47,538 bases of DNA from Oscillospiraceae bacterium (GTDB lineage Bacteria; Bacillota; Clostridia; Oscillospirales; Oscillospiraceae). Made by a program: the position numbers and the translations under genes. Location: positions 1 to 47,538 of the forward strand of contig JAFTMI010000037.1 in the NCBI GenBank assembly GCA_017452505.1. The letters are read 5' to 3'. The notes under the pieces were generated by a model, which was given only the letters and a program-made list of their open reading frames with translations, made no database searches and was not told the DNA's origin. Positions 1 through 47,538 of the stretch are shown one piece after another. Position 1 is the stretch's first letter. Every line of letters begins with the position of its first letter.

Positions 1-1377
1 GGCATCCACATATTCCATACCAAACTTCTGTGCCAGCAGCATATCGATCTGAAGGGTAACGATGGTATCTTCCTTGCCAAATACATTCTTATACTGAATA
101 TCCAGCTTAGGACCGTAGAAGGCAGCTTCGTCGATACCAACGGTGTACTCCACACCCAGGTTGTCCAGGATTTCGCCCATAACGCGCTGCGCCTCTTCCC
201 ACTGCTCGGCAGTACCCTCGTACTTGATGCCGGCACGGGCAGGATCCCACTGGGAGAAACGGAAGGTGCAGTTTTCCAGCATACCCACGGTATCCAGGCA
301 GTACTTAGCCAGCTCCAGGCAGCCACGGAACTCCTCTTCCAGCTGATCGGGGCGGAGAACCAAGTGGCCCTCGGAAATGGTGAACTGGCGGACACGGATC
401 AGACCGTGCATCTCACCGGAGTCCTCATTGCGGAACAGCGTGGAGGTTTCGCCCAAGCGCATGGGCAGGTCACGGTAGGAACGGGCCCGGTTCAGATAGA
501 CCTGGTACTGGAAGGGACAGGTCATAGGCCGCAGAGCAAAGCATTCCTTGGTCTCGTCGGTGGGATCACCCAGCACGAACATACCATCCAGGTAGTGATC
601 CCAGTGACCGGAGATCTTATACAGGTCGCTCTTGGCCATCAAGGGGGTCTTGGTCAGCAGGTAGCCACGCTTCTGCTCCTCGTCCTCCACCCAGCGCTGC
701 AGGGTCTGAATCACTCTTGCGCCCTTGGGCAGCAGGATGGGCAGGCCCTGGCCGATCTCTTCCACCGTGGTGAAGAATTCCAGCTCACGGCCCAGCTTGT
801 TGTGGTCACGCTTCAAAGCCTCTTCCTGGGCGGCCAGGTAGGCATCCAGCTCGTCCTTGGTGGGGAAGCCGATGCCGTAGATTCTCTGCAGCATCTTGCG
901 GTTAGAGTCGCCGCGCCAGTAAGCGCCGCAGGACTTGGTCAGCTTGAAGCCGTTATGGCGCAGGCGGCCGGTGTGATCCAGATGAGGGCCGGCGCACAGG
1001 TCGGTGAATTCGCCCTGGGTGTAGAAAGAGATCACAGCATCCTCGGGCAGATCTTCGATCAGTTCTACTTTGTAAGGCTCCTGCATAGACTCCATGTAGG
1101 CAATGGCTTCCGCCCGGGGCTTTTCGGTGCGCTCTAAGCGGATACGCTCCTTAATGATCTTCTTCATCTCCGCCTCGATTTGAGAAAGATGGTCGGGGGT
1201 GAAGGAGAAGGGGGCATCAAAGTCATAGTACCAGCCCTCATCGATGGCGGGGCCGATGGCCAGCTTCACTTCCGGCCACAAGCGCTTAACGGCCTGGGCC
1301 ATTACATGGGAACTGGTGTGCCAGAAGGTTTTCCGGTATTCGGGGTTGTCAAAGGTGTACAGATTTTCATCGCTCAT
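1..1377 (-). CDS. thrS: Threonyl-tRNA synthetase, N-terminal 459 residues (cut by window edge)
   Basis: Charges tRNA-Thr with threonine in the cytoplasm. The visible part starts directly with the editing (N2) domain: the HTSSH zinc-type motif lies at about residues 20-24 and CAGPH at about 128-132. The class II catalytic core follows, with the RPMTCPF segment and the motif-2 region FRNEDSGEMHGLIRVRQF. The N-terminal TGS domain of the usual roughly 640-residue enzyme is absent. The end of the catalytic domain and the anticodon-binding domain lie beyond base 1. The ATG at 1377 is chosen because an AGGAGG lies 8 bases upstream. A threonine T-box leader controls the gene. Identification is secure. 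Confidence 0.95.
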   Translation of the reverse strand, partial: MSDENLYTFDNPEYRKTFWHTSSHVMAQAVKRLWPEVKLAIGPAIDEGWYYDFDAPFSFTPDHLSQIEAEMKKIIKERIRLERTEKPRAEAIAYMESMQEPYKVELIEDLPEDAVISFYTQGEFTDLCAGPHLDHTGRLRHNGFKLTKSCGAYWRGDSNRKMLQRIYGIGFPTKDELDAYLAAQEEALKRDHNKLGRELEFFTTVEEIGQGLPILLPKGARVIQTLQRWVEDEEQKRGYLLTKTPLMAKSDLYKISGHWDHYLDGMFVLGDPTDETKECFALRPMTCPFQYQVYLNRARSYRDLPMRLGETSTLFRNEDSGEMHGLIRVRQFTISEGHLVLRPDQLEEEFRGCLELAKYCLDTVGMLENCTFRFSQWDPARAGIKYEGTAEQWEEAQRVMGEILDNLGVEYTVGIDEAAFYGPKLDIQYKNVFGKEDTIVTLQIDMLLAQKFGMEYVDA

Positions 1378-1399
1378 TTTGTTTTTCCTCCTTTTTTAT

Positions 1400-1545
1400 G
1401 GGCGCCTCTAAAAACTACCCTTTTGCGATTTGGTCGCATCTTTTCCCCCAACTCTTCACAGCTAAAAGCCCTCAATACACAAAGTATTCCGAGCTTTCCG
1501 CTGCTTGATTTGGCGTAAAATCTGCTGTCCAAATCATCAAAAAGC
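1400..1545 (-). repeat. Dispersed repeat, copy A (thrS leader)
   Basis: This stretch lies between the T-box terminator and the thrS ribosome site. It shares a degenerate block of about 100 bases with 9131-9255. The anchor is the identical 17-mer GGAATACTTTGTGTATT (minus strand, 1474-1490), followed in both copies by TGTGAAG, TTGGGG and AAAAGAT at similar spacing. It reads on the minus strand and has no coding capacity of its own that I would defend. Confidence 0.6.
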
Positions 1546-1559
1546 AGTTTGTAGAGATC

Positions 1560-1815
1560 GCCTGTGGGGAAAGGTAAAAAAATACTCCCATCCCCTGAAA
1601 GATCAGGGGTGGGATACAAAGTATTCCACGGTTCCACCCTGGTTGCAAGTTGCCTTGCCACTCATTGACGCTTTAACGGGCGCACCCGGCAGGACATTTC
1701 TTCCCTGCGGCTCAGAAGTGGTATCACACCCAACAGCTACAAGACCCTTTCACCGGACAGGTCTCTCTCTGGGAAGCCGATTCAAGCGCGCATGTCTTCA
1801 TCACAGCTTTTTGAC
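1560..1815 (-). promoter_or_regulatory. Threonine-specific T-box riboswitch leader of thrS
   Basis: Uncharged tRNA-Thr binding to this leader allows transcription into thrS. The T-box itself, AGGGTGGAACCGTG, is at 1627-1640 on the minus strand. It is followed by the competing intrinsic terminator at 1576-1626. Stem I shows the GAGAGAG and GGTGAAAGGG elements around 1745-1775. The specifier codon is most simply ACC (Thr) at 1720-1722, in the context GATACCACT. The total leader to the start codon is about 435 nt because about 200 nt, including a dispersed repeat, separate the terminator from the gene. Confidence 0.92.
1576..1626 (-). terminator. T-box intrinsic terminator
   Basis: On the minus strand CCCACCCCTGA pairs with TCAGGGGATGGG around a short loop. 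The outer ATACT/AGTAT pairs extend the stem, and a run of seven T follows. It is the off-state terminator of the thrS T-box, alternative to the antiterminator formed with 1627-1640. Confidence 0.9.
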
Positions 1816-1821
1816 TTTACA

Positions 1822-1850
1822 ACTATACCATATATATTACAAATTGTCAA
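1822..1850 (-). promoter_or_regulatory. Sigma-A promoter of the thrS leader
   Basis: TTGACA (1845-1850) and TATAGT (1822-1827) are separated by exactly 17 bases on the minus strand. Transcription would begin near 1815, at the 5' edge of the T-box stem I. Confidence 0.88.
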
Positions 1851-2061
1851 TCCTCGAGTCAAAGTGGAGGGCAGATGCGTTGTCAAGGGGGTGATTTTTC
1901 GCTTTAGTGGAGTAAAATCCCGGAAAAAGTTACAAAATCGGTTTACCATAATTGGGGTTACCGTTATTTTGGGCGCTGGGTACATAATTTTCCCTATTTT
2001 GCCAAAAATTTACAGCAAACACCAATATCTTGTGTGTAAATTGCATAGTTATCGCAAGAAA

Positions 2062-2078
2062 TTTACAAGAAGTTTACA
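2062..2078 (-). promoter_or_regulatory. Possible WalR box upstream of the 3D-domain gene
   Basis: On the minus strand the bases read TGTAAA-CTTCT-TGTAAA, a perfect match to the TGTWAH-N5-TGTWAH consensus of the essential cell-wall regulator WalR, which controls 3D-domain and autolysin genes in Bacillus. It lies about 60 bp upstream of the promoter and faces away from the gene. The AT-rich setting means it could be chance. Confidence 0.35.
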
Positions 2079-2138
2079 TAATATTTCTTGCAGAAAAACC
2101 TAAAATGTTGTCATTTTACGGCATTTTCCAGAAAAGAC

Positions 2139-2166
2139 TTGACTTTTTCAAAATTTTTGTTATAAT
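2139..2166 (+). promoter_or_regulatory. Promoter of the yabE-like gene
   Basis: TTGACT (2139-2144) and TATAAT (2161-2166) are spaced 16 bases apart. The transcript has a leader of about 95 nt that includes the small palindrome AATCCGATTTCGGATT near 2176 and two TTTGTAAC copies. I recognise no riboswitch in it. Confidence 0.8.
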
Positions 2167-2266
2167 ACCTTTGCAATCCGATTTCGGATTGTATTTCTTT
2201 GTAACTTTTTGATACCGTTTGTAACGATATCCAACACTCTGAATTTTATGAAAGGAGGTCCTTCCC

Positions 2267-3346
2267 ATGCAGTTTCTTGCTCCCTCAATGTTTCGCAAGA
2301 AGAATCGCTTTTGGGCGATGATTGCGATGCTTTTGGTGGCAGCTTGCCTGGTAGGTACCCTTTCCCACACGGCGAAAGCCGAGAATACATTTGTGATCAC
2401 CGACGGCGAGGCGGTCAAGGTTCACACCACTACCGCCACCGATCCCGCTCGGGTCCTTGCAGAAGCAGGTTTCTCCCTGACCGAGAGTGACTCCTATACC
2501 ACCACCGAAAATGACGGCGTGTCCGAGATCAACGTCCAGCGAGTGCAGAACATCACAGTGTACAACGGCAATGAGATTTTAACATCCACCACATATGGCG
2601 AGCCTCTGGGCGAGCTTCTTGACCGTTTGGGAGTCACAATTGATGAAAACGCTGTGGTTTCCGTTCCTTTGGATACCATCACCTACGCCGGTATGCAGGT
2701 TCGTATTGACAGCCTGGGCCACGCAACTGAGCGTTACACCGTAGAGGTCCCCTTTGAGACCGTTTACTGCGATGATCCTTCCCTGCCCCTGGGCGAAGAG
2801 AAGGTCTTGGTAACCGGCGTTCCCGGCCAGGCCATCCGCACCTCCTCCGTGACCTATTTGAACGGTGAGGAAAACAGCCGCACTGTCTTGGAAGAGTCCG
2901 TCACCACCGAGCCTGTGGATCAGGTGATCGCCGTGGGTACCGGCGAGCAGGTCGGCCAGGTAAATGACCAGCCCATCATTGGCAACGGTTTTATCGTCCT
3001 GCCCTCCGGTGAGGTTTTGAACTACACCCGTGCCGAAACATTTGTTGCTACCGCCTACACGCATTTCGACAGTGGCTGTGACGAGTTCACCTCCAACGGC
3101 GCTAAGGTCAAATGGGGTGTGGTTGCTGTTGACCCCAGCGTGATCCCCTACGGCACCCGGATGTTCATTGTTGCCAACGACGGTTCCTATGTCTACGGCC
3201 TCAGCACCGCAGAGGACTGCGGCGGCGATATTCAAGACCACCGCCTGGACCTGTATATGCCCACCCTGGAGCAGGCATATGCTTTCGGTGTCCGTAACTG
3301 CACCGTGTACTTCCTCGGCGGCGCCGACTGGAAAGACAACGCATAA
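2267..3346 (+). CDS. yabE: Secreted or membrane-anchored cell-wall protein with DUF348, G5 and 3D domains (YabE/Rpf-like)
   Basis: Probable peptidoglycan-acting protein of the YabE/Sps type. The order is a cytoplasmic basic start, one hydrophobic segment (about 16-32) ending in AKA, two DUF348-like repeats (about 40-140), a G5 region (about 155-235) and a C-terminal 3D domain (about 255-350). The three domain-defining aspartates are visible as AVDPSVIPYG (D289), AEDCGG (D317) and HRLDLY (D328). Length 359 aa fits the family. The ATG is preceded by AAGGAGG at 8 bases. It is followed by rsmA, as yabE often is in Firmicutes. The exact substrate (lytic transglycosylase activity) is inferred from the family. 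Confidence 0.85.
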   Translation: MQFLAPSMFRKKNRFWAMIAMLLVAACLVGTLSHTAKAENTFVITDGEAVKVHTTTATDPARVLAEAGFSLTESDSYTTTENDGVSEINVQRVQNITVYNGNEILTSTTYGEPLGELLDRLGVTIDENAVVSVPLDTITYAGMQVRIDSLGHATERYTVEVPFETVYCDDPSLPLGEEKVLVTGVPGQAIRTSSVTYLNGEENSRTVLEESVTTEPVDQVIAVGTGEQVGQVNDQPIIGNGFIVLPSGEVLNYTRAETFVATAYTHFDSGCDEFTSNGAKVKWGVVAVDPSVIPYGTRMFIVANDGSYVYGLSTAEDCGGDIQDHRLDLYMPTLEQAYAFGVRNCTVYFLGGADWKDNA

Positions 3347-3359
3347 TTTCGTTGCAAAT

Positions 3360-3401
3360 CCGCCTTTTTCGTGCTATGATAGCAGGAGAAAGGCGGTTTT
3401 T
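3360..3401 (+). terminator. Terminator-like hairpin between yabE and rsmA
   Basis: CCGCCTTT and AAAGGCGG form an 8-bp stem around a loop of about 18 nt, followed by seven T that run into the rsmA start codon. It may end yabE transcription or act as an rsmA leader hairpin, since it overlaps the rsmA ribosome site. Confidence 0.6.
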
Positions 3402-3403
3402 TT

Positions 3404-4270
3404 ATGCTTGATGTATGTGATATTCAAATTATGAAGCCATTGCTTGCAGAGCACGGCTTTCATTTTTCAAAAGCAAAGGGTCAGAACTTTCTCATCGCCC
3501 GGTGGGTGCCGGAGCGGATCGCAGAGGAAGCCGGGGTGGATGCTACTGCCGGCGTGCTGGAGATCGGCCCGGGCATCGGCCCGCTGACCCAGCAATTGGC
3601 CCTGCGGGCCGGAAAGGTCTGCGCTGTGGAGCTGGACAAGCGGTTAGAGCCCATCCTTGCCGCCACTGTGGGGGAGTTTTCCAATTTGGAAATCATTTGG
3701 GACGATGTGCTGAAGCAAAACATCCCCCAGTTGGTTGCGGAGAAATTCCCCGGCCTGCGGCCTATGGCCTGCGCCAATCTGCCCTACTACATCACCTCCC
3801 CTATCCTGTCCGCTCTGTTAGAGGCCGAGTGTTTCCAGGCGGTGACGGTGATGGTGCAGAAGGAAGTTGCCCTGCGGATCGCCGCAAAGCCCGGCACAGC
3901 GGACTACAGCGCCTTTACGGTGTTCTGTCAGTATTATGCCCAGCCGGAGATCCTCTTTGATGTACCGGCTCACTGTTTCCTGCCTCAGCCCAAGGTCACT
4001 TCCGCGGTGGTGACCCTGAAGACCTACGAGCACTGTCCCTGGGACATTGCGGACAAGACCACCTTCTTCCGCACCGTCAAGGCCAGCTTTGCTATGCGGC
4101 GGAAAAAGCTTCTCAACGGCCTGGCTGCCGGGTTCTCAGAATTAGGCAAAGAGGCTTTGGCGGAAATCATTGCCGAATGCGGCTTTGATGAAAATGTGCG
4201 GGGCGAGACCTTGTCCATTGCCCAGTTTGCAAGTCTGTCTAATGCCATTTACAGGAGAAAAGCAAAATGA
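3404..4270 (+). CDS. rsmA: 16S rRNA dimethyladenosine transferase
   Basis: Dimethylates the two adjacent adenines near the 3' end of 16S rRNA using S-adenosylmethionine, late in small-subunit assembly. The SAM-binding loop EIGPGIGPLT is at about residues 53-62. The acidic ribose-binding segment AVELDKR follows at 74-80, and the adenine-pocket motif NLPYYI is at 125-130. Length 288 aa is typical. The 3404 start uses a purine-rich site that is part of the upstream hairpin. An ATG at 3431 would also leave a full domain but has no clear ribosome site. It overlaps the next gene by ATGA and so is translationally coupled. Confidence 0.95.
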   Translation: MLDVCDIQIMKPLLAEHGFHFSKAKGQNFLIARWVPERIAEEAGVDATAGVLEIGPGIGPLTQQLALRAGKVCAVELDKRLEPILAATVGEFSNLEIIWDDVLKQNIPQLVAEKFPGLRPMACANLPYYITSPILSALLEAECFQAVTVMVQKEVALRIAAKPGTADYSAFTVFCQYYAQPEILFDVPAHCFLPQPKVTSAVVTLKTYEHCPWDIADKTTFFRTVKASFAMRRKKLLNGLAAGFSELGKEALAEIIAECGFDENVRGETLSIAQFASLSNAIYRRKAK

Positions 4271-4953
4271 TAGAATTTCTGTTCATCGACTTGGACGATA
4301 CCATTTTGGATTTCCACAAAGCAGAGCATGTGGCTTTGAAGAAAACATTGCAGTCCTTGGGGTTAGAACCCACGGACACTGTGATGAGCCGCTACAGCAA
4401 AATCAACAAGGAGCATTGGGAGCGGCTGGAACGGAAGGAAATCAGCAGGGAATTTCTGCTGGTGAGCCGGTTTGCCCAGCTGATGGAAGAATTTGGTATC
4501 GAAGTGCCAGCAGAGCTTTGTGCCCGGACTTACGAAAACAACCTGTCCATCGGTCACTATTTTATGCCCGGCGCCCGGGAGGCGGTAGAGGCCTTAAGCA
4601 AGAAGTACAAGCTCTACATTACCAGCAACGGCACCTCCAAGATCCAGGCCGGTCGGCTGGAAAGCGCCGCTATCAGCCATTTCTTCCAGGATATTTTCAT
4701 CTCCCAGGACATTGGCATCAACAAGCCGGACAAGGGCTATTTTGATCGGTGCTTTGCCCGCATTCCCGGTTTTGATCCCACAAAGGCTATGATCGTTGGC
4801 GACAGTTTGACCTCGGATATTTTGGGCGGCAAGCAGGCCGGGATATATACCTGCTGGGTCAACCCCAAGGGCGCACAACCCCGGGCGGATATCGTTCCCG
4901 ATTATGAGATTTCCTCCCTTGCGCAATTAGAAGAACTCCTGGAAACCATATAA
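4267..4953 (+). CDS. HAD-superfamily phosphatase, YjjG-like
   Basis: A 228-aa haloacid-dehalogenase hydrolase with a helical cap, nearest in look to the YjjG pyrimidine 5'-nucleotidases (house-cleaning of noncanonical nucleotides). Motif I is FIDLDDT with the nucleophile D8 and acid D10. Motif II is TSNGT near 119. The motif III lysine is in the NKPDKGYF segment. Motif IV is VGDSLTSDI. The substrate cannot be fixed from sequence. It overlaps rsmA by 4 bases and ends at a strong terminator. Confidence 0.85.
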   Translation: MIEFLFIDLDDTILDFHKAEHVALKKTLQSLGLEPTDTVMSRYSKINKEHWERLERKEISREFLLVSRFAQLMEEFGIEVPAELCARTYENNLSIGHYFMPGAREAVEALSKKYKLYITSNGTSKIQAGRLESAAISHFFQDIFISQDIGINKPDKGYFDRCFARIPGFDPTKAMIVGDSLTSDILGGKQAGIYTCWVNPKGAQPRADIVPDYEISSLAQLEELLETI

Positions 4954-4954
4954 A

Positions 4955-4981
4955 ATAGCCACCCCAATGGGGTGGCTTTTC
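4955..4981. terminator. Bidirectional terminator
   Basis: AGCCACCCC (4957-4965) and GGGGTGGCT (4969-4977) form a perfect 9-bp stem with a 3-base loop. A T run on the plus strand and an A run at the other side serve the two convergent genes. Confidence 0.9.
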
Positions 4982-6250
4982 TTATACCGTTACTTTTCTG
5001 CGTTTTTTCAGCTTATACAGTTCCTCGGCGGCCAGGCGGGTCTTTGCTACCACATCTCCGTCCTTGGGGAAGCAGTAATACAGGGCATCGTGATTGCCGA
5101 TGCAGATCACATCGCCGATCTCATACCAATAGTAATCTGAGTACAGGCTATAGCAGGCCAGCGGGCCTTGCTCGTATTGGAGCTTGCCGTCGCAGCCGGT
5201 GAGGCGGAAGCCGTTTTCATCGTGGATAAGCTTGCCCTCACCCACCATATAGAGGGCCTTGGTATTTACCAAAATGCCGATGTCCACATCTTTCTCTAAG
5301 CGATAAGTACCCTCTTCCAGCTCCTTACGGACCTGCTGACGCTGCCAGGCATACCAATTGGGGATATGGGTAAAGGCAGCGCCCTCGGCCTGCAGATAGC
5401 CATGCTCGTCCAAGGTATAGACCTTGCCGCAGTTTTTGCAGGTAAGGGTGATTCCATCGCCTACCGTTTGACCCTCAGTATTGCAGTGGGGGCATTTGTA
5501 CAGAATGCGGTTTAAGCCGTCAGCCCGGAAGGGCTCGTCTACCACGATTTTATTCTCCTGCTGATAGCGGAAGTTATCAAAGGAGAATGCCGCGTCTAAA
5601 CGGGCATCCAGCTCCGCTACGGTCAGTTCTTTCAACTCTTCTTTCGTAGCCAGGCAGGTCACATCTGCCCGGACGGTGACTTTCCGCTTTTGCAGGCAGT
5701 TGTACAGGGGATCCCGGGCAAAAGCGCCCTGGGTGATCACCGTTACCACCGGCACATTCAGCTTTTTCAGCAACACGCCCATTTTCCGGGGCAAGGGGGT
5801 AGCTGTGCCGTCAAAGGAATAGCTGGCCTCCGGGTACATCAGCACACTGACCTTTTTCTTCTTCAGCAGATATTCCATATCCCGGATCAGGCTCACATCG
5901 CTGACAAACTTCTGGGTAGGAATGCATCCCAGCAGCCGCATCAGCCAGTTTTTGCCCACAAAGCCGTCAGAGGTGCAGACAATGCCGTAGCGCTTGGGGA
6001 AAAAGATCCGGGAAACGATTTTCAAGTCAATGAAGCTGGAATGGTTCATCAGTATCAGACAAGGTTCGTTCTTATGGATTTTCTCCATTCCGTGGGTCTT
6101 ATAGGTGAATTTGGTGGGAAACAGGTCGAAAACAGCCAGCACACGCACCACAAGCTGCAGCAAAAGCAGGGGTTTTATGGGGTTACAATGCTTAGACCGG
6201 GGCAGGGCCATTACTTTTTCGTAGGGAAGCCGTTTGGTTTTGATTTTCAT
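4982..6250 (-). CDS. PlsC-like lysophospholipid acyltransferase with zinc ribbon and extra C-terminal domain
   Basis: The N-terminal 230 residues are a 1-acyl-glycerol-3-phosphate acyltransferase-type domain at the membrane. The catalytic NHX4D motif is NHSSFID (H70, D75), followed by the second motif YPEAS at about 138-142. A four-cysteine zinc ribbon (C251, C254, C269, C272) and about 140 residues of unassigned C-terminal domain follow, so at 422 aa the protein is nearly twice a plain PlsC. It probably acylates a lysophospholipid or related glycerolipid; the role of the tail is unknown. The ribosome site is weak. Its own promoter is at 6291-6319. Confidence 0.8.
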   Translation of the reverse strand: MKIKTKRLPYEKVMALPRSKHCNPIKPLLLLQLVVRVLAVFDLFPTKFTYKTHGMEKIHKNEPCLILMNHSSFIDLKIVSRIFFPKRYGIVCTSDGFVGKNWLMRLLGCIPTQKFVSDVSLIRDMEYLLKKKKVSVLMYPEASYSFDGTATPLPRKMGVLLKKLNVPVVTVITQGAFARDPLYNCLQKRKVTVRADVTCLATKEELKELTVAELDARLDAAFSFDNFRYQQENKIVVDEPFRADGLNRILYKCPHCNTEGQTVGDGITLTCKNCGKVYTLDEHGYLQAEGAAFTHIPNWYAWQRQQVRKELEEGTYRLEKDVDIGILVNTKALYMVGEGKLIHDENGFRLTGCDGKLQYEQGPLACYSLYSDYYWYEIGDVICIGNHDALYYCFPKDGDVVAKTRLAAEELYKLKKRRKVTV

Positions 6251-6290
6251 TGCGGGGTACCTACTCTTTCTTTTTTTACCCCATCATTTT

Positions 6291-6319
6291 ACTATATTCG
6301 ATGTTTTTTGGCAAGACAA
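6291..6319 (-). promoter_or_regulatory. Promoter of the acyltransferase gene
   Basis: On the minus strand TTGTCT (6314-6319) and TATAGT (6291-6296) are 17 bases apart. The start would be about 40 nt before the coding region. The palindromes at 6325-6399 lie immediately upstream. Confidence 0.65.
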
Positions 6320-6324
6320 AAATC

Positions 6325-6359
6325 CTTGTAGGGGAGGGATATTATCCCTCCCCTACAAG
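6325..6359. repeat. Perfect 35-bp palindrome (17-bp arms)
   Basis: Arms read CTTGTAGGGGAGGGATA and its exact complement around a single central base. It is not placed as a terminator: no T run follows on either strand. The GTAGGGGAGGG core recurs at 35352-35405, which suggests a dispersed intergenic palindrome family. Confidence 0.85.
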
Positions 6360-6378
6360 CATTCTCTTTTAAAATTTC

Positions 6379-6399
6379 GGGAGGCATAGTATGCCTCCC
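6379..6399. repeat. Perfect 21-bp palindrome (10-bp arms)
   Basis: GGGAGGCATA, one base, then its complement. It is the second of three consecutive hairpins between jag and the acyltransferase gene and has no T run. Confidence 0.8.
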
Positions 6400-6415
6400 C
6401 TAATATCCACACTAC

Positions 6416-6452
6416 ACAAAAAACAGGAGAGGTTTCCCTCTCCTGCTTTTTG
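6416..6452 (-). terminator. Terminator of the rpmH-jag operon
   Basis: On the minus strand AGCAGGAGAGGG pairs with CCTCTCCTG around a short A-rich loop and is followed by a run of T directly after the jag stop codon. The plus strand also has a T run, so it may work both ways. Confidence 0.85.
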
Positions 6453-6453
6453 A

Positions 6454-7296
6454 TTAGCGAACGTATTCGATGACGACCCGGCGGTTGGGCTCGGTGCCAA
6501 TGGAATAGGTGGTGATGCGGTCGGTGTCCTGCAAGGTTGCGTGGATCACGTGGCGCTCGTAAGCGTTCATAGGCTCTAAGGTGGTGCGGCGGTGAGCCTT
6601 CAGCACCTGCTGAGCCTTCTTATTGGCATAACGGCGCAGGGAGTCCTCGCGCTTGCGGCGATAGCACTCAGCATCCACATTGATGCGGATATGACCCTCA
6701 ACACCGCGGTTGACGGTGTAGTTGGCCAGGTGCTGCAGGGCATCCAGGGTATCGCCACGACGGCCGATGAGATAACCCAAGTCCTCACCGGTGAGCTCTA
6801 CCATATAGGTGTTGTCCTCGCCCTTCCAGGCGTGGGGAACAGCATCGGAGCCCATATGCTCCAGCAGGCCCTTCAGGAAGACCTCGATCTTCTCCTCCAC
6901 AGAACCGGGAGCGGCGGGGGCGTACTCCTTGGGCTCGGCCTTAACCGCAGCCTTGGGGGCTTCTGCCTTCTTTGCAGGCTTGGGAGCTTCCGCCTTTGCG
7001 GGCTTGGGCTCAGCCTTGGGGGCTTCCACCTTGGGCTCTTCCTTGGGCACAAACTTGGCCTTGGGCTTGGAACGGGAAGCGGAAGACAGCGCTACCTTGG
7101 GTGCTTCGGGTTCGGGATCGGGTGCTTCATAAGTCACCTGCACCTTGGCAGGGGTCGCGCCAAAGCCCAGGAAACCGGCCTTGGCCTGGGACAGCACCTG
7201 AACGGAAACATTGTCCCGATCCAGTCCCAGCTGGGCAAGGGCATTTTCGATGGCAGCATCGATGGTTTTGCCCGTAGTTACAATGGTCTTTTCCAT
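6454..7296 (-). CDS. jag: RNA-binding protein Jag (KhpB)
   Basis: Cytoplasmic RNA-binding protein linked to cell-wall and division control, usually co-transcribed with yidC. It has a Jag-N domain (about 1-55, with the KAGFLGFGA segment), a Lys/Ala/Pro-rich low-complexity linker (about 60-125), a KH domain around the GYLIGRRGDTLDALQ motif, and a C-terminal R3H domain ending in RRVVIEYVR. Length is 280 aa, long because of the linker. It lies two bases after yidC and ends the operon, followed by a terminator. The mnmE/mnmG genes often found next are not here. Confidence 0.93.
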   Translation of the reverse strand: MEKTIVTTGKTIDAAIENALAQLGLDRDNVSVQVLSQAKAGFLGFGATPAKVQVTYEAPDPEPEAPKVALSSASRSKPKAKFVPKEEPKVEAPKAEPKPAKAEAPKPAKKAEAPKAAVKAEPKEYAPAAPGSVEEKIEVFLKGLLEHMGSDAVPHAWKGEDNTYMVELTGEDLGYLIGRRGDTLDALQHLANYTVNRGVEGHIRINVDAECYRRKREDSLRRYANKKAQQVLKAHRRTTLEPMNAYERHVIHATLQDTDRITTYSIGTEPNRRVVIEYVR

Positions 7297-7298
7297 TT

Positions 7299-8522
7299 TT
7301 ATTCCTCCGTATTTTGGGAAGCATACCGGTTGGGGTCATAGTTGCGGCCCTTGCAGTAGGGGCGGCTGGGAATACCGGACATAACGCTGGGCGCTTTCTC
7401 CTCGGCCTCCTCTTCGGTGATCAGACCCTTCTTGATGGCATACTCCTTGGCAGCGGCGGCTTTGGCGGCCTCCTGCTCCCTCTGTTGCTGCTGTTGCAGT
7501 TTTTTCTTGCTGGTGTTGGCGGTGATACCGTCGGGGTTTGCAGCCCGGCGCTCAGCGCGCAGGCGCTCCTTCTCGGCTTCGATCGCCTCTTCTTCCATTG
7601 CCTTTGCCAGGCGGACAGCATCCTCGGCATCGTAGATTGTCCGATACTTCTTGGTCAGATACACATCGATGGCGGTGGACACCAAGCCCTGGATAAACCA
7701 GTAAAGGCTCAATGCACAGGGAATGGTAAAGCCGATCCACAGAGACATCAAGGGGAACATATACATCATAACCTTGTTGCTCTGGTTGGCCTGGGAATTC
7801 TTGGCAGTTTCCTTGTCCTGCAGGCCCTTTTCGTCGGTAACCAGGGAGTTGTTCATCTTCTGAGAGATGAGCATACTCAGCACCTGGCCGCCGGCAGACA
7901 GCAACGGCAGCAGGAATGCGCCGATGGTAGCCCAGTTATAGACCTTCCAGGCAAATACATTGAAGGAAGGAATGCTGCCCAGGTCAATACCCAGGAAGCC
8001 AAACTTGATGCCTTCCAGAGTCTCGGGATGGGCCACAATATCCTTCAGCTGCTCTGCATACTTGGGGATCAGTGGCGCAGCGATCATTTGCTGATAGTAG
8101 GTGTTCTTGCCAAATACCTCAGCGGCCTCACCAGCCTTGATGATCTCGACGATCTTGTCTGCATTGGCCTCGTGGAGCAGATATGTGATGGGCTCACGGA
8201 CCACATTGTACAAAGGAATCAGCAGGAACAGCGGGATCAGACTCCAAAGGCAGCCTGCGCCCATACCCACGCCCTCTTCTCTGTAAAGAGCCTGGGTCGC
8301 TTCACTCAGCTTCTGCTGGTCATTGGCATACTTCTTCTGCAAGGCCTGCAACCTTGGCTGCAGACGGGACATCTTCATAGTGCTCTTCTTGCTCTTGGCA
8401 GTCGCCGGGAGCAGGATCAGCTTCAGAATGATGGCAAAGATGATCAGCGCAACACCGTAGTTAGAGGTGAGCTGATACAGCCAGGACAGCAGATAGCCAA
8501 AGGGGACACGAATAAAATCCAT
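7299..8522 (-). CDS. yidC: Membrane protein insertase YidC/Oxa1
   Basis: Inserts and folds membrane proteins, with or without SecYEG. Of Gram-positive type with a single Oxa1 domain, but there is no lipobox cysteine at the N-terminus: the first hydrophobic segment (about 22-40) is followed by the cytoplasmic coiled hairpin (TAKSKKSTMKMSRLQPRLQALQKKY region). Several more membrane segments follow, ending near residue 285. The C-terminal 120 residues are charged and Gln/Lys/Glu-rich, suited to ribosome contact. Residues 125-190 hold an extended extracytoplasmic insertion. 407 aa. The ribosome site is AAGGAGG. Confidence 0.95.
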   Translation of the reverse strand: MDFIRVPFGYLLSWLYQLTSNYGVALIIFAIILKLILLPATAKSKKSTMKMSRLQPRLQALQKKYANDQQKLSEATQALYREEGVGMGAGCLWSLIPLFLLIPLYNVVREPITYLLHEANADKIVEIIKAGEAAEVFGKNTYYQQMIAAPLIPKYAEQLKDIVAHPETLEGIKFGFLGIDLGSIPSFNVFAWKVYNWATIGAFLLPLLSAGGQVLSMLISQKMNNSLVTDEKGLQDKETAKNSQANQSNKVMMYMFPLMSLWIGFTIPCALSLYWFIQGLVSTAIDVYLTKKYRTIYDAEDAVRLAKAMEEEAIEAEKERLRAERRAANPDGITANTSKKKLQQQQQREQEAAKAAAAKEYAIKKGLITEEEAEEKAPSVMSGIPSRPYCKGRNYDPNRYASQNTEE

Positions 8523-8533
8523 AGTTTTCCTCC

Positions 8534-8746
8534 TTAAGGCACGGGGTCAATAAAATCCCCCTTGTAAAAGGGGTGGCAGCGCAAGAAACGCTTCAGGGCT
8601 AAGAAACCGCCCTTCATGGCCCCATATTTTTCAATAGCTTCCATTGCGTAAGCGGAGCAGGTAGGCGTAAATCGACAGCAGGCAGGCGTGTAGGGAGAGA
8701 TGTGGCGCCGGTAAAAGCGAATCATAGACAGGAGCAGTTTTTTCAT
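8534..8746 (-). CDS. yidD: Membrane protein insertion efficiency factor YidD
   Basis: 70-aa small membrane-associated protein with the family signature: a basic N-terminus, [20 protein letters not shown], and the [16 protein letters not shown] segment. It assists YidC-dependent insertion. It overlaps the end of rnpA by 4 bases, the usual arrangement in the rpmH operon. Confidence 0.95.
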
Positions 8747-9081
8747 TGCTCTTTCAGGATCCCGGCTTTTTCAGCCAGGGAAAGGTATGCATCGGTGAGT
8801 TTGCGGAAATCAGCGCTGATGCACCGACTCCGGGCTACCACCACGATGTCCCAACCGGGGGTGAACTTGTCCTCATTGAGACGGTAAACCTCCCGCAGAC
8901 GACGGCGCACCCGGTTTCGGACCACAGCGTGGCCCAGCTTTTTGCCGGTGGTAATACCCACCCGGTTAATGTTCAAGCGATTGGGCCGGGCGTACAGCAC
9001 CAGATACCCATTGGCTTGGCCGGAAGTGGCATACAACCGTCTAAAAATATGATTCAGCTTCAACGCGCAGGAAAATTTCAT
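8743..9081 (-). CDS. rnpA: Ribonuclease P protein component
   Basis: Protein subunit of RNase P, which matures tRNA 5' ends with the RNA subunit. The 112-aa product has the RNR signature in [15 protein letters not shown] and the [12 protein letters not shown] segment. The start at 9081 is preceded by GGAGAG at 6 bases; longer in-frame extension to 9363 has no support and would run through the repeat at 9131-9255. The spacing of about 300 bp to rpmH is unusual for this operon. Confidence 0.93.
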
Positions 9082-9130
9082 AACTATCTCTCCAAAAATT
9101 GGAATCCCTAACCCATATTCCGGGCAGGCT

Positions 9131-9255
9131 TGAAGAAATGGATTGTCGATGCATTGGCGAGAAATTTTTTCGCAAGGCAAGCAACAGACCCGCAGGAATA
9201 CTTTGTGTATTTCAAGGGGCTGTTGTGAAGCATTGGGGAAAAAGATCCGCCAAGG
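9131..9255 (+). repeat. Dispersed repeat, copy B (rpmH-rnpA gap)
   Basis: Second copy of the degenerate repeat at 1400-1545. The identical 17-mer lies at 9195-9211, followed by TGTGAAG, TTGGGG and AAAAGAT. It sits on the strand opposite to the operon that contains it and accounts for most of the unusually long rpmH-rnpA gap. Confidence 0.6.
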
Positions 9256-9297
9256 CACGGCAAGACATTTCAGAAAGTCTGCCCATATAAAAAGGGA

Positions 9298-9323
9298 GCG
9301 GGGCGAATCGCCATTCGCCCCGC
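9298..9323. repeat. Palindrome with 11-bp perfect arms
   Basis: GCGGGGCGAAT and its complement are separated by CGCC. There is no T run. It belongs by composition to the GC-rich intergenic palindromes at 6325, 13725 and 35352, and lies between rpmH and rnpA within a transcribed operon. Confidence 0.75.
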
Positions 9324-9379
9324 GTGGACTCCCATTTTGCTTGTAGCGGTGGCCTGCAATCAAATTAGCCTCACTTCAC

Positions 9380-9514
9380 TCAAGCGGACAGGACCTTACG
9401 GCCTTTGGCACGGCGGCGGGCAAGAACCTTGCGGCCGTTGGAAGTAGCCATTCTCTGCCGGAAACCGTGAACCTTGGAACGGTGACGGCGGCTGGGCTGG
9501 TAGGTACGCTTCAT
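9380..9514 (-). CDS. rpmH: 50S ribosomal protein L34
   Basis: 44-aa ribosomal protein of the large subunit. It begins [18 protein letters not shown] and ends in the usual Arg/Lys-rich tail with [12 protein letters not shown]. The ribosome site is AGGAGGTG at 5 bases. It heads the rnpA-yidD-yidC-jag transcript. It is too short for many gene finders but unmistakable. In most Firmicutes it lies beside dnaA and the origin; here its neighbour is a LacI-type regulator. Confidence 0.97.
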
Positions 9515-9607
9515 AGGTGAACACCTCCTTAAAATCACATATGCTCGACAGCTTTTTCAGCTGCAGCGGAACAAAATTACAGACTATGTCCATAGTCACG
9601 CTAAGAT

Positions 9608-9636
9608 AGTATAACCGAAAAAACCCAATAGGTCAA
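9608..9636 (-). promoter_or_regulatory. Promoter of the rpmH operon
   Basis: On the minus strand TTGACC (9631-9636) and TATACT (9608-9613) are spaced 17 bases. The leader would be about 85 nt. No DnaA-box cluster is visible around it. Confidence 0.85.
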
Positions 9637-9678
9637 CAACTTTTTTCCAAATCTTTGATTTTTGTGGGTATAAACTGC

Positions 9679-9708
9679 AAAAAGGAACAGCCTATGCTGT
9701 TCCTTTTT
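9679..9708. terminator. Terminator of the lacI-type gene
   Basis: AAAAAGGAACAG and CTGTTCCTTTTT form a 12-bp stem around six bases. It overlaps the end of the repressor gene and can work in both directions. Confidence 0.85.
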
Positions 9709-10672
9709 ATTTGATCATAGCGGAAGCGCGCAAATGGAAAGTCGCCGGGACTTTATGCCGCAGGGCAAAGTCCGGATTGGACATGCACTGCATAATGGCA
9801 TCCGCAGCAATGGTGCAGAGCTTGTCCATATTGAAATCAATAGAGGAAAGGGGTGGGTTGAGATAGCAGTTCTCCGGAATGTTATCCATACCTACAATGG
9901 CCACATCTTCCGGAACCCGCAATCCGTGCTCACAGGCACAGCGGATGGCGCCGATGGCCATATAATCATAAGCACAGAAAATGGCACGGGGAATGTGGCC
10001 GCTTTCCAGATATCCTTCAAACGCCTTGTATCCGCCAGCCTCAAAGCGCTCCTCGGTGACGGAACATCGAATCGCTTCCCTATCCAAAGATAACGCCTGG
10101 GCGGTGCTGAGAAAAAGCTTTTCCTTGGAAGCTGTATGGCGGTCGCCGATAAAGCCGATATCCGTAATACCGTTGCCCAAGAAATGTCGGATCGCTTCGG
10201 TGATTGCGTCGATACAATCTGTCGTCAGCGTGATAGCGCCTTCACAACCCAAATTGGGCAGTATGGTAGCTACGGGAATCTCCCCAGGCAAATTCAGAGG
10301 GACTTTGCCGTTGATGACGATAATGCCGTCTACGTTGGCGTAATGGCTGTAGTATTCCAAAAGGTCGGCCTCCGTCTGCGCAGAAAAATTGGTGGAAGCC
10401 ACACACACTTCACAGGAATGGGCGGAAAGGCGCTCCTGCAAGTGGGACAGGGCAGAATTATAAAAATGGCTTTTGTACTCCGGACAGAGCACCGCGATCA
10501 CATATTTTGGGTATTTGGCGTTGAAGAATTTCTTAAAACAGCCCTGCTCCCGGGCGATTCGGAAAATGTTCTCCCGGGTCTGCTCGCTGACCTCACTGCT
10601 CATAGAAAAGGCCTTGGATGCAGTGGAAACAGAAACATGGGCCAATGCTGCCAGTTTGGACAAGGTAATCAT
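9707..10672 (-). CDS. LacI-family transcriptional regulator
   Basis: 321-aa repressor. The N-terminal LacI helix-turn-helix is at about residues 3-25 (LSKLAALAHVSVSTASKAF), followed by the hinge and a periplasmic-binding-protein-like effector domain (about 57-321). The family motif VAIVGMDNIPEN lies near the end. The ATG at 10672 has GGAGG 7 bases upstream; longer frames are artefacts. It diverges from the isomerase-like operon, whose promoter it very likely controls. The effector is probably a sugar or sugar derivative handled by that operon. Confidence 0.9.
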   Translation of the reverse strand: MITLSKLAALAHVSVSTASKAFSMSSEVSEQTRENIFRIAREQGCFKKFFNAKYPKYVIAVLCPEYKSHFYNSALSHLQERLSAHSCEVCVASTNFSAQTEADLLEYYSHYANVDGIIVINGKVPLNLPGEIPVATILPNLGCEGAITLTTDCIDAITEAIRHFLGNGITDIGFIGDRHTASKEKLFLSTAQALSLDREAIRCSVTEERFEAGGYKAFEGYLESGHIPRAIFCAYDYMAIGAIRCACEHGLRVPEDVAIVGMDNIPENCYLNPPLSSIDFNMDKLCTIAADAIMQCMSNPDFALRHKVPATFHLRASAMIK

Positions 10673-10693
10673 ATCGTCACCTCCTACTCCGTA

Positions 10694-10722
10694 ATTGTAT
10701 CCGTTAAATTGCAAAAGCGCAA
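10694..10722 (-). promoter_or_regulatory. Probable promoter of the lacI-type gene, with an overlapping inverted repeat
   Basis: TTGCGC (10717-10722) and TACAAT (10694-10699) are 17 bases apart on the minus strand. TTGCAAAAGCGCAA, an imperfect palindrome with TTGC/GCAA ends, overlaps the -35 box and is a candidate autoregulatory operator. Confidence 0.5.
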
Positions 10723-10737
10723 GCGTAATCTGAAATT

Positions 10738-10792
10738 TCGAAACTTTTTCGTTAGCGTTTCTCTTGATGTAAAAAAACACAAATGCTATAAT
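10738..10792 (+). promoter_or_regulatory. Promoter and candidate LacI operator of the isomerase-like operon
   Basis: TTGATG (10764-10769) and TATAAT (10787-10792) are spaced 17 bases. Immediately upstream, CGAAAC and GTTTC arms around 10739-10761 with a CG-rich centre form the most operator-like inverted repeat of the gap. The assignment to the divergent LacI-type protein is inferred from position. Confidence 0.6.
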
Positions 10793-10819
10793 AAGCAAAA
10801 AAGCAAAGGAGTAAGGCTT

Positions 10820-12178
10820 ATGGAAAAACAAATCGGATTTGTATGCTTCGGTGAGGTCAATACCCCCATTGAGCGCCTGCAGATGAAGCATAAAGAAGCA
10901 CTGGAGGTTCTCGGGATACTGGACTACACCTTCGTAGATGGCGGCCTGGTCATCGATGATCCCGGCTATGAAACCGCAGATGCAGCAATTGCCAAGCTGC
11001 AGGGTGTGGATATGAGTTGCCTGGTGGTCTGCGTAGCAGGTTGGGTTCCCACCCACGCGGTGATCCGGGTGACGGACAATTTCCGCCACATTCCCGTGCT
11101 TTTGTGGGGTCTTTGCGGCTGGAAGGAAAATGGCCGCATCATCACCACCGCAGAGCAGGCCGGCACCACTGCCCTCAGACCTGCCCTGGAGGCACTGGGC
11201 TATACATTTAAATATGTATACAATGTGATCGGTAAGCCTTATCCTGTGGAAAAACTGGATGCATTCCTTTCTGCCTGCTGCGCCCGGAAAGCACTGCGTA
11301 GCGCCCGGGTCGGCACCATGGGCTACCGGGATATGCTCCTGTACGGCACCCAGTTCGAGGGCAATTCCATGCGGGGTCAGATCGGCGTGGAAGTAGAGCC
11401 CTACGAAATGCTGGAAATGGTACAGGCTTTGGAAACACTGGATCCTGACGCCGTGGCCGAGGGCGTTAAGTTCGTGAAAGAAAACTGGGTATTTAAGAAG
11501 CCCTGCGCTGATGAAGTGATCGAAAAGGGCGTGAAATATGCCCTTGCCATCAGCAAGAAGATCCGCGAGCGTGGCTGGGAAGCCATTACCCTCATCGATG
11601 TGGACGGCATGAAGAAGCTGATGGGCTTCCCCCCTGCTATGGTCTTTATGCTGCTGGAGCATTACTGTGGTGTACTCACCGTTCCCGAGAACGATGTGAT
11701 GGGCGCTGTGACCCAGCTGATCATGAAGTACCTGTCCGGTCAGAATGTTGCCTATATGGAGTACTACGAGTTCTTTGAAAACAGCATGCTCATCGGCGTA
11801 CCGGACTATGTACCCAAGTCTGTGACTTGCGGAGATGTGACTGTACTGCCTGCCGCATTCGGTCTGCTGAGCGCATCGCTGCTGAACGTATCCAAGGTGA
11901 AGACCGGCTATGTGACCTGCGCCCGCCTGTTCTATATGCACGGCAAGTACAAAATGCATGTTTACACTGCCGAGGCCAAGGAGCCGCCTCAGTGGAACGA
12001 GTTCGGTTGGGACGATCCCGCTCCCCAGCTGCCCAGCCTGGAGGTTGCCCCGGACAGCTGCACCGTGGAGGAATTTGCCCAGAACGTGGCATGCCAGCAC
12101 GTAATCGTAGCCTATGGCAACTACACAGAAGCCATCAAGGATTTCTGCCGTATGATGGACATTGAACTCATTATGTAA
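10820..12178 (+). CDS. L-fucose/L-arabinose isomerase-like protein
   Basis: 452-aa protein of the fold shared by L-fucose and L-arabinose isomerases (COG2407-like): an N-terminal Rossmann-type part with FVDGGLVIDD and VVCVAGWVPTHAVI, a central region around LLWGLCGW, and a C-terminal beta-rich part. I cannot place every metal ligand of the true isomerases, so the reaction (aldose-ketose interconversion of an unknown sugar, or another role) is open. The ribosome site AAGGAG is 8 bases before the ATG. It lies 11 bases before the ceramidase-fold gene, so the two are co-transcribed and probably act in one pathway under the LacI-type repressor. Confidence 0.8.
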   Translation: MEKQIGFVCFGEVNTPIERLQMKHKEALEVLGILDYTFVDGGLVIDDPGYETADAAIAKLQGVDMSCLVVCVAGWVPTHAVIRVTDNFRHIPVLLWGLCGWKENGRIITTAEQAGTTALRPALEALGYTFKYVYNVIGKPYPVEKLDAFLSACCARKALRSARVGTMGYRDMLLYGTQFEGNSMRGQIGVEVEPYEMLEMVQALETLDPDAVAEGVKFVKENWVFKKPCADEVIEKGVKYALAISKKIRERGWEAITLIDVDGMKKLMGFPPAMVFMLLEHYCGVLTVPENDVMGAVTQLIMKYLSGQNVAYMEYYEFFENSMLIGVPDYVPKSVTCGDVTVLPAAFGLLSASLLNVSKVKTGYVTCARLFYMHGKYKMHVYTAEAKEPPQWNEFGWDDPAPQLPSLEVAPDSCTVEEFAQNVACQHVIVAYGNYTEAIKDFCRMMDIELIM

Positions 12179-12189
12179 GGAGAATGATT

Positions 12190-13677
12190 ATGGAAAAGCT
12201 TTTGATCGGTTGGGCCGAAGAGAGCATCGTGCCCGATAAAAAGGTGAGCCTGGGCGGTCAGTTCTATGAACGGATCTCTGAGTATGTGGAGTCCGAGATC
12301 AGCGTGACCGCTATGGCTGTGGAAGCCAATGGCGACCAGATGATCATGGTGTCTGCGGACCTGACCTCCGTTACCGCGTACTTTGTGGGTCTTGTACGTG
12401 AAAAGTTTGCAAAAATCTGCCCCGAGGTAGACCCCCGGAAGCTGATGGTTGCCGCTACCCACACCCACACCACCCACACCCTGGCCCGGGACAAGGTCAA
12501 AAAGAAGACCGCCAAAGATGTCTTGAAGGACTACCTGCCCGAGGGTAAGGAGTATAAGGCGCTGGTGACCGCAGACGACAGCGTGATCACCCCGGAAGAG
12601 GCCACGGAATTTGTTTCTGATAAGATCGCCCTGGCTGCCAAGCGCGCTTGGGATAACCGGGAAGAGGCTCTGTACACCAACGAGTTTGGCCGTGCAGCGG
12701 TAGGTATGTGCCGCCGGGTCAGCTATGATGACGGCAGCGCCCAAATGTGGGGCGATGTGAACACCGCTAACTTTGTAGCCCTGGAGGGCGGCAACGACTC
12801 CGGCATTGAGCTGCTCTTTACCTTCAACAAGGACCGCAAGCTCACCGGCGTGGTGGCAAACATTGCCTGCCCTGCCCAGATTCTGGAGCAGAGAAGCTTT
12901 ATTTCCGCCGACTACTGGGGCCGCACCAAGGCTATCCTCCGGGAAAAGCTGGGTAAGGATATTTATTTGCTGGGTCTGGGCGGCGCCGGCGGTGACCAGT
13001 GCCCCCGTGACTTGGTTCGCTGGGTAACCCCCGAGACTCCCATTGACGACCCCAATGTAAATCGTCCCAATCCCCTGAAGCGGAAGGCAGACCCCTCTAT
13101 GTATGACATCAGCGGCTGTAACCGTGCGGGCCGCCGGATCGCCAGCGAGATCATTGCCGTGTATGAGGACATCACAGAACTGAAGGACACCGCTGTCTTC
13201 CAGCACAAGGTCATCGATTTGGATCTGCCCCTGCGGAAGGTCACTATGGCAGAGTATCAGAACGCTGTCCGGGAGCTGGAGTACTACATCGATAAGAACA
13301 AGGACAAAGAATCCTTCAACTTTGCAGACACCGCCCGGATGCATGTGCATTGTGGCTCCATCCTCCGTTATCAGATGCAGCAGGATACTGAGATCTATCC
13401 CATCGAATACCATGTCATCCGCTTTGGTGACATTGCCATTGCCACCAACCCCTTCGAGCTGTTCCTGGACTACGGCAACCGTATGAAGGCCAGAAGTAAG
13501 GCTGAGCAGACCTTCGTGGTACAGCTTTGCTGCGGCAGCTCCGGCTACCTGCCCACCGAAAAGGCAGAAAAGGCCGGCCACTACAGTGCTTATGTGTCAA
13601 GCGGCAATATAGGCCACGAGGGCGGCGATCTCCTCACCCGCAGAACCATCCACGAGATCAACGAAATGTTTGACTGA
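12190..13677 (+). CDS. Neutral/alkaline-ceramidase-fold hydrolase with altered active site
   Basis: 495-aa protein resembling the N-terminal catalytic domain of neutral ceramidases (PF04734-like) and its sugar-operon relatives. The first metal-site histidines appear in ATHTHTTHT (H91, H93, H96). The segment corresponding to the catalytic GDxSP motif reads GDQCP, with Cys271 where ceramidases have the nucleophilic serine. The second histidine segment reads ANIACPAQIL, without an obvious histidine. There is no signal peptide, so it acts in the cytoplasm, and a sphingolipid substrate is unlikely; a soluble amide or sugar derivative fits the operon better. The start at 12190 has AAGGAG at a normal distance; the ATG at 12184 would be too close. 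It ends 6 bases before a terminator. Confidence 0.75.
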   Translation: MEKLLIGWAEESIVPDKKVSLGGQFYERISEYVESEISVTAMAVEANGDQMIMVSADLTSVTAYFVGLVREKFAKICPEVDPRKLMVAATHTHTTHTLARDKVKKKTAKDVLKDYLPEGKEYKALVTADDSVITPEEATEFVSDKIALAAKRAWDNREEALYTNEFGRAAVGMCRRVSYDDGSAQMWGDVNTANFVALEGGNDSGIELLFTFNKDRKLTGVVANIACPAQILEQRSFISADYWGRTKAILREKLGKDIYLLGLGGAGGDQCPRDLVRWVTPETPIDDPNVNRPNPLKRKADPSMYDISGCNRAGRRIASEIIAVYEDITELKDTAVFQHKVIDLDLPLRKVTMAEYQNAVRELEYYIDKNKDKESFNFADTARMHVHCGSILRYQMQQDTEIYPIEYHVIRFGDIAIATNPFELFLDYGNRMKARSKAEQTFVVQLCCGSSGYLPTEKAEKAGHYSAYVSSGNIGHEGGDLLTRRTIHEINEMFD

Positions 13678-13683
13678 TCCAGC

Positions 13684-13715
13684 AAAAAGGGAACGGCTAA
13701 TGCCGTTCCCTTTTT
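13684..13715 (+). terminator. Terminator of the isomerase/ceramidase-like operon
   Basis: AAAAAGGGAACGGC pairs with GCCGTTCCCTTTTT around a short loop, just after the stop codon at 13677. Confidence 0.9.
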
Positions 13716-13724
13716 CAGCATGTC

Positions 13725-13755
13725 AAAACAGGGACGGCATTGCCGCCCCTGTTTT
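13725..13755 (-). terminator. Hairpin ending the VTC/DUF4956/beta-helix operon
   Basis: AAAACAGGGACGGCA and TGCCGCCCCTGTTTT form a long stem with one mismatch. On the minus strand it follows the stop codon of the lipoprotein gene. Its GC-rich palindromic look also fits the dispersed palindromes of this genome. Confidence 0.75.
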
Positions 13756-13759
13756 CTAT

Positions 13760-15607
13760 TCAGCTTGCTTCAAATTCACCGCTTTGAGAACCCACGGTCA
13801 AATCGTAAGTCTCCCCTTTCTTTATATCGGGAGCGGACAGAATCACCACATTATAGCCCAATGCCGGTGTATGCTCGATGCGCACATTGCCGTCTTTATC
13901 GGTAAGCGTGATCTGTGTGCCAGCTGCGGCAGAGCCAACCTGAACAGCTATCACGCCCTGCTCTGAATTGCTGAAGGTCTGAGCCATTCCCGATGCGCCG
14001 GTGCCAATGAAGGTGCCGCCGGTAATTACCGCAGATTTGTCATAGTCCAGCGTCGCGGTATCTCCCTGGGTAGGACCGCAGACGGTGGTATAGCCACCGG
14101 AGATCTCCAAGGTGCCGTTGGCATCGATGCCGTCGCCGGAGGCGGTGATATTCAGCTTACCGCCGGAGATCACGATGCTGCCGTTTCCGGAGGACATTCC
14201 GCCCATGCCGCCGTGACCGCCCGGGCCATAAGCCATACCCATAAATTGGCCGTCATCCCGGCCGCCGAAGCCGCTTTGGTCTGTGCCACCTGCGGCATTG
14301 AGACCGTCGTCGCTGGCGGTAAGGGTGATATCGCCCCCGGAAACTTTAATATGCAAAGCCTCCAAGCCCTCGTAGCTTTCTGAGATGGTGACAGTACCGC
14401 CGGAAACAGACATGGTTTCCTCTGCGTGGAACCCGTCATCACCGGTAGCAACGGTAATGTCGCCGTTTTCCAGATACAAAGAGCCATTGGCATGCACGCC
14501 GTCGTCGGCTGAATTGATGCCCAATGTGCCGCCGGTAATCTTCATATCCGTACCGGCCTTCAGCCCCTTCATACTGGTGCTTTCGGTGGTTTCAGCAGTT
14601 TCCGTTGTAGTAGTTGTCGCACGCCCGCCGGGGCGCTGGGGTTTTCCACCCATTCCGCCGCCGGGGAATCCGCCGCCAAAACCGCCGTAGTTTTCAGAGG
14701 ACTGCTTATTGCCGTTTTCGCTGCCGCCACCGGCGGTAATATCAAAGCTGCCGCCGTCAATTTGCAGGGAGCTGCCGGCGCTGATGCCGTCGCCCTCGGC
14801 TTCCATTTTGAAAGTGCCGCCGGAGATATATACAAATCCCAGGCTGGCATCGTCATTATTTTCCGCGTGGATGCCGTCCTTGCCCGCATCGGCAATGATA
14901 GCGCCGCCGGAAATACGCACGCTGTCATTGGCATCGATGGCGTGGGAGGCGGACTGAATCGTATAATTACCGCCGGTGAACACCAAATCGTCCTTGCAGA
15001 CAATGCCGTGTCCGGCAGGAGAAGTGACCGTAAGTGAACCTGCGCCATTGAAAGTCAAATCGGTTTTGGCATAGACCACACCGTCAATATTGTTGTCATC
15101 AATGGCTGTAAAACTTTCACCGCCGGACAGGGTGTTTTCTGTGCCCTCGGCCAGGGTCACAAAGACCTTGTCCGCCTGCAATGCAAAAATCGGCGCGTAA
15201 GTCTTACTGGTAATGGATGCATTGCTCAGAACGATCTGCACCTTGGCATCCTTGGGGGCATCCACCACCAGCATTCCGTCATCCAAACTGCCGGTGACGA
15301 GATAGGTAGCCGCCTCGGTGAGCTTGACTGTACTGCCGCTGATCTGCACCGCATCGGAGGTTGCGGTGGCCGCATTGCCGCTGAGGGTGATTTTCACCGC
15401 ACTGTCATTATAAGAGGAATCACTATCCCGGTCCGTGAACATTTCTTTGTCGGTTTCCGCAAAAGATGTGGACGGCTCTGTGGGATCTGCGGTGCTTGCT
15501 TTTGTAGGATCTGTGGCAGTACTGGCCGCAGGCTTCGGTTTTTCCTGTTTTTGACAGCCGCAAAGGCACAGCGCCAAGACAAGGAAAATCGCAAAAATCC
15601 GTTTCAT
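13760..15607 (-). CDS. Cthe_2159-like beta-helix lipoprotein (carbohydrate-binding, PF14262-like)
   Basis: 615-aa surface lipoprotein. It has a lipobox signal peptide (LALCLCGC, lipidated Cys18), a Thr/Pro/Ser-rich linker (about 28-60), then a long right-handed beta-helix made of many ISGG-x-(I/V)-...-DDG(I/V)xA turns, characteristic of the Cthe_2159 family that binds acidic polysaccharide and calcium. Two Gly-rich or Thr-rich insertions (about 305-345 and 440-470) interrupt the helix. No catalytic residues can be assigned. It is the last gene after the VTC and DUF4956 genes, a combination seen in other Clostridia, which points to a cell-surface polymer or adhesion function. Confidence 0.82.
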   Translation of the reverse strand: MKRIFAIFLVLALCLCGCQKQEKPKPAASTATDPTKASTADPTEPSTSFAETDKEMFTDRDSDSSYNDSAVKITLSGNAATATSDAVQISGSTVKLTEAATYLVTGSLDDGMLVVDAPKDAKVQIVLSNASITSKTYAPIFALQADKVFVTLAEGTENTLSGGESFTAIDDNNIDGVVYAKTDLTFNGAGSLTVTSPAGHGIVCKDDLVFTGGNYTIQSASHAIDANDSVRISGGAIIADAGKDGIHAENNDDASLGFVYISGGTFKMEAEGDGISAGSSLQIDGGSFDITAGGGSENGNKQSSENYGGFGGGFPGGGMGGKPQRPGGRATTTTTETAETTESTSMKGLKAGTDMKITGGTLGINSADDGVHANGSLYLENGDITVATGDDGFHAEETMSVSGGTVTISESYEGLEALHIKVSGGDITLTASDDGLNAAGGTDQSGFGGRDDGQFMGMAYGPGGHGGMGGMSSGNGSIVISGGKLNITASGDGIDANGTLEISGGYTTVCGPTQGDTATLDYDKSAVITGGTFIGTGASGMAQTFSNSEQGVIAVQVGSAAAGTQITLTDKDGNVRIEHTPALGYNVVILSAPDIKKGETYDLTVGSQSGEFEAS

Positions 15608-15617
15608 AGCATTCTCC

Positions 15618-16313
15618 TTACAGCTCAGTATTTACCGTAGCCTGCCGGGAAACGGTGATCTCCAGATTGCCGTTGCGGCAGCGGAGCTTGTCTATCAGTT
15701 CCTTTTCCTTGGCAGGATCCCGGAGGGTCACATCATAGCTTAAGCGGAACATACTGCCCATATTGGTGGTCTTCACGCCGGTCAGCTGGCAATCGGTAAC
15801 ATATTCGGCAAAAACCTCTTCAAATACGCCGGTGTAGTCTAAGTCCTCCGGAATGGTAACACGGAAGGTTTTATAGCGGTTTGCATTCTTCTTTGCGCCG
15901 AAGTCCAGCACATTATAAAGCACAAATACGCCGCACAGGATCACCGTAAACAGCAATGCAAAGCCCAAATAGCCCATACCGGCAATGAGACCTGCGCCCA
16001 TTGCCAAAAACAAAGCGGCTATCTCCTTGGCTGTGCCGGGCACGGAGCGGAACCGCACCAGGCTGAAAGCGCCTGCAACCGCAACGCCTGCACCCACATT
16101 GCCATTGACCATCATGATCACCACGCAAACAACTGCGGGCAAAACAGCCAAAGTCACCACAAAGCTTTTGGTATAGCGGGTCCTAAACATATAGGCAAGG
16201 GCCAGCAGCAGACCCAGCACCAGCGCGCCGCCAATGCACAGCAGGAAATCTGTGACAGAGATCACAGTGGTCAGTTCCGTGTCAAAAAGGCCTCGAAAAA
16301 AGGAATCAAACAT
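15618..16313 (-). CDS. DUF4956 integral membrane protein
   Basis: 231-aa protein with four hydrophobic segments in the first 135 residues, including the conserved FSLVRFRSVPGTAKEIAALFLAMGAGL region, and a cytoplasmic ferredoxin-like C-terminal part of about 90 residues. It matches the DUF4956 family, found beside VTC-domain proteins. Function unknown; a transport or polymer-export partner is plausible. It overlaps the VTC gene by 8 bases, so is translationally coupled. Confidence 0.85.
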   Translation of the reverse strand: MFDSFFRGLFDTELTTVISVTDFLLCIGGALVLGLLLALAYMFRTRYTKSFVVTLAVLPAVVCVVIMMVNGNVGAGVAVAGAFSLVRFRSVPGTAKEIAALFLAMGAGLIAGMGYLGFALLFTVILCGVFVLYNVLDFGAKKNANRYKTFRVTIPEDLDYTGVFEEVFAEYVTDCQLTGVKTTNMGSMFRLSYDVTLRDPAKEKELIDKLRCRNGNLEITVSRQATVNTEL

Positions 16314-17022
16314 TGGTTACATTCTCCTTCCGTTTGGAAAAAATCATAGTTTGGTAGGCAGTGCCATACTTGGAAAAGGATGTTTTATAAAGCTTCTCCC
16401 GGGAGAGTAGGCTTGTCAGCCACAAGGGGATTCCTCCGGGGCATTTCACCTCCATCAGCACCTGTCCCGGCGCAAGCAGGGGTGCACCGTAGTTTTCCGC
16501 GCAGAGGGACAGCGCCTCTTGTCGGCATAGGATATTATCATCAAAGGTCAGCCGAAGATCGCTGCCCTCTTTGCAGTAATAGGCCTCCCGTTCATAGGAA
16601 AGAAACACCGTCGGATGGAGTGTTTCATAATAGCCGGCAAAATAACGGATCTCCTGGGCAATTTGGGATTCGGGGGCATTCCCCCAGCCACAAAGCCAAG
16701 CCATCGCGGCTTGTTCTTCCATGGGTATGCGACGCTTGTACACCACGCCGTTATACTTCTTTTTCAGTTCCACAAAAACCGTGCTGTCCGGGGAGGTGTC
16801 TCCATAGCTGCGAATGCGGAGCTTTTCTTTGTAGGCCGGCTTTTCCAAGGAGCGGCGGATCAGCCGGTAGGTATCCGTGTCGAAATAAAGATTCTTAATG
16901 AGGGTTCTGCCGTACTTGTCCAGGCTCATATGCTTTTCAATTTCCGGCAATAGTCGTGCTTTTTGTTCTGCGGTGAGCAAAAATTTTAACTCATACCGCT
17001 TAAAAACTGTCTGTACAGCCAT
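16306..17022 (-). CDS. VTC-domain (polyphosphate polymerase-like) protein
   Basis: 238-aa triphosphate-tunnel protein. The start FKRYELKFLLT holds the ExK element of the tunnel. Further basic strands include KEKLRIRSYGD, FVELKKKYNGVVYKRR, and the glutamate of LMEVKCPGGIPLWL. In yeast the VTC domain makes polyphosphate from ATP; activity here is assumed from the fold. First gene of the operon with DUF4956 and the beta-helix lipoprotein. The ribosome site is AGGAGG. The -10 is TATAAT, with regulator-like repeats instead of a -35. Confidence 0.85.
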   Translation of the reverse strand: MAVQTVFKRYELKFLLTAEQKARLLPEIEKHMSLDKYGRTLIKNLYFDTDTYRLIRRSLEKPAYKEKLRIRSYGDTSPDSTVFVELKKKYNGVVYKRRIPMEEQAAMAWLCGWGNAPESQIAQEIRYFAGYYETLHPTVFLSYEREAYYCKEGSDLRLTFDDNILCRQEALSLCAENYGAPLLAPGQVLMEVKCPGGIPLWLTSLLSREKLYKTSFSKYGTAYQTMIFSKRKENVTNV

Positions 17023-17045
17023 AAAACACCTCCTTAACGAACATT

Positions 17046-17092
17046 ATTATACCAATTGGGCGGATTTGGAAATGAAGATTTTGTAAAGATTT
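17046..17092 (-). promoter_or_regulatory. Activator-type promoter of the VTC operon
   Basis: The -10 TATAAT is at 17046-17051 on the minus strand, with no acceptable -35. In its place 17071-17092 reads as two 11-bp phased repeats, AAATCTTTACA and AAATCTTCATT. This is the layout of sites for OmpR/PhoB-type response regulators overlapping the -35 region. Confidence 0.45.
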
Positions 17093-17103
17093 CTTGAAAT
17101 ATT

Positions 17104-17137
17104 ATTAAAAATTCCGGGTGCGTCAAAGCACACCCGG
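17104..17137 (-). terminator. Terminator of the Cys-rich protein gene
   Basis: CCGGGTG and CACCCGG arms around a 10-base loop. On the minus strand a T-rich run follows the stop codon at 17148. Confidence 0.8.
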
Positions 17138-17147
17138 TTGTGTTTTA

Positions 17148-17975
17148 TCAGGTTGTCGTATAGCCGCAATCGTCCTTGTCGCAAGCCTTATCGCAGCCCG
17201 TGGGGGCAAAAGCCTGGGCCGGGAAAGGAATCTTGGAGAACAGCTCGCAGGGATCCTCGGCGCAGCCGGGATTGTCGCAGCACTCCTTGGTGGGCAGGCA
17301 GTAATCCAGTACGGGCACGACCAGCTGGGCATCCCGCTCCAACCGGATGATAGAAAACTGACCCAAGGTCACCAAAAGCCGTCTTTCCTCGCCGCACAGC
17401 ACCAGCTCCTCATCAAAGCAGCCGCAAATAGCCTCGGGAATCTGCTTTACAGCGCCCTCCCGTGGGCAGCAGTTTACTTCCATCACCTTGGAGCTGAGAA
17501 CCATGGGATCCAGCACCTCCACCACGGCGGTGGGCAGGTTGGCGCTGACACGGCTCAAGCCGTCGGGGCCGCCCAGACGGGTATCGCTTGTGAAGATGTG
17601 AGCCTTGCTCTCCTCACCGCACAGCACTGCCCGCTTGGAGAAGGTAGCTACGCCGCACAGGGTCACAGGCCGTCCGCAGCCTACCACCGCATCGGCCAAA
17701 ATCCGATAGAAGAAGGTGGCATTCACACAGTAGTGATGGCCATCGAAAGCCACGGGCTCTACATCTATATAAGTATACAGCAATTCTGCGCACCGCACTT
17801 TTGCGCTGGCGCAGCCGTCCAAAATATTCTGGGATGTTTTGGTAAGATACACCCGCAGGTCCTCAATGCAGTCCTTATCCCGGCAGCTGTCGGTAATTTT
17901 GCGGGTGTGGATGGAAAGGGCTTCCTGCAAATCTTCAATATTGCAGCGCACGCTTCCGGAGCAACGCTCTGACAT
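17148..17975 (-). CDS. Cys-rich protein of unknown function, possible spore-coat type
   Basis: 275 aa, no signal peptide or membrane segment. I count more than 20 cysteines, placed as CxxxxxC, CRDKDC, CG and CC pairs and as a Cys-dense tail (KECCDNPGCAEDPC, GCDKACDKDDCG). The start IEDLQEALSIHTRKITDSCRDKDCIEDLRVYL looks conserved rather than random. I recognise no enzyme family. Cys-rich proteins of this size in spore formers are often coat or exosporium components, but that is inference. The ATG at 17975 lies 7 bases after AGGAGG; upstream in-frame starts are not supported. Confidence 0.75.
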   Translation of the reverse strand: MSERCSGSVRCNIEDLQEALSIHTRKITDSCRDKDCIEDLRVYLTKTSQNILDGCASAKVRCAELLYTYIDVEPVAFDGHHYCVNATFFYRILADAVVGCGRPVTLCGVATFSKRAVLCGEESKAHIFTSDTRLGGPDGLSRVSANLPTAVVEVLDPMVLSSKVMEVNCCPREGAVKQIPEAICGCFDEELVLCGEERRLLVTLGQFSIIRLERDAQLVVPVLDYCLPTKECCDNPGCAEDPCELFSKIPFPAQAFAPTGCDKACDKDDCGYTTT

Positions 17976-18004
17976 AATCATACCTCCTAATAGTTTTGGG
18001 GAGA

Positions 18005-18020
18005 ATAAGCATCTGCTTAT
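18005..18020. repeat. Small palindrome upstream of the Cys-rich gene
   Basis: ATAAGCA-TC-TGCTTAT, 7-bp arms, about 30 bases upstream of the start codon. It may be an operator or mRNA hairpin. Just upstream, CATAAACT at a suitable distance from an AC pair weakly resembles a SigK promoter. Confidence 0.4.
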
Positions 18021-18059
18021 GGGACAGTTTATGCGCCCACAGGCTGCAAGGTGCAAAGG

Positions 18060-18094
18060 AAAACCGGGATGTATCAGAAACATCCCGGTTTTTT
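18060..18094. terminator. Terminator of galM
   Basis: AAAACCGGGATGT and ACATCCCGGTTTT form a 13-bp stem around 7 bases, just beyond the galM stop codon. Confidence 0.9.
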
Positions 18095-18098
18095 GGAC

Positions 18099-19118
18099 TT
18101 ATCGGAAGGTATACTTGGTTTGAGAGCGATAATGTGTTCCGGCTTTTACAATGGGTTGCGGCCACTGGGGCTGATGTACTGCATCGGGAAAATACTGGGT
18201 TTCCATCGCGATACCGCCCCGGCGGCAGTAGATCACCCCGTCCTTGCCCTGTTCGTCCCAAAAGAAATTGCCGCAGTAGCAGTGAATGCCCGGACAATCG
18301 GTGGTGATTTCCATTTTTCTGCCGGAAACCGGATCACAAAGCACAGCACAAGGGTTGCCGTCAATTTGGAAATTGTGGTCAAAACCGGCTTGCAGGCGCA
18401 AGCTTTCATAGTCTTCGTCAATATCCTGCCCCACGACCTTGGGAACGCGGAAATCCATAGGTGTCCCCGCCACGCTGCGCAGTTCTCCTGTGGGAACACC
18501 TTGGGCATCGCTGGGGGTAAAATAGGCTGCTTGCAGCTGTAAGGTTTGCCCCATTGCCAGCTCCGGGCTTTGGTGACCAGCCAAATTGAAATAGCTGTGG
18601 TTGGTCAGATTAAATACGGTGTCCCGGTCGCTGACCGCCTCATAGGTAATACAAAGGGTATTCGTTTCTTCCAAAGCATAGGTCACCCGGATATCCGCAT
18701 TGCCCGGGAATCCCTGGTCTTTGTGGGGGCTGTGGAGGGAGAATACGATTTTGTTTTTTTCCTGCCGCTCTACCTGCCACAGACGAAAGGCATAGCTATC
18801 CGGGCCGCTGTGGTGGCTGTGTCCGTTTTCGTTTGGGGTCAGCTGCACAGTTTCCCCACCCAGAGAAAAAGAAGCGCCACGGATCCGGTTGGCATTCCGG
18901 CCCACTGTTGCGCCAAAATAGGTGGTGCTGGCAAGGTAATCGTTGGCATCATCAAAGCCTAAAACCACATCGGCAAGCACGCCTTGTCTGTCCGGAACAT
19001 ACAGCCGCACCAGCGTTGCACCAAAATCCGAAATTTCCGCTGTCAAAGCGCCACCCGATATGGTGTATAAAAATGCCTGTTTTCCATTGGGAAGTATACC
19101 AAAGGGTCGTCTTTCCAT
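18099..19118 (-). CDS. galM: Aldose 1-epimerase (mutarotase)
   Basis: Interconverts alpha and beta anomers of aldoses. 339 aa of normal length. The substrate-binding signature NRIRGASFSL and the ENGHSHHSGP loop hold one catalytic histidine region. NLTNHSYFNLAGH carries the second catalytic histidine. The catalytic glutamate is expected in the final part around GGIAMETQYFPDAVHQPQ. GGGGG precedes the ATG at 8 bases. It is transcribed alone, divergent from nrdD. Confidence 0.95.
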   Translation of the reverse strand: MERRPFGILPNGKQAFLYTISGGALTAEISDFGATLVRLYVPDRQGVLADVVLGFDDANDYLASTTYFGATVGRNANRIRGASFSLGGETVQLTPNENGHSHHSGPDSYAFRLWQVERQEKNKIVFSLHSPHKDQGFPGNADIRVTYALEETNTLCITYEAVSDRDTVFNLTNHSYFNLAGHQSPELAMGQTLQLQAAYFTPSDAQGVPTGELRSVAGTPMDFRVPKVVGQDIDEDYESLRLQAGFDHNFQIDGNPCAVLCDPVSGRKMEITTDCPGIHCYCGNFFWDEQGKDGVIYCRRGGIAMETQYFPDAVHQPQWPQPIVKAGTHYRSQTKYTFR

Positions 19119-19157
19119 TGGGAATCCCCCTTAATCGATCTGTTCAGTAATACAATT

Positions 19158-19255
19158 ATACAATATGGTATATTGCTTTTCAAATATTTCTGTGAAAACA
19201 GAAAAAATTACGATATTTTGTGTTTTCCTCTTGCAAAAACCACAATATGTAGTAT
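19158..19255 (+). promoter_or_regulatory. nrdD promoter with NrdR-like boxes
   Basis: TTGCAA (19231-19236) and TATAAT (19253-19258) are 16 bases apart. CCACAATATGTAGTAT (19240-19255) matches the NrdR consensus acaCwATATmTwGtgt at about 13 of 16 positions and overlaps the promoter. A weaker copy, ATACAATATGGTATAT, is at 19158-19173, 82 bp upstream. This is the usual arrangement for repression of ribonucleotide reductase by NrdR. Confidence 0.7.
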
Positions 19256-19303
19256 AATAAACAAACACACCCTATGGGAATCTATCTTCAAAGGAGTATA
19301 CAT

Positions 19304-21502
19304 ATGAAAATAATCAAGAGAAACGGCGCCGAAGTGACCTTCGACCCGGCCAAGATCGCCGCCGCCATCACCGCAGCCAACAACGCGGTGGACGAAAGCG
19401 TTCGTATGACCCCCCTGCAGATCCAGCGGATCACCGAGCATGTGCAGATCAGCTGCGAGGAAATGGGTCGCAGCCCTGCCGTGGAGGAGATCCAGGACTT
19501 AGTGGAAAAGGCCATTATGGCCCACGGCGCATTCGAGGTAGCCAAGTGCTACATCACCTACCGCTACACCCGGAGTCTGCTCCGGCAATCCAACACCACT
19601 GACGACCGCATCCTCACCCTCATTGAGTGCAACAACGAGGAAGTCAAGCAGGAAAACGCCAACAAGAACCCTACCATCAATGCTGTGCAGCGTGACTATA
19701 TGGCAGGTGAAGTCAGTAAGGACATCACCAACCGGATTTTACTGCCCAAGGAGATCGTAGATGCCCATAACGCCGGCATCATTCATTTCCACGACTCCGA
19801 CTACTATGCCCAGCATATGCACAACTGTGATCTGGTGAATCTGGAAGATATGCTGCAAAACGGCACTGTCATCTCCGGCACACTGATCGAGAAGCCCCAC
19901 AGCTTCTCCACCGCCTGTAACATTGCTACCCAGATCATCGCCCAGGTAGCATCCAACCAGTACGGCGGTCAGTCCATCAGCCTTACCCACTTAGCCCCCT
20001 TTGTGCAGATCAGCCGGGAGAAGATCCGCAAGGCTGTGGAAAAGGAGATGGCGGAATTGGGCATTGATCCCGGCGAGGAAGCTGTTTCCAATTTGGTAGA
20101 GAACCGGCTGCGTGAAGAAGTCAAGCGTGGTATTCAGACCATTCAGTACCAGGTCATCACTCTGATGACCACCAACGGCCAAGCCCCCTTCATTACTGTA
20201 TTTATGTATCTGAACGAGGCCCGGAACGAGCAGGAGAAGAAGGACCTGGCTCTCATCATTGAGGAAATGCTCCGTCAGCGCTACGAGGGTGTAAAGAACG
20301 AAAAGGGCGTGTGGATCACCCCCGCCTTCCCCAAGCTGATCTATGTACTGGAGGAGGACAACATCACCGAGGACTCCCCCTACTGGTATCTGACCCGGTT
20401 GGCTGCCCAGGTCACCGCAAAGCGGATGGTGCCCGACTACATCAGCGAGAAGAAAATGCTGGAATATAAGGGCGACACCTATGTATGTATGGGCTGCCGT
20501 TCCTTCCTGACCCCCGACCGGTTCACCGAGGCCGGTGTGGGCAACATCGCAAACGCCGGCAACTACGAGCCGGGCAAGCATAAGTACTACGGCCGGTTCA
20601 ACCAGGGTGTTGTCACCATCAACCTGGTGGATGTGGCCCTGTCTTCCGGCAAGGATATGGACAAGTTCTGGCAGATCTTCGACGAGCGGCTGAATCTGTG
20701 CTATCGCGCCTTGCTGTGCCGCCACGAACGACTGAAGGGCACGCTTTCCGATGCTGCACCCATTTTGTGGCAGTATGGCGCATTGGCAAGACTGCAGAAG
20801 GGCGAGCCCATTGACAAGCTTCTCTACGGCGGATACTCCACCATTTCCCTGGGCTATGCCGGCCTTTATGAGTGCGTAAAGTTCATGACCGGCCGCTCCC
20901 ACACCGACCCGGAGGCCAAACCCTTTGCGCTGCAGGTGATGCAGCATATGAACGATGCCTGCAAGGGTTGGAAAGCCAAGCACGATGTGGACTTCTCCCT
21001 CTACGGCACACCCCTGGAGTCCACTACCTACAAGTTTGCCAAGTGCCTGCAGCAGCGGTTCGGCAAGATCCCCGGCATCACCGACAAGTCCTATATTACC
21101 AACTCCTACCACGTCCATGTGGCCGAGGAGATCGATGCCTTTACCAAGCTGCGGTTTGAATCCGAGTTCCAGCAGCTCTCCCCCGGCGGCGCTATCAGCT
21201 ATGTGGAAGTGCCCAATATGCAGCAGAACATCGATGCTGTGCTGGAAGTGATGAAGTTCATTTACGATAATATTATGTATGCCGAGCTGAACACCAAATC
21301 TGACTACTGCCAGTGCTGCGGCTTTGACGGCGAAATCGAGATCCGGGAGGATGACGGCAAGCTGATTTGGGTCTGCCCCCAGTGCGGCAATACCGATCAG
21401 AACAAGATGAATGTGGCCCGCCGCACCTGCGGCTATATCGGTACTCAGTACTGGAACCAGGGCCGCACCCAGGAGATCAAGGACAGAGTTCTGCATTTAT
21501 AA
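19304..21502 (+). CDS. nrdD: Anaerobic ribonucleoside-triphosphate reductase
   Basis: Oxygen-sensitive class III reductase making dNTPs. It has an N-terminal ATP-cone (about 1-95, MKIIKRNGAEVTFDPAKI), the large barrel domain, a C-terminal zinc site (CQCCG and CPQCG), and the glycyl-radical site RRTCGYIG with the glycine at about 710. 732 aa. AAGGAG lies 9 bases before the ATG at 19304; the earlier in-frame ATG lacks support. The activase gene nrdG is not adjacent, unlike in many genomes, and must be elsewhere. Confidence 0.96.
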   Translation: MKIIKRNGAEVTFDPAKIAAAITAANNAVDESVRMTPLQIQRITEHVQISCEEMGRSPAVEEIQDLVEKAIMAHGAFEVAKCYITYRYTRSLLRQSNTTDDRILTLIECNNEEVKQENANKNPTINAVQRDYMAGEVSKDITNRILLPKEIVDAHNAGIIHFHDSDYYAQHMHNCDLVNLEDMLQNGTVISGTLIEKPHSFSTACNIATQIIAQVASNQYGGQSISLTHLAPFVQISREKIRKAVEKEMAELGIDPGEEAVSNLVENRLREEVKRGIQTIQYQVITLMTTNGQAPFITVFMYLNEARNEQEKKDLALIIEEMLRQRYEGVKNEKGVWITPAFPKLIYVLEEDNITEDSPYWYLTRLAAQVTAKRMVPDYISEKKMLEYKGDTYVCMGCRSFLTPDRFTEAGVGNIANAGNYEPGKHKYYGRFNQGVVTINLVDVALSSGKDMDKFWQIFDERLNLCYRALLCRHERLKGTLSDAAPILWQYGALARLQKGEPIDKLLYGGYSTISLGYAGLYECVKFMTGRSHTDPEAKPFALQVMQHMNDACKGWKAKHDVDFSLYGTPLESTTYKFAKCLQQRFGKIPGITDKSYITNSYHVHVAEEIDAFTKLRFESEFQQLSPGGAISYVEVPNMQQNIDAVLEVMKFIYDNIMYAELNTKSDYCQCCGFDGEIEIREDDGKLIWVCPQCGNTDQNKMNVARRTCGYIGTQYWNQGRTQEIKDRVLHL

Positions 21503-21552
21503 TAGTTTTTGTGTAATTTGCACAATTTTGTCTATTAAATTTTTACTTTCAT

Positions 21553-21606
21553 AATTGGAAATTCCCAAAAACCACCCTTGCAATTTCCAATTTATGGTGG
21601 TATAAT
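21553..21606 (+). promoter_or_regulatory. Promoter within an inverted repeat, downstream of nrdD
   Basis: TTGCAA (21578-21583) and TATAAT (21601-21606) are exactly 17 bases apart. The perfect 11-bp inverted repeat AATTGGAAATT (21553-21563) and AATTTCCAATT (21582-21592) overlaps it and may be an operator. Transcription would run about 85 nt to the hairpin at 21663-21693. Confidence 0.6.
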
Positions 21607-21612
21607 CAATTC

Positions 21613-21698
21613 ATAAATAACAATATTTCTCCTTTTCATCTTCTTATCTCTCTTTTTGCGGGGTACCGCCACCACAATATGTGGTGGCGGTACTTTCC
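21613..21698 (+). ncRNA. Candidate small RNA between nrdD and the uracil permease
   Basis: A promoter-like sequence (21578-21606) is followed after about 85 nt by a perfect 13-bp GC-rich hairpin (21663-21693) and a T-rich tail, with no open reading frame between. The hairpin may equally be only the nrdD terminator. The loop region reads CCACAATATGTGG, similar to the NrdR box. Confidence 0.35.
21663..21698 (+). terminator. Strong hairpin terminator after nrdD
   Basis: GTACCGCCACCAC and its exact complement around AATAT, then TTTCCTTTAT. It separates nrdD from the permease transcription unit. Confidence 0.8.
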
Positions 21699-21716
21699 TT
21701 TATCCACAAATTATAC

Positions 21717-21745
21717 TTGCATTTTGTCGAAACAAGGTGTATAAT
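21717..21745 (+). promoter_or_regulatory. Promoter of the uracil permease gene
   Basis: TTGCAT (21717-21722) and TATAAT (21740-21745) with a 17-base spacer. A single perfect DnaA-box-like TTATCCACA lies just upstream at 21700-21708. Confidence 0.75.
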
Positions 21746-21770
21746 CGGGAAAGAAATAAAACTTGGGGAA

Positions 21771-21816
21771 GGAGGAAGTGCTTCGCTGTTTTTTGCAGTG
21801 GCATTTTCTCCTTTTT
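21771..21816 (+). terminator. Attenuator hairpin in the permease leader
   Basis: GGAGGAAGTGC pairs without a break (counting G-U) with GCATTTTCTCC, and an inner CGCTG/CAGTG helix is offset by two bases. Five T follow. It is placed between the promoter and the start codon, so it must be read through for expression. I see no PyrR-binding loop, purine aptamer or other known element ahead of it. Confidence 0.7.
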
Positions 21817-21855
21817 GCAGGTTGTATTTTGAAAAAGAAAATTGGAGGAAAGAAA

Positions 21856-23190
21856 ATGAAACTCATCTACGGCATCAAAGACAAACCCAAATTTGGCCAA
21901 ATGCTGGTCTTTGCTTTCCAGCAGGTCCTGGCAATTCTGGCAGCTACCATCACCGTACCCACCATCGTGGGTAATGGCATGTCCATCTCCGCAGCCCTGC
22001 TCGGTGCCGGTCTTGGCACCATTGTTTACCAGCTGTTCACCAAGTTCCGCAGCCCTGTATTCCTGGGTTCTTCTTTCGCATTTGTCGGACCTATGCTGGC
22101 GGCCTTTTCCGGTGGTGTTACCGTTGGCTACCTAGGCCTTGTATTGGGTGCAATCTTTGCAGGCCTTGTTTATGTCATCATCGCACTGGTGGTTAAGTTC
22201 GCCGGTGTCAAGTGGATCAGCAAGGTTATGCCCGCTTCCGTTATCGGCCCCACTGTTGCTTTGATTGGTCTGTCTTTGGCCGGTGCTGCAATTAACGATG
22301 TTTTCTCTTATGGCGAAAAGGTCACTTTCGGTCTTTCCTCCTACTTCACCATGAACACCACCGCTTGGGTCTCTTTGATCTGTGCAATGGTAACCTTTGC
22401 TGTGGTCATCCTCTGCTCCACCTACGGCAAAAAAATGGTCAAGCTGATCCCCTTTATCATTGGCATCCTGGCCGGTTATGCTGTGGCATTGCTCTTTACA
22501 CTCCTCGGCAGCGACACAACCAAGGTTATCGACCTGTCCGTGTTCAAGGATATGACGCTCTTTGAAGTTCCCGTGTTCACTTTCACCAAGGCTATCAAGG
22601 GCCTTGACGAGTTCAAGGTATCCTACCTTGCTACCGTTGCTGTTGCCTACATTCCTATGGCTTTTGTTGTGTTCGCTGAGCATTTGGCAGATCACAAGAA
22701 CCTGTCCTCCATCATTGACGAGGACCTGCTGGAAAATCCCGGTCTGCACCGCACCCTGCTGGGTGATGGCGTTGGTTCTATGGTTGGCGCTTTCTTCGGT
22801 GGTTGCCCCAACACCACCTACGGTGAGTCCGTTGGCTGCGTGGCTATCACCAAGAACGCTTCCGTTGTGACCATCACCACCGCTGCTATTATATGCATCA
22901 TTATTTCCTTCTTCGGCCCCTTCGTGGCATTCCTGGATTCCATTCCCGGCTGCGTTATGGGCGGTGTCTGCATCACCCTGTACGGTTTTATTGCCGTGTC
23001 CGGTCTGAAGATGATCCAGAAAGTCGACCTGAACCAGAACAAAAATCTATTCACCGTCGCCGCTATTTTGATTCCCGGCATTGGCGGTATGGCTATGGGT
23101 ATCGGTGAGATCTACATCACCACCACTGCCTGCGCTCTGATTCTGGGTATCATCGTAAATCTGGCCTTGTCCAAAGCCAAAGAAGAATAA
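21856..23190 (+). CDS. uraA: Uracil permease, NCS2 family
   Basis: 444-aa inner-membrane uracil/proton symporter with about 14 membrane segments. Family marks are GSSFAFVGPMLAAFS in the substrate region, AEHLADHKNLS with the key glutamate, and GGCPNTTYGESVG, which is the uracil-type version of the motif (xanthine permeases differ here). The ATG at 21856 follows GGAGG; the longer frame from 21763 would run through the attenuator and is rejected. Pyrimidine-dependent control by the leader hairpin is likely. Confidence 0.9.
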   Translation: MKLIYGIKDKPKFGQMLVFAFQQVLAILAATITVPTIVGNGMSISAALLGAGLGTIVYQLFTKFRSPVFLGSSFAFVGPMLAAFSGGVTVGYLGLVLGAIFAGLVYVIIALVVKFAGVKWISKVMPASVIGPTVALIGLSLAGAAINDVFSYGEKVTFGLSSYFTMNTTAWVSLICAMVTFAVVILCSTYGKKMVKLIPFIIGILAGYAVALLFTLLGSDTTKVIDLSVFKDMTLFEVPVFTFTKAIKGLDEFKVSYLATVAVAYIPMAFVVFAEHLADHKNLSSIIDEDLLENPGLHRTLLGDGVGSMVGAFFGGCPNTTYGESVGCVAITKNASVVTITTAAIICIIISFFGPFVAFLDSIPGCVMGGVCITLYGFIAVSGLKMIQKVDLNQNKNLFTVAAILIPGIGGMAMGIGEIYITTTACALILGIIVNLALSKAKEE

Positions 23191-23200
23191 TGAACCAAGC

Positions 23201-23230
23201 AAAAATCCACCGCTTACGCGGTGGATTTTT
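23201..23230. terminator. Bidirectional terminator
   Basis: AAAAATCCACCGC and GCGGTGGATTTTT around a 4-base loop, between the convergent permease and O-antigen-ligase-like genes. Confidence 0.92.
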
Positions 23231-24633
23231 TATTTATCCAACTTAAACTCCGTAAACGCCAGCATTGCCGAGTACAGAAGCACAGGGCCTACATTGAAGA
23301 AGTGGCAGTCCAAAAGGCTTGTCAGCAGCAGCGCCAGTATGGACAGCGCCACAAAGGTCTTGTCCTTGGTGGGATTTTTCAGAAACAGCTTTACTGTCTG
23401 AACTCTGTGAACGATGTAACCGAACAGGCACACAACGCCGCCGGTTGCCAGCAATTGGATCAGTGTGTTGTGCCAGCGGGGTGGGAACAGGGCTGTAAAA
23501 TTATCTACCTGCGCCCACACATAAAGCTCTTTGTAATTTACAGGGAAGAATGTTCCGCCGAATATGGGATATTTCAAAAACTGCTTGATGCCCTCTTCGT
23601 AGCCCTTTCGACGCTCGGCAAAGGAATCCAGACCAATGTCGGACATCCGGCTGAACAGAAGCTGAATTTCCTTTTGGAATATCAGCAGGACCAGCAAAGG
23701 AATCAACGCGCTGATGGCATAGATCACGATCCGCCCCTTTGTATGGCGGGTGTGTATCAGATAGAACACATAACTGACCACAAAAATCAGCACGCCCATG
23801 ATCATAGAAACCCGGGAGCAGGTAAACAGCAATGCCGCGAAAAACACAAAGGCTGACAGAAATCCGAACCAGCGGAAACGACCCTTGATCGCCAAATAGA
23901 AGGGCAGCGGGATCATCATGGCAAGGAGGGCGCCCATACTGTTGTAGTTTCCCCAACCGGTGAAGATATGCTCTCTGTGAATGGTGCCGCCGGCCCAGAT
24001 CTCTTTTGTGAGATAGATGCCAAGCAGCTCCGCCACCAGCACATAGCCAACGCAGATGCCCATCCAGTACACATAGGCTTTGGGGGCTTGTTCCCATTTT
24101 ACTGAGCCGCTGAACAGCCAATAAAGCCCCGCCACCGCCACAAATTGGATAGCTGCGAACAGCAGATTCCGCCAGCCGTATTCTGCCCAGTAACCGCTGC
24201 ACAAACCGGAAATGGCATAGGTGATACCCAGCACGCACATACCGGACAGCAGTTTTCGCTTTTGATTCAGAAATTTTTTACCGCCGAAATCCGGATCCTT
24301 TACCAGCCGGTATACAAGGCTTCCTGCCAGCACAGCAAGCAGCACACCTAAGTAAATTCCCCCGCCGGACAGGGAAAAAATAGACTGTTCATTCACGCCG
24401 GGGTTATTGGCCGCTGAGGGGGAAATATACGCGCAGGCAAACACCGGCATCAGCGGCAGCAGATCTCGGCCAAACAGGCAAACGCAGGCAGCTAAGAGAA
24501 GCAAGATCGTATAGGCGAACAGCTCCTGGCCAAACACATTTGCCAAAACCGCCAAACCGCCCAGCACCACAAAATAAAAAGGCGAATACAGGAATTTGTC
24601 AAAGCGTTGGCGAAAAGATTGCAAAATTCCCAT
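23230..24633 (-). CDS. O-antigen ligase/polymerase-like membrane protein
   Basis: 467 aa with about 12 hydrophobic segments and one larger extracytoplasmic loop (about 340-400). That loop contains the FPPRWHNTLIQLLATGG segment, which fits the histidine-containing Wzy_C signature of O-antigen ligases and related surface-polysaccharide polymerases. ERRKGYEEGIKQFLKYPIFGGTFF is the usual conserved stretch before it. Probably joins or polymerises a surface glycan at the membrane. No glycosyltransferase genes are adjacent, so the substrate is unknown. The start has GGAGGTGA at 7 bases. Confidence 0.82.
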   Translation of the reverse strand: MGILQSFRQRFDKFLYSPFYFVVLGGLAVLANVFGQELFAYTILLLLAACVCLFGRDLLPLMPVFACAYISPSAANNPGVNEQSIFSLSGGGIYLGVLLAVLAGSLVYRLVKDPDFGGKKFLNQKRKLLSGMCVLGITYAISGLCSGYWAEYGWRNLLFAAIQFVAVAGLYWLFSGSVKWEQAPKAYVYWMGICVGYVLVAELLGIYLTKEIWAGGTIHREHIFTGWGNYNSMGALLAMMIPLPFYLAIKGRFRWFGFLSAFVFFAALLFTCSRVSMIMGVLIFVVSYVFYLIHTRHTKGRIVIYAISALIPLLVLLIFQKEIQLLFSRMSDIGLDSFAERRKGYEEGIKQFLKYPIFGGTFFPVNYKELYVWAQVDNFTALFPPRWHNTLIQLLATGGVVCLFGYIVHRVQTVKLFLKNPTKDKTFVALSILALLLTSLLDCHFFNVGPVLLYSAMLAFTEFKLDK

Positions 24634-24698
24634 AGATTCACCTCCAAATCATAGTTATTTTCATTTTAGCATAGCCCCCAAATTTAGTCAAGGAAAAG

Positions 24699-24730
24699 CA
24701 GTTGCCCTTTGGGCGCAACTGTGGTATGAT
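24699..24730 (+). promoter_or_regulatory. lar operon promoter with an inverted repeat
   Basis: TTGCCC (24702-24707) and TATGAT (24725-24730) are 17 bases apart. CAGTTGC (24699-24705) and GCAACTG (24715-24721) are a perfect 7-bp inverted repeat covering the -35 box and most of the spacer. The position is typical of a repressor operator. The regulator is not identifiable in the window. Confidence 0.65.
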
Positions 24731-24761
24731 AATGTAGCTATAAGGAAAGGAGGTCTGCGCT

Positions 24762-25502
24762 GTGCTCAAAGCTTTTTTTGAAGAAAATCCCAAATTGGCC
24801 CTGGCGTTTTCCGGGGGCGTGGACTCTGCCTACCTTTTGTACGCCGCTGTCAGCTTTGGCGCGGATGTAAAGGCTTATTATGTAAAGACCCCGTTCCAGC
24901 CGGAATTTGAATACGAGGATGCCCTGCGTTTGGCAAACCAGCTGGGCGCAGAAATGGTTACGATCCATTTGGATGTGCTTTCCGATGATGCCATTACAGA
25001 AAACCCCAAAAACCGATGCTATTTCTGCAAAAAGCGGATATTTAACGCTATTTTGGAGCAAGCAAAGCGTGACGGGTATTCACTTATCATCGACGGCACA
25101 AACGCATCAGACGATGCTGCCGACCGCCCGGGTATGGCAGCGCTCAAGGAATTGGAAGTCCGCTCTCCCCTGCGGGAATGCGGCCTTACCAAAGAGGAAA
25201 TCCGCAGACTTTCCAAAGATGCCGGGCTTTTTACCCACGACAAGCCCGCCTATGCCTGCCTTGCTACTCGCATTCCCACCGGCACACCCATCACAGCGGA
25301 AAAGCTTGCTGTCACCGAGCAAAACGAAGGTTTCCTGCGCAGCCTTGGTTTCAAGGATTTTCGCATTCGTTTTATGGGAACTGGCGCAAAGCTGCAGGTT
25401 TCCCAACAGGAACTGCCCCTACTCCTTGAAAACCGGGAAACCATTTTGAAAAAGCTAAAAAACGATTACACAGAAGTCCTTCTGGATTTGGAGGTACGAT
25501 AA
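24762..25502 (+). CDS. larE: LarE, sulfur transferase for the nickel-pincer cofactor
   Basis: Adenylates and sulfurises pyridinium-3,5-dicarboxylate mononucleotide in making the NPN cofactor of lactate racemase-type enzymes. 246 aa. The PP-loop SGGVDS is at residues 17-22. CYFC gives Cys86 and Cys89, and ACLATRIPTG gives Cys166, the position of the sacrificial cysteine in the Lactobacillus enzyme. Having three cysteines points to the [4Fe-4S] type of LarE rather than the self-sacrificing type. GTG start, 8 bases after AAGGAGG. Its stop overlaps the larB start by one base. Confidence 0.93.
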   Translation: MLKAFFEENPKLALAFSGGVDSAYLLYAAVSFGADVKAYYVKTPFQPEFEYEDALRLANQLGAEMVTIHLDVLSDDAITENPKNRCYFCKKRIFNAILEQAKRDGYSLIIDGTNASDDAADRPGMAALKELEVRSPLRECGLTKEEIRRLSKDAGLFTHDKPAYACLATRIPTGTPITAEKLAVTEQNEGFLRSLGFKDFRIRFMGTGAKLQVSQQELPLLLENRETILKKLKNDYTEVLLDLEVR

Positions 25503-26257
25503 TGCATACAGATGTAAAAGCCCTTTTGCAGGCAGTGCAGGACGGAAATGTCAGTGTAGACGATGCCCTCCTGCAGCTGAAGCAGCAGCCCTTTGAGGAC
25601 TTGGGCTATGCCAAGGTGGACTTGCACCGCAAGGTCCGCCAGGGCGCCAACGAGGTAATTTACGGCGCAGGCAAAACCCCGGAGCAGATCGTCGGCATCT
25701 TGGAAAAGATGGCCCAAAACGGACAGAAAAATGTTCTGATTACCCGGCTTGATGCTGAAAAAGCAGAGTTAATCAAAGAAAAAGTTCCCCTCACCTATTA
25801 CGATAATGCCAAAATCGCCGTGGCTGGTGAAATGGCTGCCCCCGGCGGTATCGGTACCATTGTGGTTGCAACCGGCGGCACCAGCGACATTCCCGTGGCC
25901 GAAGAAGCTGCCCTCACCGCTGAGTTTTTGGGCAATAAGGTTGTCAGACTTTACGATGTGGGTGTTGCCGGTCTGCATCGGCTTCTCAATCACTCCGAGC
26001 AGCTCATGCAGGCCAGCGTGGTCATTGCCATTGCCGGTATGGAGGGGGCTCTTGCCAGTGTGGTGGGCGGTCTTGTGGATTGCCCGGTGATCGCAGTACC
26101 CACCAGTGTGGGCTACGGCGCTGCCTTCGGCGGTCTTGCCGCACTGCTGTCCATGCTCAACTCCTGCGCCAGCGGCGTGTCTGTGGTGAACATTGACAAC
26201 GGCTTCGGCGCCGGCTATCTCGCCAGTATGATCAACCACTCAGGAGGCGCAAAATGA
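25502..26257 (+). CDS. larB: LarB, pyridinium-3,5-bisdicarboxylate mononucleotide synthase
   Basis: Carboxylates and hydrolyses nicotinic acid adenine dinucleotide in the first step of NPN cofactor synthesis. 251 aa, the family length. The N-terminal helical part precedes a PurE-like domain from about residue 115 with the Gly/Ala-rich VATGGTSDIPVAEEA and VGVAGLHR segments and the C-terminal NIDNGFGAGY. It overlaps larC by ATGA, so larE-larB-larC are translationally coupled. Confidence 0.95.
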   Translation: MHTDVKALLQAVQDGNVSVDDALLQLKQQPFEDLGYAKVDLHRKVRQGANEVIYGAGKTPEQIVGILEKMAQNGQKNVLITRLDAEKAELIKEKVPLTYYDNAKIAVAGEMAAPGGIGTIVVATGGTSDIPVAEEAALTAEFLGNKVVRLYDVGVAGLHRLLNHSEQLMQASVVIAIAGMEGALASVVGGLVDCPVIAVPTSVGYGAAFGGLAALLSMLNSCASGVSVVNIDNGFGAGYLASMINHSGGAK

Positions 26258-27399
26258 AGATTCTCTACTTAGACTGCGGTATGGGCGCTGCCGGTGATAT
26301 GCTCACAGCCGCGCTGCTGGAGTTATTCCCCGATAAGGATGCCGTGTTGGCAGAGCTGAATGCTTTGGGTATCCCCGGGGTTCAGTATATTGCGGAAAAA
26401 AGCGAAAAATGCGGCATTGGCGGCACCCATATCCGGGTTCTGGTGGAAGGCCACGAAGAGGACGGCCATCACCATCCCCACAGCGGTATGGACGATATTG
26501 CCCACATCGTGGGGCATTTAACTGTCAGTAAGGAAGTCCGTCAAGAAATTATGGATATTTACTGGATCATCGCCGGTGCGGAAAGCAAAGTCCACGGCGT
26601 ACCCGTGACCCATATCCACTTCCACGAGGTTGGCGCGATGGATGCTATCGCTGATGTGACCGCCGTGTGCTATCTGATGGACAAGCTGAAAGCAGACAAA
26701 GTAATTGCCTCCCCTGTCCACGTGGGCAGCGGCCAGGTAAAATGCGCCCACGGCCTGCTTCCTGTCCCCGCCCCTGCCACCGCCAACATCTTAACCGGCA
26801 TTCCCATCTACGGCGGCGCAATCAAGGGCGAGCTTTGCACCCCCACCGGCGCAGCACTGCTGAAGCATTTTGTGAAAAGCTTTGGGGATATGCCGGCTAT
26901 GGCGGTATCCAAAATCGGTTACGGTATGGGCAAGAAGGATTTTGAAGCCCCCAACTGTGTCCGGGCAATGCTGGGCGAAACTGAAGAACACGCCGAGCAG
27001 ATCGTGGAGCTTTCCTGCAACTTGGACGATATGACCGGCGAGGCCATCGGCTTTGCCATGGAAGTGCTTTTGGATGCCGGCGCGCTGGATGTATTCACCA
27101 CCGCCATCGGTATGAAGAAAAGTCGCCCCGGCGTTATGTTAACCATTTTGTGCCGTATGGAGGATAAGGAAAAATTCCTCCCCCTCCTTTTCAAGCACAC
27201 CACCACCTTAGGTATCCGAGAGAAAATCTGCAACCGCTACACCCTCACCCGCAGGACGGACATTGTCCAGACCCCCTACGGCCCGGTACGGCAAAAAATT
27301 GCCACCGGCTACGGCGTGGAGCGGAGCAAGTACGAATACGAAGATTTAGCTAAAATCGCCCGGGAGAATGACCTTTCCCTAAATGATGTAACTCCATAA
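26254..27399 (+). CDS. larC: LarC, nickel insertion protein for the NPN cofactor
   Basis: Inserts nickel into pyridinium-3,5-bisthiocarboxylic acid mononucleotide, using CTP in known cases. 381 aa in one continuous frame, whereas Lactobacillus plantarum needs a programmed frameshift to join LarC1 and LarC2. The start YLDCGMGAAGDM is typical. A His-rich stretch (HEEDGHHHPHSGMDD) lies near residues 69-83, and THIHFHEVGAMDAIADV follows at about 118-133. No racemase larA is in the window. Confidence 0.95.
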   Translation: MKILYLDCGMGAAGDMLTAALLELFPDKDAVLAELNALGIPGVQYIAEKSEKCGIGGTHIRVLVEGHEEDGHHHPHSGMDDIAHIVGHLTVSKEVRQEIMDIYWIIAGAESKVHGVPVTHIHFHEVGAMDAIADVTAVCYLMDKLKADKVIASPVHVGSGQVKCAHGLLPVPAPATANILTGIPIYGGAIKGELCTPTGAALLKHFVKSFGDMPAMAVSKIGYGMGKKDFEAPNCVRAMLGETEEHAEQIVELSCNLDDMTGEAIGFAMEVLLDAGALDVFTTAIGMKKSRPGVMLTILCRMEDKEKFLPLLFKHTTTLGIREKICNRYTLTRRTDIVQTPYGPVRQKIATGYGVERSKYEYEDLAKIARENDLSLNDVTP

Positions 27400-27401
27400 A
27401 C

Positions 27402-27437
27402 AAAAAAATCGTGTTGCCTTTCGGCAACACGATTTTT
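27402..27437. terminator. Bidirectional terminator
   Basis: AAAAAATCGTGTTGCC and GGCAACACGATTTTT around TTTC, between convergent larC and metF. Confidence 0.93.
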
Positions 27438-27447
27438 CTTATGTAAC

Positions 27448-28413
27448 TTAGATGGACAGGCCAGCCTTCTCCAGAATGGTGGGCACATTCTTCTCTGCGC
27501 CGATCGCCATAATGTGAACGCCATCGCCCAGGCCCTGGGCCTTGATCTCCGCGATCATCTCAGCGGCCATCTCGATACCCAGCTTAGCGGGCAGACCCTT
27601 GACGCCCTTTTCCTTGCCCTCTGCGGCAGCAGCGGCCAGGCGGTCGATCATGTGCTGAGGCACATCGATACCGGGCACATTCTCGTTCATGTACTTTGCC
27701 ATACCGGCAGCCTTCAGAGGAATGATACCGGCCATGATGTGGGTCTTGATACCGGCCTTGTCAACAGCCTCCAGGAAGCGCTTGTAGGTGTCCAGATCGA
27801 AGATACCCTGGGTCTGAACATACATAGCGCCGGCTTCCACCTTCTGACGCAGCTTGTTGATCTGCAGGAACAGGGGCTCATACACGGGAGTGACGGAAGC
27901 GCCCTTGTAGAACTTGGGAGTAGCGGACTTGTCAGTGACAGTGTCGGTCTCCTTGTCGTAGGCATTGCCGGACAGGGGGTTGCCGCCGCAGTCACGGCCA
28001 CTTTCTTCCATATTGGTCAGCATCTGCAGGATACCAACGGAGTCCAAATCATAAACAGGCTTAGAATCCCGGCAGTCGCCCACAACGGGGTGGTCGCCGG
28101 TGAGGGCCAGCATGGTGTCGATGCCGAAAGCGGCAGCGGACAGGGCATCGCCCATCAGAGCCATACGGTTACGGTCACGGCCGGTCATCTGCAGGATGGG
28201 CTCCACGCCTGCCTGCTTCAGCTTAATGCACAGGCCCAGGCCGGTGGCCTTCAGGCTGGCAGACTGCATATCGGTAACGTTCACGCCGTGAACCTTACCC
28301 TTCAGCAGCTCAGCAGCTTCCATCTGCTCAGTAAAATCACAACCCTTAGGAGGGGCCATTTCTGCGGTAATGCCGAACTTGCCGGCTTCCAGTGCTTCTT
28401 TTAACAGACTCAT
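27448..28413 (-). CDS. metF: Methylenetetrahydrofolate reductase, catalytic subunit
   Basis: Reduces 5,10-methylene-THF to 5-methyl-THF with flavin, in the methyl branch of one-carbon metabolism. 321-aa TIM barrel with EMAPPKGCD near the start (the catalytic glutamate region), NVTDMQSAS, LALTGDHP and the VQTQGIFD segment. It is coupled to metV by a one-base TAATG overlap. Together they form the two-subunit enzyme found in acetogens and related anaerobes. Confidence 0.93.
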   Translation of the reverse strand: MSLLKEALEAGKFGITAEMAPPKGCDFTEQMEAAELLKGKVHGVNVTDMQSASLKATGLGLCIKLKQAGVEPILQMTGRDRNRMALMGDALSAAAFGIDTMLALTGDHPVVGDCRDSKPVYDLDSVGILQMLTNMEESGRDCGGNPLSGNAYDKETDTVTDKSATPKFYKGASVTPVYEPLFLQINKLRQKVEAGAMYVQTQGIFDLDTYKRFLEAVDKAGIKTHIMAGIIPLKAAGMAKYMNENVPGIDVPQHMIDRLAAAAAEGKEKGVKGLPAKLGIEMAAEMIAEIKAQGLGDGVHIMAIGAEKNVPTILEKAGLSI

Positions 28414-29063
28414 TATTTCTTACCTCTCAAGCTAATGGTTCTGGGGTAGGCGAAGTCGCCATAGCCCTTGTCCTTACGGCGAACAGACAGCTTATCCAGC
28501 TGACCGGTAGCCTCCAGACGCTCGTAGATCTTGATCCATGCGCAGGGATTCTCGGGGTTGACCTCGCACTTGCCGTTCTTCTGACCGCCGCAGGGGCCGT
28601 TCACCAGGCTCTTGGCGCACTGGGTAATGGGGCAAACAGCGCCGGTCTGGCCCAGGACACAGTCACCGCAGAAGCGGCAGGACTCTTCCCAAACACCAAA
28701 CTTCACAGCTTCGCCTAAGTACATAGTGTTGTTGGAGGGATACACAGGAATGGTAGGTGCGTTCTTGGCAACACACTGCACACCGTCACCGCAGGACATG
28801 CAGATGACGCAGTCGGGGTTGGCGGCATTGATGGGCTTCATCTTAGCCTTCACGCCCAGGTTCATACAGCAGTAGTCAGCGATGGTAGTGGCAACTACCT
28901 TCTTACCGGCCTGCTCCAGGATAGCAGCCAGCTCCTTGATCTGAGGCTCACCACCGGTCTGGCAAGCGGTAGCACAGCTGTTACAGCCCACGATCGCAAC
29001 GGTCTTTGCGTCGCCAACCAGAGCCATAACTTCTTCAATGGGTTTCTTCTGGGTAATAATCAT
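28413..29063 (-). CDS. metV: MetV, zinc-containing partner of methylenetetrahydrofolate reductase
   Basis: 216 aa with a Cys-rich pattern: GCNSCATACQTGG near residue 26, DYCCMNLG, ICMSCGDGVQC, and the C-terminal CRFCGDCVLGQTGAVCPITQCAK and GPCGG segments typical of the MTHFR C-terminal domain. It supports MetF in the methyl branch of the Wood-Ljungdahl-type pathway. The ribosome site is AGGAG and a TATAAT promoter lies about 60 bases upstream. No other pathway genes (fhs, folD, acs) are nearby. Confidence 0.9.
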   Translation of the reverse strand: MIITQKKPIEEVMALVGDAKTVAIVGCNSCATACQTGGEPQIKELAAILEQAGKKVVATTIADYCCMNLGVKAKMKPINAANPDCVICMSCGDGVQCVAKNAPTIPVYPSNNTMYLGEAVKFGVWEESCRFCGDCVLGQTGAVCPITQCAKSLVNGPCGGQKNGKCEVNPENPCAWIKIYERLEATGQLDKLSVRRKDKGYGDFAYPRTISLRGKK

Positions 29064-29123
29064 TACAGCTTCTCCTTTTATGAAAGGTTAATGGATGGTT
29101 TTGCCCATCCCATATCACCTTAC

Positions 29124-29151
29124 ATTATAACGCATTTATCCCAAAAATCAA
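29124..29151 (-). promoter_or_regulatory. Promoter of metV-metF
   Basis: TTGATT (29146-29151) and TATAAT (29124-29129) are 16 bases apart on the minus strand. GGATGG and CCATCC arms form a small hairpin in the leader. Confidence 0.75.
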
Positions 29152-29183
29152 CAGGAAAAGAAGAATCCGCCTGTTCTTTTCGC

Positions 29184-29213
29184 AAAAAATGCCCCCGGTT
29201 TTCACCGGGGGCA
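29184..29213 (-). terminator. Terminator of the phage-like cluster
   Basis: ATGCCCCCGGT and ACCGGGGGCAT form an 11-bp stem; six T follow on the minus strand. It ends the long minus-strand run of phage-like genes just before metV. Confidence 0.92.
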
Positions 29214-29221
29214 TCTGCCAA

Positions 29222-29410
29222 TTAAGTATTATGGGTCTTTTCGTGCTGGGTGCCGAAGTAGAAAGACACCACCATAGACACGATAATCATCACATTATCA
29301 GGACTGATCCGTCCCTGCAGAGCCAGTATGGAAAACACCGTCACCACCGCAAAGGTGACAATGGTTTTCACTTTCAGAAGCTCTGCAAACTTTTTGAGAA
29401 TTTCCTGCAT
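29222..29410 (-). CDS. Holin-like small membrane protein
   Basis: 62 aa with two hydrophobic segments (about 15-31 and 38-54) joined by a short turn, a basic amphipathic start and a polar His-containing tail. Size, topology and position next to the endolysin fit a class II holin that lets the lysin reach the wall. Last gene of the phage-like cluster, one base after the previous gene. Confidence 0.65.
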   Translation of the reverse strand: MQEILKKFAELLKVKTIVTFAVVTVFSILALQGRISPDNVMIIVSMVVSFYFGTQHEKTHNT

Positions 29411-29411
29411 C

Positions 29412-29663
29412 TTATACCTCCCTTTCCAAATCCGCCAGGCGGTGATTGATGACCTTGATCTGCTCCTCCACCACGGGCATTCTTTGGGCGAAGCCGTTGT
29501 GAAGTCTGACCTCCCGGGTCAGCTCTTCGATCTTGGTATCGGTCACAGCCTGGGCGATGGCAGTTGCTCGCTCCGTCTTTTTGGATGTAGCGACACAGGT
29601 GACCACCACACCGACAAGGGACAATCCGCCGGTGATCAACGCCACAACAATCGCATCGCTCAT
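29412..29663 (-). CDS. Small membrane-anchored coiled-coil protein of the lysis module
   Basis: 83 aa from the ATG at 29663 (GGGGGTGA at 6 bases; a GTG at 29672 is less likely). One hydrophobic segment (about 4-25) is followed by a coiled-coil helix of about 50 residues. It is like the XhlA-type proteins beside phage holins and lysins but with the membrane segment at the N-terminus. The function is inferred from position. Confidence 0.6.
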   Translation of the reverse strand: MSDAIVVALITGGLSLVGVVVTCVATSKKTERATAIAQAVTDTKIEELTREVRLHNGFAQRMPVVEEQIKVINHRLADLEREV

Positions 29664-29675
29664 ACCTATCACCCC

Positions 29676-30428
29676 CTATGCCATACCAAGAAGCCTTTTC
29701 CAGGTCTTATTCTTAGCGGTGATCTCTCCGTCTGCCCAGCAGCCGTTATCCTTTTGGAAATGGGTCACAGCCGCGGTAAACTTTGCACCGGCAATGCCGT
29801 CAGCCTCACCAACCTCGGTATACCCCAAAGCAAACAGTCGCTTTTGCACAGCCAGCACGGCCTTGTGGTATCGGTTTTTGTATCCGGACAAGGTCACAGT
29901 CTTGGAGAGGGTTTCCGGACCAGCCTTGCCATCCACGGAGGCACCACAGGCACTCTGCACATCCCAAACGAAATCATAGAGGGTGTAACCCTTTTCCTCT
30001 TTCTCAGGAGCGCCGCCAAAGGTGGTGCGCCGCTGCTGGGCGTGGCTATACCAAAAGGACTTACTTTCCCGGGTGTCGATATGTACAAAGGTATCATACA
30101 GGCCGATGCCCTTGATACCGATACTCTCGGCATACTTGGCGATTTCCGCAGGTGCTACCCCGTCAATATGGAAGTCAGCAGCCTGTCCATAACAGTGATA
30201 GCTGTTGGGCGCAGCATTGGCAACCTTTGCATTATGTGTCTTGCAGCGGTAAGCTGTGACATACACAGGCTTTCCGAAGTGGGTACGGATCTGCTGAAGA
30301 TAGTCCACCAACTTATCATCAATAGGCGTCGCAGCACAGCAACCGCGTCCCTGGCAGTCAAATTCTCTTGCCCGAAAATTGGCGGCGATCTTCGTTGCAT
30401 CACCCTTTTTGTATGTTTTGATAGCCAT
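29676..30428 (-). CDS. Endolysin: M15A peptidase with C-terminal peptidoglycan-binding domain
   Basis: 250 aa. The N-terminal domain carries the zinc site of M15 peptidases: SYHCYGQAADFHI gives H78 and D85, and FVHIDTR gives H116. The second half (about 140-250) is a peptidoglycan-binding domain with AVQKRLFALGYTEVGEADGIAGAKFTAAVTHFQ. It would cut peptide crosslinks of peptidoglycan to release particles. No signal peptide, so it depends on the neighbouring holin-like protein. Confidence 0.85.
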   Translation of the reverse strand: MAIKTYKKGDATKIAANFRAREFDCQGRGCCAATPIDDKLVDYLQQIRTHFGKPVYVTAYRCKTHNAKVANAAPNSYHCYGQAADFHIDGVAPAEIAKYAESIGIKGIGLYDTFVHIDTRESKSFWYSHAQQRRTTFGGAPEKEEKGYTLYDFVWDVQSACGASVDGKAGPETLSKTVTLSGYKNRYHKAVLAVQKRLFALGYTEVGEADGIAGAKFTAAVTHFQKDNGCWADGEITAKNKTWKRLLGMA

Positions 30429-30440
30429 AGTTTATTCCTC

Positions 30441-31637
30441 CTATTTCTTGGTGTACTTTACCGTGATGTGAGCGGTGTATTGACTTCCGGATACTATTGT
30501 GGTAATGGCATCTGTGGTTGTAATATTCACAGTTGTGTTTCCTTCTTCCGTAGCATAACCCGCATAGATATACGCGCAGGTATTTCCACTATAAAAATAG
30601 GGCAACGGAAAATATCCGCTATCATTATCTCTTGTTAAATAGCCCTTGATTTCTATAATATCCACGGATTCTTCTGCTACCGAAATATTTGTTGAACCGG
30701 TGGTCTTTAGCGCTGCACTGTCCATATACTTGACATAAACAGGCTTGCCGTTATGCCTTTCTGTCGTTCGGTATTCCACACCCGCAACCATAGGGGGATT
30801 CACATATTCCCATTCTCCCCACACAGAATTTTCACAAAATCGTCTCGCCTCAACAATATTTCCTTCTGCAACACAGAATGCCATTTGCGCATTATTTCCG
30901 CTATGTTGGCTGGAAGTAATGCCCCACCACCAATTACCGTTTGGCGAATCGGTATCAGCACGATAAAAGCCGCTTTCTCTTGCTGAGTTCCAACGAACCG
31001 AGGGGGAATTTTTTGTTCCCAAGCCATAACCTGCGGGCGCCGCGCCTGCCTGGGCTGCTGTTACACCGTGGGGGTTTTCCCGGTCGAACAGGTGGGGAAT
31101 CAACTGCTCCGGATCGCTGCTGCCATCCAGATTGCTGACCGCATCCCGGAATTCTTTTTGAGTTACCGCTCCTATCTGATCACAGGTCACACTGTGGGGA
31201 TTGGCTTTATTGCTGATATGCTCACTTAGCTGCGGTTCCATATTGGCAATCCGGCCTAAGGTCTGCTGCCAAATGGGGTTGGAAGGCTCTAACGCAGGGT
31301 CTCCCTCCGGGTCAACACCGGTGTAAACCGGTGCCACCTTGGTCCAAAGGGTAGGTATTACCACCGTTCCTTCCGGGTTTGCGCCGTAAACGCCAACTGT
31401 GAGCCACAGATCAGGCTTTTCCAACACCTCCCAAGGAACAGTATGGGTATTCCCCTCCAAAGCTGCGGTAATCACCTTATCCCCAGCCCGGAATATTACC
31501 GTCTTTCCCAAGTTATCCCAGTGGCTGTCAAAACTAAATTCCGCCTCCAGACCCACTGTACCGGCTGTGATTGCTGCCGGGCGCTCTACCACTTGGATCT
31601 GACTTGCTGACACTTGTAATTTGATTTTCTCCATCAT
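30441..31637 (-). CDS. Phage tail fibre-like protein with pyocin-knob region
   Basis: 398 aa. The N-terminal half contains two ENPHGVT-type repeats (KANPHSVT near 154 and RENPHGVT near 190), common in fibre shafts. The middle (about 215-280) has the RESGFYRADTDSPNGNWWW and GEWEYVN elements of a pyocin-knob domain. The C-terminal 100 residues are beta-rich and look like a receptor-binding tip. The start may be 31637 or the next codon, 31634. Confidence 0.75.
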   Translation of the reverse strand: MMEKIKLQVSASQIQVVERPAAITAGTVGLEAEFSFDSHWDNLGKTVIFRAGDKVITAALEGNTHTVPWEVLEKPDLWLTVGVYGANPEGTVVIPTLWTKVAPVYTGVDPEGDPALEPSNPIWQQTLGRIANMEPQLSEHISNKANPHSVTCDQIGAVTQKEFRDAVSNLDGSSDPEQLIPHLFDRENPHGVTAAQAGAAPAGYGLGTKNSPSVRWNSARESGFYRADTDSPNGNWWWGITSSQHSGNNAQMAFCVAEGNIVEARRFCENSVWGEWEYVNPPMVAGVEYRTTERHNGKPVYVKYMDSAALKTTGSTNISVAEESVDIIEIKGYLTRDNDSGYFPLPYFYSGNTCAYIYAGYATEEGNTTVNITTTDAITTIVSGSQYTAHITVKYTKK

Positions 31638-31652
31638 TTCCTCCTTTCTGAT

Positions 31653-32642
31653 TTACATAGGAATATTCCTGCGGTAAGTACCGGTACATTCCAGGATGCT
31701 CTTTTGGCCGCATTGGGTCTTTTTCATCACGTACATCAGAACTTCTTGAGAATTCCTGTCCCGAATCCGCAGAATGTCCCCGCTCTTTACCCGAACGGCT
31801 GCAGGCACAGTCACTGTGCCGGGGGTATATCGCAGCGGGTTCAGATGCTCATACAGAACCCGGGCCAAGCCCTCAAAGGATTCATTGGGCACAACGGCCA
31901 TCAACTGATTGCCGGTGATCACATAGGCATTGCCACCGTTTCCGTAAATATAGCCTCTTTCCTTTCTGTCCGCGCGGATAACAATTTTATCGATTGCATG
32001 GGTCAAATAATCGCCGTGGGAAAAGGAATCTAAGAAAACAAACTTGTTATCTCCCTCCCAAACCGGCTCTTCTGCATCGGCGTACCACTCAAGTGAAATA
32101 TCTCCATCGGGGGTAGCCCGGCAAAACCGGCAGGATAGCTCTCCCACCCAGCGCATCAGCTTGCTGCCCGTGACATTGACCACAGTGAATCTATGCACCG
32201 GCCACTCACCGTTGGTAAAATACCCGGGCAACAGATGCACACCACATGCATCGCATACCATTTGGGCAAAGGTTTGCAATTTATAGGGCCATCCGTCCAG
32301 ATTATCCACCCACGTAGATAAATCTTTATCCAGCCAACGCAAGCGGTCATAGGCTGTGATAAGATAGCGGTTCGGACTGGTGTAAACGGCATCTTCCACC
32401 GTAAACACCCCCACCTGTTCCTGCGTACCAGCCTCGTCAACTTTGTAAAGGGTCAGCTCCGAATCAACGGGAATATGCAGCTTTCCATTGGGTGCCAGCA
32501 GTTCTGCTTCCAGCACAGTGGGGCATACCGCACCCGGATTCAGTATTTTGCCTTCATTTACCTTTTCGGTGAGCTTCAACTGGCAAATAATATCTCCCCC
32601 AATTCTCCTGCCGTCAGCCAGGACGATCAGATTTCTTTCCAT
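31653..32642 (-). CDS. Phage tail hub-like protein
   Basis: 329 aa, mostly beta-rich, with VGVFTVEDAVYTSPNRYLITAYDRLRWLDKDLSTW near residues 75-110 and NLDGWPYKLQTFAQMVCDACGV following. This resembles baseplate or tail-hub proteins of Firmicutes siphoviruses, which attach the fibre. It lies directly upstream of the fibre gene. The assignment is by pattern and position only. Confidence 0.6.
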   Translation of the reverse strand: MERNLIVLADGRRIGGDIICQLKLTEKVNEGKILNPGAVCPTVLEAELLAPNGKLHIPVDSELTLYKVDEAGTQEQVGVFTVEDAVYTSPNRYLITAYDRLRWLDKDLSTWVDNLDGWPYKLQTFAQMVCDACGVHLLPGYFTNGEWPVHRFTVVNVTGSKLMRWVGELSCRFCRATPDGDISLEWYADAEEPVWEGDNKFVFLDSFSHGDYLTHAIDKIVIRADRKERGYIYGNGGNAYVITGNQLMAVVPNESFEGLARVLYEHLNPLRYTPGTVTVPAAVRVKSGDILRIRDRNSQEVLMYVMKKTQCGQKSILECTGTYRRNIPM

Positions 32643-32654
32643 AAGATCGCCTCC

Positions 32655-33023
32655 TTAACAGGCGGTAATCCGGAAACGGTAATCCCGGAACTGGCCGTCA
32701 GCGGCGCAATGCCACAAAATACTGTGCTTGCTCCGGTAGGCTGTGATCTCCTGTTTGACACCGCTACAGGGAGATGTAAACCCAAAGGTAAAGGTATCTT
32801 TTTGACCAAATAACCCTTCCATATAGGCATACTCCTCCTGCGACAGCCGGGAATAGGAAAAGTCCCAGCTTTGGACATTGCGCCGCAGAACGTATCGGTG
32901 GTAATTGCCGTTTTCATCGTGACCAGAATCCGAGGACTCCATATCCTCTGCCAAAAACGCAAGATCTCCATCCGGCACCAAAACGGGTTTGCCATCAATG
33001 GTAAACAAATCCGTTGTTCGCAT
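32655..33023 (-). CDS. Phage distal-tail/adaptor-like protein
   Basis: 122 aa from the ATG at 33023 (GGAGG at 6 bases; the longer frame to 33044 lacks a site). RRNVQSWDFSYSRLSQEEYAYMEGLFGQKDTFTFGF is the recognisable stretch, as seen in small tail proteins placed before the hub in Clostridia phages. It overlaps the preceding gene by 29 bases. Confidence 0.6.
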   Translation of the reverse strand: MRTTDLFTIDGKPVLVPDGDLAFLAEDMESSDSGHDENGNYHRYVLRRNVQSWDFSYSRLSQEEYAYMEGLFGQKDTFTFGFTSPCSGVKQEITAYRSKHSILWHCAADGQFRDYRFRITAC

Positions 33024-33405
33024 ATAGCCCCTCCTTTGCGTCAATATCCTTACAGAAGTTAACTGCCAGCGTCACGGTACACAGACCGCAATTCAGCCGG
33101 GAAACTTCGTTGGCTTCGGCCTTCTTTATCTGCACTGCATTGGTCTGCTCGGTCAGCCAGTTTTCAAAGTCCAGCAGCCACTGGGCGCTGTCCTGCCCGG
33201 GCTGCATCCGATGATACAGGGTAAACAAGCACTGATACCGCACCTGCATATTTCCCAGCAGATCCACATACCGGTCCACCTCTGTAACTCCCCCGGGAAA
33301 CAGGCCGGAATTTCCCGGCCCGTCCTGGGTAAAATCCACAGGCAATTCCCCGTCAAAGCCGGGAAACCCCAGCAGGAATTGCCGCAGCTTTTCCAAAATT
33401 TCCAT
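32995..33405 (-). CDS. Phage tail-terminator or minor tail-like protein
   Basis: 136 aa. The central QVRYQCLFTLYHRMQPGQDSAQWLLDFENWLTEQT and a C-terminal beta strand region resemble tail-terminator proteins that close the head-tail junction. It lies between the connector and the distal-tail-like gene, where a normal siphovirus would go on to tail tube and tape measure; those are absent here. Identification is moderate. Confidence 0.55.
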   Translation of the reverse strand: MEILEKLRQFLLGFPGFDGELPVDFTQDGPGNSGLFPGGVTEVDRYVDLLGNMQVRYQCLFTLYHRMQPGQDSAQWLLDFENWLTEQTNAVQIKKAEANEVSRLNCGLCTVTLAVNFCKDIDAKEGLYANNGFVYH

Positions 33406-33711
33406 TTACTGCTTCACTCCCCGGTAAATATCCAGATAGATGGATGCCTTCTCGTAAAGCTCCCGGCTGAGGGATTGTCTTTCGCCGGACTTACTGCCGG
33501 AGAAAGACAGTTCCCCGCGACCGCGGCTCCACAAGGACTCCGCCATGGCGCATATAGCCATATTTTCTGCCGACCAGCCGGAAGACACAACCCGATATTT
33601 GCCTTTAAAGCACTCCAGCCACTGCCGGGCCTGGGCCGCCACACCGGAAAATGCCTTTTCCGGAATGGCGCTGCCCAGGTAATCATTCACATAGAACTCA
33701 TAATCCACCAC
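33406..33711 (-). CDS. Phage head-tail connector-like protein (gp6/gp15 type)
   Basis: 101 aa, mainly helical. EFYVNDYLGSAIPEKAFSGVAAQARQWL is typical of the first connector that docks under the portal. GTG start with GGAGG 8 bases upstream. It lies between the capsid gene and the terminator-like gene, as expected. Confidence 0.65.
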   Translation of the reverse strand: MVDYEFYVNDYLGSAIPEKAFSGVAAQARQWLECFKGKYRVVSSGWSAENMAICAMAESLWSRGRGELSFSGSKSGERQSLSRELYEKASIYLDIYRGVKQ

Positions 33712-33728
33712 AGGCAGCGCCTCCCTTA

Positions 33729-34679
33729 TCAGTTAGCGGCGATGGCGATGTCCTTGAGGACAGCAGCCTTCAGGGTGTTCTTCAGCACAACACCTGCCAC
33801 CAGCTCCACCTCACCGGTCTTCACAGCGCCGGGGGCGTTCAGGTCGGGCAGATACGCCTGGATCACACCGTCACCCATGGGAGAAATGCCGTGGAAACCA
33901 TCCAGACCCAGGGAAACCGCGTAAATGGCGGTCTTTCCAGCCTCGGTGGCTACCACATCTTCTACGGTCTCGCCGTTGTAGAACTGACCCATATCCACCA
34001 TGGGCACACCGGCATAGGTCTCCACCGTGCGGCCGAAATCGTCCTGGGTGCGCTCATAGTAACCGGCGCGGCGGGCGATGGAACGCAGCTTTACCAGCAT
34101 GGAGCGGTTCATCAGCAGCATGGAGGGCGTGCCGTCCAGAATGCTGATGAAGCTGTCCATCTCGTCCAGGAATGCGTTGTAGTTCTCGTCCAGTTCGTCG
34201 GAGGTCTTCAGGCTGACAGCACTGGTCAGCTCATTGGCAGTGCCGCTCAGCAGCTTCTTGAGGCCGTCAAAAGTGCCCTCATCGCTGGTGCCGTTAATGA
34301 CCAGGTTGTGGAAATAATTGGCGGTTGCCTTGATCTTCTGCTCCGCCTGGAAAGCCATCTCATTGGCTGCGCCGGCGGTATTCTGGATCACACGGTCCAT
34401 CTGGAATGCGCCGCCCATAATGATCGCATTGGCGGTCTTCTTTTCCTTCTTGGCTTCGCCGGGGGTGTACTCACCGCCCACAGTACGCACTGCTGCGGTG
34501 GAGGGGGACTTCAGCTGAATGTAGCCGTAAGTCAGAGTGCTGCCGCCGGTGCCGGGAGAGATGACATTGTCAAACACCATCTGATCCAGCAACAGGCTGC
34601 TGCGGCGGAACATATCCACGATCTGCTGATCGACCTTATCCGCCATACCGATTTTTGCTTCTGCTAATGTAATTGCCAT
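33729..34679 (-). CDS. Phage major capsid protein
   Basis: 316 aa of the HK97-fold type. Features are the N-terminal helix, the beta strand region around GGSTLTYGYIQLKSPSTAAVRTVGGEYTPGEAKKEKK (extended arm), the spine-helix-like part, and the LDGTPSMLLMNRSMLVKLRSIARRAG segment followed by the A-domain. No prohead protease is in the cluster, in keeping with a gp20-type scaffold system. Host-like codon use and intact frame. Confidence 0.8.
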   Translation of the reverse strand: MAITLAEAKIGMADKVDQQIVDMFRRSSLLLDQMVFDNVISPGTGGSTLTYGYIQLKSPSTAAVRTVGGEYTPGEAKKEKKTANAIIMGGAFQMDRVIQNTAGAANEMAFQAEQKIKATANYFHNLVINGTSDEGTFDGLKKLLSGTANELTSAVSLKTSDELDENYNAFLDEMDSFISILDGTPSMLLMNRSMLVKLRSIARRAGYYERTQDDFGRTVETYAGVPMVDMGQFYNGETVEDVVATEAGKTAIYAVSLGLDGFHGISPMGDGVIQAYLPDLNAPGAVKTGEVELVAGVVLKNTLKAAVLKDIAIAAN

Positions 34680-34685
34680 AATTAT

Positions 34686-35165
34686 TTACTTCCTTTCAAA
34701 TTTTTCAAGTAATGCGCCTGCCAAGGTGGCAGGACCTTTGTTTTCCTGCGGTGCTGCTGCACCTGTGCCCCTTGCGTAAGGGGGCGGGGTCTCCGTTTGG
34801 AATAAGTAGCTACATTCCTGCTTCAAGGTCTGCAGCGTCTCTTCCAAAGCGGTCTGCTGATTTTCGCTGGCTTTCAGGGCATCCACATCCAAAAGGGCGG
34901 TGATGGCCTTGGCATTGCGGCCCTTTGCCGCCAGAATTGCCTTTTCCAGATTGTGACCGAAGACCACGCTTTGAAGTTCCTCCCGGTGAGCAGTCAACGC
35001 CTGGTTATACTTCTCCTCCCAAGCGCCTGCCGCGCCGTCAAGCTCTGCAAAGCGAGCCTTTACGGCCTCAATATCCCGTCCGTTCTCCGCCATAATGGCA
35101 TCGATGACCTCTTTGGGCAGAGGGCTTCCCTCCACCTGTAATCCCTGCAAAAATTCTCGTTTCAT
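34686..35165 (-). CDS. Phage scaffolding protein (gp20 type)
   Basis: 159 aa from the ATG at 35165 (AAGGAG at 6 bases). An acidic coiled-coil middle (about 35-70) is followed by ILAAKGRNAKAITALLDVDALK, the recognised motif of the phage minor-structural GP20 scaffold family. A Pro/Gly-rich tail follows. It lies directly before the capsid gene as usual and would template capsid assembly. Confidence 0.8.
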   Translation of the reverse strand: MKREFLQGLQVEGSPLPKEVIDAIMAENGRDIEAVKARFAELDGAAGAWEEKYNQALTAHREELQSVVFGHNLEKAILAAKGRNAKAITALLDVDALKASENQQTALEETLQTLKQECSYLFQTETPPPYARGTGAAAPQENKGPATLAGALLEKFERK

Positions 35166-35351
35166 ACATTCTCCTTTCCTATGCTTTTGTACGGGGTCGC
35201 ATCCCGATCGTTTTGGCCTTTTTACGCCGGCCAAGGCATATAAAAAAGCAGCCTCCCGACTGCTTCCTTAACAGATTGAATTACTTCCTACCGCTGCACA
35301 CCAAAACGAAAAACCTTAAACCGCACCTCCAGCAATGCGCCCGGAGGGGTA

Positions 35352-35405
35352 CATAGGGGAGGGGCGGTTCGCAAGCGGGAGTTGCGGCTCAGCCCCTCCC
35401 CTATG
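35352..35405. repeat. Long palindrome with 14-bp perfect arms
   Basis: CATAGGGGAGGGGC (35352-35365) and its complement (35392-35405) enclose 26 bases. The TAGGGGAGGG core is shared with 6325-6359. It is inserted in the portal-scaffold gap of the phage-like cluster. Confidence 0.8.
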
Positions 35406-35417
35406 GCGCATTCTTTG

Positions 35418-35447
35418 GGTACTTTCTTGGCGAAACAAGAAAGTACC
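35418..35447. repeat. Palindrome with 12-bp perfect arms at the portal stop codon
   Basis: GGTACTTTCTTG and CAAGAAAGTACC around six bases, ending one base before the portal stop codon on its 3' side. Same element as the neighbouring palindrome or a partner of it. No T run follows. Confidence 0.8.
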
Positions 35448-35448
35448 A

Positions 35449-36738
35449 TTAACTCGGCATCAGTTTTTCCCGGATGGTTTTATCATCTGCATCGGCCATA
35501 CCGAACCGCCAGGCAAGGGCCACTTCCGGCTTCAGGATGCCCCGGGAAACCATTTCCATATAATCCGCCCAGGTCTTCTCCTGGTCGTAAAGGACACCGT
35601 TGCCCCAGTCAAAGCGAACCTTACCCAAATCCCGGCAAGGCAGCCCGTAAAGCTCAGCAAGCTGACCGCACAGGGCCATCACTTCCTCCACCGCGCTCTG
35701 CCAAATATGCTGAAAATCCAACACCGTCAGAGAATACTCCATGGCGCTGGCGGTGATCTCCGTGGCAGTCCGGTCATCCATATTGGTGTCGGAAATCATA
35801 CCCCGGCGCAAGCCCAAAAGGGTCTCCAAATTCCGCAGATATTCCTGTTTTCGGGCAAGATAAGATCCCTCCCGCAATTGAGGAGAAAACACTGTCAGTC
35901 CCACCCGTTCGGGATCATCATCCAAGCCCACGAACAGATGATCCTGCAGACCCTGCTCTGCGTCCAGCAGATCCCGGGAGGCAAACACCCGGCTCTCGCC
36001 CCGCTCAAATTCTCCGTTCATTTGGGCTTCGTTGCGGTCAATGTTGCGGATCAGACCCTCAGCGGGGGCATATACCGCCACGCCGTCGTTGGAGCCGTCC
36101 ACACAGTTGAGCATAGGCAGTTTCATCGTCACCAGGCCCACAGAACCCACAGGCTTTTCAAATCGGTAGCTTTCCGCCAAATTGCTGTAAGCCGGAACAT
36201 TCTTAAGAGGCACTTCCGCGCCTAAATTCCGGCTGTCGCCACTGCGATAGAGCTTGTTTTGAATGGTGAGATACCCTTCCGCATCCACGCTTCTGCGCTC
36301 GAGCAGCGTGTAATAGGCATTACCCCATACACTTTTCTCCACCAAACCCATATCCGTGGGCCGACCTGCCCCATCGGCGCTAAAGATCAGCGCTCTGTTC
36401 CGGGGAACCAGGGTAAAGGAAAACCCCGTCCCGGTAGGACAGGGCTTGATGTAACAGCTGCCACCAACCAGCGCCAACTGCATGGCGATCCGTTTCTTCT
36501 CGTCTAAGCTTTTCAGAACACGCTGCCCCAAGGGGGTATCTGCCTCCACCTTGTACTCACCGAATACCGACTTTACCAGCTTATTCACCACAGTATAGGG
36601 AATCCGCTGGCATGGGTCTGTATGCTCCGTGGCTGTGCTTTCATAGTACATCTGAAACCATCGCTCGATGGCCTTGCGCATGGCGCTGCTGGTTTTATCC
36701 GCAGCACCAAAGGCCTGCTCATAATTGTAAATACTCAT
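35449..36738 (-). CDS. Phage portal protein (SPP1 gp6-like)
   Basis: 429 aa. The dodecameric portal forms the DNA channel at one capsid vertex. Recognisable parts are the N-terminal IPYTVVNKLVKSVFGEY, the central beta region, and the crown/stem part with YLRNLETLLGLRRGMISDTNMDDRTATEI, a portal-family motif, plus the C-terminal WGNGVLYDQEKTWADYMEMVSRGILKPE. GGGGAGGTG precedes the ATG. It overlaps the previous small gene by 4 bases. Confidence 0.85.
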   Translation of the reverse strand: MSIYNYEQAFGAADKTSSAMRKAIERWFQMYYESTATEHTDPCQRIPYTVVNKLVKSVFGEYKVEADTPLGQRVLKSLDEKKRIAMQLALVGGSCYIKPCPTGTGFSFTLVPRNRALIFSADGAGRPTDMGLVEKSVWGNAYYTLLERRSVDAEGYLTIQNKLYRSGDSRNLGAEVPLKNVPAYSNLAESYRFEKPVGSVGLVTMKLPMLNCVDGSNDGVAVYAPAEGLIRNIDRNEAQMNGEFERGESRVFASRDLLDAEQGLQDHLFVGLDDDPERVGLTVFSPQLREGSYLARKQEYLRNLETLLGLRRGMISDTNMDDRTATEITASAMEYSLTVLDFQHIWQSAVEEVMALCGQLAELYGLPCRDLGKVRFDWGNGVLYDQEKTWADYMEMVSRGILKPEVALAWRFGMADADDKTIREKLMPS

Positions 36739-36920
36739 TTTTCACCTCCCCGGCTGCGCCCTACCGCCCGCAGGCCTGTCTTTAACCCCCGGGCATAGGC
36801 ATCCAGCCGATCAACTTCTTGCTGAAGGGCCTGGTTTTCCTGCTTCAACTGCCGATTTTCCCGCAGCACGGTTTCTTTGGCCCACATAGGCAGGAATTTA
36901 TTCACCAGATAATTCTTCAT
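36735..36920 (-). CDS. Small coiled-coil protein between terminase and portal
   Basis: 61 aa. A hydrophobic start (NYLVNKFLPMWA) is followed by a heptad coiled coil (ENRQLKQENQALQQEVDRLDAY) and a basic tail. It begins inside the end of the large terminase gene with GGAGG 8 bases ahead, and its stop overlaps the portal start, so it is probably translated. Function unknown. Confidence 0.6.
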   Translation of the reverse strand: MKNYLVNKFLPMWAKETVLRENRQLKQENQALQQEVDRLDAYARGLKTGLRAVGRSRGGEK

Positions 36921-38148
36921 TGCTTCTTCCTCCATTGTTTCGTCGTTTGCGCCCCAATACCGTGGCGCAGAAATAGCGGATATCGTCCATTGCGTGATCG
37001 TTTTCTTTCTGCACACGATCGATTTGTCCGTCTTCTTCCCAGCGATACAGGGAAAATTCCCGGATGGCATCCTTGCAGCAAGGGGCAAATTGCAAGCACC
37101 CCTCCCGGAGCAGCGACCCCACCAATCGGATACCGGAGAGCACTTCGTTTCTCGCTTTCCGGACAGAGAACCGTCTGTGAGCGCGGATCGTGGCAATAAA
37201 CGATGCCGCCGAAGGGTCTACCACCACAAATTCCACCGGCAAGCTTCCGGCAAGGTGCTCCAGCTCCCGGTAGTACTCCTCGTCTGTGAGCATTTTCCCG
37301 CTGTCCCGGCCGCTGTGGTAAAATTCTCTTATTCGCACCGCCCGGCCATCTGATACGCACCAAAGGCCCGCAGAAAAGGGATTTCTTGTGCCGTAGTCCA
37401 CGGAAATGTAGTACCGGCCGTTTTGGGGGATATCCTTTGTAATATGCCGCTGGGGCTCAAACTCGTATACCAGCCCCTCCGCCATACACCATTGCCCCAG
37501 AATATACCGCCGATAGAATACGCCTGTGTACATTGCCTCGTACCGGGCGCGGATTGCCGGATCAAGCCCCGGATTGTCCGCCATCGTGAAGTGCAGATGG
37601 AGCAGGTTTTTCTGCTGGGCTTTTTGAATCCATTCTTTATAGAGCCAGTGCTCCGGCCCTTCCGGATTACAGTTAAACCACAGCTTCGACCCCGCCACCG
37701 AACACCGGGCGCAGGCCTGCTCCACAAAGGACCTGGGCATCAGCGCTACCTCATCCAGCAGCACCCCCGCTAAAGTAATACCTTGGATCACCTTATAGGC
37801 GCTTTCGTCCTGACCGCCAAAGAGATAATAGGTATTGCTTCTTCCCGTCCGGTCAGTAACCACCAGCTTATTTTCGCTGCGGTTTTCCCGAATCTGTACC
37901 ACACCCCCCAGCCACGCCGGGAGATTGCCGATGATATTCCGCCGCAACGCGCCGATGGTCCTGCCGCACAGGCCAAAACAGTACCCATCAAAGCAGGTCA
38001 TGCTCCACAGAAAAAAACCGGTCACCATACTTAAGGTCTTTCCCGAACGGATAGCGCCGTCGCAGATGATACCCTCCCGCTCCTTGAGCTTCGGTCGATT
38101 CCACCAGGTCATTGCCAACAGCTGCCGCTTACTGAAGCTCTGATACAT
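36898..38148 (-). CDS. Phage terminase large subunit
   Basis: 416-aa DNA-packaging motor. Walker A GAIRSGKT is at residues 31-38, Walker B VLLDE ends at D132-E133, and a coupling region is near WFNCNPEGPEHW. The C-terminal RNase H-like nuclease has YISVDYGTRNP and FVVVDPSAASF as acidic strands. All motor and nuclease motifs appear intact. The ATG at 38148 is used because it overlaps the small subunit by 20 bases with GGAGG upstream; the frame up to 38223 lacks a site. Confidence 0.9.
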   Translation of the reverse strand: MYQSFSKRQLLAMTWWNRPKLKEREGIICDGAIRSGKTLSMVTGFFLWSMTCFDGYCFGLCGRTIGALRRNIIGNLPAWLGGVVQIRENRSENKLVVTDRTGRSNTYYLFGGQDESAYKVIQGITLAGVLLDEVALMPRSFVEQACARCSVAGSKLWFNCNPEGPEHWLYKEWIQKAQQKNLLHLHFTMADNPGLDPAIRARYEAMYTGVFYRRYILGQWCMAEGLVYEFEPQRHITKDIPQNGRYYISVDYGTRNPFSAGLWCVSDGRAVRIREFYHSGRDSGKMLTDEEYYRELEHLAGSLPVEFVVVDPSAASFIATIRAHRRFSVRKARNEVLSGIRLVGSLLREGCLQFAPCCKDAIREFSLYRWEEDGQIDRVQKENDHAMDDIRYFCATVLGRKRRNNGGRSNEELSGE

Positions 38149-38464
38149 CACAGGTATCCACCTCCTGTCCGGTTGCTTGCAGGATCGCCTCCAGCAGATT
38201 GTTTTCTTTTTCTTCCCGGGCATCCGCCCCTTCGAACAGACCTAAGTACTTCCCCAGCAGTTCCAACGCTTTCATTTTGTCGTAAAACTTCACCTTGATG
38301 CCGGTGGTGGATTTTTCTACAGATGCAACCGCCGCCCGCTGCCGGGGCTTCAAATCCTCCCGCAAACGGATCTGTCCGTCCTCCACCACCAAAAGATCCG
38401 GCGCTCGTGCAAAGGCAATGGCCGCCAGCTCGTTTATGATTTTCTCCGGTGATATCTTTGCCAT
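38129..38464 (-). CDS. Phage terminase small subunit-like protein
   Basis: 111 aa, first gene of the cluster. The N-terminal part has helices with ELAAIAFARAPDLL. DLKPRQRAAVASVEKSTTGIKVKFYDKMKALELLGKYLGLFEG is the recognisable terminase-small-subunit pattern. It would recognise DNA for packaging. GAGGATC precedes the ATG. Confidence 0.78.
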   Translation of the reverse strand: MAKISPEKIINELAAIAFARAPDLLVVEDGQIRLREDLKPRQRAAVASVEKSTTGIKVKFYDKMKALELLGKYLGLFEGADAREEKENNLLEAILQATGQEVDTCDVSELQ

Positions 38465-38491
38465 GATCCTCTAAGCATCCTCCCCTTTCCA

Positions 38492-38524
38492 TAAAAATAA
38501 CGAAGTACCTGCGGGTACTCCGTT
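38492..38524 (-). terminator. Terminator-like hairpin upstream of the phage-like cluster
   Basis: On the minus strand AACGGAGTACC and GGTACTTCGTT pair around CGCA (one G-U) and are followed by ATTTTTAT. It lies between the likely start of transcription (TATGCT at 38555-38560, without a good -35) and the first gene, so it would have to be passed for late expression. Confidence 0.6.
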
Positions 38525-38663
38525 TCGCGTCTTGCGTCTGCTGTTGGCATACACAGCATACCACAGTTTTTACAGAAAGTCTTCTCGTTTTTTTATCAAC
38601 CTTTTGAGATTGCAATTTGCCCCGTCACTGTGCTATAATAGATTCAATTCTAAGAAAGGCGCG

Positions 38664-39353
38664 ATGTCCATGGCAAAGAAAGTCCGCAAAAACTTAACAA
38701 AGTGCCTGCTGTGGCTTTTTATTTTGGCCCTTTTGGTTGTGGCCATTCCCGTGGGCATCAACGATTGGGTGATCCAAAGCACCGCTTCCCGGATCGTCAC
38801 AGTTGAGAAAGCGACCGCACTGCAGGATGTGGAATGCATTGTGGTTTTGGGCTGCGCTGTCCGCCCCGACGGCACACCCAGCCCCATGCTTGCCGAACGG
38901 CTTGATCGGGGCGTGGAACTGTACGAAAACGGCGCTGCGCCCAAGCTGCTGATGAGCGGTGACAACGGCCAGGTAGAATACAACGAAGTGGTCACAATGG
39001 GTAATTACGCTTTGGAAAAAGACATCCCCTCCCAAGATATCTTTTTAGATTATGCAGGCTTTTCTACCTATGAAAGTATGTACCGGGCCAAAGAGATCTT
39101 CCAAGCTAAGAAGATTCTCATCGTCACCCAAAAATACCACCTCCACCGAGCCTTGTACATTGCCCACGCAATGGGTCTGGATGCCTACGGTGTTGCCTGC
39201 GATACTCAGGTCTATGCCGGGCAAACCAACCGGGATATCCGGGAGATTTTGGCCCGGAACAAGGACTTCCTTACATCCATCTTCAAACCCAAGCCCACCT
39301 ATTTGGGCGACCCCGTTCCCGTCAGCGGCCCGGGTAATTTTATCATAGAATAA
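38664..39353 (+). CDS. SanA/YdcF-like DUF218 membrane protein
   Basis: 229 aa. A basic start and one membrane segment (about 13-36) lead to an extracytoplasmic DUF218 domain: VECIVVLGCAVRPDGTPSPMLAERLDRGVELY, KLLMSGDNG, and TQKYHLHRALYIAHAMGLDAYGV. Members (SanA, YdcF, ElyC) affect envelope integrity; the chemistry is unproven. The promoter has TATAAT at 38635-38640 with TTGCAA 18 bases before. The start may be 38664 or 38670. Confidence 0.85.
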   Translation: MSMAKKVRKNLTKCLLWLFILALLVVAIPVGINDWVIQSTASRIVTVEKATALQDVECIVVLGCAVRPDGTPSPMLAERLDRGVELYENGAAPKLLMSGDNGQVEYNEVVTMGNYALEKDIPSQDIFLDYAGFSTYESMYRAKEIFQAKKILIVTQKYHLHRALYIAHAMGLDAYGVACDTQVYAGQTNRDIREILARNKDFLTSIFKPKPTYLGDPVPVSGPGNFIIE

Positions 39354-39354
39354 C

Positions 39355-39390
39355 AAAACCGCCATCCCGGTTGGGATGGCGGTCATTTTT
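39355..39390. terminator. Bidirectional terminator
   Basis: ACCGCCATCCC and GGGATGGCGGT around GGTT, between convergent sanA-like and aminotransferase genes; it runs into the aminotransferase stop codon. Confidence 0.9.
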
Positions 39391-40561
39391 ATATCAAGCT
39401 GCGGAAAACATCCAAGCTCCGCAGGATCTTCTCATAGCTGACGCAGTAGCACAGGCGGAACCAGCCGGGACAGCCAAAGCCTTCGCCGGGCACTACCAGC
39501 AGATCTTTCCCCTTAGCCTTTTCGCAGAAGGCCATCGAATCGCCGCCGGGAGCTTTCACAAACATATAGAAAGCGCCGTCGGGCTTGGCGACTTCATAGC
39601 CTGCCTCCCGTAAACCCTCGTAAAGGGCCTTGCGGTTGCGGTCATACTCTGTTAAATCCGGCTGCAGATGGGCACACCGGGCGATCACATGCTGCCACAA
39701 AGAGGGTGCGCAAATGTGACCGATACCCCTGGCCGCGCCGGCAACAGCAGTGTACAGTTCTTCACCATCGGTAGCCTGCCGGGGCACATAGATGTAGCCA
39801 ATGCGTTCACCGGGCAAAGACAAAGACTTGGAATAGGAATAGCACACAATGGTATCCCGGTAAATGGTGGGAATAAAGGGCACTTCCACCCCATCGTAAG
39901 CCAGTTCCCGGTAGGGTTCGTCGGCAACAATGTAAATCGCGTGACCGTGCTCCTTTGCTTTCCGGTCAAGAAGCTCCGCAAGCTGCTCCAGGGTCTTCCG
40001 GGTGTAGACCACACCGGAGGGATTGTTGGGAGAATTGATGATGATGGCTACGGTGTTGGGTGTAATAGCTGCTTCCACCGCATCCAGGCGAATCTGGAAA
40101 TTGGGAACGTCCGCCGCCACCACCTTCAATGTGCAGCCGGCAGACTGGGCAAAGGGCTCATACTCGGAAAAATACGGAGCAACGGCAATAATCTCACCGC
40201 CATCCATTGACAATGCGCCAAATACCGCGCACAGCTCCGGGGATGCGCCACAGCCCAAAAACAGCTCGTCGGCTGTAATATCCGTGCCAAAGCGATTGTT
40301 CAGATCCTTGGCGATGGCCTTTCTTGCTGCCAGATCGCCCGTAGCGCTGGTATAGCTGTGGATAGCCAGATTGTCCATATTGTCCAAAATATCCCGGACA
40401 GCGTCTGTTACCTCCCGGGGGGCGGGCAGGCTGGGGTTACCGATGGTAAAATTAAACACATTCTCCTCGCCCACGATCTGAGCCCGGGCAGCGCCGTAGG
40501 CTGCCAGTTCCCGGATGGTGCAGCCGTTTGTGCCCATCTCGTATGCAGTTTTGTTATACAT
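39389..40561 (-). CDS. PLP-dependent aminotransferase, class I/II
   Basis: 390 aa, fold type I. The pyridoxal lysine is K245 in YSYSKSLSLPGERIGY. NSPNNPSG is at about 176-183, VADEPYRE (D214) binds the pyridine nitrogen, and the C-terminal FRLCY arginine would bind the substrate carboxylate. Probably an aspartate- or aromatic-type aminotransferase; the substrate is not decidable. Third gene of a minus-strand unit with the CYTH protein and the exonuclease (gap 11 bases). Confidence 0.9.
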   Translation of the reverse strand: MYNKTAYEMGTNGCTIRELAAYGAARAQIVGEENVFNFTIGNPSLPAPREVTDAVRDILDNMDNLAIHSYTSATGDLAARKAIAKDLNNRFGTDITADELFLGCGASPELCAVFGALSMDGGEIIAVAPYFSEYEPFAQSAGCTLKVVAADVPNFQIRLDAVEAAITPNTVAIIINSPNNPSGVVYTRKTLEQLAELLDRKAKEHGHAIYIVADEPYRELAYDGVEVPFIPTIYRDTIVCYSYSKSLSLPGERIGYIYVPRQATDGEELYTAVAGAARGIGHICAPSLWQHVIARCAHLQPDLTEYDRNRKALYEGLREAGYEVAKPDGAFYMFVKAPGGDSMAFCEKAKGKDLLVVPGEGFGCPGWFRLCYCVSYEKILRSLDVFRSLI

Positions 40562-40572
40562 AGTATTTCTCC

Positions 40573-41256
40573 TTACATTTCATACAGGGGTGCAGGTGGA
40601 TCAAATTTCTGAGGCTTATATGTAACAGTGCCGATGGGCTTGCCCTCAACGCCGTACTTGGGATTGTACCCAAACAGGTTTACATAATATTCCAAATCTG
40701 CTTTTTCCGCTTCCATGGCCTTCATCACTTCCACCGTAGCCAGCACATCATCCACCGCCCGGTGGGAGTTGACCACCTTGCCTGCCAGGTCATAGACCTC
40801 AATGGCATTGCAAAGCTTGTGGGGATAGCTGTGGCGGTCCTTGTAGACCGTGAGCAGGTCCAGCTTATCCTTGCCCTTTAAGATGGTGGGGTCACCGTCC
40901 CGGAGCAGAAGATAGTAGAGAAAACTCAAATCAAAATGAGCATTGTAGGCCAAAAGCAGGGTGTTCCCCGCCACCATCCGGGCGATATCGCAGCAAAGCC
41001 TCGTCTTGGGAATGCCCTTTGCCCGGAGATCCTCATTGGATATGCCCGTAAGGTTCTGAATCATCGGCGGCACAAAGCCCCCGGGGCTGAGAGAAATCAG
41101 CTCGTCATACTCCTGGGTAACAACGATTTCTCCATTTTGCTTTTCCACCACCACGGCGGCAAACTCAATGATCTCATCCCGGTTAAAGATCAAGCCGGTG
41201 GTTTCTGTATCAAAGAGCATGAGCCTGTCATATTTTGCAAACAAGGTATCTAACAT
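40573..41256 (-). CDS. DEDDh 3'-5' exonuclease (DnaQ/PolC-exo-like)
   Basis: 227 aa. Exo I FDTETT gives D16 and E18, Exo II is AYNAHFDLSF, and Exo III is SHRAVDDVLAT. The C-terminal 60 residues are an extension of unknown role. A stand-alone DnaQ-like nuclease, acting on DNA or RNA 3' ends. It starts one base after the CYTH gene. Confidence 0.88.
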   Translation of the reverse strand: MLDTLFAKYDRLMLFDTETTGLIFNRDEIIEFAAVVVEKQNGEIVVTQEYDELISLSPGGFVPPMIQNLTGISNEDLRAKGIPKTRLCCDIARMVAGNTLLLAYNAHFDLSFLYYLLLRDGDPTILKGKDKLDLLTVYKDRHSYPHKLCNAIEVYDLAGKVVNSHRAVDDVLATVEVMKAMEAEKADLEYYVNLFGYNPKYGVEGKPIGTVTYKPQKFDPPAPLYEM

Positions 41257-41257
41257 A

Positions 41258-41833
41258 TCAATCTCCTCTGTAAAGGGTCAGCGCCCGGGCGAACTTGCTC
41301 TTTTCCTCGGTCACAAGACCAAACCGCTCCGCTAACGCTTTGCCAAACGCATCGCAGGCAGCCTTTGTGCCGGCTTTCAGTTCCACCTCTGCCTCGCACA
41401 AAGGCTCAGTCCTTCCGCCGCCCAGCAAAACGCCCTTGTCCAGGGCGATCTCCACGGTGCATTCCTTAAATGTCACAGTTTTTGCCAACCGGGTGAACTT
41501 CGCGCCGCAGATGTGGACAAGCCCCTCTTTTGCAAGCGTTTCCAAATCCGCCGGTGCGCCCATTGCGATCAGTTTTGGGATCGCCGCTGCAATATCCTCG
41601 CATTCTGTTTCCCATTCCCCCCGGGCATCGCCCGCCGGGGTCTTCAAGGTACAGACGGAAATCCCATTTTCCAGCCGCCGACGGAGGGTATATCGCCGCA
41701 TGGACATTGCCCCGGTGGGGGTGTCATAATAAGCGGTTTCCATCTCCAACACGATCCCACCGGGAAAGGCCGCATCGATGGCCGACAAAACTGCTTCCGC
41801 TGCTTTGAACTTCAATTCATATTCCGTTGCCAT
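41258..41833 (-). CDS. CYTH-domain protein (inorganic triphosphatase-like)
   Basis: 191 aa. It begins with the ExExK signature EYELKFK and continues with tunnel-lining strands YTLRRRLENG, CTLKTP, VEIALDKGVLLGG and CEAEVELKAG. Such proteins hydrolyse triphosphate or bind organic phosphates. With the VTC protein at 16306 it is the second triphosphate-tunnel protein of the window. GGAGGGGCGACG precedes the start. Confidence 0.88.
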   Translation of the reverse strand: MATEYELKFKAAEAVLSAIDAAFPGGIVLEMETAYYDTPTGAMSMRRYTLRRRLENGISVCTLKTPAGDARGEWETECEDIAAAIPKLIAMGAPADLETLAKEGLVHICGAKFTRLAKTVTFKECTVEIALDKGVLLGGGRTEPLCEAEVELKAGTKAACDAFGKALAERFGLVTEEKSKFARALTLYRGD

Positions 41834-41968
41834 CGTCGCCCCTCCTGAAATTTTTCTCTATTATACACCTTCTTTTGCCCAAGTGCAAGAATCTTTCCGG
41901 GAGAATATATTCCGACAAAAAAATCGCGTCCTGCGTGGTACTTTATACACAGGAAGGACGTGAAGTAT

Positions 41969-43885
41969 ATGATCGTAATAGAATCTTATGTACGCCGGGG
42001 CAAACATATTCTCCGCCGATGGCTCTTAGATCCCCGGGTACATATTTTTCTCCGGATAGCCGGCTACCTGGCTGCCGGATTTGTGTTAAGTGCCGCCAGC
42101 TTGGGTCAGAGCATTCTCCCGTTGTCCCTTGCTCTGGTGTGCGCCTGCAGCGGCTGGCCGGCAGTGCTCAGCGCTGTGGGTGGCATTATGGGCTACCGCA
42201 TTTTTTGGGGTGTGGGGCAGCAACCTATCGTATGGCTGACCGCAGGTCTTCTTTCTGCGCTGGCCTTGGGTAAAAGACAGCTCAGCCGGGAAACTCCACT
42301 GCTGATGCCTGCCATTTCCGGGCTGATCGTGGCATCCTGTGGGGTTCTGTTTCAAAACTTAGGGTTGGAGGATTCCCCCATCTCCCTGTACATAATCCGG
42401 GTGGCCCTGGCAATGGGCGCGACCCGGCTTTTTGCCCAGGTCCGCCGTGGCAGACACCCCATCTTGGAATGGCTGGCCTGCGGCTTGGGGGTGCTCGCAT
42501 TGGTGCAGATCGCCCCGTCCAAATGGTTTAGTTTCGGTTTTTTTGCTGCCGGTATGCTGTCCGCAGTGGGCGCTTTTCCGGCAGTGGCTATCGCCGGCCT
42601 TGCCCTGGACTTAGCGCAGGTGACCGCTGTTCCCATGACCGCCGTGCTGGTGCTGGCCTACCTGCCCCGGCTGCTGTCCAAACCTACCGGGCTCTTCGGA
42701 CGGCTTGCCCCGGGTGCAACCTATTTCCTCATTATGTGGCTGTGCAATGCCTGGGATCTGTACCCGCTGCCCGCTCTGCTTTTGGGCTCGGTGATCGGTG
42801 GCTTTTTGCCCGTACCCGGAAAGATCCCCCACCGCCGGGGTGAAACCGGCACGGCCCAGGTGCGCTTGGAATTGGCCGCCGGGGTACTGAACCAAACCCA
42901 ACAGCTTTTGGCAGAAGCCCCGGAAGTACCGGTGGACGAGGATGCCCTGGTAATGCGGGCAGCGGAACGGGCCTGCGCCAACTGCCCCAACCGCAAAAAT
43001 TGCAAGGACATCCAGCGACTTGGTATGCTCCCGGGCACGCTACTTCATAAGCCTCTCCTGCAACCTGAGGAGCTGCCCATCATCTGCCGAAAAAGCGGAC
43101 GTTTTCTTGCCGAGCTCCACCGCTCCCAGGAACAGCTGCGCTCCATCCGGGCCGACCGGGAGCGGCAAAAAGAGTACCGGGCGGCTGTGGAGCAGCAGTA
43201 CCGATTCCTGTCCGACTTCCTCCGGGAGCTGTCCGACGGCCTTTCCCGCCGTGCAGAACAGCCCAACATTTACAGCCCCCGGGTGGCGGTGTTCGGCAAC
43301 CGTCCGGAGGAGGAAAACGGCGACCGCTGCCTGCGCTTTGCCGGCACGGAGGGGCGGTACTATGTGCTGCTATGCGACGGAATGGGTACAGGCCTGGGCG
43401 CGATCCAGGAGGGCCGCGAGGCCGGAACTATGCTCCGCCGGCTCTTAAGCGTTGGTTACCCCGCCGAATATGCCCTGCGCAGCGTTAACAGTATCTGCGC
43501 TCTCCGGGATCGGGCGGGCGCGGTGACCGTGGACTTGGCAGAGATTCAGCTTTCTTCCGGCAAGGTCACTTTGTATAAATGGGGCGCTGTGCCCTCTTAT
43601 CTGATGGGTGGCGTGGGTGTAGAAAAAATCGGTGCTGCCACACCTCCTCCCGGCCTGTCCGTCACCGACTACCGGGAAAGTGTGGACAAGCTATCCCTGC
43701 GCCGGGGGCAGCTTTTGGTGATGGTCAGCGACGGCATCGGTGAAACTGAGGCCCTGCGGTGCTGTATGAACAGCATTGGCAAAACGCCCAGGGAGATCGC
43801 CACCACCCTCCTCACCGCCGCCCAACCCGGCCCCCAGGACGATGCAACCGTGGTGACCATATCCCTGGAGCAGGAGGAGAAATAA
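41969..43885 (+). CDS. spoIIE: Stage II sporulation protein E
   Basis: 638 aa (Bacillus about 827). The N-terminal half has about ten hydrophobic segments to residue 300. A Cys-containing ACANCPNRKNC segment and a coiled-coil linker follow. The C-terminal PP2C phosphatase domain has LLCDGMGTGLGA and LVMVSDGIGE with the metal aspartates and ends DDATVVTISL. It dephosphorylates SpoIIAA to activate sigma-F in the forespore and marks the organism as a spore former. The ATG at 41969 fits the AGGAAGGA site better than a GTG at 41960. TTCCGACAAA at 41910-41919 is one base off a Spo0A box. Confidence 0.93.
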   Translation: MIVIESYVRRGKHILRRWLLDPRVHIFLRIAGYLAAGFVLSAASLGQSILPLSLALVCACSGWPAVLSAVGGIMGYRIFWGVGQQPIVWLTAGLLSALALGKRQLSRETPLLMPAISGLIVASCGVLFQNLGLEDSPISLYIIRVALAMGATRLFAQVRRGRHPILEWLACGLGVLALVQIAPSKWFSFGFFAAGMLSAVGAFPAVAIAGLALDLAQVTAVPMTAVLVLAYLPRLLSKPTGLFGRLAPGATYFLIMWLCNAWDLYPLPALLLGSVIGGFLPVPGKIPHRRGETGTAQVRLELAAGVLNQTQQLLAEAPEVPVDEDALVMRAAERACANCPNRKNCKDIQRLGMLPGTLLHKPLLQPEELPIICRKSGRFLAELHRSQEQLRSIRADRERQKEYRAAVEQQYRFLSDFLRELSDGLSRRAEQPNIYSPRVAVFGNRPEEENGDRCLRFAGTEGRYYVLLCDGMGTGLGAIQEGREAGTMLRRLLSVGYPAEYALRSVNSICALRDRAGAVTVDLAEIQLSSGKVTLYKWGAVPSYLMGGVGVEKIGAATPPPGLSVTDYRESVDKLSLRRGQLLVMVSDGIGETEALRCCMNSIGKTPREIATTLLTAAQPGPQDDATVVTISLEQEEK

Positions 43886-43919
43886 AAAAGAACCAAGACC
43901 AAATGGTCTTGGTTCTTTT
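43886..43919 (+). terminator. Terminator of spoIIE
   Basis: AAAAGAACCAAGACC and GGTCTTGGTTCTTTT around a 4-base loop. Confidence 0.92.
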
Positions 43920-43971
43920 GGGGGAGTGTTTTGAACTTAATCACACGAATAAAACGCGCCTAAAATATGAA

Positions 43972-44349
43972 TTAGGAATTGGCTATTTTGCCTTTCTTAA
44001 TCAGCTTTTTAAGACCACTTCCCGGCAAGGAAGGATCATCCTTGATTTTTACCCATACAATTAAAGGTATGATTCCAAAGAAGCTAATAAAGAGCAACAA
44101 ATACAACAATGTACCGGTTAGTCCGGGACTTGGCTCCAAAGTGCCCTTCTCGATCCACTTAGAAACTCTCCAGGCATTGAACATCAACGGTGCGCAGAAC
44201 AAGCTGCCAACACCTAAAGTCAATGTAGGCAAAATAAACCACCATAAGACACGTCGCTTTGCCGCTTTGCGAAGGATGACCAAATCTCCATTATTGAAGC
44301 CGTTATCCTCCGCCCACTCTCTAAAATCATTGTCGCCATAAGTAACCAT
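43972..44349 (-). CDS. Small membrane protein of unknown function
   Basis: 125 aa with an acidic soluble start (about 1-33, YGDNDFREWAEDNGFNNGDLVILRKAA) and two or three hydrophobic segments (about 34-60 and 78-100), then a basic tail ending KKLIKKGKIA. AT-rich codon use unlike neighbouring spoIIE suggests recent acquisition. A consensus promoter with two operator-like repeats precedes it, shared with the divergent repressor. I recognise no family. Confidence 0.7.
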   Translation of the reverse strand: MVTYGDNDFREWAEDNGFNNGDLVILRKAAKRRVLWWFILPTLTLGVGSLFCAPLMFNAWRVSKWIEKGTLEPSPGLTGTLLYLLLFISFFGIIPLIVWVKIKDDPSLPGSGLKKLIKKGKIANS

Positions 44350-44373
44350 ATTTATTACCTCCGTAAATTTATG

Positions 44374-44423
44374 CTCTACAAGTAGAGTATAGTAATTATA
44401 CTCGGTTTATAGAGTATTGTCAA
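44374..44423 (-). promoter_or_regulatory. Consensus promoter and two operators of the small membrane protein gene
   Basis: TTGACA (44418-44423) and TATAAT (44395-44400) are spaced 17 bases on the minus strand. An inverted repeat with TACTC/GAGTA ends (44399-44416) fills the spacer. A second, CTCTAC-AA-GTAGAG (44374-44387), lies just downstream of the start point. Both share the ACTCTA half-site. Confidence 0.8.
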
Positions 44424-44445
44424 GTAAAAGAGCAGAAATTATCAT
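44417..44445 (+). promoter_or_regulatory. Promoter of the XRE-type repressor
   Basis: TTGTCA (44417-44422) and TATCAT (44440-44445) are spaced 17 bases. Its -35 box is the reverse of the divergent promoter's -35 box, so the two promoters exclude each other. Confidence 0.6.
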
Positions 44446-44466
44446 AAGATACAAGAGGGTGTTACG

Positions 44467-44691
44467 ATGATTTCTTACGAACCTTTATATGAAACATTGA
44501 AGGCAAAAAATATTTCAACTTACAAATTGATAACCGAATATGGTATCAGCCGAAGTTTACTTGACAGACTTAAGCACAACCGCCCGATCAGTACTGTAAC
44601 ACTGAATGACCTGTGCAACATCCTGCATTGCCGTGTTCAAGATATCTTAGTTTTCACAGAAGATAATATGGAGCAAAAACAAAAGCCGTGA
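44467..44691 (+). CDS. Small XRE/Cro-type DNA-binding protein
   Basis: 74 aa, a single helix-turn-helix domain: helix 2-3 at TYKLITEYGISRSLLDRLKHNRPISTVTLNDLCNILHC. It is of the compact Cro-like type found as stand-alone repressors and in toxin-antitoxin or phage control units. It likely binds the ACTCTA repeats in the divergent gap. The last codons lie inside a terminator hairpin. Confidence 0.85.
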   Translation: MISYEPLYETLKAKNISTYKLITEYGISRSLLDRLKHNRPISTVTLNDLCNILHCRVQDILVFTEDNMEQKQKP

Positions 44692-44711
44692 AGTTCACGG
44701 CTTTTATTTTT
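44681..44711 (+). terminator. Terminator of the XRE-type gene
   Basis: AAAAGCCGTGA and TCACGGCTTTT arms; the stop codon is inside the 5' arm. Confidence 0.85.
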
Positions 44712-44895
44712 GCAATATTGATCGTGGTCGGCTTGCTCCCCCCGTTGCGGTGCCCGGCATCTGCCTTCGTCGACGGCGCTCCTCGGCATCTGCCGACCGC
44801 GGCCACTCGCTCGGGTCGCTTCATCTGCCACCGGCAGCGCTCCCCTCGCTCCCCAAATTTTCACTGGCTTCGCCAGTTCAAAAGGTATCAGCAAC
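44712..44895. other. GC-rich structured non-coding stretch
   Basis: About 180 bases, clearly richer in GC than the AT-rich genes to its left. GGCATCTGCC occurs twice and CATCTGCC a third time. GGTCGGC and GCCGACC form arms about 65 bases apart, and ACTGGC-TTC-GCCAGT is a tight hairpin. No reliable reading frame. It may be a dispersed repeat or structured RNA remnant. Confidence 0.4.
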
Positions 44896-44933
44896 AAAAA
44901 ATCAGCCATCCCGGTTGGGATGACTGATTTTTT
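44896..44933. terminator. Terminator next to the tRNA fragment
   Basis: AAAAAATCAG-CATCCC and GGGATG-CTGATTTTTT arms. On the minus strand it directly follows the CCA end of the tRNA-Thr fragment, so it is the original tRNA gene terminator. Confidence 0.85.
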
Positions 44934-44977
44934 GGAGCTGCTAGCCAGATTTGAACTGGCGACCTCATCCTTACCAA
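44933..44977 (-). other. Attachment site: 45-bp 3' fragment of tRNA-Thr(GGT)
   Basis: On the minus strand this is the 3' part of a tRNA: the anticodon loop TTGGTAA with anticodon GGT, the 3' anticodon stem, variable loop, a complete T-arm (GCCAG-TTCAAAT-CTGGC), acceptor strand and encoded CCA. The 5' half is missing; bases beyond 44977 do not pair as a tRNA. This is the duplicated att core left when an element inserts into a tRNA 3' end. The intact gene should lie at the far end, right of the window. Confidence 0.88.
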
Positions 44978-45099
44978 CTATCTTAGAGCGATTTTTGCCT
45001 TGCGCCTCTTATCGTAAATTGTTGGATAAAACCCTTGTGTAACAAGGACTTTTCGGACTTGCCTACCGCTGCTTGCTGTAGCTTGCAGTGGGTGTTTTG

Positions 45100-45140
45100 T
45101 GTCGGTTTTTCACGGCCCGTGTCGGTTTTGTGTCGGTTTC
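45100..45140 (+). repeat. Three direct repeats, probable integrase arm sites
   Basis: TGTCGGTTTT occurs at 45100-45109 and 45120-45129, and TGTCGGTTTC at 45131-45140, between the att site and the end of the integrase gene. Short repeats in this position are typical arm-type binding sites for tyrosine integrases. Confidence 0.65.
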
Positions 45141-46327
45141 TATGCTTGCTTAATTGCGTCCCGGAAGATCTGACTCGCCCTCTTTATGCTCTCTTGATCG
45201 GCATGGGTATACATCCGGAGTGTGACAGCTTTATCGGTGTGCCCCAGCTTTTCAGACACACTGGCAATGTCTGCGCCGTTGGTGATGGCGATACTGGCAA
45301 AGCTGTGCCGGAGCTTGTGAGGGTGCAACCCCTGAACACCATACTTCCTTGCAAAGTTTTGCAGATAACGGGCAGGACTTTGGGGATGGATAGGCTCAGC
45401 ACTGCCTTCCTGGGTAAAGACGTATTGGCTGATGGCTTTCTTGCTTTGCTCAAGCCGAAGCTCACGCAGCAGCGCAATGATTTGCGGATCCACATCAATG
45501 GTACGGCTCCATCCGTTCTTGGGGGTATCCAGATAGATGCCCTTGTCCGGGGTATAACAGAGGTTACCACAGATGGTGATAGTGTTCTTTGCAAAGTCCA
45601 CATCCTTCCACTGTAGTCCGCAGCATTCTCCCCGGCGGATGCCGGTGTCGATCAGCAACCGGATCATTGCCCGCCATTTCAGCGGCTCTTGCGATAGACA
45701 ATTCCAGATGTGCCGGATCTCCTCCACAGTATAAGCCTCCGCTTCCAGCGTTTTCACTTCATCCTTACGAGGTCTGGGGCGCTGCACCTTGTCCATGGGG
45801 TTTCGGTCGATCAGATCTGCCAGATATGCCATTTTGAACAGTCCTTGCAGGACAGTATACACTTTGATCACGGTACTGTGGCTTTTGTTTTGTGCCTGCA
45901 TGGATAGCAACAGCGCAGTAATCTGTGCGGCCGTTACCTCCGGAAGCTTGAAATCTCCTAAAACGGGATATATCCACTTATTCAAATTCCCTTGATAGCC
46001 TGTCCGTGTGTTCTCAGAACAACGGATTGCCAGAGAAGGCATAAACACCGTTTCACCGTATTGCTTTAAGGTTTTTATCTGCGCGGCTTCCAGTGCCTTT
46101 CGGTAGCTCTCTACGCGCTCTTCCTGCCGGGTAATTACCTCCCCGGCTTTGACCTTTCGCTCAAATTCCACTGCCACTTTGACCAGCTCCCGGTCAATGG
46201 CTTTTTGACTCCAGCCTGCAGGCGGATACCACCTTGTGGTAAGACGGGGGATGCCCCTGCCTCGGGATACGGAGATCTCGTAAAAGGGAGTTCCGTCCTT
46301 CGTATTCAGTTTTCTTGTGGATGCCAT
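45140..46327 (-). CDS. int: Tyrosine recombinase (integrase)
   Basis: 395 aa. The arm-binding and SAM-like core-binding domains (about 1-180) precede the catalytic domain. The catalytic set is visible: R231 (TGIRRGE), K270 region, H337 and R340 in HPHKLRH, H363 (LGHTD) and Y373 (RMYTH). It drives integration and excision at the adjacent tRNA-Thr att site. The ATG at 46327 has GGAG at 7 bases; the longer frame is rejected. An inverted repeat and an opposing promoter lie in its 5' region. Confidence 0.93.
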   Translation of the reverse strand: MASTRKLNTKDGTPFYEISVSRGRGIPRLTTRWYPPAGWSQKAIDRELVKVAVEFERKVKAGEVITRQEERVESYRKALEAAQIKTLKQYGETVFMPSLAIRCSENTRTGYQGNLNKWIYPVLGDFKLPEVTAAQITALLLSMQAQNKSHSTVIKVYTVLQGLFKMAYLADLIDRNPMDKVQRPRPRKDEVKTLEAEAYTVEEIRHIWNCLSQEPLKWRAMIRLLIDTGIRRGECCGLQWKDVDFAKNTITICGNLCYTPDKGIYLDTPKNGWSRTIDVDPQIIALLRELRLEQSKKAISQYVFTQEGSAEPIHPQSPARYLQNFARKYGVQGLHPHKLRHSFASIAITNGADIASVSEKLGHTDKAVTLRMYTHADQESIKRASQIFRDAIKQA

Positions 46328-46342
46328 AAGTATACTCCTTTC

Positions 46343-46371
46343 TTGACAGTGCGCCTGAAAAAGGGTATAAT
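46343..46371 (+). promoter_or_regulatory. Perfect consensus promoter opposite int
   Basis: TTGACA (46343-46348), 17 bases, TATAAT (46366-46371), directed away from int. The flanking 8-bp inverted repeat AGTGCGCC (46348-46355) and GGCGCACT (46375-46382) overlaps its -35 and start point. Confidence 0.85.
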
Positions 46372-46377
46372 ATGGGC

Positions 46378-46456
46378 GCACTAATGCCTTATGATTTGAT
46401 AGTCTTGGGGTTTCTGTGCGTAACCGTGTAGGAGTTGCCGCTCCTGCACGGTTTTT
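46378..46456 (+). ncRNA. Putative small RNA of about 80 nt
   Basis: A perfect sigma-A promoter is followed after about 45 bases by an intrinsic terminator: AACCGTGTAGGAG and CTCCTGCACGGTT (46422-46453) around six bases, then a run of T. No open reading frame with a ribosome site fits. Its promoter and start region overlap the int leader on the opposite strand, so it could interfere with int or act elsewhere. Confidence 0.6.
46422..46456 (+). terminator. Intrinsic terminator of the putative small RNA
   Basis: 13-bp stem with one non-pair (T/C side) and loop TTGCCG, followed by TTTTT. The T run is on the plus strand only, so it does not serve the minus-strand genes. Confidence 0.85.
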
Positions 46457-46527
46457 CTATTTTATTGTAGGTAATTCCCTTTCAAAATACTAATATAGGA
46501 TTTGTCCACTTCTTGTATAGATTCGGT

Positions 46528-47121
46528 TTATTTATTATCTATCAATCCATTTTCCAGAAGGTATCTTTGAATCTGTTCATCTCTGGGATCGGTTTCAAAC
46601 CATCCGCCGCTTCCGTCATCGAAAACCTCGGTTGCCTTGTTCATCATTTCCTGTAATCGAAACCTTGCATATACTGCACATTCTTCCTCTAGAATGTCAC
46701 GATACACTGCGTCATCAAGAAGAAATAACCGTTTGCGGTTGTAATCAACGATCAACGTGTGACCGTCTGCTCCGCCATAAGACTTCTGTGAAAACACATC
46801 TCCCAAACTACCGTCGGTTTCGGCAAATAGCTCGTAACCCAATGATTTAATGTAGGCACCAAAATGGTTTCTCTTGTTTATTTCATCGTCAACGGCTTCG
46901 GGCGTTAGATATTTGATAGGGGTAGGGCCAGGAAGGAGAAAGACGAGAATTGAAATATTTAATGCTTTGCAAATCCTGATGAGAATTTCATATCTTGGCT
47001 CTCGCTTGCCAAGCTCATACTGTTGGATGGTGCCTGTTGCTACCCCAGCAGCTTCGGCGAGCTGTTTTTGGGTCATTTTTCGATATTTTCGCGCCTCTTT
47101 TATGCGTTCGCCAGTCGTCAT
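46528..47121 (-). CDS. XRE/CI-type repressor of the integrative element
   Basis: 197 aa. The helix-turn-helix is at about residues 4-58 (ERIKEARKYRKMTQKQLAEAAGVATGTIQQYELGKREPRYEIL). The C-terminal 130 residues are of no family I recognise and lack an obvious Ser-Lys LexA protease pair. GAGGTGAT precedes the ATG at 47121. It probably binds the two 20-bp operators at 47194-47243 and holds the element silent. Confidence 0.85.
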   Translation of the reverse strand: MTTGERIKEARKYRKMTQKQLAEAAGVATGTIQQYELGKREPRYEILIRICKALNISILVFLLPGPTPIKYLTPEAVDDEINKRNHFGAYIKSLGYELFAETDGSLGDVFSQKSYGGADGHTLIVDYNRKRLFLLDDAVYRDILEEECAVYARFRLQEMMNKATEVFDDGSGGWFETDPRDEQIQRYLLENGLIDNK

Positions 47122-47190
47122 ACAATCACCTCGCATTCAATATAGCATATCTTCTTTGAAAAAGCAATCAAAAATATGTAAATTTCGGTA

Positions 47191-47243
47191 TTGACACAAT
47201 CAAACGAGTGTGTTAAAATTAAAACACAATCAAATGAATGTGT
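47191..47243 (+). promoter_or_regulatory. Early promoter with two 20-bp operators
   Basis: TTGACA (47191-47196) and TAAAAT (47214-47219) with 17 bases between. The partly palindromic operators ACACAATCAAACGAGTGTGT (47194-47213) and ACACAATCAAATGAATGTGT (47224-47243) are nearly identical, with centres 30 bp apart, covering the promoter spacer and the start site. Confidence 0.85.
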
Positions 47244-47340
47244 TTTCGTGAGCTGAGCAAATGCAGAATCAGTATACGAGAAAGCAACATTCTGATGGTA
47301 CGCCAAGAACAAGAAACGAAATTGCAAAGGAGGCTTAACT

Positions 47341-47526
47341 ATGCAAAACAAAACACCCACTGGTGCTCCCTTCCAGAAGATCCAGGATGCGTGCGCAACC
47401 ACCGGCCTTTCGAGGTACTTCCTTCGTAATGGCTGCAAGGATGGATCTGTCCCCCACATCAAAAGCGGCGGGGTATATTACATCAATATTCCCGCGCTAC
47501 TTAAGAAGCTGGAGGCAACACAATGA
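47341..47526 (+). CDS. Excisionase-like small DNA-binding protein
   Basis: 61 aa with a MerR/Xis-like winged helix: FQKIQDACATTGLSRYFLRNGCKDGSVPHIKSGGVYYINIPALLKKLEA. Such proteins direct the integrase to excise the element or bend att DNA. AAGGAGG lies 7 bases before the ATG. It is the first gene downstream of the operator-controlled promoter. Confidence 0.8.
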   Translation: MQNKTPTGAPFQKIQDACATTGLSRYFLRNGCKDGSVPHIKSGGVYYINIPALLKKLEATQ

Positions 47527-47538
47527 AAACAGAAATAA
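47523..47538 (+). CDS. Start of next gene (cut by window edge)
   Basis: An ATG overlaps the stop of the excisionase-like gene (ATGA) and begins MKTEI before the window ends. Product unknown. Confidence 0.4.

Follow-up and report, generated by a model that had tools for sequence, protein, structure and literature searches.

A phage-derived gene cluster without tail tube at a shared locus of gut Oscillospiraceae, a probable gene transfer agent-like element

The window analyzed here, a stretch of 47,538 nucleotides from an uncultured genus of Oscillospiraceae that lives in ruminant guts, contains between positions 29222 and 38464 a set of 14 uninterrupted minus-strand ORFs that form one operon-like run of 9.2 kb. 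Spacing between genes is -29 to +17 bp, with the exception of the portal/scaffold interval (283 bp). The family matches agree with the roles that an earlier note on this DNA had given to these 14 intact, tightly packed genes, and also with its naming of the flanks, which are metV/metF (DUF5981, MTHFR) and a DUF218 (sanA-like) gene. The data throughout are metagenome-assembled genomes (MAGs) and metagenomic contigs. The features, from the TerS end, are:

38555..38601, minus strand: conserved promoter-like element GGTTGATAAAAAAACGAGAAGAC...TGTGGTATGCT, upstream of TerS
38132..38464, minus strand: small terminase (TerS), 111 aa, without N-terminal DNA-binding domain (Pfam Terminase_2, E 6.9e-11)
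36898..38148, minus strand: large terminase (TerL), 416 aa (Terminase_6N; phrog_2, E 5.5e-49)
36735..36920, minus strand: 61-aa coiled-coil-like protein in the TerL/portal interval, kept in relatives
35449..36738, minus strand: portal, 429 aa (phrog_533, E 2.1e-52)
35294..35447, no strand: dispersed host repeat (nine further genome matches)
34686..35165, minus strand: scaffold, about 159 aa, start at 35165 (PF06810, E 5.7e-23)
33729..34679, minus strand: major capsid protein, 316 aa (phrog_212, E 7.1e-66)
33406..33711, minus strand: head-tail adaptor-like protein, 101 aa (phrog_541, E 2.2e-4)
32995..33405, minus strand: tail-completion/terminator-like protein (gene 8), 136 aa (phrog_3266, E 2.4e-6)
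32655..33023, minus strand: putative Dit-like ring of tail-tube fold (gene 9), 122 aa (phrog_1194, function unknown, and fold model)
31653..32642, minus strand: predicted central baseplate hub (gp27/Tal type), 329 aa (phrog_6616, 'tail protein', and fold model)
30441..31637, minus strand: fibre or receptor-binding-like protein, 398 aa (phrog_8147 and other fibre families)
29676..30428, minus strand: M15 peptidase endolysin with PG-binding domain (PF08291, E 6.6e-17; PF01471)
29412..29672, minus strand: 86-aa holin-like protein (phrog_1863, function unknown; role suggested by its place)
29222..29410, minus strand: 62-aa holin-like protein (phrog_13256, function unknown; role suggested by its place and a hydrophobic stretch)

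TerL, which is 93% identical to the copy in genome G140 and 98% to that in G060, carries motifs, read directly, that we take to be Walker A/B-like and nuclease-like. Structure-based searches, as the earlier note had advised, were informative for two tip proteins. The fold model of the 122-aa protein (pLDDT 88) weakly matched ring proteins of baseplates, tubes and connectors (best E 3.6e-4, with SPP1 Dit at rank 50), which weakly suggests a ring of the tube/Dit fold, and that of the 329-aa protein (pLDDT 90) matched the hubs Mu gp44, MuSo2 43-kDa and Listeria gp18 (best E 1.1e-15), which supports its assignment as the central hub. A PDB sequence search with the Dit and hub profiles returned nothing useful. 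The window hub is without the C-terminal extension of about 180 aa of its relatives (the hub of locus L165 has 508 aa). Elsewhere in the genus, the 86-aa gene also occurs as part of endolysin-holin cassettes that stand apart.

By ORF reading and by comparison with full-tailed relatives, the cluster contains no tail tube, chaperones or tape-measure protein (TMP), the genes of a functional siphovirus prophage. Genes 8 (32995-33405) and 9 (start at 33023) overlap by 29 bases, versus 3.2 kb of tube, chaperone-like and TMP genes at the same junction in L165, a full-tailed cluster at the same locus, so that indeed no room is left there, as had been noted before; L167 has 3.6 kb between genes 7 and 9, with a TMP match. 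An F-type tailocin is a tail without head genes, and the cluster is the reverse, with its head genes kept and the tube missing. The locus between larC-metFV and sanA holds the cluster in at least six species, four of them with the tube-less form (G000, G060 on two contigs, G140 and G121) and two with the full-tailed form (G113, and G136 by its sanA side only); the conserved gene order and place that the earlier note proposed to look for were thus found in several species. An assembly artefact is unlikely, since independent MAGs and IMG/VR contigs show the tube-less arrangement again. Loci were classed by gap, with the 39 of 111 without both gene 7 and gene 9 left out, and L040, L042, L036 and L041 were classed by inspection. 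Shortened TMPs of 137, 84 and 73 aa in relatives look like intermediates. No clean empty site was found among 15 metV regions: by the queries used, 12 of them (within L184-L196) have metFV but neither sanA nor larC nor cluster genes, and the exceptions, L197 and L198, both come from cluster-bearing genomes.

Among the matches listed, no integrase or replication gene lies directly beside the cluster, as in GTAs. The earlier statement that neither side carries an integrase or repressor holds for the immediate neighbors but not for the window as a whole, which includes a tyrosine integrase (45140-46381, PF00589), the nearest one among the matches listed, 6.7 kb beyond TerS, and, named by reading, an XRE-like gene (46528-47136). 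These two are not part of the cluster, because of that distance and because five host-like genes and one small ORF stand in between. Integrases are common in the set (31 of 31 genomes, among the matches listed), and in G138, a relative, TerS has one about 3 kb upstream, with one transporter-like gene between. As for the dispersed host palindromes reported inside the cluster, genome search confirmed a single one, the repeat in the portal/scaffold gap (nine further matches, about seven copies); G140 has about 170 bp less in this gap.

The window TerS matches Terminase_2 only from profile position 61 of 141, whereas the match begins at position 1-3 in six sister-phage TerS. Among the 57 loci whose upstream DNA was long enough, counting near-duplicates, TerS is without HTH in 49 and with HTH in 8, and no HTH was found hidden in another frame. 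Every readable TerS of the window's tree group is without the N-terminal DNA-binding domain, and the three HTH-type tree rows fall inside a five-row group, on a fully supported branch versus the other 62 rows. A TerS without this domain is a trait proposed to define GTA terminases (PMC6854486). The sister phages L092, L094, L178 and L180 (upstream regions L245, L246, L247 and L244) come from the same bacterial genus and have a homologous TerL (58-67% identity), L092 and L094 also a homologous capsid, but they differ from the window in their HTH-bearing TerS and in an upstream replication module. All four inspected have replication genes there (VapE, DNA pol A, ThyX, ssDNA-binding, PriCT-2, helicases and Cch/PDDEXK being the upstream genes of sister phages). 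The upstream genes are host-like in six of eight window-type loci listed, the other two (L182 and L251) being ambiguous. L180 shows no window-type portal or capsid downstream, and the contig of L178 ends. Repressor-like and ImmA-like genes (named by reading), prophage-like in character, stand upstream of TerS in four distinct relatives, L070, L091/L138, L133 and L140, the last with a TerS of HTH type.

A regular expression for the promoter-like element, composed after the sequences had been seen, has one match within the window, with none expected by chance. Of 34 distinct window-type regions, 20 have a related element ahead of TerS (it was missed in 14), versus none of 7 sister phages. The element resembles MraZ repeats. 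Control by MraZ was dropped on thin evidence: from 12 mraZ loci we recovered only one true mraZ leader (L207), and it is without the element.

Pairwise Nei-Gojobori estimates, from which the fibre gene was left out and in which dS above about 1 is unreliable, gave dN/dS of 0.05-0.22 for the window versus G140 (13/13 genes tested) and of 0.03-0.24 versus G060 (10/10 genes tested), similar to full-tailed pairs. The earlier note had asked about purifying selection on all 14 genes, and the 13 tested are all under it. Values for the major capsid gene are 0.02-0.06 versus its three nearest copies, and wider comparisons reach 0.54 (gene 7, window versus L023). The dS to G140 is 0.50 for TerL, 0.42 for the portal, 0.53 for the hub and 0.19 for the major capsid protein, with host flanks at 0.19-0.51; it is not uniform over the element (scaffold 0.11 to endolysin 0.91), and the values of the cluster overlap those of its flanking host genes. 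Within the sanA-locus species these are, as in GTAs, chromosomal phage structural genes with the signs of vertical inheritance and purifying selection.

Could the cluster be a defective prophage remnant, already stripped of its integration, replication and tail genes and decaying? The missing tube and TMP, the host repeat inserted between genes, the differing break points of deletions in relatives, and L079, one clearly and heavily deleted copy, all agree with this. The frames, however, are open across species: an in-frame stop occurs in only 4 of 891 gene hits (111 loci), although frameshifts would shorten a hit and escape this count. Away from contig ends, 45 hits are below 80% length, of which 24 are gene 8 and three are core-gene hits, all in L079; stops flagged in some TerL matches lie at or beyond the C-terminal end in the four loci checked (G105:C7 was outside the check). 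L079 apart, we thus do not see the broken frames and relaxed selection of a decaying prophage, dN/dS being below 0.25 in the closest comparisons, and the shared locus, the divergence in step with host genes, and the full-tailed siblings, likewise without directly adjacent integrase or replication genes, argue in the same direction. The earlier note had taken full-tailed prophages at the locus, together with terminase or capsid decay in sister strains, as the marks of a remnant. The former do exist (G113, G136), but the relatives read show no such decay except the deleted L079. We consider a remnant unlikely. The earlier preference for a long-resident, domesticated or GTA-like system over a fresh prophage is strengthened by the shared locus, dN/dS, dS, the truncated TerS, and the lack of adjacent integrase and replication genes.

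We therefore favor, with a probability of about 0.72, a vertically inherited, GTA-like domesticated phage element whose particle is nearly tail-less. We infer the following course, which covers control by the host, assembly of the particle, its DNA content, its release and the delivery of DNA. The promoter upstream of TerS, probably host-controlled, would drive the single operon, and heads would be built from capsid, scaffold and portal. TerL, together with a TerS that has lost its DNA-binding domain, would fill these heads independently of any phage pac site, the DNA being most likely random host DNA. The portal would be closed by adaptor and terminator-like proteins, on which Dit ring, hub and fibre may dock directly, giving a stub with no tube; endolysin and holin-like proteins would then release the particles. 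Alternatively, in a satellite-like or split system, the cluster would make heads and tips and borrow tube and TMP from another prophage. G060 and G140 do have other prophage regions, L199 (tube, chaperones, TMP) and L200 (TMP), with hubs resembling that of the tube-less L040/L042. Nevertheless, the L165 TMP, a single query that distant TMPs could escape, found no match in G000 (82.5% complete), G051 and G021 and only a local remnant in G121, the cluster retains its own Dit, hub and fibre, and no integrase is directly adjacent among the matches listed, which makes borrowing quite improbable. A killing or decoy particle, with lysis genes and tips serving interference competition and packaged DNA incidental, would fit the fibre region, variable among relatives, the conserved 86- and 62-aa genes, and the parallel drawn with PBSX in the Discussion of PMC12946183, but is very improbable given that TerL and capsid, needless for killing, are among the most conserved genes.

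The tube-less forms are not one clade in the head-gene tree, and their single origin was rejected (AU p 0.0006, for a group picked after the tree had been seen and with modules that recombine). The tube-less L034 and the full-tailed L041 have identical portal fragments (167/167) and scaffolds (175/175), and L041 and L036 identical gene 7 (106/106) and gene 8 (127/127) products; these mosaic identities may also come from a chimeric metagenome contig. Integrase and replication genes are missing directly beside the full-tailed versions as well, so that the tail seems to have been lost later, within a lineage already domesticated.

Of the 136 genomes of the genus, 71 have one copy of a second, head-only cluster, which occurs across the order. 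One TMP query found no match elsewhere in 10 of 10 head-only genomes tested, and some head-only genomes of the genus have separate endolysin-holin cassettes. Searching the 136 genomes with the L040-type hub gave matches in six, two strong (G060, G140) and four weak, and no general baseplate locus of head-only genomes emerged. The final Fisher test used 22 genomes with verified truncated TerS.

We give even odds to a joint reading, in which one genus documents domestication step by step, from phages that have replication genes and a TerS of HTH type, through full-tailed elements of GTA type with no integrase and elements with the TMP cut down to the three short lengths given above, to tube-less elements with the head joined directly to the tip. 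The tube would have been lost several times and be regainable by recombination, the tube-less element and the order-wide head-only operon would alternate between species, and a nearly tail-less GTA would be an end point reached repeatedly in these gut bacteria.

Few GTAs are known outside Alphaproteobacteria, and the route from phage to GTA has mostly been reconstructed from end points. Here, phage-like, full-tailed domesticated, shortened-TMP and tube-less forms coexist in one genus, and therefore the order of steps, with TerS specificity and replication genes lost before the tail, is directly testable. Nearly tail-less particles would pose the question of how, with no tube, DNA gets through a Gram-positive wall. 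Should they be active, they would offer the bacteria of herbivore guts a route for gene flow.

Among known systems, cf-PICIs have their own capsid and packaging genes and an incomplete tail, as does the window cluster, but are defined by an integrase and island regulators; the cluster has Dit, hub, fibre and lysis genes, a fixed locus and, among the matches listed, no integrase directly adjacent. The GTA of Rhodobacter capsulatus (RcGTA) has a head-to-tip structural operon of about 15 kb and keeps tube and TMP. This operon resembles the full-tailed siblings of the window cluster, whereas the window form is without tube and TMP and the host belongs to another phylum. Like the window TerS, that of RcGTA is described as without HTH (PMC6854486). 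The closest precedent is FpGTA of Faecalibacterium (Borodovich et al. 2026). Its operons are chromosomal and, in one strain, separated by about 125 kb, operon I occurring in 12/12 Faecalibacterium genomes examined and operon II in 5/12 strains, and its 40-nm particles have no identifiable tails and contain 8.4-8.9 kb of host DNA (PMC12946183). Compared by description, both systems combine a TerS in which no DNA-binding domain is obvious with TerL, portal, scaffold, capsid, baseplate, fibre, holin and endolysin, and the FpGTA particles without identifiable tail (PMC12946183) parallel the nearly tail-less particle proposed for the window cluster. They differ in that FpGTA has two operons (PMC12946183) and the window one fused 9.2-kb operon, and in the full-tailed siblings and shortened-TMP relatives known for the window cluster.

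The phage-derived cluster described in the earlier note holds up as fourteen intact, closely packed genes (here g1 to g14, counted from the small terminase gene, TerS); neighbouring genes are -29 to +17 bp apart, the one wider gap being the 283 bp between portal and scaffold. Family searches identified TerS, the large terminase (TerL), portal, scaffold, capsid, adaptor, tail-completion protein, fibre and M15 endolysin; the label holin-like for g13 and g14 (86 and 62 aa) is based on gene position. The predicted fold of the 122-aa protein (g9; pLDDT 88) resembles tube/Dit-type ring proteins, though the matches are weak (E 3.6e-4 at best, with SPP1 Dit ranked 50th), and that of the 329-aa protein (pLDDT 90) resembles the Mu gp44 and Listeria gp18 hubs (best E 1.1e-15). 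The claim that integrase and repressor are absent is true of the cluster itself and has to be corrected for the window, where farther along there is an integrase, with an XRE-like gene; the two probably make up an integrated element of their own.

29222-38464, minus strand: fourteen phage-derived genes
35294-35447, between portal and scaffold: one copy of a dispersed repeat that has nine other matches in the genome
45140-47136, near the contig end: tyrosine integrase and XRE-like gene, 6.7 kb from the cluster, the interval holding a small ORF and five host-like genes

The host belongs to an uncultured Oscillospiraceae genus, and the main source named for close relatives, in record titles stating one, is the ruminant gut (roe deer, water buffalo, goat, sheep, water deer). 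The search that the earlier note had proposed shows that related genomes carry the same cluster at the same place, between larC-metFV and sanA: it lacks the tail tube in the window's genome, G060 (where the two sides of the locus are on two separate contigs), G140 and G121, and has a full tail in G113 and in G136, the latter seen from the sanA side. In G121, in G113 and at the locus L028 the orientation of metVF is reversed. Between window and G140, dS is 0.11 for scaffold, 0.19 for MCP, 0.42 for portal, 0.50 for TerL, 0.53 for hub and 0.91 for endolysin, a range overlapping that of the host flanks (0.19-0.51). For G060 the values are 0.22 (TerL), 0.21 (portal) and 0.13 (MCP), with host genes at 0.03-0.25; g9 (0.32) and hub (0.58) are above these. 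The clusters at this locus appear to descend vertically.

Purifying selection, for which the earlier note had also proposed a test, was found in all 13 genes tested against G140 (dN/dS 0.05-0.22), and in 10 of 10 genes against both G060 (0.03-0.24) and the locus L022 (0.02-0.24); in wider comparisons values reach 0.54 (g7). The earlier note had regarded full-tailed relatives here, together with gene decay, as the sign of a prophage remnant. Full tails do occur at this locus, in G113 and G136, but in-frame stops affect just 4 of 891 gene hits, and one locus, L079, is a heavily deleted copy, in which parts of TerL, portal, capsid and hub are left.

We mapped 111 loci, counting near-duplicates, 72 of them with g7 (head-tail adaptor-like) and g9 both on one strand. 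The g7-g9 distance is two-peaked: 25 loci at 16-1,277 bp and 45 at 3,304-8,343 bp, with one (L031) at 2,424 bp and one artefact row (L050). In the full relative L165 this gap codes for a 159-aa tube protein, a pair of chaperone-like proteins and a tape measure protein (TMP) of 505 aa. By direct reading, L031 keeps the tube and a 137-aa TMP-like protein whose C-terminal end is of the same type as the full TMP; this tail end is all that remains in L033, at 84 aa, and in L166, where a 148-aa frame yields 73 aa when read from an internal start; nothing of the stretch is left in the window; and in L023 gene 8, for the terminator-like protein (136 aa in the window), is gone as well. Two tube-less loci, L040 and L042, have a different Dit/hub module. 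Their hub is resembled by those of second prophage regions in G060 (contig C27, L199, with TMP, tube and chaperones) and G140 (C49, L200, with TMP).

After duplicates were collapsed, 18 tube-less rows remained on the tree. One group of 23 rows (support 100), which also contains the sanA-locus loci present on the tree, takes in 16 of these; the other two are L057 and L093. A single clade of the 16 was rejected (AU p 0.0006, for a group defined after tree inspection), and at least three changes of tube state are required within the 23 rows. The portal (167/167 residues compared) and scaffold (175/175) of the tube-less L034 are the same as in the full-tailed L041, and g7 and g8 of L041 are identical to those of L036. 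Such a pattern can arise by recombination between elements or from a chimeric contig; unless the L041 contig is chimeric, the tail is therefore swappable in or out by recombination. With module exchange, the true number of tube losses may be below or above the tree estimate.

The Terminase_2 match of the window TerS begins at position 61 of 141; in L092, L093, L094, L172, L178 and L180 it starts at position 1-3. The N-terminal HTH region is missing in 49 and present in 8 of the 57 loci with sufficient upstream sequence (near-duplicates included; five further loci could not be judged), and none of the 57 hides it in another frame. HTH-type L092, L093 and L094, the rows whose TerS was read within a five-row group, are split with that group from the other 62 rows of the unrooted tree by a fully supported branch. 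Replication genes lie upstream in 4/4 HTH-type phages read (L244-L247). Among eight listed loci of the gene transfer agent (GTA) type, with L182 and L251 giving no clear picture, six have host-like genes upstream, which we take, from translations, to be sanA, sfsA, pgk/trmL-like, rnf-like, thioredoxin-system and GtrA/aminotransferase-like. Elsewhere (L070, L091/L138, L133, and L140 with HTH-type TerS), genes we read as repressor-like and ImmA-like precede TerS. Loss of the TerS DNA-binding domain has been proposed as the defining feature of GTA terminases (PMC6854486, repeated in PMC7947584).

Of 34 distinct window-type upstream regions, from several loci, 20 share a conserved element ahead of TerS, made up of GGTTGGGAAAAAAACGGGAAGAYTTTT and, after it, an extended -10-like TGTGGTATGAT; the count in sister phages is 0/7. 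The regular expression, written after sequence inspection, has ten matches in 457 kb of background, both strands and true sites included. A link to MraZ found no support.

The TerL search also led to a second, head-only operon, which is likely an order-wide GTA head operon:

L149:3612-9747 (G011): short TerS, TerL, portal, 298-aa protein, capsid, 118-, 116- and 226-aa proteins; host genes follow

Its capsid is present in 71/136 genomes of the genus, in single copy and with no stop flagged, and across the order in 70/394 genomes (68 with one match) and 42/168 genera. dN/dS is 0.07-0.27 for TerS, TerL, portal and the 298-aa, capsid and 118-aa proteins, and 0.29-0.54 for the 116- and 226-aa proteins, many at dS >1; one TMP query gave no match in 10/10 genomes tested. 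By hand-compiled membership, the operon occurs in 0/22 genomes with verified short window-type TerS versus 71/114 others (Fisher p 9.5e-9). G009 and G012 (HTH-type TerS) and G169 have a 60-64% TerL relative plus the head-only cluster. Some head-only genomes carry separate endolysin-holin cassettes (L216-L222), homologous to g13-g14 and, in part, to the C-terminal end of the window endolysin; those of G109, G110 and G022 (L216-L218) are at most ~1 kb from metVF, and some (L222) include a fibre-like gene. By sequence, window-type capsids look genus-bound: a sample of 400 family genomes gave six matches, four above 70% identity, all in this genus, and two at 40-44% in other genera, and 38 genomes from other families of the order gave none.

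We propose that transcription would start at the promoter-like element, that TerL and the HTH-less TerS would package DNA non-specifically, that adaptor and terminator-like proteins would close the portal, that Dit ring, hub and fibre would form a stub, and that endolysin and holin would lyse the cell; DNA delivery is the weakest step. Our literature search (GTAs in Oscillospiraceae, Clostridia or rumen; tailless domesticated prophages), covering few subscription journals or preprints, gave one close precedent among the matches listed, the Faecalibacterium GTA (FpGTA). In the sections available of that paper, its particles are 40 nm, lack an identifiable tail and hold 8.4-8.9 kb of host DNA, with the authors' caveat that a short tail may have come off or been overlooked; Onthomonas (Oscillospiraceae) had GTA-type packaging in 3/25 events, and an operon is named for Faecalibacterium only (PMC12946183). 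FpGTA is a real example of the kind of particle proposed here. The head-only operon and its separate endolysin-holin cassettes are in turn like FpGTA operons I and II in their described gene make-up.
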